This document shows positions 1-64,000 of a stretch of 64,000 nucleotides of DNA, in pieces. Location of the stretch: contig NZ_AP022568.1 in the NCBI RefSeq assembly GCF_010727605.1, positions 3,906,001 through 3,970,000 on the forward strand, written 5' to 3'. Source of the DNA: Mycobacterium simiae. GTDB lineage: Bacteria > Actinomycetota > Actinomycetes > Mycobacteriales > Mycobacteriaceae. Position 1 is the first letter of the stretch. Each line of letters begins with the position of its first letter. The notes under the pieces were generated by a model. It saw nothing but the letters and a program-made list of their open reading frames with translations. It searched no databases and was not told the DNA's origin. A program made the translations under genes and the position numbers.

Positions 1-542
1 TCCTCGACGCGCGGTTGCACGAAATCGGAACCGACGATTTGGTTTTGGGGCAGACGGACTCCGAGCGGGTGTTCGCATTGATCACCGGCTCGATTCGCGC
101 GGCGGGTGGCGACGTCTCGGCGGGCGTTACCGAGGCGATGACCTGGCTAGCGGCCAATGTGCCGATCTATGCGGTCAACGTGTTGCTGAGCACGGCCACG
201 GACATCTGGGCGCTGCGTTATCCCGGCACTCATCAGCTTTGCCTGCTGGATCGGCGTACCGACGGGGTCGACCCGCAATTCGACATGCGTACCAAGCGAA
301 TACACGCACAGTCCGCCGCGCTGTGCGACCGCGCCTCGGTGGTGTTGGCCACCGAGCCGATGAACGACGACCCGCGCTGGCGGTTGTTGCACCCCGGCGA
401 GCTGGTGCACGTCGACGGTGACCTGCAGATCAGCCGCACGATGATCCTGCCGGACCCGCCGCGGTATCTGCTGCGCCGGGAGGATCTCAGCGTGCCCGTC
501 GAAGATGCGCAACACGCGCTGGCGAACACCCGGAAGCTGTGA
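1..542 (+). CDS. Class II glutamine amidotransferase-like protein (5' truncated)
   Basis: The reading frame is open from the window edge (codons from base 3), so the N-terminus, where the catalytic Cys would lie, is missing. The visible 180 residues hold a G-Q-T-D-S-E-R segment near residue 15 that resembles the family's glutamine-site region, a long helical part, and a C-terminal LATEPM-type strand followed by a PGELVHVDGD segment. This fits the class II amidotransferase (YafJ/EgtC-like) fold and the position of Rv1061. The substrate is unknown. The stop codon abuts the patatin gene downstream, so the two are probably cotranscribed. Confidence 0.7.
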   Translation, partial: LDARLHEIGTDDLVLGQTDSERVFALITGSIRAAGGDVSAGVTEAMTWLAANVPIYAVNVLLSTATDIWALRYPGTHQLCLLDRRTDGVDPQFDMRTKRIHAQSAALCDRASVVLATEPMNDDPRWRLLHPGELVHVDGDLQISRTMILPDPPRYLLRREDLSVPVEDAQHALANTRKL

Positions 543-543
543 G

Positions 544-1413
544 GTGACCACCAGACGAGCGCTCGTGCTGGGCGGCGGTGGGATAGCCGGAATTGCTTGG
601 GAGACAGGTATTTTGCGGGGAATCGCGGACGAGTCGCCCGCCGCGGCGCGGCTGCTGCTGGACGCCGACGTGCTGATCGGAACGTCGGCGGGTTCGGCGG
701 TCGCTGCTCAGCTTGGCAGCGGCAGCACTCTGGAGACGTTGTTCGATCGGCAGGTCGGCGAGACCTCGAGTGAAATCGATTCCGGCGTCGACGTCGACAC
801 CATCACCGAACTGTTCCTGACCGCCCTGGGCGGACCCTACGATGAGTCGCAACCCCGGACACCCCAGCAGATGCAGCGCATCGGCGCGGTCGCGCTAAGC
901 ACCGCCACCGTTCCCGAGGCGATCCGCCGACGCGTGATCGAGGACCGCTTGCCGTCCCACGAGTGGCCGCAACGCGCGCTGCGCATCACCGCGATCGACA
1001 CCGCCACCGGAGAATTGGTGGTCTTCGACGCCGCATCCGGGGTCTCGCTCGTCGATGCGGTGGCAGCCAGTTGCGCGGTGCCGGGTGCGTGGCCGCCGGT
1101 GACGATCGGTGGCCGGCGGTACATGGACGGCGGGGTGGCCAGCTCGGTCAACGTGGGTGTCGCGCGGGACTGCGACGCGGTCGTCGTGCTGGTGCCCGCG
1201 GCCGCCGACGCGCCGTCGGCCTTCGGTGCCGGGCCTGCCGCCGAGATCGCGTCGTTCGAAGGCCGGGCCTTTGCCGTGTTCGCCGATACCGGTTCGCGCA
1301 AGGCGTTCGGGCCCAACCCGTTAGACCCGCGCTGCCGGGTCGACTCGGCCGAAGCCGGCCGGCAGCAGGGCCGTCGCGAGGCACCGGCCCTCGCCCGATT
1401 CCTGGGTGTCTGA
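544..1413 (+). CDS. Patatin-like phospholipase (Rv1062-like)
   Basis: Protein of 289 residues starting at a GTG one base after the upstream stop. The oxyanion glycine run GGGG lies at residues 10-13, the nucleophile elbow G-T-S-A-G at 46-50 (Ser48), and the dyad aspartate in a DGGV motif near residue 198. These form the Ser-Asp dyad of patatin acyl hydrolases, which usually act on phospholipids or other acyl lipids; the substrate here is not known. No signal peptide or membrane segment is evident. It converges, without any gap, on a second patatin gene on the other strand. Confidence 0.85.
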   Translation: MTTRRALVLGGGGIAGIAWETGILRGIADESPAAARLLLDADVLIGTSAGSAVAAQLGSGSTLETLFDRQVGETSSEIDSGVDVDTITELFLTALGGPYDESQPRTPQQMQRIGAVALSTATVPEAIRRRVIEDRLPSHEWPQRALRITAIDTATGELVVFDAASGVSLVDAVAASCAVPGAWPPVTIGGRRYMDGGVASSVNVGVARDCDAVVVLVPAAADAPSAFGAGPAAEIASFEGRAFAVFADTGSRKAFGPNPLDPRCRVDSAEAGRQQGRREAPALARFLGV

Positions 1414-2454
1414 TCAGCCCTCGATGGCGGGCGGCACGGGATCCTCGGTCGTGGCCTCGAGTGCGGCCAGCGCCCGGTCGGCCAGGACCCGGCCAATGTC
1501 GATCACCTCTGCGGCCCGGTGGAAATCCAGGCTCCGGCACGTCGAGCGCGGTACTTCAATCAACAGATCCGGCGGGTAGGCCGACAGCATGTGACGCGTG
1601 AGGGCGGACTGGGCGATGTCGAATGCCCGGTACATCACCTCGAAGCTGCCCAGCTTCGGGACCTCGAGCGCCTCGTCGACGGCATCGTGTTGGCCGGATG
1701 CCGACTCCTCGTCGGACCAGGTGTCCGCGCCGAACCGGCTCAGCACGGCGCGCGCGGTTGGCCGGTCGAGAAGCGAGCGCACCGCCGCGGCGTCGAGCAG
1801 CGCGGACGTGCTGCGCACCATCCGGTTCAGGAAGTCGGCGGTAGCGCCGGACTCCGGCTCGCGCTTGCCGATCACCTCGCTACCGCTGACGCCCACCGCG
1901 ATCGTCAGATCGGCGTTGACCGCGGCGAGCGGGGCCATCGGCAGCGGATCCAGGATGCCGCCGTCGGCGAGCAGGCGGCCGCCGACCTCGTGCGGAGCGA
2001 TCACCCCCGGGATTGCGATGGACGCCCGGATCGCCTCGTCGAGCGGGCCGTGCTGAAACCACACCGACTTGCCGGCCAGCAGATCGGTGGCGACCGCGGT
2101 GTAGGGAATCGGCAGTTCGTCGATGGTGACCTCGCCGAGGATGTCGCGCACCGCTTCCAGGATCTTCTCGGCGCGCATCACCCCGGCCGCGGTGATCGAC
2201 GGGTCAAGCAGCCGCAGGATGGTCCGTTGCGTCAGCGACTTGGCCCAGTCGGCGAACTCGTCGAGCCGTCCGGCGGCCTGCAGGCCGCCGATCATCGCCC
2301 CCATCGAGGAGCCGGTGATTCCCACGATCTCGAAGCCGCGGGCCCGCAGCGCCTCGATCACTCCGATGTGCGCATAGCCGCGCGCGCCCCCGCTACCCAG
2401 TGCCAGCGCCACCCGGGTCGGTGCGGAACGACGCGCAACGGTTTCGCCGGACAC
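1414..2454 (-). CDS. Patatin-like phospholipase, RssA/NTE type (Rv1063c-like)
   Basis: Protein of 346 residues. Glycine-rich oxyanion motif GSGGARG at residues 20-26, nucleophile elbow GSSMG at 48-52 (Ser50) and an ADGGI dyad motif near residue 168 define an intact patatin domain. The remaining ~100 residues carry helices and end in a charged tail. It resembles the bacterial NTE-like patatins more than the adjacent patatin on the plus strand does, so the pair does not look like a recent duplication. The stop codons of the two genes are adjacent, leaving no room for a separate terminator. Confidence 0.88.
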   Translation of the reverse strand: MSGETVARRSAPTRVALALGSGGARGYAHIGVIEALRARGFEIVGITGSSMGAMIGGLQAAGRLDEFADWAKSLTQRTILRLLDPSITAAGVMRAEKILEAVRDILGEVTIDELPIPYTAVATDLLAGKSVWFQHGPLDEAIRASIAIPGVIAPHEVGGRLLADGGILDPLPMAPLAAVNADLTIAVGVSGSEVIGKREPESGATADFLNRMVRSTSALLDAAAVRSLLDRPTARAVLSRFGADTWSDEESASGQHDAVDEALEVPKLGSFEVMYRAFDIAQSALTRHMLSAYPPDLLIEVPRSTCRSLDFHRAAEVIDIGRVLADRALAALEATTEDPVPPAIEG

Positions 2455-2557
2455 CCCTACATTTTGCCGGGTGATGAGGGCCCGCGCCGGGCCGGGGTGG
2501 CAGTTTTTTCACCCGTGATCGCAACTGCGGCGAGCCGCGGAGCAAGCGCTTCCGCCG

Positions 2558-3013
2558 CTAATCGCACTCGTTGTCGGCGGCCGCGCGCACGGCGGTGATC
2601 ACCGCCGCCTGCCGCGCCGGCGTCAGGTCCGACCACCGCGTGTTCCAGGTGCCCGCCGTGCTCGTCGATGTGGTCTGCAGCATCGCCAGGTACGGCTCGA
2701 ACAGGGATTCACCGGGCCTGTGATGAGCGTCCATCCACACCTTCGCGGCGTGACAGGCCTGGTAGTACTCCTCTTCGGTCGACTCCGCGGGGACGTCGAC
2801 CCGAGTGGTCACGCCGGCGGGGGACAGGCCGACCGCTCCGACAGGAGCCGGTGCCGGGCCGGTCGGTCCCGGCGACGTTCGCGTCGGCGACGACGTGGTT
2901 TTGCCGCCGGGCGCACCGCCGGACGAGCATCCCGCGACGCCGGGCGACACCGCACAACCGGCCGCCACTATCAGGGCGCCCCACCGCAGGGGGCGATCGC
3001 TGCGCCACCGCAC
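2558..3013 (-). CDS. lpqV: Lipoprotein LpqV
   Basis: Protein of 151 residues. A basic N-terminus and hydrophobic stretch run into a lipobox ending G-V-A-G-C near residue 29, followed by a Ser/Gly/Pro-rich linker and a compact C-terminal domain with a conserved-looking YYQACHAAKVWMD segment. It is therefore a predicted membrane-anchored lipoprotein of unknown function, matching LpqV in position and architecture. The GTG start was chosen because a TAGATT hexamer (3021-3026, minus strand) sits 7 bases upstream, giving a leaderless mRNA. Longer in-frame extensions would run through the divergent cysteine dioxygenase gene and were rejected. Confidence 0.8.
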   Translation of the reverse strand: MRWRSDRPLRWGALIVAAGCAVSPGVAGCSSGGAPGGKTTSSPTRTSPGPTGPAPAPVGAVGLSPAGVTTRVDVPAESTEEEYYQACHAAKVWMDAHHRPGESLFEPYLAMLQTTSTSTAGTWNTRWSDLTPARQAAVITAVRAAADNECD

Positions 3014-3020
3014 AGCACTC

Positions 3021-3026
3021 AATCTA
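3021..3026 (-). promoter_or_regulatory. Predicted -10 hexamer of lpqV
   Basis: TAGATT read on the minus strand matches TANNNT and places +1 at about 3014, next to the GTG start of lpqV. The opposing leader-ORF promoter lies only a few bases away, so the two divergent transcripts would share one short promoter region. Confidence 0.5.
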
Positions 3027-3042
3027 TGCAACACTGGCTGCC

Positions 3043-3084
3043 GTGATGGAGCTCTTCGGATTTTGCGAGTGTTGTCGGCCCTGA
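3043..3084 (+). CDS. Cys-rich leader ORF (candidate cysteine attenuator)
   Basis: A 13-codon ORF (GTG at 3043, ATG at 3046 in frame) encodes a peptide ending F-C-E-C-C-R-P. Three of the last six residues are cysteine, using codons TGC, TGT, TGT. A weak hexamer AACACT (3030-3035) would give +1 at about 3042, so the ORF is probably leaderless. Its stop lies 43 bases before the cysteine dioxygenase start. Leaderless polycysteine short ORFs are known in mycobacteria to attenuate downstream sulfur genes in response to cysteine supply. The role here is inferred from Cys content and from the neighbour's substrate. Confidence 0.6.
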   Translation: MMELFGFCECCRP

Positions 3085-3127
3085 CGCGCCGCTGCTTGTC
3101 CGATCCGTCTCCCTGGAGCGTTCTCAC

Positions 3128-3727
3128 ATGTCTTTCCCTGTCGCCCGCTCTGCCGTGTTGCGTCCACCCACCTCCGCGTCGCCCTCGGCCGGGCCCACGG
3201 CGTTGCGAGTGCCTGACCTGCTGCACGCCACCGACCAGGCCGCCGACGACGTGCTCAGCGGACGCTGCGATCACCTGCTGCCCGCCGGGGGCATTCCGGA
3301 GTCGCAGCGCTGGTACGCCCGCATCCACGGCGACGACGAACTGGACGTCTGGTTGATCAGCTGGGTGCCCGGTCACGCGACCGAACTGCACGACCACGGC
3401 GGGTCGCTGGGTGCGCTGACCGTCGTGTCCGGCTCGCTCAACGAATTCCGTTGGGACGGAAGCAAACTGCGTCGCCGCCGGCTGGATGCCGGGGATCAGG
3501 CCGGGTTTCCACTGGGCTGGGTGCACGACGTGGTGTGGGCGCCCCGGCCCGTCCCCAGGCCGCTGTCCGGATCCGCGCCGACGATCGGTGCGCCGGCGGC
3601 ACCGACGCTGAGCGTGCACGCGTACTCACCGCCGCTGAGCGCGATGTCCTACTACGAAGTCACCGGCCGCAACCGGCTGCGTCGCCGACGCACCGAACTG
3701 ACCGACCAACCGGAGGGTGCGCGGTGA
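3128..3727 (+). CDS. Cysteine dioxygenase family protein (Rv1065-like)
   Basis: Protein of 199 residues with a cupin fold. The iron-binding set H-D-H (His88, His90) and a third His at 133 (WVHD) match type I cysteine dioxygenases, which oxidise cysteine to cysteine sulfinate with O2. A tyrosine pair near residue 177 (SYYEV) may correspond to the active-site Tyr. The first ~25 residues are Pro/Ser-rich and look disordered. It overlaps the rhodanese gene by GTGA, so the two are translationally coupled, and a Cys-rich leader ORF precedes it. Thiol dioxygenases acting on other substrates share this fold, so cysteine as substrate is likely but not proven. Confidence 0.82.
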   Translation: MSFPVARSAVLRPPTSASPSAGPTALRVPDLLHATDQAADDVLSGRCDHLLPAGGIPESQRWYARIHGDDELDVWLISWVPGHATELHDHGGSLGALTVVSGSLNEFRWDGSKLRRRRLDAGDQAGFPLGWVHDVVWAPRPVPRPLSGSAPTIGAPAAPTLSVHAYSPPLSAMSYYEVTGRNRLRRRRTELTDQPEGAR

Positions 3728-4221
3728 GCCGGATCGACGTGGTCCTGAGGTCCGCCCGGCGTCGTTTGTGTCGGTTGCCGGCCGCCGAGGTTCCCGACGC
3801 GGTCCGAGGTGGGGCGGTGCTCGTCGACATCCGGCCGCACGCGCAGCGAAGCAGTGAGGGCGAGGTACCGGGTGCCCTGGTCGTCGAGCGCAACGTCCTG
3901 GAATGGCGCTGCGACCCGACCAGCGATGCCCGGCTGCCGCAGGCCGTCGGCGACGATGTCGAATGGGTGATCCTGTGCTCGGAGGGCTACACCTCGAGCC
4001 TGGCCGCGGCCGCGCTGCTGGACATCGGTCTGCACCGCGCCACCGACGTCGTTGGCGGCTACCGGGCGCTGGCCGAGGTCGGGGTGCTCACCGAACTCGC
4101 CCAGCTCGCCGCTACTCAGTCGTTGGCATGGAGCAACGGGCGCAGCCGTGCGGTCTTCTCCGGCGTCCAGCCCGGTGGCGACAGCACCGCGGCCCAGCCG
4201 TCGGCCACGTCGGCGACGTAG
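3724..4221 (+). CDS. Rhodanese-like sulfurtransferase (Rv1066-like)
   Basis: Protein of 165 residues with one rhodanese domain: VDIRP at ~34-38, and the active-site loop C-S-E-G-Y-T with Cys85. It would move sulfane sulfur to a thiophilic acceptor. The GTG start overlaps the TGA of the cysteine dioxygenase gene, so the pair probably forms a cysteine-sulfur handling operon. The last ~35 residues are low complexity (Ser/Thr/Ala) and overlap the 3' end of the convergent hydrolase gene by 106 bases. As I recall it, the M. tuberculosis homolog is shorter, so this tail may be a recent extension. Confidence 0.82.
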   Translation: MSRIDVVLRSARRRLCRLPAAEVPDAVRGGAVLVDIRPHAQRSSEGEVPGALVVERNVLEWRCDPTSDARLPQAVGDDVEWVILCSEGYTSSLAAAALLDIGLHRATDVVGGYRALAEVGVLTELAQLAATQSLAWSNGRSRAVFSGVQPGGDSTAAQPSATSAT

Positions 4222-5873
4222 CGGTGACCGTGCCCGTCGGGCACATCCACGGCCACGGCCATATCCGCGGACACCTGCAGAAATGTCACCACCGGAATCC
4301 ACCGCGTCTGCGGCAGCACGTCATAGCCCCGCCGTTCGCGCAGCCAATCCGGCTTGGCGAACAGCAGATCGGGCGTCCACCACGCGATGGGGTCGGAGGC
4401 GTGCTGCAGATACACCACCCGCGGCGTACCCCACGGCTTCCTAGGGCGATCCAAATTGCTTGGCCGAGCGACGAACCGGGCATTGCTGCCGTCGTTATAG
4501 ATGGGCAGCCACTCCGGTGACCCGGCGTCGCGGGTGGAGGTCAGGTCCTTCCAAATTGTGTTGTTGAATGTCGGTCCGCTGAACAGCGCGCCGTCGGTGC
4601 GGGCCAACACGTTGTTGAGGCTCATGAACGGCGCCTCGCCGCCGAACGACCCCAGGCTCTCGCCGAACACAACGAGTTTGGGCCGCTGCGCCTCGGGCAG
4701 CTGCCGCACCAGTTTGTCGACGGCCTCGAACAGCGCCTGCCCGGCGTGCCGCGCGTTCTCCTTGTCCACCAGGAAGGACAGCCAACTCGGTAGGAACGAG
4801 TACTGCATGCTGACGATCGCGGTGTTGCCGTTGTACATGTATTCCAGCGCCGAGGCTTCCGCTTCGTTGATCCAACCCGTTCCGGTGGTGGTGGCGACGG
4901 CCACGACGGCGCGTTGCAGCCCGCCGGCTCGCTGCAGTTCGCGCGCGGCCAGCTCGGCGGTCGCCGTGATGCCGTCGGCGGAATTGAGTCCGGCGTAGGC
5001 GCGGATCGGTGGGGTGGCGGGCGCGCCGTTGAAGCGGGTGAGGTCATCGATTTTGGGGCCGCCGTTGACGAAGATGCGGCCCTGGTGGCCCAGGGATTCC
5101 CACGACACCAGCGACTGCGGGCCGCCGGATTGCAGCGGCGTGCTCGGGGGACGGGTATCCGGGTTCATTTCGTTGTTGACCGCGGCGAACGTGTTGTTCA
5201 TCGTGCGCATCGCGAACTTGATGACCACACCATTGAGCAGCGCGATGCTCAGCACTACCAGCAGGGTCACCACGATGGTGGCCGAGACGCGGAACGGTGC
5301 AATCCGATCCAGTTGCCGCACAAGGAAACTGAACAGGATGCGGATGGCCTGCCCAATCTCGACAATGGTGAACAGCACGATGATCGACAATCCGGCCGCG
5401 ATCGGATAGTCGTACCACTTGAGGTGTTCGACGCCCATCAGGTCGCGCACGTCGTCTTGCCAGACGTGGAACCAGATCGCCATCAGCACCATGCCGACCG
5501 CGCCGATCGGCATCAGCACCTTCCATGCCCAGCGCGGAGGTGGTGGGCTGGATTCCTTGGAGCGCATGTACCGGACCAGCCAGACGGAGAAAACGCCCAG
5601 CCCGTAGCCGATGGCACCGGAGATGCCGCTGACCAGCCCTTGGAACAGCGCGCCGCGCGGGAGCAGGGACGGCGTCATCGAGAACCAGATGAAGATCAGC
5701 CCGACCGTGGTGCCGGTGAAGGTGTAGTGGCGAACCCAAAACGGCTTTGTCGCAATGTCCGTCACGTCTTCGGCCTCATCGGCCGTGAGAATGTCCGGGA
5801 CCGCTTCGGCTTTGGTCGCCACGCCGACGTCTGAGTCGCCGTGCGTGCCGGTCGCCGAACCCGCTTCGGTCAC
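4116..5873 (-). CDS. Membrane-anchored alpha/beta-hydrolase (Rv1069c-like, Abhydrolase_9 family)
   Basis: Protein of 585 residues. An acidic N-terminal tail (~45 residues) is followed by about four to five hydrophobic segments up to residue ~230, then a hydrolase domain with nucleophile elbow G-E-S-L-G-S near residue 407. This two-part architecture is that of the actinobacterial Abhydrolase_9 family (formerly DUF2319). The catalytic part probably faces the cell exterior or membrane surface; the substrate is unknown. It lies 9 bases downstream of echA8 in an echA9-echA8-hydrolase run. Its 3' end overlaps the convergent rhodanese gene by 106 bases. Confidence 0.82.
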   Translation of the reverse strand: MTEAGSATGTHGDSDVGVATKAEAVPDILTADEAEDVTDIATKPFWVRHYTFTGTTVGLIFIWFSMTPSLLPRGALFQGLVSGISGAIGYGLGVFSVWLVRYMRSKESSPPPPRWAWKVLMPIGAVGMVLMAIWFHVWQDDVRDLMGVEHLKWYDYPIAAGLSIIVLFTIVEIGQAIRILFSFLVRQLDRIAPFRVSATIVVTLLVVLSIALLNGVVIKFAMRTMNNTFAAVNNEMNPDTRPPSTPLQSGGPQSLVSWESLGHQGRIFVNGGPKIDDLTRFNGAPATPPIRAYAGLNSADGITATAELAARELQRAGGLQRAVVAVATTTGTGWINEAEASALEYMYNGNTAIVSMQYSFLPSWLSFLVDKENARHAGQALFEAVDKLVRQLPEAQRPKLVVFGESLGSFGGEAPFMSLNNVLARTDGALFSGPTFNNTIWKDLTSTRDAGSPEWLPIYNDGSNARFVARPSNLDRPRKPWGTPRVVYLQHASDPIAWWTPDLLFAKPDWLRERRGYDVLPQTRWIPVVTFLQVSADMAVAVDVPDGHGHRYVADVADGWAAVLSPPGWTPEKTARLRPLLHAND

Positions 5874-5882
5874 GAAGGTAGT

Positions 5883-6677
5883 TTAGCGGTGGGTGAAATT
5901 GGGGGCGCGCTTCTCGACGAAGGCCGTCATACCCTCGGACTGATCGGCGGTCGCGAAAGTCGAATGGAACAGCCGACGTTCGTAGAGCAGCCCCTCAGCC
6001 AGGGTGGATTCGAAGGCGCGGTTGACGGCTTCTTTGGCCATCCGGGCCGCCGACAGCGACATCTGCGAAATGGTGGTCGCGACCGCCTTCGCCTCGGTCA
6101 GCAGGTCGTCGGCCGGCACCACCCGTGAAACCAGGCCGCTGCGTTCGGCTTCCTCGGCCCCGATCGTGCGGCCGGTCAGGATCAGGTCCATCGCCTTGGC
6201 CTTGCCGATGGCCCGGGTAAGCCGCTGGGAGCCACCCATTCCGGGCAGCACGCCGAGTTTGATCTCGGGCTGGCCGAACTTTGCGGTGTCGGCCGCGATC
6301 AACAGGTCGCACATCATCGCGAGCTCGCAGCCCCCGCCAAGCGCGTGCCCCGCGACCGCGGCAATCGTCGGGGTGCGGACCTCGGCCAATCTGTGCCAGG
6401 CGGCGAAGAAGTCGGCGCCGAACGCATCGGCGAATGTCAGGCCGGCCATCTCCTTGATGTCGGCCCCGGCGGCGAATGCTCGGGCCGAGCCGGTGATGAT
6501 GATCGCGCCGATTCCCGGGTCCCGATCGAATTGTGTCGCCGCACTGGTGACTTCGTTCATCACCTGGGTATTGAGCGCGTTGAGCGCTTGCGGCCGGTTC
6601 AGCGTGATGATGCCGACCCGCTGATCACGCTCGACCAGGATGGTTTCGTAGCTTGTCTCGCTGGTTGTCTCGCTCAC
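5883..6677 (-). CDS. echA8: Enoyl-CoA hydratase EchA8
   Basis: Protein of 264 residues, the usual crotonase length. It has the N-terminal LNRP motif near residue 24, the oxyanion-hole AAGADIKEM segment near 68-76, and [11 protein letters not shown] near 118 with the two catalytic glutamates in the GGGCE and PEI(K)LG regions. It hydrates trans-2-enoyl-CoA in beta-oxidation in the cytosol. It lies 12 bases downstream of echA9 and 9 bases upstream of a membrane hydrolase, consistent with one transcript. A short N-terminal repeat (SETTSET) precedes the fold and may be dispensable. Confidence 0.92.
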
Positions 6678-6689
6678 CGAACCGCCTTT

Positions 6690-7739
6690 CTAGAAACTTA
6701 AGTCGTCGTCGACCGGCGCAAAGTACGCGTCGATGTCGGCCGCGGTGACCGCGGCAAGGTTCGGCGGCGACCACTTCGGATCGCGATCCTTGTCGATGAT
6801 CTGCGCCCGAATTCCTTCTACCAGATCGTGTGAGCGCGCAGCGGCCGAGGACAGCCGATAGTCCTGCACCAGAACGTCTTCCAGCGTTTCCATCTTCGCG
6901 GCCCGGCGTATCGCCTGTAGCGTCACCGACACAGCGATGGGGGAGCGGGAGGCAATCAGCTCGGCGGCGTCGTGTGCCGCACTCACATCGTGAGCGCGCA
7001 GCGCGGCGATGATGTCCTCGACGGTCTCACCAGCAAAGCACTCGTCGATCCAATGCTGTTGCGCAGCAAGCTCACTGGCCGGCGGTTCGACGGCGTGGAC
7101 GGCCAGTGCCCCGTCGATCCCATCGTCGATGATCTTCGTGGTGAATGCGCCGAGTTGGTCATGCGGTACGAAGTGGTCGGCGAAGCCCAGCGCGATGGCG
7201 TCGGCCCCGGAGAACGGTGCCCCGGTCAAGGCGGCGTACAGCCCCAGCGCTCCGGGCGCCCGGGACAGCAGGTAGGCGCCGCCGACGTCGGGAACGAACC
7301 CGATGCCCACCTCGGGCATCGCGATCTTCGAGGTTTCGGTCACCACCCGGACGCTGGCGTGCGCGCTGACACCGACGCCGCCGCCCATCACGATGCCATC
7401 CATCAACGCCACATACGGCTTGGCATACCGGCCAATCTGAGCGTTGAGCAGGTATTCCTCCCGCCAGAATTTGCGGACCTCGACGCCATCCCGGCGCGCG
7501 CTGTGGTAGACGGCGACCACGTCGCCGCCGGCACACAGCCCGCGCTCGCCGGCCCCGCAGAGCACAACCGCGCGCACCGCGTCGTCGTCTTCCCAACGGG
7601 CCAGCAGCGGGCGCAGCGTCTCGACCATCGACTGGGTGAGCGAGTTGATCGCCTTCGGGCGGTTCAGCGTGATCAGGCCGATGCCGTTGTCGACACGGGT
7701 CAAAATCTCCGCGGTCTCGCCGCCGGACCCGTCGGTCAC
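6690..7739 (-). CDS. echA9: Enoyl-CoA hydratase/isomerase family protein EchA9 (3-hydroxyisobutyryl-CoA hydrolase type)
   Basis: About 349 residues. Crotonase landmarks are present: LNRPKAINSL near the N-terminus, AGGDV in the oxyanion region and MGGGVG, followed by PEVGIGFVPDVGG. The ~350-residue length and the PKWSP segment near the C-terminus are typical of 3-hydroxyisobutyryl-CoA hydrolases of valine catabolism rather than of plain hydratases, so the Ech name may understate its role. GTG codons at 7739, 7751 and 7763 are all in frame; 7739 best fits the spacing from an AGGAGG at about 7754-7759. It heads the echA9-echA8-hydrolase gene run. Confidence 0.87.
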   Translation of the reverse strand: MTDGSGGETAEILTRVDNGIGLITLNRPKAINSLTQSMVETLRPLLARWEDDDAVRAVVLCGAGERGLCAGGDVVAVYHSARRDGVEVRKFWREEYLLNAQIGRYAKPYVALMDGIVMGGGVGVSAHASVRVVTETSKIAMPEVGIGFVPDVGGAYLLSRAPGALGLYAALTGAPFSGADAIALGFADHFVPHDQLGAFTTKIIDDGIDGALAVHAVEPPASELAAQQHWIDECFAGETVEDIIAALRAHDVSAAHDAAELIASRSPIAVSVTLQAIRRAAKMETLEDVLVQDYRLSSAAARSHDLVEGIRAQIIDKDRDPKWSPPNLAAVTAADIDAYFAPVDDDLSF

Positions 7740-8014
7740 GCCTGCTGTCACGCCTCCTGCCACGCCGGAGCCTCCCTTTGCCGGAATCCCTGCCCGCAGG
7801 GCGGCTCGCCGCTCCCGCAGGCCTTGCTCAGCAATCTAGAGCGTGACTACGGGAGCAACACTCGCGGGTAAGGATTATGTATGAGCCGGCGACAGCGGCC
7901 GAACCCGGAGATACGCTGAAGAACACCAGCTCCGCTGGGAACTCGGGAAAACGGCTGATCGTTGAGTAGGTGTTCGCACAGCTCGAAGCCACAGTCTTAG
8001 GAGAGGAACCGACG

Positions 8015-8875
8015 GTGCGGGAGACCAGCAACCCGGTATTTCGTTCGCTGCCCAAGCAAAGCGGCGGATATGCGCAGTTCGGCACTGCCGCGGCCCCGCT
8101 GCAGCAGGGCTATTACCAGTCCAGCCCTTACCCGGCTCCGTATCAGGAGGCGAAGGCCTCCCGTCCGCTGACCATCGACGACGTCGTCACCAAGACCGGC
8201 ATCACGCTGGCTGTGTTGATGACCTCCGCGGTGGTTTCGTTCTTCCTGGCGGCCAACAACCCCGCGCTGGCCGCGCCGCTGACCTTCATCGGCGCCATCG
8301 GCGGTTTGGTGTTGGTGCTGATCGCCACGTTCGGCCGCAAGCAGGACAACCCGGGGATCGTGCTGAGCTACGCCGTCCTTGAAGGACTGGCGCTCGGTGC
8401 CATCTCCTTGCTGCTCACATTCCAGGTCTCGGTCGGCAGTGGCCGTGCGGTCAACGCCGGAGCGATGATCGGCGAGGCCATCCTCGGCACGCTCGGTGTG
8501 TTCTTCGGCATGCTCGTCGTCTACAAGACCGGCGCCATCCGAGTGACCCCGAAGTTCACCCGCATGGTGGTCGCCGCCCTGTTCGGCGCGGTATTCCTGA
8601 TGCTCGGCAACTTCGTGTTGGCAATGTTCGGTGTCGGCGGCGGCGAGGGCCTGGGCCTGCGCAGCGGCGGCACGGTGGCGATCATCTTCTCGCTGGTCAT
8701 GATCGGGATCGCGGCGTTCAGCTTCTTGATCGACTTCGACGCGGCCGACCAGATGATCCGGGCGGGCGCGCCGGAGAAGGCGGCGTGGGGTATCGCGTTG
8801 GGCCTGACCGTGACCCTGGTCTGGCTGTACCTCGAAATCCTGCGTCTGCTCAGCTACTTCCAGGGCGACCGCTAG
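8015..8875 (+). CDS. Bax inhibitor-1/YccA family membrane protein (Rv1072-like)
   Basis: Protein of 286 residues. A ~60-residue hydrophilic Gln/Tyr/Pro-rich N-terminus is followed by about seven hydrophobic helices, the layout of the actinobacterial YccA/Bax-inhibitor family of putative ion or proton leak channels. The GTG start follows a strong AGGAGAGG ribosome site at about 7999-8006; the upstream in-frame start would place that site inside the gene. A strong hairpin terminator follows. The function in mycobacteria is not established. Confidence 0.85.
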   Translation: MRETSNPVFRSLPKQSGGYAQFGTAAAPLQQGYYQSSPYPAPYQEAKASRPLTIDDVVTKTGITLAVLMTSAVVSFFLAANNPALAAPLTFIGAIGGLVLVLIATFGRKQDNPGIVLSYAVLEGLALGAISLLLTFQVSVGSGRAVNAGAMIGEAILGTLGVFFGMLVVYKTGAIRVTPKFTRMVVAALFGAVFLMLGNFVLAMFGVGGGEGLGLRSGGTVAIIFSLVMIGIAAFSFLIDFDAADQMIRAGAPEKAAWGIALGLTVTLVWLYLEILRLLSYFQGDR

Positions 8876-8883
8876 CCCGCTAG

Positions 8884-8925
8884 ACGCAAAAGCCGGCGTG
8901 CCCACGGGCGCGCCGGCTTTTGCGT
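8884..8925 (+). terminator. Intrinsic terminator after the Bax-inhibitor-like gene
   Basis: An inverted repeat pairs ACGCAAAAGCCGGCG with its complement CGCCGGCTTTTGCGT around a short loop, giving a 15-bp GC-rich stem flanked by A and T runs. It lies 8 bases after the stop codon and could act on both strands, also stopping transcripts from the fadA3 side. Confidence 0.85.
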
Positions 8926-9035
8926 GCATCCGGCAATCCCGGGTGCCGCGACTAGTGTGGATACAGGGCGGCCTCACCCGGCGTGTCGGCGCCCCGGGCG
9001 AACACCGAACGCCCGGAACGCACACGCAATCGGCG

Positions 9036-10253
9036 TTAGCTGAGCCGCTCGAAGATCATGGCCATGCCCTGGCCGCCGCCGACGCACATGGTCTCCAGAC
9101 CGAACGTCTTGTCGTGGGTCTGCAGGTTGTTGATCAACGTGGTGGCGATGCGGGCACCGGTCATGCCGAACGGATGGCCCAGGGCGATCGCGCCACCGGA
9201 GACGTTCAACTTGTCCTCGTCGAGCCCCAACTCGCGGGCGGAGCCCAACACCTGGACCGCGAACGCCTCGTTGATCTCATAGAGGTCGATGTCGTTGATC
9301 GACATGCCGGCCCGGGCCAGCGCCTGCTTGGACGCCTCGATCGGGCCCAACCCCATGATCTCCGGGGACAGGCCGCTGACGCCCGTGGACACGATGCGGG
9401 CCAGCGGCGTCAGGCCCAGCTCCTTGGCCTTGGTGTCGCTCATGATCACCAGCGCCGCGGCGCCGTCGTTGAGGGGGCAGGCGTTGCCGGCGGTCACGGT
9501 GCCGTTGGGCCGGAACACCGGCTTGAGCTCGCTGATCTTCTCGTATGTGGTGCCGGGACGCGGGCCGTCATCGGTGCTCACCGTGGTGCCGTCGGGCAGC
9601 GTCACCGGGGTGATTTCACGCTCGAAGAACCCGCTCTTGATCGCCTCCTCGGCGCGGTTCTGGCTGCGCACGCCCCAACGGTCCTGGTCCTCGCGGCTGA
9701 TGCCGGTCAGCAATGCGACGTTCTCGGCCGTCTGACCCATCGCGATGTATACGTCGGGGAGGTTGCCGTCGGCGCGCGGGTCGTGCCACTCCTCGGCGCC
9801 GCCAGCCGCGGTCTGCGACCGCTCCTGGGCTTCGTTGAACAGCGGGTTTTTGGTGTCCGGCCACGAGTCGGCACTGCCCTTGGCGAAGCGCGACACGGTT
9901 TCCACCCCCGCGGAGATGAACACGTCGCCCTCGCCCGCCTTGATCGCGTGGAACGCCATCCGCGAGGTCTGCAGCGACGACGAGCAGTACCGGTTGACGG
10001 TGGTGCCGGGCAGGAAGTCGTAGCCCAATTCGACGGCGACGACGCGCGCCAGGTTGAATCCGGACTCGCCGCCCGGCTGGCCGCAGCCCAGGATCAGGTC
10101 GTCGATCTGGTGCGGATTCAGCGCGGGCACCTTGTCGAGCGCGGCGCGCACGATTTGGACGGTCAGGTCGTCAGGACGCATGTTGACCAGCGAGCCCTTC
10201 ATGGCGCGACCGATCGGTGAACGGGCGGCGGAGACGACAACTGCTTCGGGCAT
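9036..10253 (-). CDS. fadA3: Acetyl-CoA acyltransferase (thiolase) FadA3
   Basis: Protein of 405 residues with all thiolase landmarks: acylated Cys90 in NRYCSSSLQ, the [10 protein letters not shown] histidine motif near residue 355 and the C-terminal [10 protein letters not shown] with the general-base Cys. It cleaves 3-ketoacyl-CoA in the last step of beta-oxidation. A purine-rich GAAGGGA site precedes the ATG. The GDSL esterase gene upstream is on the same strand, about 90 bases away, so cotranscription is possible. Confidence 0.93.
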
Positions 10254-10346
10254 GACGATTTCCCTTCACTGCGATGTGGGCACGCGCGCTGGACGGGTAG
10301 CACACCCACCCCGACGGGCTACCGCAAATCTAACCGTGCCGTTCGG

Positions 10347-11306
10347 TCAGTTCGACGATGGGGCGGCCGAACTGGGCGCCGGGCGCCGCCACAGGCGTGA
10401 CATGGCGCTCAGCGGCGTGTGGCCGCCGCTGACCATCGGTGTCGCGGCGCGCGCCGCCAGGTTGAGCACCGGGCTGTTGACCTCGACACCGAGGGCGTCG
10501 CACAGCGCAACCAGCAACTGCGCCGCGGCCAGGCCGTAGGCCGTGGGGGACGGGTGGAAGCCGTCGGCGGAGAACATCAGCTCGGGGGTGGTTCGGAACT
10601 GGGGCGCCAGCAGCTGCGCCAGCGGCACCGGCACACCGCCGGAGGCCCGCACCGCTGCGGCCTGGGCCCGCGCCAGCTGGGTGGTGCGGGCATGTGCCAG
10701 CGAGCGCAGCGGCTGCGGGATCGCGGTGATGACCCCGAGGTCCGGGCAGGTGCCCACGACCACCACGGCGCCGCGGGACGTCAACTTGCGCACCGTCGTG
10801 CCGAGGCGTCGCGCGGACTGGCTGATCCCGTTCAAGGCGGTGACGTCGTTGGCGCCGATCATCACCACCGCGGCGTCCGGGGGTGCGCCGGCCACGAACA
10901 TGGCGTCGACCTGGCCGCTCACACCCCTCGAGGTGGCCCCGACAATTGCCTTGGTGCTCAACCGAATTCGCTTGCCGGTTTGTTCGGCGAGCCCGCGTGC
11001 GATCAGCACGCCGGGCACCTCTTCGGCGCTCGCGCAGCCGTAGCCGGTGGCGGTCGAGTCGCCGAAGATCATGAAGTGCAGATCCGCGGACATGCCGCGC
11101 TGCCACCGCTGGACCTCACCGCCGCCCGGGCTGTACACCCCGTCGGCGCGGGGTGGGATGTCCCACGACTTCGGAATGATGGTGCGCGCATGCGTGGCCT
11201 GGCCGACCAGCAGGTTACGCGCGCCCAGATAGGCAGTCCCGGTCGACGCGAGTGCCCCCGCCGTGGCCAGGGCGATGGTCGAACGACGTGGCGCCCTGAT
11301 GCTCAC
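10347..11306 (-). CDS. Secreted SGNH/GDSL esterase (Rv1075c-like)
   Basis: Protein of 319 residues. A basic N-terminus followed by an Ala/Thr/Gly hydrophobic helix (residues ~10-30) suggests a signal anchor. The SGNH blocks are visible: FGDST near residue 82 with the nucleophile Ser, GANDV for block III, and DGFHPSP near the C-terminus with the catalytic Asp and His. It is expected to be a cell-envelope esterase. The first in-frame codon is TTG at 11309; the following GTG at 11306 is the more usual start. No Shine-Dalgarno sequence is seen. Confidence 0.83.
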   Translation of the reverse strand: MSIRAPRRSTIALATAGALASTGTAYLGARNLLVGQATHARTIIPKSWDIPPRADGVYSPGGGEVQRWQRGMSADLHFMIFGDSTATGYGCASAEEVPGVLIARGLAEQTGKRIRLSTKAIVGATSRGVSGQVDAMFVAGAPPDAAVVMIGANDVTALNGISQSARRLGTTVRKLTSRGAVVVVGTCPDLGVITAIPQPLRSLAHARTTQLARAQAAAVRASGGVPVPLAQLLAPQFRTTPELMFSADGFHPSPTAYGLAAAQLLVALCDALGVEVNSPVLNLAARAATPMVSGGHTPLSAMSRLWRRPAPSSAAPSSN

Positions 11307-11539
11307 CAAATCAGTTTAGATCGGCTGTCATGTTTGCGCGGTCGCCCGACGAACAATGTGGTCACGGTGTGAACCAGATGTGGTATCAAATCAGACTCTT
11401 TAAACGTTGCAGTAGGCAATGGCTGCGAAGCTGATTTTCGACGGGTTGGCTGAACGACTCGGTGCATCGAAATGAACTGAGCGCTCGGCTTGCTCGTACA
11501 CATGCTGAATCGCACTACAAGGGCGTAGGAGTGTCGAGC

Positions 11540-12607
11540 ATGACCGCACCGAGCAAGGTTTCCGGCTCGCCCCGGAACACCACCTACCTAAAAGACGTGC
11601 TCAAGTCGCGGAGAGCCGCGGCGCGCAAGTTTGCCGTGAGCGACGGCGCGCCGGTCGAGGTCCTCGAATCCGGCCCCAGTGTGCAGGCACGAGTGGCCGC
11701 TTTGGCGTCTCGCGCCACCATCCGGCCGATATTGGCTGCGGGCAGCCACGCCCCGACCTTGCCGTGGCCGTGGGGGCTGATCGACTTCGCGGCCCGGGCC
11801 CTGTTGCCGGCTTCCGCGACCGTGCGCCAGACGGTGAAGCTGCCGAACTCCGGCGCCCAACTGGTGCGCGCGCCCGGTGTCCTGCCCGCCGACGGCACCC
11901 GGCGCATCGTGCTCTACTTTCACGGCGGTGCGTTCCTGACCTGCGGAGCGAACTCCCACGGGCGCGTGGTCGAAGCCATCTCGACCTTTGCCGACGCGCC
12001 CGTTCTCATCGTCAACTACCGGCTGCTGCCCAAGCATTCGATCGGCATGGCGCTGCAGGACTGCCACGACGGCTACCGCTGGTTGCGTCGGCGCGGCTAC
12101 CAACCGGATCAGATCGTGCTTGCCGGCGATTCCGCGGGCGGGTATCTCGCGCTGTCCCTCGCGCAGCGACTGCAGGAGGAAGGCGAGGAGCCGGCGGCGC
12201 TGGTGGCGATCTCACCGCTGCTGCAGTTGGCAAAGGAATGCAAGCAGACGCATCCCAACATTAAGACCGATGCGATGTTTACTGCCAAGGCTTTTGATGC
12301 GCTGGATGAACTGGTCGCCAGCGCGGCGCGCAAGAACATTGTCGACGGCAGGGCCGAGGAGATCTACGAACCGCTGGAGCACATCAAGCCCGGCCTGCCG
12401 CGCACGCTGATTCACGTTTCCGGATCCGAGGTGTTGCTGCATGACGCCCAGTTGGCCGCCAGCAGGCTGGCTGCCGTCGGCGTTCCGGCCGAGGTGCGGG
12501 TGTGGCCCGGCCAGGTACACGACTTCCAGTTGACGGCGCCGCTGGTACCCGAGGCCGTGCGTTCGCTACGCCAGATCGGTGAATACATCCGCGAAGCCAC
12601 CGGCTAG
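11540..12607 (+). CDS. lipU: HSL-family esterase/lipase LipU
   Basis: About 355 residues. The oxyanion motif HGGAF starts at residue 128 and the nucleophile G-D-S-A-G-G places Ser198; an HDF near the C-terminus supplies the catalytic His. This is the hormone-sensitive lipase family, as in the mycobacterial Lip esterases. The ATG at 11540 was chosen because AGGAG at 11527-11531 lies 8 bases upstream; the GTG at 11531 overlaps that site and the earlier ATG at 11462 lacks one. No signal peptide is seen, so it is probably intracellular. Confidence 0.85.
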   Translation: MTAPSKVSGSPRNTTYLKDVLKSRRAAARKFAVSDGAPVEVLESGPSVQARVAALASRATIRPILAAGSHAPTLPWPWGLIDFAARALLPASATVRQTVKLPNSGAQLVRAPGVLPADGTRRIVLYFHGGAFLTCGANSHGRVVEAISTFADAPVLIVNYRLLPKHSIGMALQDCHDGYRWLRRRGYQPDQIVLAGDSAGGYLALSLAQRLQEEGEEPAALVAISPLLQLAKECKQTHPNIKTDAMFTAKAFDALDELVASAARKNIVDGRAEEIYEPLEHIKPGLPRTLIHVSGSEVLLHDAQLAASRLAAVGVPAEVRVWPGQVHDFQLTAPLVPEAVRSLRQIGEYIREATG

Positions 12608-12672
12608 CCGCGACTGCCGGCCGGCATCACAGGCGGTGTGCGCGCCCCGAAAACGCCTGAGACCATGAACAC

Positions 12673-14091
12673 ATGCGAATTGCGCAACACATCAGTGAGC
12701 TCATCGGCGGCACCCCCCTGGTCCGGTTGAACTCCGTCATCCCCGCCGGCGCCGGCACTGTTGCGGCAAAGATCGAATACCTCAATCCAGGCGGCAGCTC
12801 CAAGGACCGCATCGCGGTCAAGATGATCGACGCTGCCGAAGCCAGCGGCCTGCTCAAGCCGGGCGGCACCATCGTCGAACCCACCTCCGGCAACACCGGC
12901 GTCGGCCTGGCCCTGGTGGCCCAGCATCGCGGCTACAAATGCGTTTTCGTCTGCCCGGACAAGGTCAGTGAGGACAAGCGCAATGTGCTGATCGCTTACG
13001 GGGCCGAAGTGGTGGTGTGCCCGACCGCGGTCCCCCCGGAGCACCCGGACAGCTACTACAGCGTCTCGGATCGGCTGGTTAAGGAGATCGACGGCGCCTG
13101 GAAGCCAGACCAGTACGCCAACCCGGAGGGTCCCGCCAGCCACTACGCCACGACCGGTCCCGAGGTTTGGGCCGACACCGACGGCAAAATCACCCACTTC
13201 GTCGCGGGCATCGGCACCGGCGGGACTATCAGCGGCGCCGGCCGTTACCTCAAAGAGGTGTCGGCTGCACGGCCGGAGGGACCGGTGCGCATCATCGGCG
13301 CGGACCCGGAGGGCTCGGTGTATTCCGGGGGCAGCGGCCGGCCCTATCTGGTCGAGGGCGTCGGCGAGGATTTCTGGCCCGCGGCCTACGACCCGACGGT
13401 GCCGGATCAAATTATCGCGGTGTCGGACTCCGACTCGTTCGACATGACCCGCAGGCTGGCCCGTGAGGAGGCGATGCTGGTCGGCGGCTCGTGTGGCATG
13501 GCCGTGGTCGCGGCGGCGAAGGTGGCCGAGGAAGCCGGACCCGACGCCCTGGTCGTGGTGTTGTTGCCGGACGGCGGCCGCGGCTACATGTCGAAGATCT
13601 TCAACGACGCGTGGATGTCGTCGTACGGCTTCCTGCGGACCCGGCTGGACGGCTCGACCGAGCAGCCCACGGTCGGGGACGTGCTGCGCGGCAAGTCCGG
13701 TGCCCTGCCCGACCTGGTGCATACCCACCCGTCGGAGACGGTGCGCGACGCTATCGGCATTCTGCGGGAGTACGGCGTCTCGCAGATGCCGGTGGTGGGT
13801 GCCGAGCCGCCGGTGATGGCCGGCGAAGTCGCCGGCAGTGTGTCCGAGCGGGAACTGCTCTCGGCCGTCTTCGAGGGCCGGGCCAAGCTGGCCGACGCCG
13901 TCTCCGAGCACATGAGCCCCTCACTGCCGATGATCGGCGCCGGCGAGCTGGTCGGCGTCGCCGGGAAGGCGCTGCGTGACAAGGACGCGCTGATGGTCGT
14001 CGAGGAAGGAAAACCCGTCGGGGTCATCACGCGATACGACCTTTTGGGCTTCCTGTCGGACGGGCCCCGCACGCAATCTGGGCGGCGTTGA
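12673..14091 (+). CDS. cbs: Cystathionine beta-synthase
   Basis: Protein of 472 residues. The N-terminal ~320 residues are a fold-type II PLP enzyme with the lysine in GGSSKDRIA (Lys44), the TSGNTG phosphate-binding loop near residue 77 and a GTGGT loop near 180. The C-terminal ~130 residues form a pair of CBS domains, the regulatory module of this enzyme. It condenses serine with homocysteine to cystathionine in reverse transsulfuration. A hexamer GACCAT at 12661-12666 would give a leaderless start. The proline-rich antigen gene and metB follow on the same strand, consistent with a transsulfuration cluster. Confidence 0.93.
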   Translation: MRIAQHISELIGGTPLVRLNSVIPAGAGTVAAKIEYLNPGGSSKDRIAVKMIDAAEASGLLKPGGTIVEPTSGNTGVGLALVAQHRGYKCVFVCPDKVSEDKRNVLIAYGAEVVVCPTAVPPEHPDSYYSVSDRLVKEIDGAWKPDQYANPEGPASHYATTGPEVWADTDGKITHFVAGIGTGGTISGAGRYLKEVSAARPEGPVRIIGADPEGSVYSGGSGRPYLVEGVGEDFWPAAYDPTVPDQIIAVSDSDSFDMTRRLAREEAMLVGGSCGMAVVAAAKVAEEAGPDALVVVLLPDGGRGYMSKIFNDAWMSSYGFLRTRLDGSTEQPTVGDVLRGKSGALPDLVHTHPSETVRDAIGILREYGVSQMPVVGAEPPVMAGEVAGSVSERELLSAVFEGRAKLADAVSEHMSPSLPMIGAGELVGVAGKALRDKDALMVVEEGKPVGVITRYDLLGFLSDGPRTQSGRR

Positions 14092-14176
14092 CGACGTCGT
14101 TGCGGCCGCCGCGGCCGACGCCGCTCAGGTACTGTAATGCGGCCAGCTCGGCTAAACCGCAGTGGAAGGTTGCCCG

Positions 14177-14905
14177 ATGACCGATCAACCGCCGACCGAT
14201 CAACCACCGCTTTCCCCCTCGCCGGAACCGTCTGGCGATCACGAGCCGCCCGCGGGCGGCTACGAGCCTTCTCCCTCGGCGCCGGGCGCCTCCAACCCGC
14301 CACCGCCGCCACCACCGGCCGGCGGCTCTTATCCACCCCCGCCGCCACCGGGTGGCGGCTCCTACCCGCCCCCGCCGCCGTCGTCCGGGGGCTATGCACC
14401 GCCGCCGCCCGGACCGGCGATCCGGACCCTGCCTACCGAGTCCTACACGCCCTGGGTCACCCGGGTGCTGGCCCTGCTCATCGACTACCTGCCCTACCTG
14501 GTCGTGCAGGGCATCGGCAGCGGCATCATGTACCTCACCCAGCAGTCCACCTGCGTCACCAACATCACCCAATACGACGTCAGCCAGTACTGCGCTAGCC
14601 AACCCTCGATGATCGGACAGTTGGCGCAATGGCTGGCTACGCTGGTCGGTCTGGCCTACTGGGTGTGGAACCGCGGCTACCGGCAGGGCACCACGGGTTC
14701 GAGCCTGGGTAAGACAGTGATGAATATCAAGGTGGTCAGCGAAACCACCGGCCAGCCAATCGGATTCGGGTTGTCCGTGGTGCGCGATTTGGCCCACCTG
14801 GTCGACGCGATCATCTGCTTCATCGGGTTCCTGTTCCCGCTGTGGGATGCCAAACGGCAGACGCTGGCCGACAAGATCATGACCACGGTGGTCCTGCCGA
14901 CCTAA
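14177..14905 (+). CDS. pra: Proline-rich antigen homolog, RDD-domain membrane protein
   Basis: Protein of 242 residues. The first ~100 are Pro/Gly/Ser-rich with repeated GGSYPPPPPP-type units; the rest is an RDD domain with about three membrane helices, starting at the conserved Arg/Asp of WVTRVLALLIDYLP. It matches the mycobacterial 36-kDa proline-rich antigen in architecture and lies between cbs and metB, as Rv1078 does. The ATG at 14177 follows a GGAAGG ribosome site. The function is unknown; the N-terminal region is probably disordered. Confidence 0.85.
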   Translation: MTDQPPTDQPPLSPSPEPSGDHEPPAGGYEPSPSAPGASNPPPPPPPAGGSYPPPPPPGGGSYPPPPPSSGGYAPPPPGPAIRTLPTESYTPWVTRVLALLIDYLPYLVVQGIGSGIMYLTQQSTCVTNITQYDVSQYCASQPSMIGQLAQWLATLVGLAYWVWNRGYRQGTTGSSLGKTVMNIKVVSETTGQPIGFGLSVVRDLAHLVDAIICFIGFLFPLWDAKRQTLADKIMTTVVLPT

Positions 14906-14921
14906 TCAGCCTGCCGCGCTC

Positions 14922-14927
14922 TAGGCT
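14922..14927 (+). promoter_or_regulatory. Predicted -10 hexamer of metB
   Basis: TAGGCT fits TANNNT and places +1 near 14934, two bases before the metB ATG, so metB can be transcribed separately from pra as a nearly leaderless mRNA. Confidence 0.45.
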
Positions 14928-14935
14928 GGTCGTCG

Positions 14936-16102
14936 ATGACGCAAAACCCGCACGGCCGCGACGGAATCAACGGGCTGGCCACCAAAGCCATCCATGCCGG
15001 CTACCACCCGGATCCGGCAACCGGGGCGGTGAACACGCCGATCTATGCCAGCAGCACCTTCGCCCAGGACGGTGTGGGCGGGCTGCGCGGCGGATTCGAA
15101 TACGCGCGCACCGGCAACCCGACCCGGGCCGCGCTGGAGGCGTCCCTGGCGGCGGTGGAAGGCGGCGCGTTCGCCCGCGCGTTCAGCTCCGGTATGGCCG
15201 CCACCGACTGCGCCCTGCGCGCGATGCTGCGCCCGGGCGATCACCTAGTCATCCCCAATGACGCCTACGGCGGCACATTCCGGTTGATCGACAAGGTGTT
15301 CACCCAGTGGAACCTCGATTACACACCGGCCGCGTTGTCCGAGCTCGATGCGGTGCGGGCGGCGATCACGCCGCGCACCCGGCTGATCTGGGTGGAAACG
15401 CCGACGAATCCGTTGTTGTCCATCGCCGACATCGCGGCCATTGCCGAAATCGGCCAGCAGAACGGGGCGAAGGTACTGGTGGACAGCACCTTTGCCTCAC
15501 CGGCGCTGCAGCAGGCGTTGCTGCTGGGCGCCGATGTGGTGCTGCACTCGACCACCAAGTACATCGGCGGGCACTCGGATGTGGTGGGCGGCGCGCTGGT
15601 CACCAACGACAAGGCGCTCGACGACGCGTTTGGTTTCCTGCAGAACGGGGCCGGTGGGGTGCCGGGCCCGTTCGACGCCTACCTCACCATGCGCGGCCTG
15701 AAGACACTGGTGCTGCGGATGCAGCGGCACAGCGAAAACGCTTTGGCCGTAGCCGAATTCCTGGCCGGGCATCCCGCGGTCGGCACGGTGCTGTATCCGG
15801 GTCTGCCCAGCCATCCCGGACACGACGTAGCCGCGCGGCAGATGAGCGGTTTCGGCGGCATGGTCTCGGTGCGGATGCGTGGCGGGCGCGCCGCAGCCGA
15901 AAAGCTTTGTGCTGCCACCACGGTGTTCATCCTGGCCGAGTCGCTCGGCGGGGTCGAGTCGTTGATCGAACATCCCAGCGCCATGACGCACGCGTCGACG
16001 GCGGGGTCGCAATTGGAAGTACCGGACGACCTGGTGCGGCTGTCGGTCGGTATTGAGGACGTCGCCGACTTGCTCGCCGACCTCGACCAAGCCCTGGGCT
16101 AG
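14936..16102 (+). CDS. metB: Cystathionine gamma-synthase
   Basis: Protein of 388 residues of the Cys/Met-metabolism PLP family. The PLP lysine is in HSTTKYIGGHSD (Lys208); FEYARTGNPTR near residue 54 and FSSGMAA near 83 are the expected substrate and phosphate sites. It joins cysteine with an activated homoserine to make cystathionine in the forward direction. Gamma-synthase and gamma-lyase are hard to tell apart by sequence, and with cbs two genes upstream a reverse-transsulfuration lyase role is also possible. Confidence 0.88.
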   Translation: MTQNPHGRDGINGLATKAIHAGYHPDPATGAVNTPIYASSTFAQDGVGGLRGGFEYARTGNPTRAALEASLAAVEGGAFARAFSSGMAATDCALRAMLRPGDHLVIPNDAYGGTFRLIDKVFTQWNLDYTPAALSELDAVRAAITPRTRLIWVETPTNPLLSIADIAAIAEIGQQNGAKVLVDSTFASPALQQALLLGADVVLHSTTKYIGGHSDVVGGALVTNDKALDDAFGFLQNGAGGVPGPFDAYLTMRGLKTLVLRMQRHSENALAVAEFLAGHPAVGTVLYPGLPSHPGHDVAARQMSGFGGMVSVRMRGGRAAAEKLCAATTVFILAESLGGVESLIEHPSAMTHASTAGSQLEVPDDLVRLSVGIEDVADLLADLDQALG

Positions 16103-16124
16103 TTCGGGCTAGCTCGCCGCGGAA

Positions 16125-16619
16125 CTATTCGTGGTAGGGCTCCGCGCTCACCAGCGTGACCTCGACGGTGTTGCCGTTGGGCACGGTGTAGGTGCGGGTC
16201 TCACCCTCTTTGGCGTCGATCAGCGCGCCGCCCAGCGGTGAGTTCGGCGAGTACACCTCGAGCTTGCCGTCCTTGACGCCCTCCTGGCGGGTAGCGATCA
16301 GGAAGGTCTCGGTGTCGGACTTGTCGCCGTTGTAGTAGACCTTCACCACCGAACCGGGCAGCGCGACGCCGGACTGCTTGGGCGCCTCGCCGACCTTGGC
16401 GTTGTTGAGCAGGTCCTGCAGCTGGCGGATGCGGGCCTCCTGCTGGCCCTGCTCCTCGCGGGCAGCGTGGTAGCCGCCGTTCTCGCGCAGGTCGCCCTCC
16501 TCGCGGCGGTCGTTGATCTCCGCCGCGATCACCGGGCGGTTCGCAATGAGCTGATCGAGTTCGGCCTTGAGCCGGTCATGTGACTCCTGGGTCAGCCAGG
16601 TCACCTGAGTGTCCGTCAT
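16125..16619 (-). CDS. greA: Transcription elongation factor GreA
   Basis: Protein of 164 residues. The N-terminal coiled coil carries [19 protein letters not shown] residues near 50, with the acidic tip that reactivates backtracked RNA polymerase, and the C-terminal FKBP-like domain ends in a GNTVEV strand. The ATG at 16619 is preceded by GAGGAG. An in-frame extension to 16823 has no family similarity and was rejected. The gene converges on metB. Confidence 0.93.
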
Positions 16620-16806
16620 CTCGTCGTGCTCCTCGTCCTGTTGCTCCGCGTAACTGCGTAAGTCTGTGAACTCCGCCGATGGGAGTGCCTGGGTTCCGCC
16701 CCGTGCTGCCGCCCCGTTTTGCTCACGGCCGCTAATGCAGCAATACACGGTCCCAGCTGGAACCGTGCATTCATCCATGTTACCACCGTGGAAACTGCCG
16801 ATGACG

Positions 16807-17268
16807 TCATTTGGGATCCACATTTGTGACCGATCGGGCGGGCCGCAGGTAACCGGGGACGTCGGTGCCGCACCCGTAGATGTCGGCCATCGCCGGTGGC
16901 GCCGACGACTTCACCGTGGTCGTCACCTGCACTGTTGCCTGCTCGGACGGCGGGACGAGCACTTCCCGTCGGCCGGTTTCGCGGCCGTCTTTGGCGCGCA
17001 CCCGCACGATGCACTCCACCGGCCGCGACGGATCAGATCGCGTCACGCTGATCGTTACTGACGCCGTTTCCTCGTCCAGGACCGCGTAGCCGGCCAGCGA
17101 CCCGGAGACGGCGCTGGTGCCCAGGTGCTGGTAGCCGACGATCGCGATGCCGATGCCGGCCGCGAGCACCAGCACACCGAGCCCGATGGCCAACCGGCGT
17201 CGGGACACGCGGGATAGTCGCGAACGTCCGTAGCGGGATTCCGGACGCGGGATGGAAGTCGGGTTCAT
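16807..17268 (-). CDS. DUF4307 membrane protein (Rv1081c-like)
   Basis: Protein of about 153 residues. An Arg-rich N-terminus (residues 1-35) precedes one membrane helix (~38-58), and the rest is an extracytoplasmic beta-rich domain with two cysteines (ECIV and YGCG) that could form a disulfide. This is the DUF4307 layout seen next to mca in mycobacteria. The function is unknown. The ATG at 17268 was chosen over longer in-frame starts, which add a sequence without family character. About 190 bases separate its stop from the greA start. Confidence 0.75.
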
Positions 17269-17392
17269 GGGGAGGTTCACCGGGGACTGGTCTGCTGCCG
17301 GCCGGGCGGCCGAGCGCATGCAACATCGAAGAACTGGAATTATATGGTCCTTATAGGCTCGGGGGAGACCAGCGGATCCGACAAGGGGACAC

Positions 17393-18265
17393 GTGAGCGA
17401 ACTGCGGTTGATGGCGGTGCACGCCCACCCCGACGACGAGTCCAGCAAGGGCGCGGCCACTCTGGCCCGCTATGCCGACGAGGGGCATCGCGTGCTGGTT
17501 GTCACGCTCACCGGAGGTGAGCGCGGCGACATCCTCAATCCGGCGATGGACCTGCCCGACGTCAAGGAGCACATCGCCGAAATTCGCCGGGACGAGATGG
17601 CCAAGGCCGCCGAAATTCTCGGCGTCGAGCACACCTGGCTCGGCTTCATCGATTCCGGCCTGCCCAAGGGAGATCCGCCGCCGCCGCTGCCGGAGGGGTG
17701 CTTCGCGCTGGTGCCCCTGGAGCAGCCCGTCGAGGCCCTGGTGCGGGTGGTCCGCGAGTTCCGGCCGCACGTGGTCGTCACCTACGACGAGAACGGTGGC
17801 TACCCGCATCCGGATCACATTCGCTGCCACCAGGTTTCGGTCGGAGCGTACGAAGCGGCCGCCGACTTCGCCCGCTTCCCGGATGCCGGTGAGCCGTGGG
17901 CGGTGTCCAAGCTGTACTACGTGCACGGGTTTTTGCGCCAGCGGATGCAGCTGCTGCAGGACGAATTCGCCAAGCGTGGCGAGGAGGGCCCGTTCGGCCG
18001 GTGGCTGGAGTACTGGAAGCCGGAGCACGATCCGTTCGACAAGCGGGTGACCACCCGGGTGGAATGTTCACAGTACTTCAGCCAGCGCGACGATGCGCTG
18101 CGCGCGCACGCTACGCAGATCGATCCCAACGCCGAATTCTTCGCCGCCCCGATCGCCTGGCAGCAACGGCTCTGGCCGACCGAGGAATTCGAATTGGCCC
18201 GGTCCCGCGTTCCGGTTCGGTTGCCCGAGGACGACCTGTTCGCCGGAATCGAGGACCGCCAGTGA
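17393..18265 (+). CDS. mca: Mycothiol S-conjugate amidase
   Basis: Protein of 290 residues. The zinc site H-A-H-P-D-D-E-S (His12, Asp15) and the downstream HPDHIRCHQ motif with the third ligand identify the LmbE/PIG-L deacetylase fold of Mca and MshB. The length and the mycobacterial context (DUF4307 gene before, small membrane gene after) favour Mca, which cleaves mycothiol S-conjugates to mercapturic acids in detoxification. The GTG start follows an AAGGGGA site. It is divergent from the DUF4307 gene. Confidence 0.9.
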
Positions 18266-18564
18266 GCCATGCGCTATTGACGGTGCTCGCCGACGGCCCG
18301 CCGCGTAACACCGGGCCCGATTTCGGCAAGGCCAGTCCGATCGGCCTGCTGGTCGTCGTGCTGCTGTTGATCGCCACTTTGTTCCTGCTGCGCTCGATGA
18401 ACCGGCAGCTGAAAAAGGTGCCCGAGTCCTTCGACCCCACCCATCCCGAACCCGATCAGGCCGCCGACGAGGGCACCGACCCGGTCGTCCCTCCCCCCGA
18501 CGAAACCTCGGGGCCGGCGAACGGATCGAGGCGGCCGTCGGGATCCGGTGATGAGCCCGGCTGA
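18262..18564 (+). CDS. Small membrane protein (Rv1083-like)
   Basis: Protein of 100 residues with a single hydrophobic helix (~28-47) followed by an acidic, Pro-rich cytosolic tail. The GTG start overlaps the mca stop (GTGA), and its own end overlaps the start of the thioredoxin-domain gene, so the three genes form one coupled unit. The function is unknown; the mca link suggests thiol or detoxification physiology but gives no mechanism. Confidence 0.8.
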
Positions 18565-20572
18565 ATCCGCCGGGACCAACACCCTGGGGCTGGCCACCAG
18601 CCCCTATCTGCGTCAGCACGCCGACAATCCGGTGCACTGGCAGCAGTGGACGCCGCAGGCGATGGCCGAGGCGGCCGCGCGCGACGTACCGATCCTGCTC
18701 TCGATCGGCTACGCGGCTTGCCATTGGTGTCACGTGATGGCCCATGAATCGTTCGAGGACGACGAGGTGGCCGCCGCGATGAATGCGAACTTCGTCTGCG
18801 TCAAGGTCGACCGCGAGGAACGCCCCGACATCGACGCGGTCTACATGAATGCCACCATTGCCCTCACCGGGCACGGCGGCTGGCCGATGACATGCTTTCT
18901 GACGCCGGACGGGCGGCCCTTCTTCTGCGGCACCTACTATCCGAAAGACGGTTTCCTGCAATTACTTTCCGCGGTCACCGAGACCTGGCGCGGCCGCCGC
19001 GGCGAAGTCGAGGAGGCATCCGACCAGATCGCCGGCGAGCTGCGCAAGATGACCGGAGCGTTTCCGGGCGCGGCCGGCGCGGGCCCCGGCATCGATCCGG
19101 GATTGTGTGATCATGCGGTTGCCACCGTGCTGGGCGGTCTGGACACGGTGCACGGCGGCTTCGGCGGGGCACCCAAATTCCCGCCGTCGGCGATGCTCGA
19201 AGCGTTGCTGCGCCACTACGAGCGCACCGGCTCGGTGTCGTCGCTGCAGGCCGTCGCGCGCACCGGCAGTGCTATGGCCCGCGGTGGCCTCTATGACCAA
19301 CTCGCCGGCGGATTCGCCCGTTATAGCGTCGACAATGCTTGGGTGGTACCGCATTTCGAGAAGATGCTGTATGACAACGCGCTGCTGTTACGCGCCTATG
19401 CACACTGGGCTCGGCGTACCGGAGATCAGCTGGCGCGCCGGGTCGCGGGGCAGACCGCGCGATTTTTGCTCGACGAGCTGGCCGACGGCGCTATGTTCAC
19501 GTCGTCGCTGGACGCGGACGCCGGCGGCCGCGAAGGCGCCAGTTACGTCTGGACTCCCGAACAGTTGACCGAGGTACTCGGACCCGTCGACGGTCGTTGG
19601 GCCGCAGCGGTTTTCGCGGTCACCGAGCCCGGCACGTTCGAACAGGGGATGTCGGTGCTGCAACTGCCCAACGACCCTGCCGATCAGGACCGGCTCGAGC
19701 GGGTCCGGACCGCGCTGCTGGCGGCCCGGCTGACTCGGACGCAGCCGGGCCGCGACGACAAGGTCGTCACGTCTTGGAATGGTCTGGCGATCACCGCCCT
19801 GGCCGAGGCCAGCGTGGCGCTCGACGACCCCGAGCTCGCCCGCGTGGCGCGGCACTGCGCGACGGCGGTGCTCGACGTGCACTGGGTCGACGGCCGGTTG
19901 CGGCGAGCCAGCCTCGGCGGGGTGGTCGGCGACAGCGCCGGCATCCTGGAGGACTACGCGATGCTGGCCACCGGCCTGCTGGCGCTCTACCAGCTGACCG
20001 TCGAGGACAGCTGGCTATCGGCGGCGGTCGAGCTTCTCGACACCGCCTGCGAGCATTTCACCGATGCGCAGCAGTCCGGACGTTGGTATGACACCGCCGA
20101 CGATGCCGAACAGCTGGTGCTGCGGCCCGCCGACCCGCTGGACGGGGCGACACCGTCGGGTGCTGCAACGATCACCGAAGCGCTGCTGACCGCGGCGCAC
20201 CTGGTCGACGGCGCCACAGCGCCGCGGTATCTGACGGCGGCGCTGCAGACCCTCGGCGCGCACGCCCTGCTGCTGGCGCGGGCCCCGGCGTCGGCCGGGC
20301 ACTGGCTGGCCGTGGCCGAGGCGGCGGTGCGCGGCCCGCTGCAGATCGCGGTCGTCTGCGACTCCGCGCGGTCGGTGCTGTTGGCCGACGCGCGCCGGCT
20401 GGCTCCCGGCGGAGCGATCGTGGTGGGCGGGACGATGGACTCCTCGACGCTGCTGGTCGGGCGGGACCGGGTGAACGGCGCCGACGCCGCCTACGTGTGC
20501 CGGGGCCGGCTCTGCGATCTACCGGTCACTCGGTCGGCCGACCTGGCCGCCGCGTTGGGTGTGCACTCCTAA
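18551..20572 (+). CDS. Thioredoxin domain-containing protein, DUF255/YyaL family (Rv1084-like)
   Basis: Protein of 673 residues. The N-terminal thioredoxin-like domain (~10-165) has a C-H-W-C motif (Cys57, Cys60) and the family's HWQQW and GGWPM motifs. The larger remainder is an alpha/alpha six-barrel resembling N-acylglucosamine 2-epimerases, with HFEKMLYDNA near residue 269 and a DKVVTSWNGL segment. The activity of this widespread family is not established. GTG at 18548 and ATG at 18551 are both possible starts. It ends the mca operon, which supports a thiol redox connection. Confidence 0.87.
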   Translation: MSPAESAGTNTLGLATSPYLRQHADNPVHWQQWTPQAMAEAAARDVPILLSIGYAACHWCHVMAHESFEDDEVAAAMNANFVCVKVDREERPDIDAVYMNATIALTGHGGWPMTCFLTPDGRPFFCGTYYPKDGFLQLLSAVTETWRGRRGEVEEASDQIAGELRKMTGAFPGAAGAGPGIDPGLCDHAVATVLGGLDTVHGGFGGAPKFPPSAMLEALLRHYERTGSVSSLQAVARTGSAMARGGLYDQLAGGFARYSVDNAWVVPHFEKMLYDNALLLRAYAHWARRTGDQLARRVAGQTARFLLDELADGAMFTSSLDADAGGREGASYVWTPEQLTEVLGPVDGRWAAAVFAVTEPGTFEQGMSVLQLPNDPADQDRLERVRTALLAARLTRTQPGRDDKVVTSWNGLAITALAEASVALDDPELARVARHCATAVLDVHWVDGRLRRASLGGVVGDSAGILEDYAMLATGLLALYQLTVEDSWLSAAVELLDTACEHFTDAQQSGRWYDTADDAEQLVLRPADPLDGATPSGAATITEALLTAAHLVDGATAPRYLTAALQTLGAHALLLARAPASAGHWLAVAEAAVRGPLQIAVVCDSARSVLLADARRLAPGGAIVVGGTMDSSTLLVGRDRVNGADAAYVCRGRLCDLPVTRSADLAAALGVHS

Positions 20573-20577
20573 CACCG

Positions 20578-20641
20578 CCGCGAAACTGTATTCCCCGACG
20601 CGTTTCGCGAGTAGTGCCGTCGCTAGTTGCAGTCTCGCGAG
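20578..20641. repeat. 64-bp intergenic repeat, copy A
   Basis: An imperfect palindrome between two convergent genes. Its left arm CGCGAAACTGTATTCC and right arm ending GTTGCAGTCTCGCG recur in copy B at 32661-32724 in the same orientation, while the central TCGCGAGTAG part is inverted relative to copy B. Its position between convergent stops suggests a REP- or MITE-like element, or a bidirectional terminator. Confidence 0.7.
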
Positions 20642-20647
20642 TGTGGA

Positions 20648-21373
20648 TCAGAAGACCACGAACCACATCGCGATGTAGTGGCAGATCGCCGCGATCGCGG
20701 TGCAGGCATGGAAGAACTCGTGGTAGCCGAATGTCGTCGGCCATGGGTCGGGCCAGCGCAGCGCGTAGAGAATGCCGCCGATGCTGTACAGCGCGCCGCC
20801 GACGAACAGCAGCACCATGGCTGCCACCCCGGCGTTGTGCAGGATCTCGCCGGTGTACCAGACCGCGACCCACCCGAGCAGGATGTACAGCGGCACACCG
20901 ACCCACCGCGGCGCGGTTGGCCAGAGCATCTTGAGCAGAATCCCGGCCGCCGCTCCGCCCCACACAATCGACAGCACCACGTGCCCGTCCTGCGGGGAGA
21001 GGGCCAACAGCGCAAACGGTGTGTAGCTGCCCGCGATGAACACGAAGATCATCGAGTGGTCGGCCCGCTTCATCCACTTCTGGGCGGTCGCGGATTTCCA
21101 GTGCTTGCGGTGATAGGTGGCGCTGACGGAGAACATCACGATGGTGGCCGCGGTATACAGCAGCGTCGCCAAGCCGGCGCGGGTGGACCCCACCGCCCAC
21201 GACACCGCGACCAGCGAGGCGCCGGCGAATACGGCGGTGGCCGCCGAATAGACGTGGATCCAGCCGCGGAACCGCGGCTTGGTCAGTACCCGGGCGACAC
21301 CCTCGACCAGTTGATGTGCCGCATTGGCGGTGAGTCCTTGAGGTTCGGGCTGCTCCGTCGTGGTCTGACTCAT
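20648..21373 (-). CDS. Hemolysin III family membrane protein (Rv1085c-like)
   Basis: Protein of 241 residues with about seven membrane helices. Features of the hemolysin III/PAQR family are visible: the H-x(3)-Y segment at the first helix, S-A-T-Y-H in the second and H-x(3)-H (HEFFHACTA) in the seventh, which could bind zinc. Despite the name, the role is probably in membrane homeostasis rather than lysis. The ATG at 21373 is preceded by CAGGAG; longer in-frame starts cross the divergent gene's leader. Confidence 0.87.
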
Positions 21374-21516
21374 GTCTCCTGATGCTTTCGTCCGATGACG
21401 GTCGAAATTGCCGGTGCCTACTTCGATAAACATTAGCTCGCACCGCCGGGCGGACCGTGGTGTCGGGCGCGGTGACATGCTGCGGAATTCCGCCGGGAAT
21501 GGGCGCCGGCTCACAG

Positions 21517-21522
21517 TAGGGT
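21517..21522 (+). promoter_or_regulatory. Predicted -10 hexamer of the Z-prenyl synthase gene
   Basis: TAGGGT fits TANNNT and places +1 at about 21529, two bases before the GTG start, predicting an essentially leaderless mRNA. Confidence 0.5.
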
Positions 21523-21530
21523 GGACGTTC

Positions 21531-22319
21531 GTGGAGATCGTCCCGCCGCGGCTCAAAGAGCCGTTGTATCGCGTCTACGAGCTGCGGCTCAGGCAGGGCC
21601 TGGCCGCCTCGAAGTCCCAGCTGCCACGGCATATCGCGGTGTTGTGCGACGGGAACCGGCGCTGGGCGCGTGACGCGGGATACGACGACGTCAGCTACGG
21701 CTACCGGATGGGCGCGGCCAAGATCGCCGAGATGCTGCGCTGGTGTCAGGAAGCGGGCGTCGAGATGACCACCGTCTATTTGCTGTCCACCGAAAACCTG
21801 CAGCGCGATCCCGACGAGCTGGCCGGCCTGATCGAGGTCATCACCGACGTCGTGGAGGAGATCTGCGCCCCGGCCAACCGCTGGAGCGTGCGCACGGTGG
21901 GCGACCTGGAACTGCTTGGCGACGAGCCGGCCCGCCGGTTGCGCGAGGCCGTCGAGTCGACGCCCAGCGCCGCGCCCTTCCACGTCAACGTCGCGGTCGG
22001 CTACGGCGGGCGGCAGGAAATCGTCGGGGCAGTGCGCGCACTGTTGAGCAAGGAACTCGCTAACGGCGCGACCGCCGACGAGCTGGTCGAGTCGGTGACG
22101 GTCGAGGCCATCTCCGAAAATCTCTACACCTCCGGGCAACCGGACCCCGATCTGGTCATCCGCACGTCGGGCGAGCAACGCCTGTCCGGATTCTTGCTGT
22201 GGCAGAGCGCGTACTCGGAGATGTGGTTCTGCGAGACGCATTGGCCCGCGTTCCGTCGTGTCGATTTTCTGCGCGCGCTGCGCGACTACAGCCAGCGGGA
22301 TCGCCGGCACGGCAAGTAG
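21531..22319 (+). CDS. Short-chain Z-isoprenyl diphosphate synthase (Rv1086-like, (2Z,6E)-farnesyl diphosphate synthase)
   Basis: Protein of 262 residues in the UppS/cis-prenyltransferase family. [14 protein letters not shown] near residue 35 holds the catalytic Asp and the diphosphate-binding Arg, and the [20 protein letters not shown] region near 208-227 is the family's second signature. Sequence and synteny match Rv1086, which adds one isoprene unit to geranyl diphosphate to feed decaprenyl phosphate synthesis for arabinogalactan. The GTG at 21531 fits a leaderless start; the upstream ATG at 21408 gives an unsupported extension. Confidence 0.9.
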
Positions 22320-22387
22320 CCGGGGTGCCACGGCCCGGTCGGCGAACGGCCTTAAGCGCCAGGTCCGACGCATGCCACACTGAGTAG

Positions 22388-23779
22388 ATGGCTGCGTTGT
22401 CGGCTGTGGTGTTCGCGTTGAGCGGTTGGCTCGGGTTGTATCTGCTGTCCCGTGACCCGCGTAAGCCGGTGCTGGTGCTGGCGGCGATCGGGCTGTGTGG
22501 TTTCGCACTGGTGGTGGCGCTGGACGCGGTGCGCACCACGACGCCGGTGCACACTCATGCCGGGCTGCTCAGCCGCATCGAGATCTATCTGGTCGCCATC
22601 CCCAGCGTGGCCTGGTTCGCGGTGCTGGTCGAGCTGTCCGGGCCGGCTGATCGCTGGCGCGTCCGCACCCGGGAGCTGCTGCTCGTCGCCGGCGTCGCGG
22701 CGCTGACCCTGGTCGCCGCCGCGATCGCCGGCAGCGTCGACGGTCCGTTGCGACCCGGCCATCTGCTGATGTTCGCGGTGATCTCGGTGTCCACCCTCGG
22801 TGCGATGGCCGCATTGCTGATGCGCCGGTCGGCCCGGCCGGTGCCGGTGGGCCGCAGCGGCCTGGGAATCGCCGTGATCGCGACGCTGTTCTTCGCCCTG
22901 GGCAACGCCATCCTGATCATTCCGCTGGGCCTGGTGCCGAGCTGGCTGGCCCTGGCGTCGACCGGATTCGACGTGTTGCTGCTGGGGGTGGCGGTGGCGG
23001 TCTGGGATGCGTTCGACGAGGGCCAGGCGCTGCGGGCGGACATGCGGCGCTCTTTCGCGGGCTCGGCCGTGGTGACGGTGTTGTTCGCCGGTCAGGTGCT
23101 GATCGGTCTGCGGTTGACCCGCGATGCACCGTCGACGCAGACCGCGCTGACCGTGCTGCTGTTCACCATTGTGGCGATCGCGCTGGCGGTGCAGGTACTG
23201 GCCGATCCGCTGGCCGGCCTGCTCGACCGGCTGGCGTTCGCGAAATCTCCTGCCTTGCAAGCGGATCGGGCCACGCTGCGGCACACCGGCGCGGCGCTGC
23301 CGCTTCGATCGGAATATCCGCTGGACGACATCGACGACGAAACCTTCGTCAGGCTCACCCGCCGGGCGCTGGGCCACTACGGCGACCTCACCAAGTTGGT
23401 GGCCAGCCCGTTGACCGCGCTGCCGGTGATCAGCGCACGGTTGACGGCGCGGGGAGCGCCCGATCAGCCGGTCGAGCGGGCCAATGAACTCAAAGCGCTA
23501 CTTGCCGAAGGCATTTCGCGGCTCAAACCGCGTGACGGCGGCGACTTCGGTACCACTGAAGAGTGGCGGCACTACAACTCGCTGTATTTCCCGTACGTCG
23601 TCGGGGTGCGCGCGTACGCGCAGAACGCGACGGCTTCGGGTCTGGATCCCACCGCACGGCGGGCCTGGCAGTGGTTCGTCACCGAGGTCCCACAGCGTTC
23701 GTTGCACAACTGGCAGAACGCGGCGGCCCGCCTGATTGCGGCCGATCTGCGTGGGCGGGTGACTGTTTCCAGCGACTAG
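22388..23779 (+). CDS. Orphan polytopic membrane protein with soluble C-terminal domain
   Basis: Protein of 463 residues that I do not recognise. About eight hydrophobic segments fill residues 1-275, resembling the membrane sensor half of 7TM-type regulators. The last ~185 residues are soluble and rich in Leu/Arg/Asp, with a YPLDDIDDETFVRLTRRAL helix and an aromatic EEWRHYNSLYFPYVVGVRAY segment. No kinase, cyclase or DNA-binding motif is evident. A CACACT hexamer (22376-22381) lies 7 bases before the ATG. No counterpart is expected here in M. tuberculosis, so it belongs to the accessory block that ends near 27.9 kb. Confidence 0.7.
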   Translation: MAALSAVVFALSGWLGLYLLSRDPRKPVLVLAAIGLCGFALVVALDAVRTTTPVHTHAGLLSRIEIYLVAIPSVAWFAVLVELSGPADRWRVRTRELLLVAGVAALTLVAAAIAGSVDGPLRPGHLLMFAVISVSTLGAMAALLMRRSARPVPVGRSGLGIAVIATLFFALGNAILIIPLGLVPSWLALASTGFDVLLLGVAVAVWDAFDEGQALRADMRRSFAGSAVVTVLFAGQVLIGLRLTRDAPSTQTALTVLLFTIVAIALAVQVLADPLAGLLDRLAFAKSPALQADRATLRHTGAALPLRSEYPLDDIDDETFVRLTRRALGHYGDLTKLVASPLTALPVISARLTARGAPDQPVERANELKALLAEGISRLKPRDGGDFGTTEEWRHYNSLYFPYVVGVRAYAQNATASGLDPTARRAWQWFVTEVPQRSLHNWQNAAARLIAADLRGRVTVSSD

Positions 23780-23838
23780 CGCCGCCGAGTGGTCGAAAAC
23801 TTTGCCGTTTGCGTACAGGGACCGGCGTAATTTGGCTG

Positions 23839-23852
23839 ACAACCCCGGTTGT
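23839..23852. promoter_or_regulatory. Palindrome upstream of the O-methyltransferase cluster
   Basis: ACAACC-CC-GGTTGT is a perfect 6-2-6 inverted repeat about 100 bases before the first O-methyltransferase start. It has the size of a dimeric repressor operator. No regulator gene is adjacent, so the assignment rests on symmetry and position only. Confidence 0.35.
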
Positions 23853-23949
23853 AATGGCAATGCGACCCATCTTCGGTTGAGCTGGCAACGAATACGAAAT
23901 GCGCGGGCACCCGGTCCGCGGCGTGCTATCCGATATGCCAGGGGGACTT

Positions 23950-25038
23950 ATGTTTTCGCCAACCCTTCCGTCCGCACAGCTGGCGCGAGCCTATGAGAAG
24001 ATGCGCTACCGCATCGGCCAGCTGCACCGGCGTATGGTGCCGCCGCCGGTGGCGATGATGGAAATGATCATGGATGCGTGGGCGGCACAGTCCATTACGG
24101 CCGCGGCTGACCTCGGCATTGCCGATGCGCTGGCCAAGTCACCGATGACGGCCGACGAGTTGGCCGTCGCGGTCGACGCCGACGCCGATACCCTCAGCCG
24201 CCTGATGCGGGCGCTGATCACTCGAGGCATTTTCCGTCGTCGCCGTGACGGGCGCTACGACCTCACCCCGTTGGCGGAGACGCTGCGCAGTGACAACACG
24301 TCGTCGCTGCGCGCGTTGGCCCGGTTTCTGGGGTCGCCGCAGGATCGAGAGCACTGGAGCCATGTCACCAACTCCATTCGCACCGGTCGGTCTGCGGTCG
24401 AGGACCTGCGCGGCAAAACGTATTTCGAGTTCATGTCCGAGCAACCGGAGTTCAGTGAGATCTTCAATGAGGCCATGACGAGCATGTCCGAATTGGCGAT
24501 TCCACCGATCATCGCCGCCTACGATTTCAACCGCTATTCGACGATTGTCGACGTGGCGGGTGGACACGGTCGGTTCTTGGCCGCAATCCTAAACGCCGCA
24601 CCGCAATCCCGCGGCATCCTGTTCGATCAACCGCACGTGATTGCGGGGGCCTTCCCATTGCTCGAGCAACATCGGGTGGCCGACCGGGTGAAGCTCGTCG
24701 AAGGTTCCTTCTTCGAGACGGTGGCCGACGGCGGCGATGCCTATGTCCTCAAACACATCATCCACGACTGGCCCGACGACGAAGCCGTGCAGATTCTGCG
24801 CAACGTCCGCAAGGCGGCTGGACCCGGAAAGCAGTTGTTGCTAGTTGAATTCGTCATTCCGAAGCATGACCGGGAGTTTCCCGGTCACTGGATGGACCTG
24901 GGGATGCACGTTGCGGCCGGCGCCCGCGAACGCACCGCCGGACAATACGGCCGACTGCTCCAGCTCGCCGGATTCCGGATGACTGGGGTCGTCGAAACAG
25001 TCTCGCCGATCGGCATCGTCGAAGCGGTGTCCGTCTAG
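23950..25038 (+). CDS. O-methyltransferase 1 of a tandem trio (CrtF/caffeate OMT family)
   Basis: Protein of 362 residues. An N-terminal winged-helix dimerisation domain (~25-120) is followed by a class I SAM domain with VDVAGGHGRF for cofactor binding (~196-205) and KHIIHDWPDD (~270), whose His is the usual catalytic base. This is the Methyltransf_2 family that methylates phenolic or polyketide hydroxyls. The ATG at 23950 follows an AGGGGG site and gives the same length as the two paralogs downstream. It is the most diverged of the three. No polyketide synthase is nearby, so the substrate is unknown. Confidence 0.87.
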   Translation: MFSPTLPSAQLARAYEKMRYRIGQLHRRMVPPPVAMMEMIMDAWAAQSITAAADLGIADALAKSPMTADELAVAVDADADTLSRLMRALITRGIFRRRRDGRYDLTPLAETLRSDNTSSLRALARFLGSPQDREHWSHVTNSIRTGRSAVEDLRGKTYFEFMSEQPEFSEIFNEAMTSMSELAIPPIIAAYDFNRYSTIVDVAGGHGRFLAAILNAAPQSRGILFDQPHVIAGAFPLLEQHRVADRVKLVEGSFFETVADGGDAYVLKHIIHDWPDDEAVQILRNVRKAAGPGKQLLLVEFVIPKHDREFPGHWMDLGMHVAAGARERTAGQYGRLLQLAGFRMTGVVETVSPIGIVEAVSV

Positions 25039-25066
25039 GTCGATGCGCTGATGCCGAGGGGGGCTT

Positions 25067-26155
25067 ATGCGTTCGTTGAAACTCTCACCTGTCCAACTGG
25101 CCCACGTTGTCGGTTTCGCCCGGCATCACGTCGGTCGGCTGCACCAACGCATGGCTCCGCCACAGGACGCCATGTTGGAAATGATCACGAATGCCTGGGT
25201 GGCGCAAGCGATCACCGGTGCGGTTGATTTGGGCATCGCCGACGCGCTGGCGGACGGACCGTTGTCGGCCGACGAGTTGGCCACCGCGGCCAACGCCGAT
25301 GCGGACGCCGTCCGCCGGCTATTGCGTGCTCTGGTCGGCCGCGGTGTCTTTCGGCAACTGCGTGACGGGCGCTTCGCGCTCAACCCGCTGGGCCACACGC
25401 TGCGCAGCGACAGTGCGACCTCGGTGCGGGGCATGGCTCGATACATTGGTGCCCCGCAGCATCGGGAGCACTGGAACCATTGCGGCACCGCACTGCGTAC
25501 CGGACGTGCTGTCGTTTCCCACCTCCGCGGCAAGCCGATTTTCGAATACCTGGCCGAGGAAAAGGAACTCGACGAGATCTTCAACGTCGCCATGACCAAC
25601 ATGTCCGAGCTGGCGGTGCCGCCGGTGATCGCGAGTTATGACTTCAGTCGTTTTTCGACGATCGTCGATGTTGCCGGTGGGCATGGTCGGTTGTTGGCCG
25701 CGATCCTGAATGCGACGCCGCACGCGCGGGGGATCCTGTTCGACCAGCCTCATGTGGTGGCCGACGCGCCGGCGCTGCTCAAGCAGCACGGGGTGGCCGA
25801 CCGGGTGCGGGTGGTTGCCGGGTCGTTCTTCGATTCGATCACCGAGGGTGGTGATGTCTATGTTCTCAAGCACATCATTCACGACTGGGCCGACGACCAA
25901 GCGCTGCAGATTCTGCGCAACGTGCGTCGCGCGGCGGGGATCGGCAAGCACGTGCTGCTGGTCGAAATGGTTCTGCCCGAACACGATCGCGACCACTTGA
26001 GCAATTGGCTGGACCTGCAAATGTTGATGGAATGCGACGCCCGCGAGCGCACCGTCGCCGAGTACGACCTGCTGCTCGATGGCGCCGGCTTCCGCCTGAC
26101 GAGGGTGGTGAAAACGGCTTCCGCGTACCGCATTGTCGAGGCGGTCGCCATTTAG
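25067..26155 (+). CDS. O-methyltransferase 2 of a tandem trio
   Basis: Protein of 362 residues with the same architecture as its neighbours: winged-helix dimerisation domain, VDVAGGHGRL SAM loop and KHIIHDWADD catalytic-His motif. It starts 28 bases after O-methyltransferase 1, behind a GGGGGG-type ribosome site. Bases 25629-25999, covering most of the SAM domain, are identical to the third gene, while both flanks are clearly diverged; this points to recent gene conversion. Substrate choice probably resides in the diverged N-terminal and C-terminal parts. Confidence 0.87.
   Translation: MRSLKLSPVQLAHVVGFARHHVGRLHQRMAPPQDAMLEMITNAWVAQAITGAVDLGIADALADGPLSADELATAANADADAVRRLLRALVGRGVFRQLRDGRFALNPLGHTLRSDSATSVRGMARYIGAPQHREHWNHCGTALRTGRAVVSHLRGKPIFEYLAEEKELDEIFNVAMTNMSELAVPPVIASYDFSRFSTIVDVAGGHGRLLAAILNATPHARGILFDQPHVVADAPALLKQHGVADRVRVVAGSFFDSITEGGDVYVLKHIIHDWADDQALQILRNVRRAAGIGKHVLLVEMVLPEHDRDHLSNWLDLQMLMECDARERTVAEYDLLLDGAGFRLTRVVKTASAYRIVEAVAI
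25629..25999 (+). repeat. 371-bp identical tract, copy in O-methyltransferase 2
   Basis: Read by eye, this stretch matches 26755-27125 base for base at a fixed offset of 1126. It begins inside the codons before SYDFSRFSTIVD and ends after HDRDHL. Sequence on either side differs at many positions, including synonymous ones. Confidence 0.9.
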
Positions 26156-26192
26156 GCCCGCGGAGAAAATTACCTATCACCTAGGAGTGCTT

Positions 26193-27281
26193 GTGTTTTC
26201 GCCCAACATTCGGACACTTGAAGTCGCTCGGGCTCTCGACTGTGCCCGTCATCACGTCGCTCGGCTGCACCAGCGGATGGCTCCGCCGCCCGCCGTGATG
26301 ATGGAATTGGTGTCGCAGGGCTGGGCGGCGCAGGCCATTACCGCCGCGGCCGATCTGGGCATCGCCGACGCGCTGGTGGACGGGCCGTTGTGGGCAGACG
26401 AGTTGGCCGCTGCGGTCGACGCGGACACCGACGGCGTGAGCCGGCTGATGCGAGTGTTGATTGGGCGAGGCGTTTTCCGTCGCATCCGCGACGGGCGCTA
26501 CGCCCTCAACCGGCTCGGTGACACGCTGCGCAGCGATGCCGAAATTTCGATGCGCGGCGCTGCCCGGTTTCTCGGTGCCGCCCAGCATCGCGAACATTGG
26601 AGCCACCTCACCACCGCGATCCGTACCCGTCGTTCCGTCGTTCCGGCGCTGCGCGGTAAACCGATTTTCGAATACCTGGCCGAAGACGGGGACTACGACG
26701 AGATCTTCAACGTGGCGATGACGAGCACGTCCGAGGTTGCCATCCCGCCGGTCGTCGCGAGTTATGACTTCAGTCGTTTTTCGACGATCGTCGATGTTGC
26801 CGGTGGGCATGGTCGGTTGTTGGCCGCGATCCTGAATGCGACGCCGCACGCGCGGGGGATCCTGTTCGACCAGCCTCATGTGGTGGCCGACGCGCCGGCG
26901 CTGCTCAAGCAGCACGGGGTGGCCGACCGGGTGCGGGTGGTTGCCGGGTCGTTCTTCGATTCGATCACCGAGGGTGGTGATGTCTATGTTCTCAAGCACA
27001 TCATTCACGACTGGGCCGACGACCAAGCGCTGCAGATTCTGCGCAACGTGCGTCGCGCGGCGGGGATCGGCAAGCACGTGCTGCTGGTCGAAATGGTTCT
27101 GCCCGAACACGATCGCGACCACTTGGGGAAGCTGCTCGACCTGGAAGTGCTCGTCGAATTCGACGCCCGCGAGCGCACCGCCGACGGATACCGGCAATTG
27201 CTGCGCGAGGCCGGCTTCCGGATGACCGAAGTGGTGTCGACGGCCTCGCCGTACAGCGTCGTCGAAGCGATCGCTCTCTGA
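26193..27281 (+). CDS. O-methyltransferase 3 of a tandem trio
   Basis: Protein of 362 residues, with the same winged-helix plus SAM-domain layout and the same VDVAGGHGRL and KHIIHDWADD motifs. The GTG at 26193 follows CTAGGAG (26181-26187) and gives a length equal to both paralogs; the ATG at 26133 would overlap the preceding gene. It shares a perfect 371-bp tract with O-methyltransferase 2. The N-terminal half resembles O-methyltransferases 1 and 2 about equally, so the three arose by older duplication with later homogenisation. Confidence 0.87.
   Translation: MFSPNIRTLEVARALDCARHHVARLHQRMAPPPAVMMELVSQGWAAQAITAAADLGIADALVDGPLWADELAAAVDADTDGVSRLMRVLIGRGVFRRIRDGRYALNRLGDTLRSDAEISMRGAARFLGAAQHREHWSHLTTAIRTRRSVVPALRGKPIFEYLAEDGDYDEIFNVAMTSTSEVAIPPVVASYDFSRFSTIVDVAGGHGRLLAAILNATPHARGILFDQPHVVADAPALLKQHGVADRVRVVAGSFFDSITEGGDVYVLKHIIHDWADDQALQILRNVRRAAGIGKHVLLVEMVLPEHDRDHLGKLLDLEVLVEFDARERTADGYRQLLREAGFRMTEVVSTASPYSVVEAIAL
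26755..27125 (+). repeat. 371-bp identical tract, copy in O-methyltransferase 3
   Basis: Direct-repeat partner of 25629-25999. The identity stops abruptly at both ends: GTGATCGCG against GTCGTCGCG on the left, and CACTTGAGC against CACTTGGGG on the right. Confidence 0.9.
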
Positions 27282-27438
27282 TGCGAATTCGGTCACACGC
27301 GGCGCGGGATGAGCGGACAAAATGCCTGGTCACTTAGATCGTGGCAGCAGCTGGCAGCGCCGTGCGTCGATACGGCAGTGCGCGGGCGGCACGCTGAAAT
27401 CCAGTTCGACACCATCAGTCATCGCAAGGAGTAACCAC

Positions 27439-27852
27439 ATGTCCGCTGTCACCGGCATACCAAACATGCGCCTCTACGACGCCACCGACTCGTTGCTGCG
27501 GTTCGCCATGCGCGTGGACGCCACGTTGACGGGGCTATGCGGTGTGGCCGTCGCCTTCTTCGCCGATCCGCTCGCGTCGCTGACCGGGCTCGGTTCCAAT
27601 CTGCACTTCATCCTCGGCGCCGTCTTCGTGTGCTACGGCCTGGCGGTCTACGGCCTGACCGGGCTGGAAGATCTACGCAGCGTGGGGGTGGGCGTCGTGG
27701 TGGTCAACCTGGTGTTGACGCTGCTCGCTTTCGGGGCGGTGCAGGCGCTACCCATGACCGCGATCGGAGTGGGCATGGCCGTGGCCCTTGGCCTGGTAAC
27801 TGCCGCCCTCGCGTGGCTGCAGTACTTGGGAGTGCGCAGGTTGCGCGCGTAG
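27439..27852 (+). CDS. Small four-helix membrane protein
   Basis: Protein of 137 residues with four hydrophobic helices starting near residues 28, 53, 82 and 108, short loops and an Arg-rich C-terminus. I do not recognise a specific family beyond a general DoxX-like size and topology. The ATG follows AAGGAG at 27426-27431. It lies about 160 bases after the last O-methyltransferase on the same strand and may belong to that accessory unit. It converges on coaA with only 29 bases between stops. Confidence 0.72.
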   Translation: MSAVTGIPNMRLYDATDSLLRFAMRVDATLTGLCGVAVAFFADPLASLTGLGSNLHFILGAVFVCYGLAVYGLTGLEDLRSVGVGVVVVNLVLTLLAFGAVQALPMTAIGVGMAVALGLVTAALAWLQYLGVRRLRA

Positions 27853-27881
27853 TCCCGTTTCCGCCGGGGCGGGCCCGTGCA

Positions 27882-30224
<2,343 letters not shown>

Positions 30225-30281
30225 CGGCACCGAGGGCCGCGACACGCGCGACCCCGGTTTATTTCACCTGTGTCTACGGGT

Positions 30282-30287
30282 TACAGT
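30282..30287 (+). promoter_or_regulatory. Predicted -10 hexamer of desA2
   Basis: TACAGT fits TANNNT, and counting 7 bases places +1 exactly on the desA2 ATG at 30294, predicting a leaderless mRNA. Confidence 0.55.
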
Positions 30288-30293
30288 TACCGC

Positions 30294-31121
30294 ATGGCAC
30301 AGAAACCTGTAGCTAATGCGCTCACCCTGGAACTCGAGCCGGTCGTCGAGGCCAATATGGACCGCCACCTCAACACCGAGGACATCTGGTTCGCCCACGA
30401 CTACGTGCCGTTCGACCGCGGCGAGAACTTCGCATTTCTCGGCGGGCGGGACTGGGATCCGTCCAGCATGACGCTGCCCCGGCCCCTCACCGACGCCTGC
30501 GAAATTCTCCTGCTGATCAAGGACGACCTGGCCGCTCATCACCGCGAGTTCGTCGAGCACTTCATTCTCGAGGACTGGTGGGGGCGCTGGATCGGTCGCT
30601 GGACCGCCGAGGAGCATCTGCACGCCATCGCGCTGCGCGAATACCTAGTGGTTACCCGCGAGGTCGACCCCACCGCCAATGAGGAGGCGCGCGTCCAGTA
30701 CGTGATGCAGGGTTACCGCGCCGACCACTACTCGCAAATCGAGACCCTGGTGCACATGGCGCTCACCGAACGCACCCACGCGGTCTTCACCCGCAACCTG
30801 GCCGCCCAGCTCGAGGAGCCCATCCTGGCCGGACTGATCGACCGGATCTCGCGCGACGAGGTGCGCCACGAGGAGTTCTTCGCCAACCTCGTCGCCCATT
30901 GCCTCGAGTACACCCGCGACGAGACGATCGGCGCGATCGCCGCCCGCGCGTCGGAACTCCAGGTGGTCGGCGCCGACATCCAGGCATATCAGGACAAGGT
31001 GCAAAACGTCGCTGCTGCCGGAATTTTCGGTCCCGAGGACCTGCGCCAGGCGATCTCCGACCGGATCAAGGCCTGGGGCGTCGCTGACGAGCCGCAGCTA
31101 CGGCAGTTCGTCGTCGACTGA
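30294..31121 (+). CDS. desA2: Acyl-ACP desaturase family protein DesA2
   Basis: Protein of 275 residues of the soluble ferritin-like acyl-ACP desaturase family. The diiron set is partly visible as E-E-H-L-H near residues 106-110 and R-D-E-V-R-H-E-E near 184-191. Members this short resemble DesA2, linked in mycobacteria to lipid or mycolate precursor metabolism; whether it is an active desaturase is uncertain because the family shows unusual metal sites. The ATG at 30294 lies exactly where a TACAGT promoter would start a leaderless transcript. Confidence 0.88.
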   Translation: MAQKPVANALTLELEPVVEANMDRHLNTEDIWFAHDYVPFDRGENFAFLGGRDWDPSSMTLPRPLTDACEILLLIKDDLAAHHREFVEHFILEDWWGRWIGRWTAEEHLHAIALREYLVVTREVDPTANEEARVQYVMQGYRADHYSQIETLVHMALTERTHAVFTRNLAAQLEEPILAGLIDRISRDEVRHEEFFANLVAHCLEYTRDETIGAIAARASELQVVGADIQAYQDKVQNVAAAGIFGPEDLRQAISDRIKAWGVADEPQLRQFVVD

Positions 31122-31126
31122 CGCCC

Positions 31127-31141
31127 GCCGCCTTCGGCGGC
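31127..31141. terminator. Short hairpin after desA2
   Basis: GCCGCC-TTC-GGCGGC forms a 6-bp GC stem 5 bases after the desA2 stop. It has no T run, so it is at best a weak mycobacterial-type terminator. Confidence 0.35.
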
Positions 31142-31300
31142 CGTCGGTATCCCGGCGTCGGCGCGTCTGCGCGGCGGTGCAGCGCTCTCGGGAGTAGCGT
31201 CATCCTCGATGGCCAGCGTCATGTTCAGCTGCCAGGGCGGCACTTCCCGTCATCCAACGGAAGGGCCGGCCCCGGTCCTCGTGTCGCAGTTCCCGCCGAC

Positions 31301-31351
31301 ATGCCTGTGCGGGTCCGCGCGGGCTCATCCCGCACGAGGAGCGCTTCGTGA
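31301..31351 (+). CDS. Candidate PhoAT-like small ORF upstream of phoH2
   Basis: A 16-codon ORF rich in Arg and Ser whose TGA overlaps the phoH2 GTG as GTGA. Its frame stays open upstream to 31088 but offers no earlier ATG, GTG or TTG. In mycobacteria a small antitoxin gene, phoAT, is described just upstream of phoH2 with such an overlap. Whether this ORF, or a longer form from a non-standard start, is the equivalent cannot be settled from sequence. Confidence 0.3.
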
Positions 31352-32649
31352 CCGATATCCGGACCTACGTGATCGACACCTCCGTGCTGCTGTCCGATCC
31401 TTGGGCATGCAGCAGGTTCGCCGAGCACGAGGTGGTGGTCCCGTTGGTGGTGATCAGCGAACTGGAGGCCAAACGCCATCATCATGAGCTGGGCTGGTTC
31501 GCCCGTCAAGCGCTGCGTCTGTTCGATGATCTCCGACTGGAGCACGGTCGCCTAGATCAGCCCATTCCCGTTGGGACGCAAGGTGGTTCGCTACACGTCG
31601 AGCTCAACCACACCGACCCGACCGTGCTGCCCGCCGGATTCCGCACCGACAGCAACGACTCCCGGATCCTGAGCTGCGCGGCCAACCTGGCCGCCGAGGG
31701 TAAGCGAGTCACCTTGGTGAGCAAGGACATTCCGTTGCGAGTCAAGGCCGCCGCGGTGGGTTTGGCCGCCGACGAGTATCACGCGCAGGATGTCGTGGCC
31801 TCCGGCTGGTCGGGAATGCAGGAGATCGAGACGGCCGCCGAGGATATCGACGCGTTGTTCGCCGACGGCGAGATCGATCTGGTCGAGGCTCGAGACTTGC
31901 CTTGCCACACCGGGATTCGGCTGCTGGGCGGCAGCTCGCACGCCTTGGGCCGGGTGACGGCGGCCAAGCGTGTCCAGCTGGTTCGCGGCGACCGCGAGGT
32001 GTTCGGGCTGCGCGGCCGCTCGGCCGAGCAACGGGTGGCACTCGACCTGCTGCTCGACGAGTCGGTGGGCATCGTGTCGCTGGGCGGTAAGGCCGGTACG
32101 GGTAAGTCGGCGTTGGCCCTGTGTGCCGGTCTCGAGGCGGTGCTGGAACGTCGCACGCAGCGCAAGGTCGTGGTGTTCCGCCCGCTGTACGCCGTCGGCG
32201 GGCAGGAGCTGGGCTACCTGCCCGGCAGCGAGAGCGAAAAGATGGGCCCCTGGGCGCAGGCGGTCTTCGACACACTGGAAGGCCTGGCCAGCCCCGCCGT
32301 GCTGGAAGAGGTGCTATCCCGGGGGATGCTCGAGGTGCTGCCGTTGACCCACATCCGGGGGCGCTCGCTGCATGACTCGTTCGTCATCGTCGACGAGGCG
32401 CAATCGCTGGAGCGCAATGTGCTGCTCACGGTGCTGTCGCGACTGGGCACCGGATCGCGAGTGGTGCTGACCCACGACATCGCCCAGCGCGACAACCTGC
32501 GGGTCGGCCGGCATGACGGTGTCGCGGCGGTGATCGAGAAGCTCAAGGGTCACCCCCTGTTTGCGCACATCACGCTGTTGCGCAGCGAGCGTTCGCCGAT
32601 TGCGGCGCTGGTCACCGAGATGCTCGAGGAGATCGCCGGCCCGCACTGA
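31348..32649 (+). CDS. phoH2: PIN-PhoH protein PhoH2
   Basis: Protein of 433 residues with two domains. An N-terminal PIN ribonuclease domain (~5-140) starts with YVIDTSVLL (Asp10 as metal ligand), and a C-terminal PhoH ATPase (~215-430) has Walker A G-K-A-G-T-G-K-S and Walker B VDEAQ. Such PIN-PhoH proteins act as sequence-specific RNases and RNA helicases and are grouped with toxin-antitoxin systems. The GTG is preceded by GAGGAG at about 31335, so translation here is Shine-Dalgarno driven and possibly coupled to the small upstream ORF. Confidence 0.92.
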
Positions 32650-32660
32650 CCGCTCGCCCG

Positions 32661-32724
32661 CTCGCGAAACTGTATTCCGCTACGGTCCTACTCGCGAAAT
32701 GCGTCGCTGGTTGCAGTCTCGCGG
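32661..32724. repeat. 64-bp intergenic repeat, copy B
   Basis: Same length as copy A (20578-20641). Left arm CGCGAAACTGTATTCC is identical to copy A, and right arm GTCGCTGGTTGCAGTCTCGCG differs by one base. The core TACTCGCGAAATGCGTCG matches copy A only when reversed. It ends a few bases before the predicted -10 of the deacetylase gene. Confidence 0.7.
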
Positions 32725-32728
32725 TGGG

Positions 32729-32734
32729 TAGGCT
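32729..32734 (+). promoter_or_regulatory. Predicted -10 hexamer of the polysaccharide deacetylase gene
   Basis: TAGGCT fits TANNNT and places +1 exactly at the GTG start (32741). Copy B of the 64-bp repeat occupies the -35 region. Confidence 0.55.
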
Positions 32735-32740
32735 TTTCCC

Positions 32741-33625
32741 GTGCCGAAACGACCCGACAACCAGGCGTGGCGCTACTGGCGGACCGTGTTCGGCGTCGTG
32801 GCCGCCGGTGCTGTGCTGGTCATCGGCGGTCTGACCGGACACGTGACCCGCGCGGACAACCTGAGTTGCTCGGTGGTCAAGTGCGTCGCGTTGACGTTCG
32901 ACGACGGGCCGGGCCCGTTCGACGAGCGGCTGCTGCAGATCCTGAAAGACAGTGGTATCCCGGACGCCAAGGCCACCTTCTTCCTGATCGGCAACAAGGT
33001 GGCCGCCAACCCGGCCGGCGCCAAACGCATCGCCGACGCCGGCATGGAGATCGGGAGTCACACCTGGGAACACCCCAACATGGCGACGATCCCGCCGGAG
33101 GACATCGCCGCGCAGTTCACCAAGGCCAACGACGCGATCAACGCCGCCACCGGGCGGACCCCGACGCTGTACCGGCCGGCCGGCGGACTGTCCACACCCG
33201 AGGTGCGACAGACCGCCGCCCGCTACGGCCTAGCCGAAATCTTGTGGGATGTAATCCCGTTCGATTGGGCGAACGACTCGAACACCGCGGCCACCCGGTA
33301 CATGTTGATGACCTACATCAAACCCGGGTCTGTGGTGTTGTTCCACAACACCTACTCGAGCACCGTTGACTTGGTGTACCAGTTCATCCCGGTGCTCAAG
33401 GCCAACGGCTACCGGCTGGTGACGGTCAGCGAACTTCTCGGCCCGCGCGCCCCCGGCAGCAGCTACGGGAGCCGGGAAAATGGGCCACCGGCCAATGACT
33501 TGCACGACATTCCGCCCGAGGACATCCCGACGTTGCCCAATACCCCCTCACCCAAGCCGATGCCGAATTTCCCGATCACCGACATCCCGGGGCAGAACTC
33601 GGGCGGACCGAACAATGGCGCCTAG
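32741..33625 (+). CDS. Secreted polysaccharide deacetylase (NodB family, Rv1096-like)
   Basis: Protein of 294 residues. A signal sequence or anchor (~12-37) leads into a NodB domain with T-F-D-D-G-P (Asp54, Asp55), the zinc histidines in SHTWEH (His107, His111) and RPAGG (Arg145). The C-terminal ~60 residues are Pro/Asn-rich and probably disordered. It is expected to remove N-acetyl groups from peptidoglycan or another cell-wall glycan outside the membrane. The start is predicted to be leaderless. Confidence 0.9.
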   Translation: MPKRPDNQAWRYWRTVFGVVAAGAVLVIGGLTGHVTRADNLSCSVVKCVALTFDDGPGPFDERLLQILKDSGIPDAKATFFLIGNKVAANPAGAKRIADAGMEIGSHTWEHPNMATIPPEDIAAQFTKANDAINAATGRTPTLYRPAGGLSTPEVRQTAARYGLAEILWDVIPFDWANDSNTAATRYMLMTYIKPGSVVLFHNTYSSTVDLVYQFIPVLKANGYRLVTVSELLGPRAPGSSYGSRENGPPANDLHDIPPEDIPTLPNTPSPKPMPNFPITDIPGQNSGGPNNGA

Positions 33626-33637
33626 CGCGGGTGCAGC

Positions 33638-33643
33638 TACCTT
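33638..33643 (+). promoter_or_regulatory. Predicted -10 hexamer of the HAMP-cyclase gene
   Basis: TACCTT fits TANNNT and places +1 exactly on the GTG at 33650, only 25 bases after the deacetylase stop. Confidence 0.5.
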
Positions 33644-33649
33644 GAGCAG

Positions 33650-35212
33650 GTGATCAAGGCGGACTGGCTGCGGGCTCGGGCCACGCGTGAACCGCGGGAC
33701 TCGGACCCGACATCCGGCGAGCCGCGGCGCAAGTCGGCTCGCAGGCTGTTGATCGAGTACGCAATCGACCTCGCCCTGGCCTACGTCATCGCCGTCATCG
33801 ATGTCGCTGCCATCCTGATTCCGCTGCGCGGCCACACCTCCGCGGCCACCAGCGTTGTGTTCGGGGCAAAGGACACGGCCATCGTGGCGGTGCTGGTGGT
33901 GCTCGGGATCGTCGGCGTCGCGGTGGCCGGCGCGTTCAGCCTCGCGCCGACGGTGCGGTGGTATGCCGCCGGCCAGGAACCGAGCACCGCGCAACGGGAA
34001 GCCGTGATGCGGCTGGCCGGCCGCCAGACGGGCATCTTGCTGACGGCCTGGGGTGTGGCCGGCGGGATCTTCGTACTGGTCAATCTCCGCGGCGGCGCGG
34101 CGTTGCTGTTGCCGCTGGTGCTGGGGGTGCTGCTGGGCGGGCCTGCTGCCGCGGGCACCGGAATGCTGCTCGCCCAGCGGACCCTGCGGCCCGTCATGGG
34201 CGCCGCGACGCGCGGCCAGGAGCCGCGGCTGGCGGTGCCGGGGGTGTTCGCGCGGCTGGTCATGCTGTGGTTCTTGGTCAGCGCGCTGCCCATCGGCGGG
34301 ATCGCCACCCTGGTGGTGCTGCGCTCCTACGGCTGGCTGATCGACAAGTCCGCCTCGTTGGACGTGCCGATCCTGGTGGTGTCGCTGGCCGCGCTACTGC
34401 TCGGCTTGCCCACCATGATCCTGACGTCGCGCTCCATCTCCGATCCGATCGGCGAAGTCGTCGACGCGATGGCGCAGGTCGAACGCGGCCACATCGACGC
34501 GTCGGTCGGCGCTTACGAGCGATCCCAAATCGGGCGTCTGCAAACGGGATTCAACCGGATGGTGGCCGGCCTGGCCGAGCGTGACCGGCTGCGCGACCTG
34601 TTCGGTCGATACGTCGGCGCCGACGTCGCCCAACGCGCTATCGAAGAGGGCGCCTCGCTGTCGGGGGATGTCGTCGAGGCCGCGGTGCTGTTCATCGATC
34701 TGGTGGGCTCGACTCAGCTGGCGGAAAGCCTTCCGCCGCAAGAGGTTGCCGACGTGCTCAACGACTTCTTTCGGATCGTGGTCGAGGCCGTCGACGAGCA
34801 TGGCGGCCTAATCAACAAGTTCGCCGGCGACGCCGCGCTGGCCATTTTCGGGGCCCCGTTGCGGACCAGCGAGCCGGCCTCGGCGGCACTGGCCACGGCA
34901 CGCACGCTGGGCACCGAGCTGCGCCGGCTGCCAGTGGTCGATTTCGGTGTCGGCGTGTCGGCGGGCCGCGTCTTCGCCGGCAATATCGGCGCCGAAAACC
35001 GCTATGAATACACGGTTATCGGCGATGCTGTCAACGAGGCCGCGCGGCTGGCGGACCTCGCCAAGACCTCGGATCGCCGCATCCTGTGTTCGGCGGCGGC
35101 CATTGAGCGTGCCGACGCCGCGGAGGCCGCACACTGGGCCGAGTGCTATTCCACCGTGCTGCGCGGGCGCTCGGAAACGACGCACGTCTCGGCGCCCGCA
35201 CGTCTCGCCTAG
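33650..35212 (+). CDS. Membrane adenylate cyclase, class III, with HAMP domain
   Basis: Protein of 520 residues. A basic N-terminal tail, about six hydrophobic helices (~35-265), a HAMP linker beginning SRSISDPIGEVV (~265-315), then a class III cyclase domain with metal Asp in FIDLVGST, the substrate Lys in NKFAGDAAL and the catalytic Asn/Arg in GDAVNEAARL. All key residues are present, so it should make cAMP. It belongs to the Rv1318c-Rv3645 type. In M. tuberculosis I recall no cyclase between Rv1096 and Rv1097c, so this is a lineage-specific gain or a loss there. Confidence 0.9.
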   Translation: MIKADWLRARATREPRDSDPTSGEPRRKSARRLLIEYAIDLALAYVIAVIDVAAILIPLRGHTSAATSVVFGAKDTAIVAVLVVLGIVGVAVAGAFSLAPTVRWYAAGQEPSTAQREAVMRLAGRQTGILLTAWGVAGGIFVLVNLRGGAALLLPLVLGVLLGGPAAAGTGMLLAQRTLRPVMGAATRGQEPRLAVPGVFARLVMLWFLVSALPIGGIATLVVLRSYGWLIDKSASLDVPILVVSLAALLLGLPTMILTSRSISDPIGEVVDAMAQVERGHIDASVGAYERSQIGRLQTGFNRMVAGLAERDRLRDLFGRYVGADVAQRAIEEGASLSGDVVEAAVLFIDLVGSTQLAESLPPQEVADVLNDFFRIVVEAVDEHGGLINKFAGDAALAIFGAPLRTSEPASAALATARTLGTELRRLPVVDFGVGVSAGRVFAGNIGAENRYEYTVIGDAVNEAARLADLAKTSDRRILCSAAAIERADAAEAAHWAECYSTVLRGRSETTHVSAPARLA

Positions 35213-35228
35213 CGTGCGAATCAAACTG

Positions 35229-36260
35229 TTATTTCGAGACCTTCAGCGACCCGATCACCTGGTTGAGCAGTCCGGCCGAGGCGGTGTCACCGATCGGCGT
35301 CGCGCCCAGGAAAATGGTGACCGGCTTGGTGTCGACCGCGATGATGACCACCGAGTCGCCCTTCACATTTCGAGCCGGGTCGGCAATGGTGACGTCGGCT
35401 TCCACCCGGGCGGCCTTGACGCCGTCAACCGTCGTGGACGACTTCTTGAGCGGGCCCAGCGTCGGTGAGGCGTTGGAGTAACCGGGGCCTACCGCCACGC
35501 AGTTCATCAATTTCGACGCCTGCGCGGCGACGTCCATGCTCGGGACGAAATTCGTCACGGCAACCTCGGCCTGCATCACCCACTGGTTGGCGCCGGGCAC
35601 TTCCTGCGCAACACCCACCGCGCCAATGAGATTCGGCGTCTGGTCGTCTGAGAACGGCATCCATCCGGGGGCCGCGTTGGCCGGGAATGACAACTTGCCC
35701 GCCGCAATCGGCGCGCCGCCCGCGGGCGTCTCGCCCCCGGACACGTTGGGCGTGCAGTCGGAGGCGGTCTGCCCGGAACCACTCGGATCCGACGTCGGCG
35801 CGAGGGTCGAAGACGGGGTGCCGGTGGGGGCCGCGCTGGGGGATGAGGGTCCGCTGTTGAGGCTGAGCACCAAGATCACCACCAGTGCGATGACGCCCAA
35901 CACGGCGATGCCGGCGACGATCAACCACGGCATGTTCGAGCGCGGTCCGTTCGGCGGTGGCCCCGGCGGGTAGGACCCGGGTGGCCAGCCGGGTGGAAAC
36001 TGCGGCCCCGGTTGACCGAACGGTTGACCCGGGTAGCCGGGCGCCGAGGGGTCCATCCCACCCGCGGGATTGGTGAACGGACCGGTCGGCGGGTAAGGGT
36101 ACCCGCCACTGGGCGGCCCCGGATACGAGCCGCCCGGGGGGTACGGCGGCGGGCCTCCCTGCGGGCCGCTTTGCGGCTGCCCACCCCAATAGGGATGCTG
36201 CCCATACGGATTCGCTCCGTACGGGTCTTGACCGTACGGTCCGCTCGGAGGAACCGTCAT
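35229..36260 (-). CDS. Proline/glycine-rich membrane-anchored protein (Rv1097c-like)
   Basis: Protein of 343 residues. Residues 1-110 are Pro/Gly/Tyr/Gln-rich with repeated YPG- and PPG-type units and should lie in the cytosol. One membrane helix (~112-135) follows, then a Ser/Thr/Pro linker and an extracytoplasmic domain with two cysteines (SDCTP and MNCVA) that may pair. The function is unknown. It lies 17 bases after fum on the same strand, so it is probably the last gene of a glpX-fum transcript. Confidence 0.82.
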   Translation of the reverse strand: MTVPPSGPYGQDPYGANPYGQHPYWGGQPQSGPQGGPPPYPPGGSYPGPPSGGYPYPPTGPFTNPAGGMDPSAPGYPGQPFGQPGPQFPPGWPPGSYPPGPPPNGPRSNMPWLIVAGIAVLGVIALVVILVLSLNSGPSSPSAAPTGTPSSTLAPTSDPSGSGQTASDCTPNVSGGETPAGGAPIAAGKLSFPANAAPGWMPFSDDQTPNLIGAVGVAQEVPGANQWVMQAEVAVTNFVPSMDVAAQASKLMNCVAVGPGYSNASPTLGPLKKSSTTVDGVKAARVEADVTIADPARNVKGDSVVIIAVDTKPVTIFLGATPIGDTASAGLLNQVIGSLKVSK

Positions 36261-36277
36261 TGCCGAACCACCCCCAC

Positions 36278-37681
<1,404 letters not shown>

Positions 37682-37717
37682 GAATCGGTTCCTCTTCGTC
37701 GGGGGTTGCTGTCGCGG

Positions 37718-38803
37718 TTACGGCAGCGGATAGGCGGCGCTGCTGTCGCCGGTGAAGTCGATCGCGGAGTATTCGTTGAGTTTCGAAAGCCGGTGATAGG
37801 CGTCGATCATCCGGACGGTGCCCGACTTCGACCGCATCACGATCGATTGCGTCGTACAGCCGCCGGGGTAGTACTGCACCCCCTTGAGCAGGTCACCGTT
37901 GGTGACCCCGGTCGCGCAGAAAAAGACGTTGTCCCCGGACACGAGATCTTCGGTGGTCAGGATCTGGTCCAGGTCGTAGCCCGCATCCAGGGCCTTGCGC
38001 CGCTCGGCCTCGTCCTTGGGTGCCAGCTGGGCCTGAATCGCCCCACCCATACAGCGGATCGCCGCCGCGGCGATGATGCCCTCTGGGGTGCCGCCGATCC
38101 CGGCCAGCATGTCGGTGCCCGAGTCGGGCCGACACGCGGAGATCGCCCCAGCGACATCGCCGTCGGTGATGAGCCGGATGCGTGCCCCGGTGGTGCGGGT
38201 TTCTTCGATCAGCTGAGCGTGCCGCGGCCGGTCCAATATGCAGACAGTCATGTCCCGCACCGACAGGCCCTTGACCTTGGCGACCGCGCGGATGTTGTCG
38301 GCGATGGGCGCGGTGATGTCCAGCACATGTGCGGCCTCGGGTCCGACGGCGATCTTGTTCATGTAGAACACCGCCGACGGGTCGAACATCGCCCCCCGAT
38401 CGGCGACCGCCAGCACCGAGATGGCGTTGGGCATGCCCTTGCTCATCAACGTGGTTCCGTCGACGGGGTCGACGGCGAAGTCGCAGTCCGGACCATCGCC
38501 GTTGCCGACCTCTTCGCCGTTGTAGAGCATGGGCGCTTCGTCTTTTTCGCCCTCGCCGATGACGACGACCCCCCGCATGGACACGGAGTTGACCAGTTCA
38601 CGTATCGCGTCGACCGCCGCGCCGTCGCCGCCTTCCTTGTCGCCCCGACCCACCCAGCGGCCGGCCGCCATCGCGCCCGCCTCGGTGACCCGTACCAGCT
38701 CCAGGGCCAGGTTCCGGTCCGGGGCCTCGCGACGCACACGTCCCTGCGCGTCGGGGCCCGTGGTCGCGGCCGACGACGAACCAGATCCGCCCGATGCTGT
38801 CAT
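37718..38803 (-). CDS. glpX: Fructose-1,6-bisphosphatase, class II
   Basis: Protein of 361 residues of the GlpX family. Metal and phosphate sites are visible as [12 protein letters not shown] near residue 83, AVDPVDGTT near 110 and [10 protein letters not shown] near 235. It is the gluconeogenic bisphosphatase; mycobacteria depend on this class. The first ~25 residues are Ser/Gly/Ala-rich and probably disordered. It heads the minus-strand glpX-fum run and is divergent from the DUF4245 gene. Confidence 0.94.
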
Positions 38804-38883
38804 GGTTGCTGATTCTCCCAGAAGCGGATCGGTCGACTGGAGCTGGGCTGTGGCTGGTGACGGTGGGCTGGGATACTCGTGGG

Positions 38884-39561
38884 GTGACCGAGGAACAGCC
38901 CTGCGGTACCCCAGCCGAGCTGGCCGGGGAGCCCGCGCCCGCGGCCCGGCCCGCTAAAGCCCGGCTGCTGCAGGACGGTCGCGACATGTTCTGGTCGCTG
39001 GCTCCGCTGGTCATCGGGTGCATCCTGCTGGCGGGCATGGTGGGGATGTGCTCATTCCAGCCCACCGGCGCCAACAAGGGCACAATTCCGTCGTACGACG
39101 CGGCGGCGGCGTTGCGGGCGGACGCCCAGACGCTGGGATTCCCGATCCGGCTGCCTGCATTGCCGGCGGGCTGGCAGCCCAACTCGGGCAGCCGCGGCGG
39201 CATCGAGGGCGGGCGAACCTCGGGTGGGCAGCGCGTCCACGCGGCGACCTCGACGGTGGGATACCTCAGCCCGACCGGAATGTATCTGAGCCTGACCCAA
39301 AGCAACGCCGACGAAGACAAGCTGGTCGGGTCGATCCACGCGTCGGCGTACCCCACCGGAACCGTCGACGTCGCGGGCACCAACTGGGTCACCTACCGCG
39401 GCACCGGCGACCGCGGGGCCGACGCCGAACCGGTCTGGACGACCAGGCTGACCAGCCCCGGCGGCGCCACCCAGATCGCGATCACCGGCGCCGGAACCAC
39501 CGACCAGTTTCGTACGCTGGCGGCGGCGATCCAGTCGCAGGCACCCCTGGCAAGCCATTAG
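38884..39561 (+). CDS. DUF4245 membrane-anchored protein (Rv1100-like)
   Basis: Protein of 225 residues. A ~40-residue cytosolic tail precedes one membrane helix (~38-58, [17 protein letters not shown]), and the rest is an extracytoplasmic domain with [11 protein letters not shown] and a Thr/Gly-rich C-terminus, the DUF4245 layout. The function is unknown. The GTG at 38884 was chosen because a GATACT hexamer lies just upstream (38873-38878); the in-frame extension to 38794 would overlap glpX. Confidence 0.78.
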
Positions 39562-39584
39562 CTGACGGCGGATAGGAGCGAGTC

Positions 39585-40382
39585 GTGACGGCACCCGCAG
39601 CGGATCTCACCGGATGGACGGCGACACCATTCACCGCAGGCGCCTACACCCACGACGTCTACCGCAGGGGAACCGGCCCCGGCGTGGTACTGATTCCCGA
39701 GATACCGGGGATTCATCCCGGCGTGCTGGCCCTGGGAAACCACCTGGTGGACAACGGGTTCACGGTCGCGATGCCGTCGCTGTTCGGGGTGCCCGGCAAG
39801 GAAGTGACGGTCGGCTACACGGCGGCGACGATTGCGCGGGCTTGTGTGGCAAGGGAATTCGCTGCATTCGCGACGAACAAGCCGCGGCCGGTGTCGTTGT
39901 TCCTGCGGGCGCTGGCCCGCGACCTCAACGCGTCGACACCGGGCAAGGGGGTCGGCGTGATCGGCCAGTGCTTCACCGGGGGCTTCGCGCTGGCCGCCGC
40001 GGTCGACGACAGCGTGCTGGCTCCGGTGCTCAGCCAACCGTCGGTGCCGTTGCCGCTCGGCCGGACGCGCCGCAGCGACACCGGGCTCAGTGAGCCCGAG
40101 ATGGCCACGGTCGCGGAGCGCACCACCAACGACGGGCTGTGCGCCATGGGCTTGCGCTTCAGCGAGGACTGGATGTCACCGCGTGAGCGTTTCACCGCGC
40201 TCAAGCAACGGCTCGGCGACGCGTTCGAGGTGGTCGAGATCGATTCCCGCCCAGGCAACGAACACGGTTTCGCCAAGATGGCGCACTCGGTGCTCACCGA
40301 CGAGGTTCGCGAGATCGACGGCCACCCCGCGTATGAGGCTCGCAAGCGGGTCGTCGAATTCCTTACTGCGCGGCTGACTTAA
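39585..40382 (+). CDS. Dienelactone hydrolase family protein
   Basis: Protein of 265 residues. The alpha/beta-hydrolase nucleophile elbow is G-Q-C-F-T-G-G near residue 128, with cysteine in place of serine as in dienelactone hydrolases, and a catalytic His is likely in NEHGF near 226. The substrate is not predictable. The GTG follows TAGGAGCG. It is 23 bases after the DUF4245 gene and overlaps the convergent permease gene by 20 bases. Confidence 0.83.
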   Translation: MTAPAADLTGWTATPFTAGAYTHDVYRRGTGPGVVLIPEIPGIHPGVLALGNHLVDNGFTVAMPSLFGVPGKEVTVGYTAATIARACVAREFAAFATNKPRPVSLFLRALARDLNASTPGKGVGVIGQCFTGGFALAAAVDDSVLAPVLSQPSVPLPLGRTRRSDTGLSEPEMATVAERTTNDGLCAMGLRFSEDWMSPRERFTALKQRLGDAFEVVEIDSRPGNEHGFAKMAHSVLTDEVREIDGHPAYEARKRVVEFLTARLT

Positions 40383-41529
40383 CGTCGGAATCGGTCCCGG
40401 GTCGGGACTTCGATTTGCGGCGCGGCAGCCAGCCACGCCGGGCCGGCGGTTCGCTATCCGGGTCGACCAGCTCGACACCCTGGTAGACCGCCAGGTAGAC
40501 GTCGATGGTGGTGACGATCAGGATCATCAGCACCGGCCCGATCACGATGCCCCACGGACCAAACATGGCAATGCCGGCGAACACCGACAGCAGCATCAGC
40601 GCGGAATTGAGCCGGGCATCGCGCGGCACCAGCACCGGACGCAGGAAGTTGTCGATGTTGGTCACCACCAGCAGATGCCACCCAACGACGAACAAGCCGC
40701 CGAAGATGTTGCCGTAGAAGATCATTCCGATGCCGAATGGGATCGTCACGATGCCGCCGCCCAACGGGATGATCGACAGCGCCGTCAGCAGAATCGCGAA
40801 AATGAAGAAGCCGTGGTGAAACCCGGCGATGTAGATCGATGCGGCGCCGGCCACCCCCTGGCATAACGCGATGACGAACTGGCCGAACACGGTGCCGCGC
40901 ACCATGGCGCCCGTCTTGCGCAGATACAGCTCGGTGACTTCGGCGCCGAGTGGATTGAGCTGGCCGAGCAGCGTCCGTAACCTTTCGCGGTGCACCAACA
41001 ATGCCAGGAACACATACACGAAAATGATCCCGTACGTGACCGCAGCGGCGAGTCCTCCGGCGGCGCCCTGCAAGAATTGCAGCAGCCATTGACCGGCGTG
41101 CTGCGCCACGCCGACCATCGCCTTGCGCAGCATTTCGGGGGTTACGGTGATGTGCAGGAAGGGTATTCGGGCCAGCACGTCGTTGGCGAGTTGCAGCACT
41201 TTGCCGCCGACCTCACTGGGGTCGGTGGTCTTGACCCAGTCGGAAATGCTGCTCAGCATGCGAGAAATCTGGACGACGGCCAGCACCACCAGGAGGCCGA
41301 CCGGCACGATGACCATCGCTAGGGCCGACAACAGGGTGCAGGCCGCCGCCAGCCCAGTGCTCAGACGCCGGCTGAACCGGTTGAACAGCGGCGTGAACAG
41401 ATACGCCCCGACAGCGGCCACCACGATGAGCACGAAGAAGTCGCGCAGGAAGTAAACGCCGAATAGCAGCGCGATCATCGTGAAAACCGCGAGGGCGCGC
41501 TTTTGTGTGAGCGTGAATTCGGTGTTCAT
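40363..41529 (-). CDS. AI-2E/PerM family transport protein (Rv1101c-like)
   Basis: Protein of 388 residues with about eight hydrophobic helices and a soluble insert near 70-150, the UPF0118/AI-2E transporter layout. A P-L-G-G-G-I motif occurs in the sixth helix region and the basic C-terminal tail is cytosolic. Substrates of this family are disputed, ranging from autoinducer-2 to Na+/H+ antiport. In M. tuberculosis mazEF3 and an esterase remnant lie between this gene and the 3-beta-HSD gene; here the gap is only 73 bases. Confidence 0.85.
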   Translation of the reverse strand: MNTEFTLTQKRALAVFTMIALLFGVYFLRDFFVLIVVAAVGAYLFTPLFNRFSRRLSTGLAAACTLLSALAMVIVPVGLLVVLAVVQISRMLSSISDWVKTTDPSEVGGKVLQLANDVLARIPFLHITVTPEMLRKAMVGVAQHAGQWLLQFLQGAAGGLAAAVTYGIIFVYVFLALLVHRERLRTLLGQLNPLGAEVTELYLRKTGAMVRGTVFGQFVIALCQGVAGAASIYIAGFHHGFFIFAILLTALSIIPLGGGIVTIPFGIGMIFYGNIFGGLFVVGWHLLVVTNIDNFLRPVLVPRDARLNSALMLLSVFAGIAMFGPWGIVIGPVLMILIVTTIDVYLAVYQGVELVDPDSEPPARRGWLPRRKSKSRPGTDSDVKSAAQ

Positions 41530-41602
41530 CCGCCGCCCTCCGCGTCGCCGTTGAGCTGAACCTTAGCCCGCTCCGGCGGTTTACGGCAGCGGCCGCCCGC
41601 TG

Positions 41603-42700
41603 CTAGCGCGAACGCCGGGTGGCCTTGGCCGCCAATGCTTCGCGTTCCATCTGGTGGTACAGCTCCACGTAGTACGACAGGCACTCGGTGAGGGCTTTCT
41701 CGGTGGTGAACAGGGGCTGGTAGCCGAGATCGCGGGTCGCCTTGGCGATGGAGAAGAAGTTGTCCAGGTACAACCGCTCGACCGCCAGGGGTTCCAGCAG
41801 CGGCGCCGGGATGCCGAACCGGAAGTGCAGGCGCTGCCATCCGGTCATGGCCGCGCGCACGATCGGTCCGTTCACGCGGATGCGGGGCCAGGGCTGCCCG
41901 CAGGCTTCCACCACCGGCCGGGCGAACTCGAACATATTGATCGGCTCGGCATCGTTGATGAAGTACGCCTGTCCGGGCGCGGTGCCGCCGGGCACCAGGT
42001 GTTGGGCGGCCAGCAGGAAGCCGTGAATCAGGTTGTGCACGTACGAGTTATCCAGCCGCGCCGACTTGCGGCCGATCAGTACCTTGACATGTCCGGCGAT
42101 CACGCTTTCGAACAGCTTGCGGAACATGGTCTGGTCGCCGCGACCCCAGATACCGCTGGGCCGGATCGCGCACGTCAGCATGCCGTCAACACCGTTCTGG
42201 GACAGCACGTATCGCTCGGCGATCACCTTGGTTTCGGTGTAGAGGTCGTTGAAGCGCGTGGTGTAGGGCATGGTCTCGTCGCCGCCGACGATGTTATGGC
42301 CGCCCATCACGACGCTGTTGGAGGACGTGTAGACGAATCGCTGCACGCCGGCGGCGCGGCCGGCCTCCACCAGATTCTGAGTACCGCCGACGTTGATCGC
42401 GAAGCTGCGCTGACGGTATTCGTCGGTCACCGACGCGCCGCCCATCAGATCGATGATCGCCGCGGTGTGGAACACGGTGTCGATCCCGTCGACCGCCTGC
42501 ACGCAGACGGCCTTGTCGGTGATGTCTGCCTGCAGCACTTCCAATTGCGGATGCGCGGGAAGTGGCGAGGGCGCCCGGTCGAAGGAGCGTACCGAGTAAC
42601 CGTGGTCGAGCAGGGTGGTCACCAGGTTGGCGCCGACAAACCCGGAGCCACCGGTAACCAGGACGCGACCCAGTTCGGTCGTCAGCGATGCATCACCCAT
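41603..42700 (-). CDS. 3-beta-hydroxysteroid dehydrogenase (Rv1106c-like)
   Basis: Protein of 365 residues, an extended short-chain dehydrogenase. The Rossmann motif TGGSGFVG lies near residues 16-23 and the catalytic Y-T-E-T-K near 153-157. Sequence and position match the mycobacterial cholesterol 3-beta-HSD, which oxidises the 3-hydroxyl and isomerises the double bond using NAD+. A partly hydrophobic segment near the C-terminus may associate with membrane. It is on the same strand as xseB, 74 bases away. Confidence 0.88.
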   Translation of the reverse strand: MGDASLTTELGRVLVTGGSGFVGANLVTTLLDHGYSVRSFDRAPSPLPAHPQLEVLQADITDKAVCVQAVDGIDTVFHTAAIIDLMGGASVTDEYRQRSFAINVGGTQNLVEAGRAAGVQRFVYTSSNSVVMGGHNIVGGDETMPYTTRFNDLYTETKVIAERYVLSQNGVDGMLTCAIRPSGIWGRGDQTMFRKLFESVIAGHVKVLIGRKSARLDNSYVHNLIHGFLLAAQHLVPGGTAPGQAYFINDAEPINMFEFARPVVEACGQPWPRIRVNGPIVRAAMTGWQRLHFRFGIPAPLLEPLAVERLYLDNFFSIAKATRDLGYQPLFTTEKALTECLSYYVELYHQMEREALAAKATRRSR

Positions 42701-42774
42701 GCGGGAAAGGATAACTAAAACACGTTCCAGTTCTGCAAGCAGTGACGCGGGCTGGTTTCTGGGTACCGCCCAGT

Positions 42775-43035
42775 TCAGGCGTCGTCGCCGTGGCCGGCCG
42801 CCAGCGCGTCCTCGACGCGTTTGCGTGCCCCAGCTAAGTGCTCTTCACAGCGTCTGGCCAGTTCTTCGCCTCGTTCCCAAAGCTTAAGCGACGCATCGAG
42901 GTCCAGTCCGCCCTGCTCCAGCGTGCGCACGACCTCAATGAGCTCGTCCCGGCACGCTTCATAGCCGAGCTGACTAATGGGTGTAACCGCATCGCTCTTG
43001 CCGCCGGCCGTACCGCCGCTGTCTTCAGTGACCAT
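42775..43035 (-). CDS. xseB: Exodeoxyribonuclease VII small subunit
   Basis: Protein of 86 residues, the usual XseB length. The conserved helix pair [20 protein letters not shown] and [22 protein letters not shown] is complete. It partners XseA to digest single-stranded DNA. Its ATG lies inside the end of xseA (11-base overlap), so the two subunits are translationally coupled. Confidence 0.93.
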
Positions 43036-44284
43036 CGGTCAGCCCTTCACTCGTCGCCGCTACGGCGCCGTCGGAAACCCGGACCCGCAGCCGGGTGCCG
43101 GGCGGTGCGTCGTCCACGGAGCGCAGCACGCGCATCGGCTCGGCGGAGCCGCCCGCCGGCACCGTCTGCACCACGGCGTAGCCGCGGGCCAGCGTAGCCG
43201 CGGGGCCCAGCGTGGCCAGCCGCGCGGACAGGTGGCCGACGCGTTCGGATTCGGCGGCGACCAGCCGGATGATGTCGCGGCGCACTGCCGCGCGGGCGCG
43301 GTGAATTTCCTCGGCGCGGGCGGTCAACGCGGTCAGCGGTTCGGCCAGCACGGGACGGCTGCGCAGCTGGGCCAGCGCACGCTGTTCGCGGGACACCCAG
43401 TTGCGCAACGCCTGCGCGCTGCGCCGGCGCAGATCGCGCAGCAGCTGTTGCTCCGCGGCGGTGTCGGGGACCATCTTCTTGGCCGCGTCGGTGGGGGTGG
43501 CCGCACGTAGGTCGGCGACCAGGTCGCTGAGCGGATTGTCCGGTTCGTGGCCCACCGCGCTGATCACCGGGGTACGGCAGGCCGCGATCGCGCGGCACAG
43601 CGTCTCGTCGGAGAACGGCAGCAGATCCTCGACGCTACCGCCGCCACGGGCCAACACGATCACGTCCACGGCCGGATCGCGGTCGAGTTCCTTTAGTGCC
43701 TCGACGATTTGGGTGACGGCATTGGGCCCCTGGACGGCGGTGTTGCGGATGGCGAAACGCACCGCGGGCCAGCGGGCGCCGGCCACCGTCGTCACGTCGC
43801 GTTCGGCGGCGCTGGCTCGGCCGGTTATCAGCCCAATCATGTTCGGTAGGAACGGGATTGGCCTCTTGAGCCGCGGGTCGAAGAGGCCTTCGGCGTCGAG
43901 CAGCCGGCGCAACCGGTCGATGCGGGCCAGTAGTTCACCGACGCCCACAGCGCGAATCTCGGACAGCCGCAACGAGAATGTGCCACGACCGGTGTAGAAC
44001 GAAGGCTTGCCGCAGACCACCACCTGCGTGCCTTCCACCAGCTTCACCGGCGCATTGTGTACCAGGTCGCGTGGGCACGTCACGGTAAGCGACATGTCGG
44101 CGGCCGGGTCGCGCAGCACCATGAACACGGTTTTGGAGTCGGCGCGAATGTTGATCTGGGCCAGCTGTCCTTCGACCCACACCGTGCCCAGCCGGTCGAT
44201 CCAGCCCGCGACCCGGATCGCGACGGCACGAACCGGGAACGGGTTCTCAGCCGAGTTCGGCTCCGAATTCGCCGCTCGCGTCAC
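43025..44284 (-). CDS. xseA: Exodeoxyribonuclease VII large subunit
   Basis: Protein of 419 residues. An N-terminal OB-fold (~15-110) is followed by the catalytic domain with [13 protein letters not shown] near 157, the [14 protein letters not shown] block near 216 and [17 protein letters not shown] near 258, then a coiled-coil region and a basic C-terminus. The GTG at 44284 overlaps the stop of the upstream lipid-droplet gene as GTGA; the long in-frame extension to 45028 is antisense to ispH and rejected. Confidence 0.93.
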
Positions 44285-44871
44285 TTGGCGGTCGCGCGGG
44301 TGATCCTGTTGGCCAGCAACGTCTGAAACGGGGCACGGGCCTTGGTGGCCTGTTCGTAGGCGAGCAGGGCTTCGAGCTCGTCCACGCCCAGCGACTGCAC
44401 GCGGGCGCGCAGCTGGGCCAGCGTCAGTGCCGGGTAGTCGAGTTCGGCCGCCACCGACGGTTCGGGGACCGACGATTTGGTGGGCCGGCCGGCCGTGGCC
44501 GGTGCGCCGGCATCCACCGCGGCGTCGGCGACCGAATACAACGCGAACCGCCCCTCGGCTCGGCGATCGCCCCCGGCGCCGTCGGGCAATTCGGGGGTGC
44601 CGCCGGTCACGTCGTCGGTGTCGTCGGCGTCCTCGTCGAACGTCGCCCAATCCGGCTTCTCGTCCTTCGGCGGAAAGATCGATTCCAGGGTCGAATCGCC
44701 CTTGATCACCAGCTCCGCCAGGTTTTGCTGAAACCGCATTACCAGGTGCGCCGCCTGACTGGCTACCGTCATCGGGTACATCAGAATCGTCTTCGGCAGT
44801 CTCAACGTTTCCTCGACTGCGACTGTCGCCGCGCCGACCAGAAGCCGAACTCCATACGGTGCCGTAGCCAT
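44281..44871 (-). CDS. Lipid droplet-associated protein (Rv1109c-like)
   Basis: Protein of 196 residues. The N-terminal ~60 residues are amphipathic or hydrophobic ([20 protein letters not shown]) and could coat lipid surfaces, the middle is acidic and low complexity, and the last ~50 residues form a predicted helical domain ([21 protein letters not shown]) resembling a SAP- or Rho-N-type fold. Homologs are annotated as lipid-droplet-associated in actinobacteria. It overlaps xseA by GTGA and is divergent from ispH. Confidence 0.75.
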
Positions 44872-44947
44872 GCGTCCCAGCCTGCCCTAAGCACCGGCGA
44901 ACGCCAACCCCAGCGCCGCGAGCTGGCAACGCCGTGTCGGCAGAACG

Positions 44948-44953
44948 TACCCT
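44948..44953 (+). promoter_or_regulatory. Predicted -10 hexamer of ispH
   Basis: TACCCT fits TANNNT and places +1 at about 44960, one base before the ispH ATG, predicting a leaderless transcript. Confidence 0.5.
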
Positions 44954-44960
44954 GGATGCC

Positions 44961-45959
44961 ATGCCGCCGACTGTTGACATGGGGATTCCCGGCGCATCCA
45001 GCTCGGTAGCCACCGATCCGGCCCGCAAGCGAGTGCTGCTGGCGGAGCCGCGTGGTTATTGCGCGGGTGTGGATCGGGCCGTCGAGACGGTCGAGCGTGC
45101 GCTGCAGAAGCACGGCGCGCCGGTCTACGTGCGGCACGAGATCGTGCACAACCGGCACGTCGTCGACACGCTGGAAAAGGCCGGCGCGGTGTTCGTTGAG
45201 GAGACCGATCAGGTGCCCGAGGGGGCCATCGTGGTGTTCTCGGCGCACGGCGTGGCGCCCACGGTGCACGCGGCAGCCGCCGCACGCAACCTGCATACCA
45301 TCGACGCGACCTGCCCGTTGGTGACCAAGGTGCACAACGAGGCGCGGCGATTCGCCCGTAACGACTACGACATCCTGCTAATCGGCCACCAGGGTCACGA
45401 AGAAGTCATCGGGACGGCCGGCGAGGCGCCCGAGCACGTGCAACTGGTCGACGGCGTGTCCGCGGTGGACAACGTCACGGTCCGCGACGAGGACAAGGTG
45501 GTGTGGTTGTCGCAGACCACGCTGTCGGTCGACGAGACCATGGAGATCGTCGAGCGGCTCCGGCAGCGGTTCCCCAAATTGCAGGACCCGCCGAGCGACG
45601 ACATCTGCTACGCGACCCAGAACCGGCAGGTGGCGGTCAAGGCGATGGCACCGGAGTGCGAGCTGGTGATCGTCGTCGGATCGCGCAATTCCTCGAATTC
45701 GGTGCGGCTGGTCGAGGTCGCCCGGGGCGGCGGCGCGGCGGCCGCCCACCTGGTCGACTGGGCCGACGACATCGATCCGGCATGGCTGGCGGGGGTGCGG
45801 ACGGTCGGGGTCACCTCCGGAGCGTCCGTCCCCGAGGTGCTGGTGCGCGGCGTGCTGGAGCGGCTGGCCGAATTTGGCTTCGACGTGGTGCAACCAGTGA
45901 CGACCGCGCAGGAGACGCTGGTGTTCGCGCTGCCGCGCGAGATCCGCTCGCTGCTGTAG
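44961..45959 (+). CDS. ispH: 4-hydroxy-3-methylbut-2-enyl diphosphate reductase
   Basis: Protein of 332 residues. The three cysteines that hold the iron-sulfur cluster are at Cys34 (RGYCAGV), Cys118 (ATCPLV) and Cys216 (ICYATQ), with the GHQGHEE and NSVRLVE motifs between and after. It makes IPP and DMAPP in the last step of the MEP pathway. The ATG at 44961 gives the N-terminus expected for mycobacterial LytB2; an in-frame ATG at 44934 lies upstream of the predicted promoter +1 and is rejected. Confidence 0.95.
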
Positions 45960-45977
45960 GCGTCAGACCATACCGGG

Positions 45978-47207
45978 CTAGGCGTCGTATTCCCACGAAT
46001 CCGCCGGTGGCCGTCCCTGCGACCGGCCGCTGGCCCGTGGCCGACCGCGGCGGTCTGCCTGGTACTCCCCTGAGGGGCCCGATCCGCGGTAGCGGACCTG
46101 CGAGATTGGGTGGTGCGTCGAATCTGCGCCGTTCGAGCCGTTGGCGGCGGGCCGGCGTCGGGGTTCGGGGGCTCGCTGGTAGGAGTCGTACGGGTCGTAG
46201 GACTGGTAGCGGCGGTAGGAATCCCGCGAGATCGGCGGTTCGTACCGATCGGGGTCGTCGAAACGGCTGGTCCGGGGGGCGGGTCGGTCGTACGGACTGC
46301 GTCTGGGGCGTGGGTCACGTGGGTCGCGCCGGCTATCCCGCGGTGATTGCGCGCGCGGGTCCGGCTCGTCTTGTGGTCGGGGACGGCGCCGCGTCGACCG
46401 GCGCGGCGGGTCGGCGGGATCGACGTCGCGAGGTGGTTGGCGCCGACGGCGCGGCGGCTCACCTGCGGAATCGTAATCGTCCTCCGGCGACGGGCGGGAG
46501 TGCCGAGATCGGCTCCTGGCGGTGGCGGATCGGTTGCCGCGCGCCGGGCGGCGGGATGTCGTGGTGCCACGCGCGGGCTGGCGGGTGGAGTCCGCGGACT
46601 CGGCGTCCTGGCCCTCGTCTTCTTCCTCGGGCGACGCGACGCCGAGCAGCGAGTTCAATTTGGCGCTGACGGCCCGAAACAACGACGAGCCTGCCACGGT
46701 CGCGGCACCGGCTGTTGCGGCTTTGCCGGACTTGGTGTTTGCGGTGTCTGCGGTGTTTGTGGCGGCCGTCCGCTGTGACGCGGCGAAGTACCACCTGATC
46801 AGGCCGATCAACAGCACTCCGGCCGCGGTACCCAGCATCAGCGGGAACCGCTCGATCAGCGGGTAGCCGCAGTTGATCAGCAGGTCCTTGATGCTGCCGA
46901 TCTTGCCGCCGTGGAATAGCCAGTAGGCGCCGGGCACGGCGCAGAACAGGATCAGCGGGGGCTGGATAACCGCGGTGAACAGGCCGTCCTGGCGCACGGC
47001 CAACACCGCCGCCACGCACCCCGCTATATAGAGGCAGCCGAAGACGCCGGTCAGCTCCTTGTGCCCGGCACCGGAGTCGATGCCGTAGCCGATGGCGGTG
47101 CCGGTCACGGCGATGAGCAAGGCGATCCACCACGGCACGCCCGGAATGTTGGGATGGGCCGAGCGATGGGCAGCTTCTACTGCCGAGGTACCCCGCTGCG
47201 CTGACAC
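45978..47207 (-). CDS. DUF6542-type membrane protein with Arg-rich disordered tail (Rv1111c-like)
   Basis: Protein of 409 residues. Four hydrophobic helices lie within residues ~25-150. The remaining ~240 residues are highly charged and low complexity, dominated by Arg, Asp, Ser and Pro, with repeated RRD, RPR and DPR units and a Tyr-rich part near 330. The tail is surely disordered and may bind nucleic acid or acidic partners. The function is unknown. The GTG at 47207 coincides exactly with the +1 expected from TACGGT. It converges on ispH. Confidence 0.8.
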   Translation of the reverse strand: MSAQRGTSAVEAAHRSAHPNIPGVPWWIALLIAVTGTAIGYGIDSGAGHKELTGVFGCLYIAGCVAAVLAVRQDGLFTAVIQPPLILFCAVPGAYWLFHGGKIGSIKDLLINCGYPLIERFPLMLGTAAGVLLIGLIRWYFAASQRTAATNTADTANTKSGKAATAGAATVAGSSLFRAVSAKLNSLLGVASPEEEDEGQDAESADSTRQPARGTTTSRRPARGNRSATARSRSRHSRPSPEDDYDSAGEPPRRRRQPPRDVDPADPPRRSTRRRPRPQDEPDPRAQSPRDSRRDPRDPRPRRSPYDRPAPRTSRFDDPDRYEPPISRDSYRRYQSYDPYDSYQRAPEPRRRPAANGSNGADSTHHPISQVRYRGSGPSGEYQADRRGRPRASGRSQGRPPADSWEYDA

Positions 47208-47213
47208 ATGTAG

Positions 47214-47219
47214 ACCGTA
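47214..47219 (-). promoter_or_regulatory. Predicted -10 hexamer of the DUF6542-type gene
   Basis: TACGGT on the minus strand is followed by six bases and then the GTG start, the exact spacing of a leaderless mycobacterial promoter. Confidence 0.55.
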
Positions 47220-47325
47220 CCGGGAATGACCCCAAACGCCCGTAAATAGCTTGTTAGGTATGCCGGGCGTGGCACGTCGGCGCACACGGAACGGTCCGCC
47301 AGCCCCCGACCGCGGCGCGGAGCCC

Positions 47326-47331
47326 TAAACT
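47326..47331 (+). promoter_or_regulatory. Predicted -10 hexamer of ychF
   Basis: TAAACT fits TANNNT and places +1 at about 47338, three bases before the ychF GTG. Confidence 0.5.
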
Positions 47332-47340
47332 TGGTTCCCC

Positions 47341-48414
47341 GTGAGCCTGAGCCTGGGAATCGTGGGCCTGCCCAATGTCGGCAAGTCGACTCTGTTCAAC
47401 GCCCTGACCCGTAACAACGTGGTGGCGGCGAACTATCCGTTCGCCACCATCGAACCGAACGAAGGCGTCGTCGCGCTGCCCGACCCGCGCCTGGACAAGC
47501 TGGCCGAGCTGTTCGGTTCCGAGCGGATCGTGCCGGCGCCGGTGACGTTCGTCGACATCGCCGGAATCGTGAAAGGCGCCTCGGAGGGCGCGGGGTTGGG
47601 CAACAAGTTTCTGGCCAACATCCGCGAGTGCGACGCGATCTGTCAGGTGGTGCGGGTGTTCGCCGACGACGACGTGGTGCATGTCGACGGCAAGGTCGAT
47701 CCACGCTCGGACATCGAGGTGATCGAGACGGAGCTGATCCTCGCCGACATGCAGACCTTAGAAAAGGCGATTCCGCGGCTGGAGAAGGAAGCCCGCAACA
47801 ATAAGGACCGCAAGCCTGTGCACGAGGCGGCCGTCGCTGCCCAGGCGGTGCTGGATTCGGGCAAGACGCTGTTCGCGGCCGGTGTCGACGCATCGCTGCT
47901 GCGCGAGTTGAACCTGATGACCACCAAGCCGTTCCTTTATGTGTTCAACTCCGACGAGTCGGTGCTGACCGACGAGGCCCGCAAGGCCGAGCTGCGCGCG
48001 ATGGTCGCGCCGGCCGACGCGGTGTTCCTCGACGCGAAGATCGAGGCCGAGCTGCAAGAGCTGGACGATGAGTCGGCGGCGGAATTGCTCGAGTCGATCG
48101 GGCAGACGGAACGTGGTCTGGATGCGTTGGCGCGCGCCGGTTTTCATACGCTCAAGCTGCAGACCTACCTGACCGCGGGCCCAAAAGAGGCGCGGGCGTG
48201 GGTGATTCACCAGGGCGACACCGCACCCAAGGCCGCCGGTGTGATCCACACCGACTTCGAGAAGGGCTTCATCAAGGCCGAGATCGTGTCCTTCGACGAC
48301 CTGGTGAACGCCGGGTCGATGGCGGCGGCCAAGGCGGCAGGCAAGGTTCGCATGGAGGGCAAGGACTACGTGATGGCCGACGGCGACGTGGTCGAATTCC
48401 GGTTCAACGTCTAA
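47341..48414 (+). CDS. ychF: Redox-regulated ATPase YchF (Obg family)
   Basis: Protein of 357 residues. The P-loop GLPNVGKST lies at residues 9-17, with DIAGIVKGAS near 73, a coiled-coil region, and the C-terminal TGS-like domain ending EFRFNV. YchF binds ribosomes and hydrolyses ATP. Its last 34 bases (48380-48413) recur exactly at 49737-49770, and a diverged version occurs at 49169-49231, so the 3' end marks a junction where foreign cassettes have inserted. The gene itself is intact. Confidence 0.95.
   Translation: MSLSLGIVGLPNVGKSTLFNALTRNNVVAANYPFATIEPNEGVVALPDPRLDKLAELFGSERIVPAPVTFVDIAGIVKGASEGAGLGNKFLANIRECDAICQVVRVFADDDVVHVDGKVDPRSDIEVIETELILADMQTLEKAIPRLEKEARNNKDRKPVHEAAVAAQAVLDSGKTLFAAGVDASLLRELNLMTTKPFLYVFNSDESVLTDEARKAELRAMVAPADAVFLDAKIEAELQELDDESAAELLESIGQTERGLDALARAGFHTLKLQTYLTAGPKEARAWVIHQGDTAPKAAGVIHTDFEKGFIKAEIVSFDDLVNAGSMAAAKAAGKVRMEGKDYVMADGDVVEFRFNV
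48380..48413 (+). repeat. ychF 3'-end direct repeat, copy 1 (native)
   Basis: This 34-bp stretch covers the last codons of ychF up to the TA of its stop codon. It is identical to 49737-49770. Two cassettes lie between the copies, so it behaves like an attachment-site or recombination junction. Confidence 0.85.
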
Positions 48415-48444
48415 GTCGAAGTAGAGCGCGTTCTTCGAGCACCC

Positions 48445-49083
48445 TCACGTGACGGCCTGGGCGAACAGCAGATGGGGTGCGTTGGCGTCGTCACTGATCC
48501 GCCGGTGTTCGACTGAAAGGCCGGTGCTGCGCAACGTGTCGATGACGTCCAGCACCGGACGCAGCTGGAACCCGTGTCCAGTGAACGGCAGTTTTGCCAT
48601 CACTTCGGGGTCGGCCAATCCGATGACCAGTCGACCCCGGCTGTTTATCACCCTGGCGAGTTCTCGGAATGCTCTGCCGAGCTCGGCGACGAAGTAGATG
48701 GTGTTGACCGTCATGACCCCGTCCAATGCCTTATCGGCGAAGGGAAGCTGCGTCATGGACGCGGAATGCAAAGACAGCCGCCCATTTTCGATGTCTGATC
48801 GATACCGTCCGGCGGCCTGGCTAAGCATCGTCTCCGACACTTCAATACCGTGAACACTGCCCGTCGGACCCACACTGTCGAGTAGAAATTTCAACCCCAC
48901 TCCGCCACCGAATCCGACGTCGGCCACCGCTGATGCTTCTTCTGGTTGGAGCGCCTGGGCGGCGCTTTGGATCAAACGTCGGTTGCCCCGGTTGAGCGCG
49001 GCACCAACGAGGCGTCCGCGTAGACCGCTCGGATGGCCGAGTTGCTTCGCAACACCCGCCATGACGGAATCCCGAACGCCCAT
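48445..49083 (-). CDS. Class I SAM-dependent methyltransferase
   Basis: Protein of 212 residues. SAM motif I is VADVGFGGGVGL near residues 53-64, followed by GIEVSE and a SMTQLPFADKALDGV motif near 110-125, typical of small-molecule (UbiE-like) methyltransferases. The substrate is unknown. The ATG at 49083 was chosen because upstream in-frame codons read through the relic ychF end on the other strand. It lies inside the block bounded by ychF 3'-end repeats and looks less GC-rich than its neighbours, consistent with acquisition. Confidence 0.8.
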   Translation of the reverse strand: MGVRDSVMAGVAKQLGHPSGLRGRLVGAALNRGNRRLIQSAAQALQPEEASAVADVGFGGGVGLKFLLDSVGPTGSVHGIEVSETMLSQAAGRYRSDIENGRLSLHSASMTQLPFADKALDGVMTVNTIYFVAELGRAFRELARVINSRGRLVIGLADPEVMAKLPFTGHGFQLRPVLDVIDTLRSTGLSVEHRRISDDANAPHLLFAQAVT

Positions 49084-49168
49084 CCCCCCACGGTAGGGCA
49101 CCCCTGCCGAAACAGCGCGACTACGACACCAACTCAGGGAAGGCTGGCGACTGCGCGATGATTTCGGG

Positions 49169-49231
49169 GCCGACGGCGACGTAGTCGAGTTCCGCTTTGA
49201 AACAACGTCTACATCGAAAGCCAAGGCATAG
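49169..49231 (+). pseudogene. Relic of a divergent ychF 3' end (copy 2)
   Basis: In frame, this fragment encodes A-D-G-D-V-V-E-F-R-F, the YchF C-terminal motif, then a different tail E-T-T-S-T-S-K-A-K-A and a TAG stop. At the DNA level it matches the ychF end with a few substitutions and a 5-base insertion before CAACGTCTA. No upstream YchF sequence is attached. It separates the methyltransferase from the SnoaL-like gene and probably marks an earlier integration or replacement event. Confidence 0.7.
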
Positions 49232-49299
49232 GCCCTTCCGGCTGGACAGGTGTCCAGCTATCGTGACCATCACGCTGATGGAAGGGCGATGGGGCAGAG

Positions 49300-49728
49300 A
49301 TGAGCAAGGTTCCGAGCCGGGAGGCTCGCTTAGCGCACGCGTCCAAGCACGCCGATCTGTGGAACGCGGGAAAGAAGGACGAGTGGGTGGCGTCATGGCG
49401 CACCATCTGTCCCGGCGAGGTCCGCATGTTCGACCCGGTCGGCACCGAGGAGAAACAGGGGTTCGCAGCCGCCACGTCGGATGCCTTCGACATGTTTCAG
49501 TCGATCCTCAAGATCAAGATGATTACGGTTCAGGTCAATGGGAACGAGATGGCATGGGTGTGCGAGAACCACTTCGGCAAGGAGCCGAACCTTGGAGTTG
49601 CATACAGTATCGAGACCTTCGCGTGGGACGACGACGGCAACCTGCTCATCAAGACGTACTATCCGATGCCGGAATCGGTCGGAGCCGAGGCGGACCCGTA
49701 CGCCCATCTGTTGGAGGGACAGCAGTAA
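49300..49728 (+). CDS. SnoaL/NTF2-like protein
   Basis: Protein of 142 residues of the nuclear transport factor 2 or SnoaL-like alpha+beta cone fold. An N-terminal helix pair contains KHADLWNAGKKDEWVASWR, followed by mixed strands with MFDPVG and a C-terminal DDDGNLLIKTYYPMPE strand pair. Members act as isomerases, cyclases or binding proteins; no catalytic Asp/Tyr set can be assigned with confidence. It sits between the diverged ychF-end relic and the perfect 34-bp repeat, so it is the second cassette at this junction. Confidence 0.75.
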   Translation: MSKVPSREARLAHASKHADLWNAGKKDEWVASWRTICPGEVRMFDPVGTEEKQGFAAATSDAFDMFQSILKIKMITVQVNGNEMAWVCENHFGKEPNLGVAYSIETFAWDDDGNLLIKTYYPMPESVGAEADPYAHLLEGQQ

Positions 49729-49736
49729 ATCGGTGA

Positions 49737-49770
49737 ACGGCGACGTGGTCGAATTCCGGTTCAACGTCTA
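49737..49770 (+). repeat. ychF 3'-end direct repeat, copy 3
   Basis: Exact 34-bp duplicate of 48380-48413, again followed by an in-frame stop (TAG at 49769-49771 instead of TAA). It begins 9 bases after the SnoaL-like gene's stop and closes the cassette region. Confidence 0.9.
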
Positions 49771-49833
49771 GGTGCCGACCCGAACTCTCGCCTTCTTCGG
49801 TTGTCGGTGGGGGTCTCTAGCATCGCGGTACTA

Positions 49834-49854
49834 GACGCTGTGGGTAGCAGCGTC
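49834..49854. promoter_or_regulatory. Inverted repeat in the leader of the VOC gene
   Basis: GACGCTG-TGGGTAG-CAGCGTC is a perfect 7-7-7 inverted repeat ending 21 bases before the VOC gene start. It could be an operator or an RNA hairpin; nothing else identifies it. Confidence 0.3.
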
Positions 49855-49875
49855 ACGGCACGCGAACGGAGAACC

Positions 49876-50274
49876 GTGAAATTCGTCTCAACCCGCATCA
49901 TCACCGCTGACGTCCCGCGCCTCGTCGCCTTTTACGAGATGGTCACCGGCGTCTCGGCGGTGTGGGGCAACGAGTTGTTCGCCGAGATCCCGACGCCGGT
50001 TGGGGTGTTGGCCATCGGCAGCGACAAGACCGTTGCGCTGTTCGGTCGGGGATCGGCCGAACCGGCGGCCAACCGCAGCGCGATCATCGAGTTCATCGTC
50101 GATGACGTCGACGCCGACTATCAACGGCTCCGCGGTCAGGTCGCCCAGATCGTAACCGAGCCGACGACCATGCCCTGGGGCAACCGGGCACTGCTGTTCC
50201 GCGACCCGGACGGCAATCTGGTCAACCTCTTCACGCCGGTCACTGTCGAGGCACGCGCGAAGTTCGGTGTATGA
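49876..50274 (+). CDS. VOC (glyoxalase/dioxygenase-fold) family protein
   Basis: Protein of 132 residues with the paired beta-alpha-beta-beta-beta units of the vicinal oxygen chelate fold: RIITADVPRLVAFYEMVTG at the start and LLFRDPDGNLVNLF at the end, the last being the commonest VOC signature. Metal ligands are not obvious (no His at the first position), so it may be a resistance-type or binding member. The GTG follows CGGAGAA. It lies just outside the ychF-end repeat block. Confidence 0.8.
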   Translation: MKFVSTRIITADVPRLVAFYEMVTGVSAVWGNELFAEIPTPVGVLAIGSDKTVALFGRGSAEPAANRSAIIEFIVDDVDADYQRLRGQVAQIVTEPTTMPWGNRALLFRDPDGNLVNLFTPVTVEARAKFGV

Positions 50275-50285
50275 CCGATCCGGTG

Positions 50286-51176
50286 TCAATCCGATTGTGA
50301 CGCAAGGTCCTTCGCGACCGCAGCAAGAATTTCCGCGGCGTGACTGACGGCAATGAAGTGCCCACCGTCGGTGATCGGGTGCCAGATGGCTTCCGGGGTG
50401 CTGTCAGCGACGGATTTGTTGATGACCTCGGGTACGAGGGTGTCGGAGCTGCCCTGCCAGAAGTGAATCGGCCGCCGCACCTGGGTCAGGTCGAACGGCC
50501 ACGCTTGGTAGAGAAGCGTGGCGTCGACGACGAGTCCTGCCGAACCATGTCGAAAGCACTCGCGGCAGGTTGCCAGGAACGACATCATGACCTCGTCGTC
50601 GTCCAGCACCGCGCGGTCGGCCGCGTTCACCGATTTGATGATCGAGTTCGCGAACTGGTGCTCGAAGTGTTGCGCAGTCGCGCCTAGCAGCCAGTACATC
50701 AGCTTGAGTCCGGGGCGAAAGCCAAGCGCAAGGCGTCCACCGAGGGCGTCCACGCGACTTTGATACTGCGCGGCCCAATTGGCCCCGAATGTGCCGTAGC
50801 TGGCGCCACCGATCGATGCCACGTGGACCAGCCGCATGGGGTCGAGGTACGCGGCGGCGGCCAGGGCAAAAGGGCCGCCCTCAGACCAGCCGGTCACGGC
50901 GAAACGCTGCGCGGCGAAGGAGTCGGCCAGCTGCAGCAGATCGTCGGCCCACGACTTGAAGCTGCGGCCAGGCTGGGGATCGGACGCGCCGATGCCCGGC
51001 CGGTCCGCGCACACGAATCGCAGACCGTTGATCGTGGCGGCCGTATCGAACAGCCTCGCTTCCAGCCGACTCGACGGGCCGCCGTGGTTGTGGAGCACAA
51101 GCGGTCCACTGGGGTCGCCGGCCTCGAGGTAGGTGACGGTCCGGTGGCCGATCGACAGACTGCCTTCGCTGAGCAC
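50286..51176 (-). CDS. Alpha/beta-hydrolase
   Basis: Protein of 296 residues. HGGPSSR near residue 32 forms the oxyanion loop, the nucleophile elbow is G-W-S-E-G-G near 97 and a catalytic His is likely in DGGHF near 270. This is a standard cytosolic alpha/beta-hydrolase of unknown substrate. The GTG at 51176 is preceded by GAGGAGG; a longer start at 51203 lacks this. It converges on the VOC gene with 11 bases between. Confidence 0.8.
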   Translation of the reverse strand: MLSEGSLSIGHRTVTYLEAGDPSGPLVLHNHGGPSSRLEARLFDTAATINGLRFVCADRPGIGASDPQPGRSFKSWADDLLQLADSFAAQRFAVTGWSEGGPFALAAAAYLDPMRLVHVASIGGASYGTFGANWAAQYQSRVDALGGRLALGFRPGLKLMYWLLGATAQHFEHQFANSIIKSVNAADRAVLDDDEVMMSFLATCRECFRHGSAGLVVDATLLYQAWPFDLTQVRRPIHFWQGSSDTLVPEVINKSVADSTPEAIWHPITDGGHFIAVSHAAEILAAVAKDLASQSD

Positions 51177-51307
51177 CTCGCCTCCTCGGCAATCCGCTGG
51201 CAACGTTCACACCACTGGCAGGGTGGCGTCTCGCACTATGCCAAACCGGATGACGGCATGGGGGTTGGAGACTGGCGGTGACGGCGCGAGCCGACCATTG
51301 TGAGGAG

Positions 51308-51670
51308 ATGGCGACGGTAAAGCAGAAGAGACTGTGGGCCCGCACGGTGGCGGCGGGCTGGCTGGCCCTGGCCGCCTGCGGACTGAGCGGCGAGATTGCC
51401 GGTGCCGCCCCGATTCCCGTCCCCGCCAACCACTGGTGCCCTGGTCAGCAATGGGATCCGGCCTGGGGCACCGACTATCACTGGGACTGGAATCAATGCC
51501 ACGACTGGCAAGGCCCGGCGCCGGCCGGGTGGGGACCGTGGGGTCCGCCGCCGCCGTGGGCACCGCCGCCGCCCCCAGCACCGGCCTGGGCGCCGCAGGC
51601 GCATCTGATGTGGAACCCGACAAGGGGCGGGTGGGGGTTCTTCAACAACGGGATATGGACTCCGGTCTGA
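51308..51670 (+). CDS. Small secreted Trp/Pro-rich protein
   Basis: Protein of 120 residues. A basic start and hydrophobic core (~8-35) end in A-G-A-A-P, a likely signal peptidase I site; an earlier L-A-A-C could instead act as a lipobox. The mature part is rich in Trp, Pro and Asp, with two cysteines (HWCPG and NQCHD) that could pair and a Pro-rich stretch near 75-95. Similar short secreted proteins are common in mycobacteria with no known function. The ATG follows TGAGGAG. Confidence 0.72.
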   Translation: MATVKQKRLWARTVAAGWLALAACGLSGEIAGAAPIPVPANHWCPGQQWDPAWGTDYHWDWNQCHDWQGPAPAGWGPWGPPPPWAPPPPPAPAWAPQAHLMWNPTRGGWGFFNNGIWTPV

Positions 51671-51715
51671 CGCCACGCGGGTTTCCGATTGTCGCTTCAC
51701 ATTCACCACCTCCAG

Positions 51716-51732
51716 TACTACCGTCGGTAGTA
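51716..51732. promoter_or_regulatory. TetR-like operator palindrome
   Basis: TACTACCG-T-CGGTAGTA is a perfect 17-bp palindrome 20 bases before the VOC gene start at 51753. The size and position suit a TetR-family repressor site. No TetR gene lies nearby, so the regulator would be encoded elsewhere. Confidence 0.5.
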
Positions 51733-51752
51733 ATCGGCTTCGTGGGGGAGGC

Positions 51753-52307
51753 ATGATGCGCTGGCGCGGCGTGAGTCACGTGGAGTTCGCGGTGCTCGAC
51801 TACGACCGCTCGATCGCCTTCTACGACGCATTGTTCGGCTGGCTGGGGTACAGCAGTTTCTCCTCGATGAACATGGAATACCAGTCGGTGTACTACATGA
51901 CGCGAAACGTCAACCCGCACAGCTACATCGGCGTACAACCGGCGCGTACCGGCAAGAAATTGACACACAGCGACCAGGCGGTGGGAATCAACCACATTGC
52001 GCTGTGGGCGCGCAGCCGAACAGAGGTCGACCGTTTTCATACGGATTTCCTGATCGATCGCGACATCCCGGTGACCGACGCACCAAAGCGGTACCCGCAA
52101 TATTGGCCGGGCTACTACGCCGTGTTCTTCGACGACCCGGTGAACGGCATTCATTGGGAACTGGCGTGGATTCCGAAAGTCCCTACACCACTCCAACTTT
52201 GGGATTTTTATCGCGCAATCCGCGGTTTCGCCAGCGGCCGGGCGGATCTGGCGCGCACGGTACCTGGGGTGCTGCTGCAGGCGCGGCGGACGTTGCCGCA
52301 TCGGTAA
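51753..52307 (+). CDS. VOC family protein (glyoxalase/bleomycin-resistance type)
   Basis: Protein of 184 residues. The first VOC module starts GVSHVEFAVLDYDRSIAFYDALF and the second INHIALWARSRTEVDRFH, each with a metal-position His (VSHVEF and INHIAL); NGIHWELAW near 140 supplies the usual acidic ligand. A metal-dependent activity is therefore plausible. ATG codons at 51753 and 51756 follow a GGGGGAGG site. A palindromic operator lies immediately upstream, so expression is probably inducible. Confidence 0.82.
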   Translation: MMRWRGVSHVEFAVLDYDRSIAFYDALFGWLGYSSFSSMNMEYQSVYYMTRNVNPHSYIGVQPARTGKKLTHSDQAVGINHIALWARSRTEVDRFHTDFLIDRDIPVTDAPKRYPQYWPGYYAVFFDDPVNGIHWELAWIPKVPTPLQLWDFYRAIRGFASGRADLARTVPGVLLQARRTLPHR

Positions 52308-52343
52308 GCGGCCCGCGCGGCGCTCGCCGGGCTACAGTGAGGC

Positions 52344-52703
52344 GTGGTCCGTAACGACGGCACCCCGACGCCTGGAGAACCCGATGCCCGAGCCGCGGCG
52401 ATGAACAAGCGCGAGGAAGACCTCGAGCTGTGGGAGTCCCAACTCGAACGACGTGAGTTCCTGCTCCGCCGTCGGGACAAAGTGGCCGACCAGCGCGACC
52501 GGATTGCCGACGAGCGTGAGCTCGAGGCGGACAAGCGCGAGAAGCTCGCCGACGAACGGGAAGGGACGGCGGCCGAGCGGGAACGCGAGCGCCTACGACG
52601 CGTCGACGAACGCGTCGATCGTGAGGCGGCGCGAGCCCGCCGGGAGCAGGCTGACGTGGACCGCCAGATGATCGAGGGCGAACCAGGCCGCGACGACGGC
52701 TGA
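52344..52703 (+). CDS. Charged coiled-coil protein
   Basis: Protein of 119 residues, nearly all predicted coiled coil from residue 20 on. It is dominated by Arg, Glu, Asp and Ala with heptad-like RDKVADQRDRIADE and ELEADKREKLADE repeats. No signal, membrane helix or catalytic motif is seen. A TACAGT hexamer (52333-52338) lies directly before the GTG, supporting a real leaderless gene. The function is unknown; the charged repeats make database hits unreliable. Confidence 0.65.
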   Translation: MVRNDGTPTPGEPDARAAAMNKREEDLELWESQLERREFLLRRRDKVADQRDRIADERELEADKREKLADEREGTAAERERERLRRVDERVDREAARARREQADVDRQMIEGEPGRDDG

Positions 52704-52795
52704 ACCGTTTTGTGAAATATGCATTCCTGTTACTTATTTGCGCCAAGTGCGGCACAGGTCATTATGTAATTTACACGTGATGCGGACCACAAAGT

Positions 52796-52824
52796 TTGGA
52801 TCGCTAACGATGAGTTGCTAGTGT
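52796..52824 (+). promoter_or_regulatory. Predicted promoter of the NlpC/P60-like gene
   Basis: A -35-like TTGGAT (52796-52801), a 17-base spacer and a -10 TAGTGT (52819-52824) place +1 at about 52831, two bases before the ATG at 52833. The surrounding DNA is markedly AT-rich for this window. Confidence 0.5.
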
Positions 52825-52832
52825 CCCTGCGC

Positions 52833-53372
52833 ATGTTTGTTCTCGAAACATTGGTGTCGCTGATCAACCAAGTCTCAGGGACGCCTTATATTCCGGGTGG
52901 AGATTCCCCCGCCGGTACCGATTGCTCTGGACTTGTTTCATGGGTTGTAAATGCCGCAACCGACCGTCCGGTATTCGGGAATCGATTTAATACTGGAAAC
53001 GAAGAATCCGCCTTGTTGGCACGCGGCTTCCAATATGGAACGGCCCCCAACGCGTTGGTTGTTGGCTGGAACGGGGGCCACACCGCGGTGACGCTGCCGG
53101 ACGGAACCCCGGTATCCAGTGGTGAACGCGGCGGGGTGCGCATCGGTGGTGCCGGCGCCTACCAGCCCGGATTCACCCACCATATGTTCTTGCCGATGCC
53201 GCCGGAGGGGGAGGGTCCGCAGCTGCCGCCGCCGGACGCGCCTCCGCCGCCGCCGGACGCGCCTCCGCCGCCGCCGGACGCGCCGCTCGTCTTGGTCGAT
53301 TCGGTCGTACCGGCGCCGGCGCCGGCTCCAGAATTGTCACCGCCCGGTGACCCCGCAATTCCGCACCCCTAA
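52833..53372 (+). CDS. NlpC/P60-like cysteine peptidase with Pro-rich tail
   Basis: Protein of 179 residues. The papain-like domain has the catalytic Cys in GTDCSGLVS near residue 34 and a likely His in GGHTAV near 88, the pattern of peptidoglycan endopeptidases, including the N-terminal domain of mycobacteriophage lysins. No signal peptide is evident, which also fits a phage-derived lysin. The C-terminal ~50 residues are Pro/Ala/Asp-rich with tandem PPPDAPP units. The AT-rich start region and lower GC suggest horizontal origin. The ATG at 52833 fits a leaderless promoter. Confidence 0.72.
   Translation: MFVLETLVSLINQVSGTPYIPGGDSPAGTDCSGLVSWVVNAATDRPVFGNRFNTGNEESALLARGFQYGTAPNALVVGWNGGHTAVTLPDGTPVSSGERGGVRIGGAGAYQPGFTHHMFLPMPPEGEGPQLPPPDAPPPPPDAPPPPPDAPLVLVDSVVPAPAPAPELSPPGDPAIPHP
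53226..53282 (+). repeat. 21-bp tandem repeat in the NlpC/P60-like gene
   Basis: About 2.7 near-perfect copies of a 21-base unit encode PPPDAPP. In-frame unit gain or loss would change the length of the proline-rich tail. Confidence 0.75.
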
Positions 53373-53725
53373 GAATTACGACGTGTCGACAACAAATAGC
53401 ACGATCAATCTTGATTTCTCTGCTGGCATTTGTCCGACCCTGGGAGTGAAGTAGTCGCGATGCGGCGGCTGGTGTGGGATTCGTCACAACCCGCCGGGGG
53501 CGTAAATGAGATTTGCGCACAATCATGAGCGAAGTCCGCCCAGCTGTCTATTGAGATGTCTGGGCGGACTTTGCTGTCGGATAGCAAAAGATTTAGTCCG
53601 TCAAAACCGGGATTTCACTCCTGTTCCGGCGAGCCGCCACCCGCCCGGGGCGCCGTATATCCTGTCGCTGCCCGCGATAGTCGGGCGACGGAATGCACTG
53701 GGCTGCGAGTACGAGCGGGGAGCGG
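53373..53725. other. 353-bp AT-rich intergenic stretch
   Basis: No convincing gene was found. It is AT-richer than its surroundings up to about 53600 and holds a perfect 12-bp hairpin at 53532-53571. Short ORFs here have no coding character. Confidence 0.6.
53532..53571. terminator. Strong hairpin after the NlpC/P60-like gene
   Basis: AAGTCCGCCCAG and its exact complement CTGGGCGGACTT form a 12-bp stem around a 16-base loop. A-rich and T-rich ends flank it on each side, so it could terminate in both directions. It is 160 bases after the stop codon, so it may instead mark a mobile or phage-derived boundary. Confidence 0.6.
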
Positions 53726-54049
53726 ATGATCTTCATCGTCGTCAAGTTCGAGACCAAACCGGAGTGGACCGACCGCTGGCCGGACCTGGTCGCCTCCTTC
53801 ACCGCGGCCACCCGCGCCGAGGAGGGCAACCTGTGGTTCGAGTGGTCGCGCAGCCTGGAAAACCCCGCCGAGTACGTCTTGGTCGAGGGCTTCCGCGACG
53901 GCGATGCCGGCCGCGTCCACGTCACCAGCGAGCACTTCAAGCAGGCGCTGGAAGAGCTGCCGCCGGCGCTGCAGTCCACCCCCAAAATCATCAGTCAGAC
54001 GATCGACGCCACCGGCTGGTCGGAGATGGGCGAGATGCGGGTCGGCTAG
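53726..54049 (+). CDS. ABM-domain protein (putative quinol monooxygenase)
   Basis: Protein of 107 residues with the ferredoxin-like ABM fold: MIFIVVKFETKPEW at the start, EEGNLWFEWSRS near 40 and YVLVEGFRDGDA near 57, ending in a HFKQALEELP helix. Such dimeric proteins act as cofactor-free monooxygenases or as heme or quinol-related enzymes. The ATG at 53726 begins at the first strand; an upstream in-frame ATG at 53693 adds no fold. Its stop overlaps the stop of the convergent YiiX-like gene. Confidence 0.78.
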   Translation: MIFIVVKFETKPEWTDRWPDLVASFTAATRAEEGNLWFEWSRSLENPAEYVLVEGFRDGDAGRVHVTSEHFKQALEELPPALQSTPKIISQTIDATGWSEMGEMRVG

Positions 54050-54768
54050 CTTAAGCCCACCGCAACCTCGATTTCCTCGCCCAACACGTACCCGGGCGCC
54101 AGCGGCAGGGTGTCGCCGCTCCAAAACGAGCCCGGGTCAAAGTAGTTCGAGTACTTCTCGGTTTTCAGCAACCCCATCTCCTCGTAGGTGATGGCCACCG
54201 TCTCCGCGCAGTATGCGGTTTCCAGGCCGAGGCGCTGTCGTTGCTTGCGGCGTTGCGTGGATTCGCGAACTTTCTTGTCTACGAAGGGAATTCCTTGTAT
54301 CCAGTCGTAGGCGGTCGGCAGCCGACCGCGCAACCATCGGCCGGTCAGCCGAGCGGTCGTGGGGAACGCGGTCCCGTCCATGCGCGCGATCACCCGCAGT
54401 AGCGTGTTCTCCTGCTCGCGGGTGGGATGCGGCGTCAGCTGACGCAGCCAGCATCGCTGGTGGTAGCGCTGCGCCCACTGCAGGACGGCTTGATGCAGGT
54501 CGTTGAGTTGCACGCCACGGTGATTGGTGCCGGTCCACAAGTCGACGAGCTTGTCGCCCAGCTCGGCATGCCAGATCAGTGGCGGCAGGTCGTCGATGGC
54601 CACCGTCATCCCGACGTGGTTCACCGGGCTGTTGGTCAGGGTCTGAATAGCGCGATCCGGTCCGGACCCGCCGCGAAACAGCCAGAGGTCGCCGGTGCGC
54701 GTTTCATTCAGCGCTTGTTCCAATGTCAGCATGTAAGTCCGTTCAGCACAGAGGATTTCGATACGCAT
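54046..54768 (-). CDS. YiiX-type permuted NlpC/P60-like cysteine hydrolase (putative)
   Basis: Protein of 240 residues. GDLWLFRGGSG near 25-36, SPVNHVGMTV with a candidate His near 52, and a late AYCAETVAITYEE with a candidate Cys near 190 give the His-then-Cys order of circularly permuted papain-fold hydrolases. The middle is helical and basic. The assignment is by pattern only. An alternative ATG at 54732 would shorten it by 12 residues. It has no signal peptide, so it is probably intracellular, acting on lipids or peptides. Confidence 0.55.
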   Translation of the reverse strand: MRIEILCAERTYMLTLEQALNETRTGDLWLFRGGSGPDRAIQTLTNSPVNHVGMTVAIDDLPPLIWHAELGDKLVDLWTGTNHRGVQLNDLHQAVLQWAQRYHQRCWLRQLTPHPTREQENTLLRVIARMDGTAFPTTARLTGRWLRGRLPTAYDWIQGIPFVDKKVRESTQRRKQRQRLGLETAYCAETVAITYEEMGLLKTEKYSNYFDPGSFWSGDTLPLAPGYVLGEEIEVAVGLS

Positions 54769-54863
54769 CGGTCATCGAGTAAGCACTTTTCAGTGGTGGA
54801 CAGTACGTGGCTCCGGGCGACCTCGTTGCGGCAAATGTCCATAGCGGTAATAGCGTGTCAATT

Positions 54864-55028
54864 ATGCGCAGCATTTGGAAGTGGATCGGGCTGGCCGGCG
54901 TTGCCGGTGTCGTCGCCGGCGGTGCGCTGGTGGTCCGCGACCAACGCAAACGGCGTGCCTACACTCCCGACGAAATTCGCGCCAGGCTGCATCAGCGATT
55001 GGCCGAGTCCAATGGGCAGGGCCCTTAG
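54864..55028 (+). CDS. Small single-helix membrane protein
   Basis: Protein of 54 residues with one hydrophobic helix (~5-25, Gly/Ala/Val-rich) and a basic tail [25 protein letters not shown] hexamer at 54851-54856 lies 7-8 bases before the ATG, supporting a leaderless gene. In-frame GTG codons at 54855 and 54807 are alternatives. Its stop overlaps that of the convergent cyclase by 4 bases. The function is unknown. Confidence 0.6.
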
Positions 55029-55843
55029 CCCGGGCCCGGGTCGGCAGCCACCGCGAACAACCGATGGCGGCCCGAAAACCCCTTCAACTCGACGTCGCGC
55101 CCGTCGTCGAACGTGACGTCGGCGCGATCGCTCAGCGCGTCGCGCACCGGTTTGCTGACCAAAATCTCGCCGCCAACCGCCTGCGCAGCAACCCGCGCGG
55201 CCATGGCGACGTTGCGACCGAATAGGTCATCGCCGCGGCGCACCGAACGCCCCATGTGGATGCCGATTCGAACTCGAATAGCGTTGTGCCGCTTACGCTT
55301 TGCATCCCTGCGCAGCGCGTTCTGCAGGTCGGCGGCGCAGCGCACCGCCTGCTCGGGACGGGAGAAGGCGATCATGAAACCGTCGCCCTGACTCTTGACC
55401 ACATGGCCGCAATGGCGCTTGACCAAACCGGAGACGAGCTTGTCGTGCGAGGCGATCAGCTTGACCCACGCACGGTCGCCGATGCGTTCGTTGAGCGCCG
55501 TGGATTCCTCGATGTCAGAGAACAGAATCACCACCCGGCCGTCCGGCGTGACCCGGGCCAGGTCGGGCCGCTCGACCTCAGCCCAGTCGGCAAGTTCTTC
55601 GATCGATCCGCGCACCGCCGCGCCGAAGCCCTCCTTGCGCATGACGTTCGCCGTGTTCCACACCGTCTTGACGGCCTCGCGGCCGCCGGAGATCAGCCAG
55701 TTTCGTGTGTCGGCACGCTGCCTCAACTCCTCGGCCTCCGCCTGGCTACGGACCAGCAACCGCCACAGCACCGCGAGCGCGCCGGCCTCGACCACGACGA
55801 TCCCCATCAACGTGTAAACCGCGATATGCAGCGCGTCGCCCAC
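55025..55843 (-). CDS. Class III adenylate cyclase (intact Rv1120c-like)
   Basis: Protein of 272 residues. One N-terminal membrane helix (~7-28), a short helical linker, then a single cyclase domain with FSDIEEST (metal Asp) near 108, [11 protein letters not shown] (Lys and second Asp) near 150 and [13 protein letters not shown] with the transition-state Asn and Arg near 215. All catalytic residues are present. The M. tuberculosis counterpart is, from memory, truncated, so this copy may show the ancestral, active form. Confidence 0.85.
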
Positions 55844-55975
55844 ACAGGCATCCTCGCAAAGCCCACCATTGGCTCAGGTTGTCGGGCCTATAGGCAGTGT
55901 CTAGGGTTGATGATGGACGCCTCGGGGATAGTGAATCTCAAGAAACCGATCAGGTGATTTTTGGGAGGTTCGGTC

Positions 55976-57385
55976 TTGGCCGAAGACGGTGGGCGTTCGT
56001 CGAATCTCATGGTGATCTTCGGGATCACCGGGGACCTGGCTCGCAAGATGACGTTTCGGGCCCTTTACCGGTTGGAATACCGCGGCTTGCTGGACTGCCC
56101 GGTCCTGGGTGTAGCCAGCGACGACATCACGGTGGACCAACTCGTCGAGCGCGCGCACAAGGCCATCGCCGACGCCGGCGAAAAGATCGACGACACAGTG
56201 TTCAAGCGGTTCGCCGGACGACTGAGTTACGTGCACGGCGACGTCACCGACAGCACCCTGTACGACACGCTGGCCGAGACCATCGGGTCGGACTACCGGC
56301 CGCTGTACTACCTGGAAATGCCGCCCTCGTTGTTCGCGCCGATCGTGGAAAACCTCGGGCGGGCGGGTCTGCTGGGACGGGCGCACGTTGCCGTGGAGAA
56401 GCCGTTCGGCCACGACCTGCAGTCGGCGCGCGAGTTGAACGGGCGGCTGCGGGCGGTGCTGGAGGAAGACCAGATCCTGCGGGTGGACCACTTCCTGGGC
56501 AAACAGCCGGTGGTGGAACTCGAATGCTTGCGGTTCGCCAACCAGGCGCTGGCCTCGTTGTGGGATCGTCAGAGCGTGTCGCAGATCCACATCACGATGG
56601 CTGAGGACTTCGGTGTGGAGGACCGCGGCAAGTTCTACGACGCGGTCGGCACGCTGCGCGACGTCGTGCAGAATCACCTGCTGCAGGTGCTCGCGCTGGT
56701 GGCGATGGAACCGCCGGTCGGCCACAGCGGCGACGACCTCAACGACAAGAAGTACGAGGTTTTTCGGGCCATGCCGGCGGTGAATCCCGGGCACTGCGTG
56801 CGAGGTCAGTACCGTGGCTACACCGACGTGCCGGGTGTGGCCAAAGACTCGAAGACCGAGACGTTCATCGCGCTGCGGACCGAGATCGACAACTGGCGTT
56901 GGTCCGGCGTGCCGATCTTCCTGCGGGCGGGAAAAGCGTTGGCGGAGAGGGTAACCGAGGTTCGGCTGTTCTTGCATCGGGTCCCCCGGCTGGCGTTCCT
57001 CAACCACAAGGGGCCGGCCGAACCCAACCAGCTGGTGTTGCGCATCGACCCGGACCCCGGGATGCGCTTGCAGATATCCGCTCAGGTTGGCGACGCATTT
57101 CGGGACGTTCATCTGGATTCCGAATTCGCCACCGATCTGGGCGAAGCAGAGCGGCCTTATGAACTGCTGTTTCAGGCCGCGCTGGCCGGCGACCACCAGT
57201 TGTTTGCGCGAGAGGACAGCATCGAGGAAACGTGGCGCATCGTTGCGCCTTTGCTGGACAAACCAAGTGACATCCATCCCTACGAGCCGGGATCCTGGGG
57301 GCCCGAGTCCGCGCAGTCGCTATTGCCCGGTCGCCGCCGTTGGCAGGAGCCGTGGATGCCGACGAACACGAACGCCGCACAGTAA
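55976..57385 (+). CDS. zwf: Glucose-6-phosphate dehydrogenase
   Basis: Protein of 469 residues. The dinucleotide motif FGITGDLARK lies near residue 20 and the substrate/catalytic signature RVDHFLGK near 172. It makes 6-phosphogluconolactone and NADPH in the pentose phosphate pathway. A TTG at 55976 preceded 7 bases upstream by GGGAGG is the likely start. gnd2 follows after 15 bases, so the oxidative pathway steps form an operon. Confidence 0.93.
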   Translation: MAEDGGRSSNLMVIFGITGDLARKMTFRALYRLEYRGLLDCPVLGVASDDITVDQLVERAHKAIADAGEKIDDTVFKRFAGRLSYVHGDVTDSTLYDTLAETIGSDYRPLYYLEMPPSLFAPIVENLGRAGLLGRAHVAVEKPFGHDLQSARELNGRLRAVLEEDQILRVDHFLGKQPVVELECLRFANQALASLWDRQSVSQIHITMAEDFGVEDRGKFYDAVGTLRDVVQNHLLQVLALVAMEPPVGHSGDDLNDKKYEVFRAMPAVNPGHCVRGQYRGYTDVPGVAKDSKTETFIALRTEIDNWRWSGVPIFLRAGKALAERVTEVRLFLHRVPRLAFLNHKGPAEPNQLVLRIDPDPGMRLQISAQVGDAFRDVHLDSEFATDLGEAERPYELLFQAALAGDHQLFAREDSIEETWRIVAPLLDKPSDIHPYEPGSWGPESAQSLLPGRRRWQEPWMPTNTNAAQ

Positions 57386-57400
57386 GGAGACCGGAGACAA

Positions 57401-58423
57401 ATGCAGCTGGGAATGATCGGCCTGGGCCGGATGGGCGCCAACATCATCCGCCGCGTGGTCAGCGGCGGACACGAGGGCATCGTGTACGACCACGACGAGA
57501 ACGTCGTCAAGACGCTGGCCGCCGAAGCGGGGATGACGGGGGCGTTCTCGGTCGCCGAGTTGGCGGAGAAGATGACCACCCCGCGCGTCGTGTGGGTGAT
57601 GGTGCCCGCGGGCGACATCACCACGTCGGTGATCGAAGAACTCGCCACGACGCTGGACCCCGGCGACATCGTGATCGACGGCGGCAACTCCTACTACCGC
57701 GACGACATGCGGCACTCTAAATTGCTGGCGGAGAAGGGGATTCACCTCTTGGACTGTGGCACCAGCGGCGGCGTGTGGGGCCGGGAGCGTGGCTACTGCC
57801 TGATGATCGGCGGTCACCAGGAATCCTTCGCCCACGCCGAGCCGCTGTTCGCCACCATCGCGCCCGGTGTGGACGCGGCGCCGCGGACTCCGGGTCGCGA
57901 CGGCGAGGTCGGCCAGGCCGAGAACGGCTATCTGTACTGCGGCCCGTCCGGGGCCGGGCACTTCGTCAAGATGGTGCACAACGGAATCGAGTACGGGATG
58001 ATGGCCTCGCTAGCCGAGGGGCTCAATATTCTGCGCAACGCCGACGTCGGCAACCGCGTCGTCAAGGGGGATGCCGAAACCGCGCCGCTGTCCAACCCCG
58101 AGTGCTACCGCTACGACATCGACATTCCCGACGTGGCCGAGGTGTGGCGGCGGGGCAGCGTCATCGGCTCCTGGCTGCTGGACCTGACCGCGAGCGCGCT
58201 GCGCGAATCGCCGGACCTGCACGAGTTCTCCGGGCGGGTTTCCGATTCCGGGGAGGGGCGTTGGACCGCGATCGCCGCAATCGACGAGGGCGTTCCCGCA
58301 CCGGTGCTGACGACGGCGCTGCAGTCCCGCTTCGCGTCCCGCGACCTCGACGACTTCGCGAACAAGGCGCTGTCGGCGATGCGCAAGCAGTTCGGCGGGC
58401 ACGCGGAGAAACCGGCTAACTAA
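57401..58423 (+). CDS. gnd2: 6-phosphogluconate dehydrogenase, decarboxylating (short GndA type)
   Basis: Protein of 340 residues, shorter than classic Gnd and typical of the GndA/YqeC type. The Rossmann motif GLGRMGANI lies at residues 6-14, the substrate site GTSGGVWG near 123, and GAGHFVKMVHNGIEY near 185 carries the catalytic Lys and Asn. Pairing with zwf indicates an NADPH or ribulose-5-phosphate supply unit. Its 3' end overlaps the convergent bpoB gene by 8 bases. Confidence 0.92.
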   Translation: MQLGMIGLGRMGANIIRRVVSGGHEGIVYDHDENVVKTLAAEAGMTGAFSVAELAEKMTTPRVVWVMVPAGDITTSVIEELATTLDPGDIVIDGGNSYYRDDMRHSKLLAEKGIHLLDCGTSGGVWGRERGYCLMIGGHQESFAHAEPLFATIAPGVDAAPRTPGRDGEVGQAENGYLYCGPSGAGHFVKMVHNGIEYGMMASLAEGLNILRNADVGNRVVKGDAETAPLSNPECYRYDIDIPDVAEVWRRGSVIGSWLLDLTASALRESPDLHEFSGRVSDSGEGRWTAIAAIDEGVPAPVLTTALQSRFASRDLDDFANKALSAMRKQFGGHAEKPAN

Positions 58424-59288
58424 CGGTCAGCCGCCGGACGAAGTCCACCACGGCGTCGGTGAAGGCGTCGTTGTCGTCACCGGCCGCGGTGTGCCCGGCG
58501 TGCGACAGCTCGACGAATTCGGCGCGCGGCACGGTATCCAGGAAGTGTTGAACTCCTTCGGGGCTGACGACATCGGAGAGCTTGCCGCGGATCAACAGAA
58601 TCGGGATCCGCAGTTGCGACGCGGCCCGCTCGAAATTGTCCGTCCGCAGCTCCGGGTCGTCGCCGGGCGCGGTCATGAACGCCGGGTCCCAGTGCCAGTA
58701 CCACCGTCCGTCGCGCAGCCGCAGATTCTTCTTCAGTCCCTCGGGGCTGCGTGGTTTACTGCGGTGCGGCAAATACGCCGAGACCGCGTCGGCGGCTTCT
58801 TCGAGCGAGGCGAAGCCGTGCAGGTTGGTCAACATGAAGTCACGGATGCGGGCGCTGCCGTTCTTCTCGTACCGCGGCACCACGTCGACGAGCACCAATC
58901 CGGTCACTGTGTCCGGTCCCGCGGACTCGGCGACCAGGATGCCGGTCAGACCACCCATGCTGGCGCCGATCAACACCACCGGTCGACCGATGGCCCGCAG
59001 CACGTGCAAGACGTCGGCCTGCAGGGTTTCGATCGCGTAATCCGCATCCGGCGCCCGGTCGCTGTCGCCGTGCCCACGGCTATCGAGCGCGATGACGTGG
59101 TAGCCCTCGTCGGCCAGGAACTGGCCGGTGTTCTTCCAGGAAAACCGGTTTTGACCACCGCCGTGCAGCATCAGAATCGTCGGACGATCCGCGGGCGCCG
59201 CGTCGCGGTTCCATTCGTCAGCAACCAGCCCGATACCGCCCGCGCCCGCGAAGCTGACCGTCTGGGGGCCGCTACTCACCGTGCTCAT
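58416..59288 (-). CDS. bpoB: Alpha/beta-hydrolase BpoB (non-heme peroxidase-like)
   Basis: Protein of 290 residues. HGGGQNRFSW near 43 forms the oxyanion loop, the nucleophile elbow is G-A-S-M-G-G near 106 and a catalytic His lies in SHAGHTAAG near 267. The family is annotated as bromoperoxidase, but such proteins are usually esterases or C-C hydrolases, so a peroxidase role is doubtful. It overlaps the end of gnd2 by 8 bases in convergent orientation. Confidence 0.85.
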   Translation of the reverse strand: MSTVSSGPQTVSFAGAGGIGLVADEWNRDAAPADRPTILMLHGGGQNRFSWKNTGQFLADEGYHVIALDSRGHGDSDRAPDADYAIETLQADVLHVLRAIGRPVVLIGASMGGLTGILVAESAGPDTVTGLVLVDVVPRYEKNGSARIRDFMLTNLHGFASLEEAADAVSAYLPHRSKPRSPEGLKKNLRLRDGRWYWHWDPAFMTAPGDDPELRTDNFERAASQLRIPILLIRGKLSDVVSPEGVQHFLDTVPRAEFVELSHAGHTAAGDDNDAFTDAVVDFVRRLTVS

Positions 59289-59372
59289 CGACCTGACGTT
59301 ACAGAGCCGTCCGAGCTCCCCGATGAGTTCCGTCGGTTGCCGGGGTCTATCAAGCTAACCCGACCGAAGGAG

Positions 59373-59870
59373 ATGCCCGTGCCATCGATCACGCCCTCGC
59401 TGTGGTTCGACCACAACCTGGAGGAAGCGGCGACGTTTTACACCTCGGTGTTCCCCAATTCGCGGATCGAGGAGTACAACCGCTGTACCGACGCCGGCCC
59501 CGGCGAGCCCGGCACGGTGTTGTCGGGCACCTTCGTGCTCGACGGCACCCGATTTATCGGGATCAATGGCGGCCCGTACTTTTCCTTCAGCGAGGCGGTG
59601 TCGTTCACGATCGACTGCAAGGACCAGGACGAGGTGGACTACTACTGGGACCGGCTGACCGACGGCGGAACGGAATCCCAGTGCGGCTGGTGCAAGGACC
59701 GCTACGGCCTGAGCTGGCAGGTCGTCCCGCAACGCCTCTATGAGCTGGTAAACCATCCCGATCCGGCGCGCGCGACGGCTGCCACCCGCGCTATGCACGG
59801 CATGCGCAAGATCATCGTCGCCGACCTGGAGCGGGCCGCAGACGGGACGCTCGGCGGCCCCGAGGGGTGA
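59373..59870 (+). CDS. VOC family protein, PhnB/3-demethylubiquinone methyltransferase-like
   Basis: Protein of 165 residues. ITPSLWFDHNLEEAATFYTSVFPNS-type opening, GGPYFSFSEAVSFTIDCKDQDEVDYYWDRL in the middle and CGWCKDRYGLSWQ near 110 are the marks of the PhnB-like VOC subfamily. Despite common names it is unlikely to be a methyltransferase. The ATG follows GAAGGAG. It is divergent from bpoB. The second module ends in a WQVVP strand and then a helical tail. Confidence 0.85.
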   Translation: MPVPSITPSLWFDHNLEEAATFYTSVFPNSRIEEYNRCTDAGPGEPGTVLSGTFVLDGTRFIGINGGPYFSFSEAVSFTIDCKDQDEVDYYWDRLTDGGTESQCGWCKDRYGLSWQVVPQRLYELVNHPDPARATAATRAMHGMRKIIVADLERAADGTLGGPEG

Positions 59871-60027
59871 TCGATGAGTCGCCGAAATCGACGCCAGGGC
59901 GACAAAGCTCGCCAGACCAACGCGCTGGCGTCGGTCGGTGCGGTCCGCGGTCACACGCGTTAGGTTGGTCCCTGCGGACGCGGGGAACAGGAGTGGATAT
60001 GGCCGGCGATGCTCAGGTGTCCCCCCG

Positions 60028-60930
60028 ATGACCGAGCCGCGGTGGATCGACGTGCCGGGGCCGCCCGGCGACATCAAGGCGCTGACTTGGGGCCCGCCCG
60101 ACGGCCCAATCGCTTTGTGCCTGCACGGCTTCCCCGACACCGCCTACGGCTGGCGCAAGATGGCGCCCCTGCTCGCCAAGGCGGGGTGGCGGGTGATTGC
60201 GCCGTTCATGCGTGGGTATGCGCCGTCGTCGATCCCGGACGACGGGAGCTACCACGTCGGGGCCATCATGGACGACGCGCTGCGGGTCCGGACGGCCGCC
60301 GGCGGAACCGACCGCGACGTCGTGATCGGTCATGACTGGGGTGCGCTGGCGGCCACCGGCCTGGCCGCGTTACCCAACAGTCCATTCACCAAGGCGGTGA
60401 TCATGTCGGTGCCGGTCGCGGCCGCCTTCCGGGGCCAGGTCAGCGAGCGGGGCCGGCTGGCCCGGTTGCTGCCGCGCCAGTTGGTGCGCAGCTGGTACCT
60501 GTTCTACTTCCAATTGCCCTTGCTACCAGAGCGTTCCGCGCGCTGGATGCTGCCGCGGCTATGGCGGCGCTGGTCGCCGGGATATCGCGGCGTCGACGAG
60601 GACCTGCGCCACGTCGACGCCGCGATTGGAACACCGGAGAGCTGGCGGGCGGCGCTGGGCACCTACCGGGCCACGCTGCGCAACACCACGCCGCCGCAGC
60701 GATATGCCGACCTGAACGAGCGGTGGACCGAGGCGCCCATCCTGCCCAGCCTGTACCTGCACGGCCGCGACGACGGCTGCATGACCTCGGCGTTTGCGCA
60801 CTGGACGGCCAAGGTGCTGCCCGCCGGAAGCGACGTGGCGATCATCGACCATGCCGGCCATTTCCTGCAGCTAGAACAGCCCGAGAAGGTCGCCGAACGG
60901 GTGCTGGCATTCGTCGGCTCACCCGGTTGA
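60028..60930 (+). CDS. ephC: Epoxide hydrolase-like alpha/beta-hydrolase EphC
   Basis: Protein of 300 residues. HGFPDTAYGW near 31 carries the oxyanion loop, and the nucleophile elbow is G-H-D-W-G near 103-107 with Asp as nucleophile, as in epoxide hydrolases. A catalytic His is likely in DHAGHFLQLE near 275. Tyrosines in the cap region that would polarise the epoxide are plausible (WYLFYF). The ATG at 60028 gives a compact N-terminus; a longer form from 59938 is possible but lacks a ribosome site. Confidence 0.85.
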   Translation: MTEPRWIDVPGPPGDIKALTWGPPDGPIALCLHGFPDTAYGWRKMAPLLAKAGWRVIAPFMRGYAPSSIPDDGSYHVGAIMDDALRVRTAAGGTDRDVVIGHDWGALAATGLAALPNSPFTKAVIMSVPVAAAFRGQVSERGRLARLLPRQLVRSWYLFYFQLPLLPERSARWMLPRLWRRWSPGYRGVDEDLRHVDAAIGTPESWRAALGTYRATLRNTTPPQRYADLNERWTEAPILPSLYLHGRDDGCMTSAFAHWTAKVLPAGSDVAIIDHAGHFLQLEQPEKVAERVLAFVGSPG

Positions 60931-60934
60931 CGCC

Positions 60935-62188
60935 GTGGCTCGCGTCGTGTCGGGGCGGCGAATGGCGGCCGTCGATGCCCAGTTCTACTGGATGTCGGCC
61001 AAAATCCCCAGCGACGAGTTCCTGCTCTACGCCTTCGACGGCGAACCCGCCGACCTGGACCGGGCCGCCGCCCAGCTGCTCGGCCGGGCCGCGGCCTGTC
61101 CCGCCCTGGCTGTGCGCGTCCACGACGGATGCTCGCTGACATATCCGCAATGGGTGCCCGCGCCGGTGACCGCCGAACAGGTGATCTACCACGACCTGCC
61201 CGACCGCACCTGGGCCGGTTGCTTGATAGGAGTGGCCGGTCTTGCCGACCAGCAGCTGGACCTGCGCCGCAGGTCGTGGCTGCTGCACGTGTTCACCCCG
61301 GTGCTCGGCATCCCCGGTGTTGAGGGTCCGGGGGCCGTCGCGGTGCTGCAGGTGCCGCACGCCCTGGCCGACGGTGCTCGGGGGACGGCGATGGCGTCCT
61401 GGCTGTTCGGGCGGGCGGTGCCGGTGCCCGCTGTGCCGCGGCCGCGGCCGGGCTGTTTCGGTTGGCGCGCGGTGCAGGCGGCGCATGCCCACCACGCACT
61501 GACCCGCGACACACGCGCGGGCCTGCTGGCGGCCGGGGTCGGCTCCCGGCCGCCGGTCGCCACCAACACCCGCCCGCGGGGTGCCCGCTCGGTGCGCACG
61601 CTGGTGCGGCACCGCGCGCAGTTGCGCGGACCGACCGTCACCATCGGGGCACTCGCCGCCGTGTCGACCGCGTTGTCGAGGCTGCTGGGCGACGCGGCAC
61701 CGTCGTTGGGAGCCGAGGTGCCGATGGTCAAACCCGGTGTACGGCAGGCCAATAACCATTTCGGCAACGCCGTGGTCGGACTGTACCCGCAGCTTGCCCG
61801 GGACGCGCGGATGGCGCGCATCCGCACTGACCTGACCAATGCGCGGCGCCGCTTCGAACACCCGGCCGCCCATACTGCCAGCCGGGCTTTCGCCGCGGTA
61901 CCCGCCCCGCTATTACGTTGGGGCATATCGCAATTCGACGCCGACGCCCGTCCCACCGAAGTGCTCGGCAACACCGTGCTATCCAGCGTCAACCGCGGCC
62001 CCGCCGATCTGCGCTTCGGGGATGCCCGGGTGGTCCTCACGGCCGGGTACCCGGCACTATCGCCGGCCATGGGCCTGACGCACGGGGTGCACGGTATCGG
62101 TGAGACCATCGCAATCAGCGTCCACTCTGCGGAGTCGGCCGTCGGCGACATCGATGCCTACGTCGAGTTGCTGGCCGGTGCGCTATGA
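60935..62188 (+). CDS. WS/DGAT-like acyltransferase-fold protein (Rv1125-like)
   Basis: Protein of about 417 residues. A P-H-A-L-A-D-G motif near residue 144 resembles the HHxxxDG acyltransferase signature but lacks the first His. The N-terminus with DAQFYWM and the later NNHFGNAVVGLYPQL segment fit the wax ester synthase/diacylglycerol acyltransferase fold. Activity is uncertain because of the altered motif. GTG at 60935 and an internal ATG near 60963 are both possible starts. It follows ephC after 4 bases, so the two are probably cotranscribed. Confidence 0.7.
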   Translation: MARVVSGRRMAAVDAQFYWMSAKIPSDEFLLYAFDGEPADLDRAAAQLLGRAAACPALAVRVHDGCSLTYPQWVPAPVTAEQVIYHDLPDRTWAGCLIGVAGLADQQLDLRRRSWLLHVFTPVLGIPGVEGPGAVAVLQVPHALADGARGTAMASWLFGRAVPVPAVPRPRPGCFGWRAVQAAHAHHALTRDTRAGLLAAGVGSRPPVATNTRPRGARSVRTLVRHRAQLRGPTVTIGALAAVSTALSRLLGDAAPSLGAEVPMVKPGVRQANNHFGNAVVGLYPQLARDARMARIRTDLTNARRRFEHPAAHTASRAFAAVPAPLLRWGISQFDADARPTEVLGNTVLSSVNRGPADLRFGDARVVLTAGYPALSPAMGLTHGVHGIGETIAISVHSAESAVGDIDAYVELLAGAL

Positions 62189-62189
62189 C

Positions 62190-62804
62190 CTACTGCGCAT
62201 CGCCGCACCGTGCCGCTTCCTCGCGGGTGAGCCCGGCGGCGCCGATCAACTCCTCGTGCCATTCGAACCACACGGTGTGGTAGGAGTCGGCCAGCGGCCG
62301 GGTCAGCCAGGAAGTGTCGCCGGACTTGACCTTTTCCAGGGCTGCAACCAATTTCGTCGAGTAGGCGCTCAGGCGAGGGAGTTGGGCGGCGACGGTCTCG
62401 ACGATGGGCAGCACCCGAGCGTGCACCGCGTCGAGACGGGCCAGCACCGCGGCGTCGTACTCGGCGTCGTCGTGCGGGTTGGCGGGACCGCCCTGGCCGC
62501 CCTTGAGTTGCCAGGCGGTAACCACCGCCTTGAAATCCGCATTCACACTCCGGAAGTCGTCATAGGCCGCGGCGATCGCGTCCGGGTCGATACCGTCGCG
62601 TTCTTGGGCGAGCAACGCGGCCAGCCGGTCACGCCCGTCGGGACTGATTCGCAACGTCGCCCCGTCGAGCAGCAGGCCCGCCGCGGTCAGCTCGTTAGTG
62701 ACCCGGGTGACGGTGGCGACGTCGGCACCCAGGGTGGCGGCCAGATCAGCCGGCGACGCCCGGCCCTTGAGTCGAACCGCTTGCAGCACGGCCAATTCCG
62801 TCAC
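62190..62804 (-). CDS. Helix-turn-helix-containing protein (Rv1126c-like)
   Basis: Protein of 204 residues. The first ~60 residues form a winged helix (LAVLQAVRLKGRASPADLAATLGADVATVTRVTNEL) resembling MarR-type or other small regulators. The remaining ~140 residues are helical, with no recognised domain. Its ATG overlaps the stop of ppdK (ATGA), so it is translationally coupled to it and may regulate the kinase or its pathway. The gene converges on the WS/DGAT-like gene. Confidence 0.72.
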   Translation of the reverse strand: MTELAVLQAVRLKGRASPADLAATLGADVATVTRVTNELTAAGLLLDGATLRISPDGRDRLAALLAQERDGIDPDAIAAAYDDFRSVNADFKAVVTAWQLKGGQGGPANPHDDAEYDAAVLARLDAVHARVLPIVETVAAQLPRLSAYSTKLVAALEKVKSGDTSWLTRPLADSYHTVWFEWHEELIGAAGLTREEAARCGDAQ

Positions 62805-64000
62805 GGTGCGCCCCGCAGCCGCAGCGCGGCCAGCATGGCGATCAGCGGCGAGTCCGACAGCACGTCGGTATGACCTGCGTCCAGGGCGGCGTGTACCGCG
62901 TCGTCGGAGGTGTTGCCCAGCCTGGGGTAGTCGCCCTCGGCGTGCGCCCGCAGCGGGCTGACCCGCCGTGCGATGTCGGCGAGCTCACGTAACTCGGGAG
63001 TGTCATTCTCCGACCACGAGGACGGGATCAGATTGCCTTCGCGCACTTCGCCTTCGCAGCCGTCGACGGTGATCTGTCGGCCCGCGAGGGTGGCGGCGAC
63101 GCCATGGCCGCAGCCCACCACCGCGACTCGGCCGAGTTCACGGCTGACCACCGCCGCATGACTGGCCGCTCCTCCCACCTCGGTGACGATGCCCTGCGCG
63201 GCGAGCATGCCGAGCACGTCCTCGGGCCGGGTGTGGTTGCGTACCAGGATGACCTGCTCACCTCGGTCCGCGGCGGCCAGCGCTTCGTCCACTTCCGTGT
63301 AGGCCGTGCCCGACGCGACGCCGGGGCAGGCGGGCAAGCCTTGCGCCAAAAGCGGGGCGGCCAACCGCGTTTCGGGTTGTAGGGTCGGTCGCAGCAGGGC
63401 CTCGACGTGTGCCGGGGTTACCCGGCGCAGAGTTTCCGCCGGCTCGATCAGTCCCTCGTGCCGCAATTGCAGTGCCAGTCGCACCGCCGCCTGCGCCGAC
63501 CGCTCGGCCGAGCGGGTCTGCAGCAGCCAGAGCTTGCCGTCTTCGACGGTGAACTCGATCTCCTGAACGTCGGAGCCGAGGCGCTCGAGGGTGCGCGCGG
63601 CGTCCATCAGCTCGGCGTAGACGGCCGGTTGCTCATCGCCAAGCGCGGTGATCGGTTCGACGTTGACCAGCCCGGAGACGACGTCGTCGCCCTGTCCGCC
63701 GGGCAGCCATTCCCCGAACGGCTCGTTGGCCCCGGTGATGGGGTTGCGTGAAAAGAACGCTCCGGCACCGGAATTGGGCCCGTGGTTGCCGAACACCATG
63801 GCTTGTACGATTACCGCGGTGCCACCTCGGTCGTCGAGTCCGTAGTGATCGCGGTAGGCGATGGCGCGCGGCGAATTCCACGAGGCGAATACGGCCTCCA
63901 CGGCCGCCCGTAGCTGCGCGTACGGGTCGGCGGGTACCGACTGCGATCCCACGATGCGCCGATACATACTGGTGAATCGCGACCTGGTGTCGCGGGCGAA
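62801..64000 (-). CDS. ppdK: Pyruvate, phosphate dikinase-like protein (5' truncated by window edge)
   Basis: The frame is open to base 64000, so the N-terminus lies outside; the ATG at 63967 is internal (the preceding residues read FARDTRSRFTS). Visible are part of the nucleotide-binding domain (MVFGNHGPNSGAGAFFSRNP), the WLLQTR strand and the swivelling phosphohistidine domain with TEVGGAASHAAV, whose His carries phosphate. The protein ends after this domain, so the C-terminal pyruvate/PEP barrel of full-length dikinase is absent, as in the short mycobacterial PpdK. Full dikinase activity is therefore doubtful. Confidence 0.85.
   Translation of the reverse strand, partial: FARDTRSRFTSMYRRIVGSQSVPADPYAQLRAAVEAVFASWNSPRAIAYRDHYGLDDRGGTAVIVQAMVFGNHGPNSGAGAFFSRNPITGANEPFGEWLPGGQGDDVVSGLVNVEPITALGDEQPAVYAELMDAARTLERLGSDVQEIEFTVEDGKLWLLQTRSAERSAQAAVRLALQLRHEGLIEPAETLRRVTPAHVEALLRPTLQPETRLAAPLLAQGLPACPGVASGTAYTEVDEALAAADRGEQVILVRNHTRPEDVLGMLAAQGIVTEVGGAASHAAVVSRELGRVAVVGCGHGVAATLAGRQITVDGCEGEVREGNLIPSSWSENDTPELRELADIARRVSPLRAHAEGDYPRLGNTSDDAVHAALDAGHTDVLSDSPLIAMLAALRLRGAP

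Follow-up and report, generated by a model that had tools for sequence, protein, structure and literature searches.

The 3´ end of ychF in Mycobacterium simiae and its relatives probably (we put this at about 78%) serves as a point of site-specific insertion for phages and satellites with a large serine recombinase (LSR), with cassettes that lack a recombinase stacked in arrays behind the gene. The last ~36 bp of ychF would act as attB for one clade of LSRs, those of small prophages or satellites, and the attP of the element would be an imperfect palindrome centred on the GT in GGTSGAGTTCCG. Crossover would exchange the last codons of ychF either for an in-frame tail that the element encodes, stop included, or for a native-tail copy, and would displace the original ychF end to the far side of the element. 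Small cassettes, often consisting of one gene or one toxin-antitoxin pair without a recombinase, would stack downstream of ychF; about half of them appear to have the LSR-type half-site, and they most likely were moved by an LSR in trans or represent elements trimmed to their cargo. Two such cassettes would lie between ychF and a glyoxalase-like gene in the window, the 64 kb stretch of M. simiae DNA that we analyzed.

In the window, the putative insertion target ychF (47341..48414, plus strand) encodes 357 aa with 96% identity to the YchF of locus L001, and its 3´ end is the candidate attachment site. The gene's own end, site 1 (48379..48414, plus strand), comprises the final 33 nt and the TAA stop and holds the first copy of a 34-base repeat (48380-48413). 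The original prediction that these bases recur exactly at 49737-49770, again with a stop, was confirmed: the two copies are identical, with TAA and TAG directly after them, respectively, and the distal one with its TAG constitutes site 3 (49736..49771, plus strand). A third, altered copy had been missed; it begins GACGGCGACGTAGTCGAGTTCCGCTTTGAAACAACGTC at 49172 (site 2, 49172..49211, plus strand), has an element-type right half and reads DGDVVEFRFETTSTSKAKA up to its stop. Scanning the whole window with a ychF-end profile gave these three sites, all on the plus strand, and no further ones. Since the third copy splits the interval, the window holds two one-gene cassettes, with a SAM-dependent methyltransferase gene (48445..49086, minus strand, start codon uncertain) between sites 1 and 2 and a gene for a SnoaL/NTF2-like protein of 142 aa (49300..49728, plus strand) between sites 2 and 3. 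The earlier cargo labels fared differently, as the methyltransferase is backed by Pfam Methyltransf_11 while the SnoaL-like protein had no sequence match in Pfam or PDB and is recognized through its structure model, which matches the ketosteroid-isomerase/SnoaL/NTF2-like fold with moderate confidence (pLDDT 70.7; 38-53 for the remaining four models). Homologues of the methyltransferase are found in cassettes of L087 (81% protein identity) and, more distantly, L113 (49%). As had been noted before, no integrase lies between the copies, and a simple motif scan detected no recombinase in the window.

Site 3 is followed by the glyoxalase-like gene (49876..50274, plus strand), the common right flank of the insertion zone, and by a stretch without an assigned strand (50286..53372) that includes an a/b hydrolase, a proline-rich protein, a second glyoxalase-like gene, a charged coiled protein and an NlpC-like protein. 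An ABM-domain gene (53729..54049, plus strand), common to L001, L008, L013, L020 and L131, forms the right-hand anchor. The ychF-end profile recognized no site in 50286..53372, which is possibly an older, eroded portion of the variable zone; the gene at 51753 has a homologue that is a cassette gene in L123, and the gene at 52344 has a homologue, seen by eye only, in a cassette of L115.

An empty single-copy site, proposed in the original prediction as a check, was found in M. genavense (L008), where the one copy is followed, ~85 bp past ychF, by the glyoxalase-like gene found after site 3 of the window. Between site 3 with its flank and the L008 ychF end with its flank, 206 of 311 columns aligned, and the joined outer flanks of the window align with L008 across the junction (573 of 766 columns, gaps counted). 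These alignments indicate that site 3, with a right side matching the native ychF flank of L008, most likely carries the resident right end and that the right side of site 1 most likely arrived with the insertion. In L097, the glyoxalase-like homologue sits ahead of the distal site.

Copies of the ychF end are present downstream of ychF in the relatives far beyond chance. From a scan for YchF we kept the best 80 ychF loci, recognized the tail in 73 and dropped the other 7. Using a profile of 35 training rows, which included five duplicates from these loci and one from the window, we detected 41 extra sites in 648 kb downstream of ychF at the 73 loci compared to 1 in 741 kb upstream. Of the 73 loci with a recognizable tail, 24 have one or more additional sites downstream, and loci with extra sites include those of Mycobacterium, Nocardia, Rhodococcus, Gordonia, Dietzia, Prauserella, Janibacter and Corynebacterium. 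For Mycobacterium, extra sites lie near ychF in at least 66 of 198 genomes, a count that rests on genomes searched again individually, with genomes having one match or none otherwise outside it. It combines 28 of 30 many-match genomes and 35 of 49 others (48 with two matches and one with one match), both counted by hand from coordinates, with the three genomes of L002, L011 and L016 (G011, G009 and G002). A genome entered the hand count if another match shared strand and contig with the presumed ychF match and was no more than 25 kb away from it. Among the matches listed, obtained with stricter filters, at least 195 of the 198 genomes had at least one ychF-end match. The outcome that was named beforehand as contradicting insertion, in which all relatives carry the same genes without the repeat, was not observed for the relatives as a group. 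Two relatives do carry a homologue with no site above threshold (weak matches only), namely the SnoaL gene in L001 and the methyltransferase in L012.

Larger insertions at this position carry recombinases, as had been anticipated, and these are LSRs. In insertions of ~10-17 kb, an LSR adjoins the distal site in L081, L083, L085, L086 and L087 (open frames of 457-544 aa), and the LSR beside the distal site of L084 is split in two pieces. The two LSRs checked, those of L081 and L083, have Pfam Resolvase and Recombinase domains; the L081 LSR also falls into a PHROGs integrase family, and the same element matches a head protein (E 4e-8) and, strongly, a phage family of unknown function. A search of the 198 genomes, in which 8 candidates per genome were scored, listed 25 genomes with an LSR at E 1e-60. 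Identity was at least 52% in nine of these, and in eight the LSR is located at ychF, adjoining the distal copy, while the ninth (G090) has an LSR fragment with a stop away from ychF; the match in G139 contains one TGA. In the other 16 genomes, the LSR is 34-39% identical and lies on another contig or far from ychF. Across 397 genomes of the order, with 4 candidates scored per genome, five LSRs reached at least 50% identity (that of G139, which is also in the 198-genome set, among them), and four have a site by the profile; at the fifth, L144, a native right half ending in TTTCGCTTCAACGTGTGA is visible by eye. A site was found for none of the three order-level LSRs with 40-42% identity. The LSR matches 23 phage records, all at <60% identity and at no more than 47% among the 15 listed, and a tree of 19 LSR proteins, without L146-L149, was not counted as evidence. 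The original analogy with integration at tRNA genes stands with regard to the targeting of a gene end, while the best-supported enzyme is an LSR and not the tyrosine integrase typical of tRNA sites.

Free attPs on viral contigs are the most direct evidence for the proposed mechanism. Ten viral loci were retrieved through the LSR, and of the six sites sought in a test for dyad symmetry, four were found. In L152, L153, L156 and L159, an unoccupied attP lies beside the LSR and both halves are element sequence. The dyad centred on the GT matches at 14, 16, 18 and 18 of 24 positions, respectively, compared to 8-10 for the next best centre and to a mean of ~6 and a maximum of 14 in 3000 scrambles per site. 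The right half of each attP stays in the YchF frame to a stop, reading VEFRFQVTSGSGKA in L152, VEFRHR in L153 and L159 and VEFRSGITSGAKR in L156; by eye, L158 has the same kind of site, reading VEFRVQRT and stop. The right halves of L151 and L157 are of the native type, and these elements look integrated; no site was found beside the LSR in L155, and the contig DNA of L154 and L160 ends at the LSR start. When the ends of the eight LSR elements at ychF were joined, the dyad at the GT scored 9-16 of 24 and stood out in six, while for L135 (11 of 24) and L136 (9 of 24) it was not above other centres. A dyad in all cassettes, as first expected, was rejected, given that only these six elements and the free attPs have one.

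The anatomy of the integrated sites suggests where the exchange would occur. At distal-end sites, the ychF-derived core is preceded by an arm of ~22-24 nt (GATGTTGTTCGGCAACGGAACGTG) that is not ychF sequence, with information dropping to background further outward (71 sites). Likeness to native ychF typically stops past TTCCG at left-end sites and typically starts at GGT at right-end sites, and the exact crossover base would therefore fall inside GGTSGAGTTCCG. The tail of ychF differs from FNV and stop in 24 of 129 loci, a set enriched for arrays, as in HGATTKPK, FGSTSTSKG and FQATSGQQKKA, each ending in a stop; two of the 24 (L071 and L072) have only FNVT, one added residue. In contrast to the earlier view that integration leaves the target intact, the gene end is thus often rewritten. 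In L083, ychF is separated from another cassette by the LSR element, behind which a site joins the arm of the element to an FGSTSTSKAKA-type tail, as expected if new elements enter beside ychF; in L087, a methyltransferase cassette is directly behind the LSR element. We treat these layouts as a hint at how arrays grow, not as a rule.

The segments between sites are mostly small and carry different cargo between the same repeats in many genomes, as had been proposed. For 117 segments, from loci partly chosen for having several sites and with genes from a simple ORF caller, the median length was 943 bp, with 80 of no more than 1500 bp and ten of those <250 bp. Pfam assignments of 40 cassette or island proteins include VapB with PIN, HigB with HTH, Phd/YefM with ParE, DUF433 with a PIN-like protein, AbiTii, Abi_2, SnoaL, glyoxalases, methyltransferases, a/b hydrolases, an aquaporin, a short-chain dehydrogenase, PhnA and DUF1801, while four proteins had no match. 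No recombinase was called in the small cassettes scanned, with the exception of a resolvase-like fragment in a 2.2-kb segment of L109. The SnoaL cassette of the window is also present in L103 and L094 as a unit of 562-566 bp with homology ending at the repeats. Window positions 49170-49772 are 88% identical to 197-801 of L094 (81% for ychF of the same pair) and 49168-49771 are 87% identical to -4..597 of L103 (80% for ychF), and the cassette is directly at ychF in L103 and second in the window and L094. It is found in L119 and L093 as well, with the SnoaL gene in L001, L099 and L129. One methyltransferase cassette is shared at full length by L095 and L113 (87.8%, ychF 82.9%), another by the window and L087 (79.3%, ychF 84.1%), and other cassettes recur in L110, L118 and L142. 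Among 54 listed pairs, the aligned portion of the cassette shows greater similarity than ychF in 20 and does not in 34; the 20 pairs point to exchange between species.

A half-site profile built from 62 right-end half-sites of loci outside the eight LSR loci connects small cassettes to the large elements. It scores all eight LSR attRs at 6.5-14.0 (that of L083 placed by hand at 17481), six viral sites at 7.1-16.0 and three order-level sites at 6.2-10.3, against a background of 7020 positions of which 99% are below 4.2 and the maximum is 9.5; LSR sites below this maximum exist (6.5, 8.4 and 7.1). Two other sites in LSR loci, not adjoining the LSR, score -0.8 and 0.0. In leave-one-out scoring, 30 of the 62 small-cassette half-sites individually exceed the 99% line. 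From these scores, many, not all, small cassettes have the end of LSR elements, and the other cassette ends, including site 3 of the window, have ychF-like sequence on that side. The joined ends of 10 small cassettes have no dyad at the GT (5-10 of 24, control mean 6.1). Because the motif scan detected no LSR in the window and the joined ends of its SnoaL cassette give 6 of 24 dyad matches, the two window cassettes were not classed as autonomous LSR elements; an LSR may have moved them in trans.

With LSRs at ychF in 8 of the 198 Mycobacterium genomes and extra sites in at least 66, most cassettes are without a close LSR in the genome. The attP of the satellite phage MulchRoom is 94.1% identical over 34 nt to the ychF end and lies beside a tyrosine integrase, which appears, judging from this match, to use a ychF-end site. 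This, together with genes for tyrosine recombinases in 3 of 8 array genomes, suggests that another enzyme may move some cassettes, and those with ychF-like ends may reflect an LSR acting in trans with changed ends, a MulchRoom-type tyrosine integrase or deletion of larger elements. We regard it as rather unlikely that the small cassettes, including those of the window, were generally moved by a MulchRoom-type integrase that recognizes a long ychF-identical core and acted in trans or has since been lost, with the LSR target shared by convergence. The identity of the window copies over 34 bp, beyond the core an LSR requires, and the ten small cassettes without an end dyad fit such an enzyme, as do the Phage_integrase domains (PF00589) near the array left end in G055, G061 and G209, where they are inside large LSR elements. 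Yet no tyrosine recombinase lies near the array in the other 5 of 8 array genomes, the MulchRoom integrase had no tblastn match at E 1e-3 in the ychF loci gathered at that stage, and about half of the small-cassette ends have the LSR-type arm. No convincing tyrosine recombinase emerged when the window and the first 80 ychF loci were searched with regular expressions.

Similarly doubtful is a reading of the small cassettes as decayed remnants of LSR elements that underwent internal deletion and no longer move. The degenerate sites, the split LSR of L084 and the scarcity of recombinases in scanned small cassettes (the L109 fragment aside) would be expected of remnants, but one and the same cassette is found at different positions in different genomes, almost unchanged in length and with exact ends, and the 20 cassette pairs that are more alike than ychF also argue against it. 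Local tandem duplication or homologous recombination around ychF, without a site-specific enzyme, would explain the few copies that include more ychF than the core (L016 at 16716 and the ychF-like lead of window site 2). The original prediction had recognized that a local duplication would undermine it, but duplication does not account for the empty site in L008, the unrelated, foreign cargo, the conserved 22-24 nt non-ychF arm upstream of the core or the free attPs on viral contigs, and we rejected tandem duplication as highly improbable on the empty site, the cargo and the free attPs. Site-specific insertion by LSR elements, with recombinase-less cassettes stacked behind ychF, is the reading we prefer.

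We found no report for Actinobacteria, in searches of an open-licence library, of the 3´ end of ychF (engD, Rv1112) as an integration site, although this does not prove absence. By term count, ychF and EngD do not occur in the main text of a study with 18 M. abscessus attB sites (PMC8092301) or in that of PMC3986857; the terms attP, attB and ychF each have 0 occurrences in the main text of the MulchRoom paper (PMC10690885), and ychF appears in PMC8460829 in a gene list, not as an integration site. PMC6375853 describes pneumococcal prophages between dnaN and ychF, which also adjoin ychF but on its promoter side, at a 14-bp repeat, a site unrelated to the ychF 3´ end.

The tail of the universal gene ychF may thus be a little-noticed route of gene uptake and exchange in mycobacteria and their relatives, at which single genes as well as small phage-like elements would insert successively, each marked by a ychF-tail copy. 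A broader proposal, to which we give somewhat less than even odds, is that the ychF 3´ end anchors an integron-like gene-capture system of Actinobacteria, in which LSR phages or satellites provide the enzyme in trans for one-gene cassettes with minimal attP-type ends, and each insertion re-encodes the C-terminus of YchF, a universal ATPase that would thus vary with the array. Insertion at the ychF end would explain species-to-species differences in the genes that follow mycobacterial ychF and represent a second way, besides integrons, of building arrays of one-gene cassettes. It would also offer actinobacterial genetics a defined family of serine integrases whose target is conserved, and raise the question of whether a changed YchF tail matters.

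Several known systems share features with these arrays. In integrons, small cassettes form arrays, several of the cassettes carry toxin-antitoxin genes, and one cassette can be found in different positions. The ychF arrays likewise have small, mostly one-gene cassettes shared at different positions, but no IntI is found at the array, as judged by the general PF00589 domain in 8 array genomes, and the sites are serine-recombinase dyads and gene-end copies without attC-type folding (z = 0.76, 0.09, 0.47, 0.32, -2.49 and -1.71 for 6 sites, two of which lean towards folding). By the features tested, the ychF arrays are integron-like in layout but are not integrons. In the serine-integrase systems phiRv1 and Bxb1, an LSR gene lies beside the attachment junction and the core is short, with a GT centre in Bxb1, all of which the ychF elements resemble. 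The MulchRoom attP matches the ychF end as those of the LSR elements do, but its enzyme is a tyrosine integrase. Serine-integrase prophages of M. abscessus disrupt ORFs, as described in PMC8092301, whereas ychF elements keep the frame and form cassette stacks. The closest known system is the staphylococcal cassette chromosome (SCC) at orfX. SCC elements integrate in LSR fashion at the 3´ end of the housekeeping gene orfX/rlmH. A composite island with copies of the integration site and a recombinase-less member (pseudo-SCC) is described in PMC3900703. Both systems thus use a housekeeping gene 3´ end as target, with site copies in tandem and some members lacking a recombinase, while the ychF arrays differ in their target, in their actinobacterial hosts, in their recombinases (one LSR close to the distal site in every element read, and no ccrAB pair noticed), in the phage-like nature of the elements with LSRs, in the small size of many cassettes (<1.5 kb for 80 of 117 segments) and in the rewriting of the C-terminus of the target gene product by the element.

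A second right-end arm, the stretch of element sequence that precedes the ychF-derived core, was common to four of the loci compared. This arm, around AAACGCCCAGC or similar, lies at 3873 in L090 (reverse-complement coordinates), ~3197 in L109, ~3165 in L111 and 3610 in L082, and possibly represents another element family using the same gene end. A resolvase-like fragment was found near ychF in L109. We also noted genes for tyrosine recombinases, one or two per element, towards the left end of the element at locus L081 (1382-3384) and, close to ychF, in genomes G061 and G209; these elements carry a large serine recombinase too, at the right end.

Two ychF-end-like sites at L091 (G175:C9; 1711 and 2098, reverse-complement coordinates) are on a different contig from the ychF array of the same genome. 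At L016, older ychF sequence (VRMEGKDYVMA) extends for ~30 bases ahead of the site at 16716, more than the core needs.

The ychF end was matched at four places in Nocardia farcinica NCTC11134 'plasmid 2' (L102), a record labeled as a plasmid though of chromosomal size (2.66 Mb). Matches in the unannotated human faecal phage records MT836021, MT835996, MT838115 and MT838561 may be ychF itself or an attP. For Streptomyces phage Mulchroom (L101), the terms attP, attB and ychF had no occurrences in a term count of the main text of its paper (PMC10690885). The phage sequence has an attP matching the ychF 3´ end at 7344-7378, adjoined by a tyrosine integrase gene (6514-7269).
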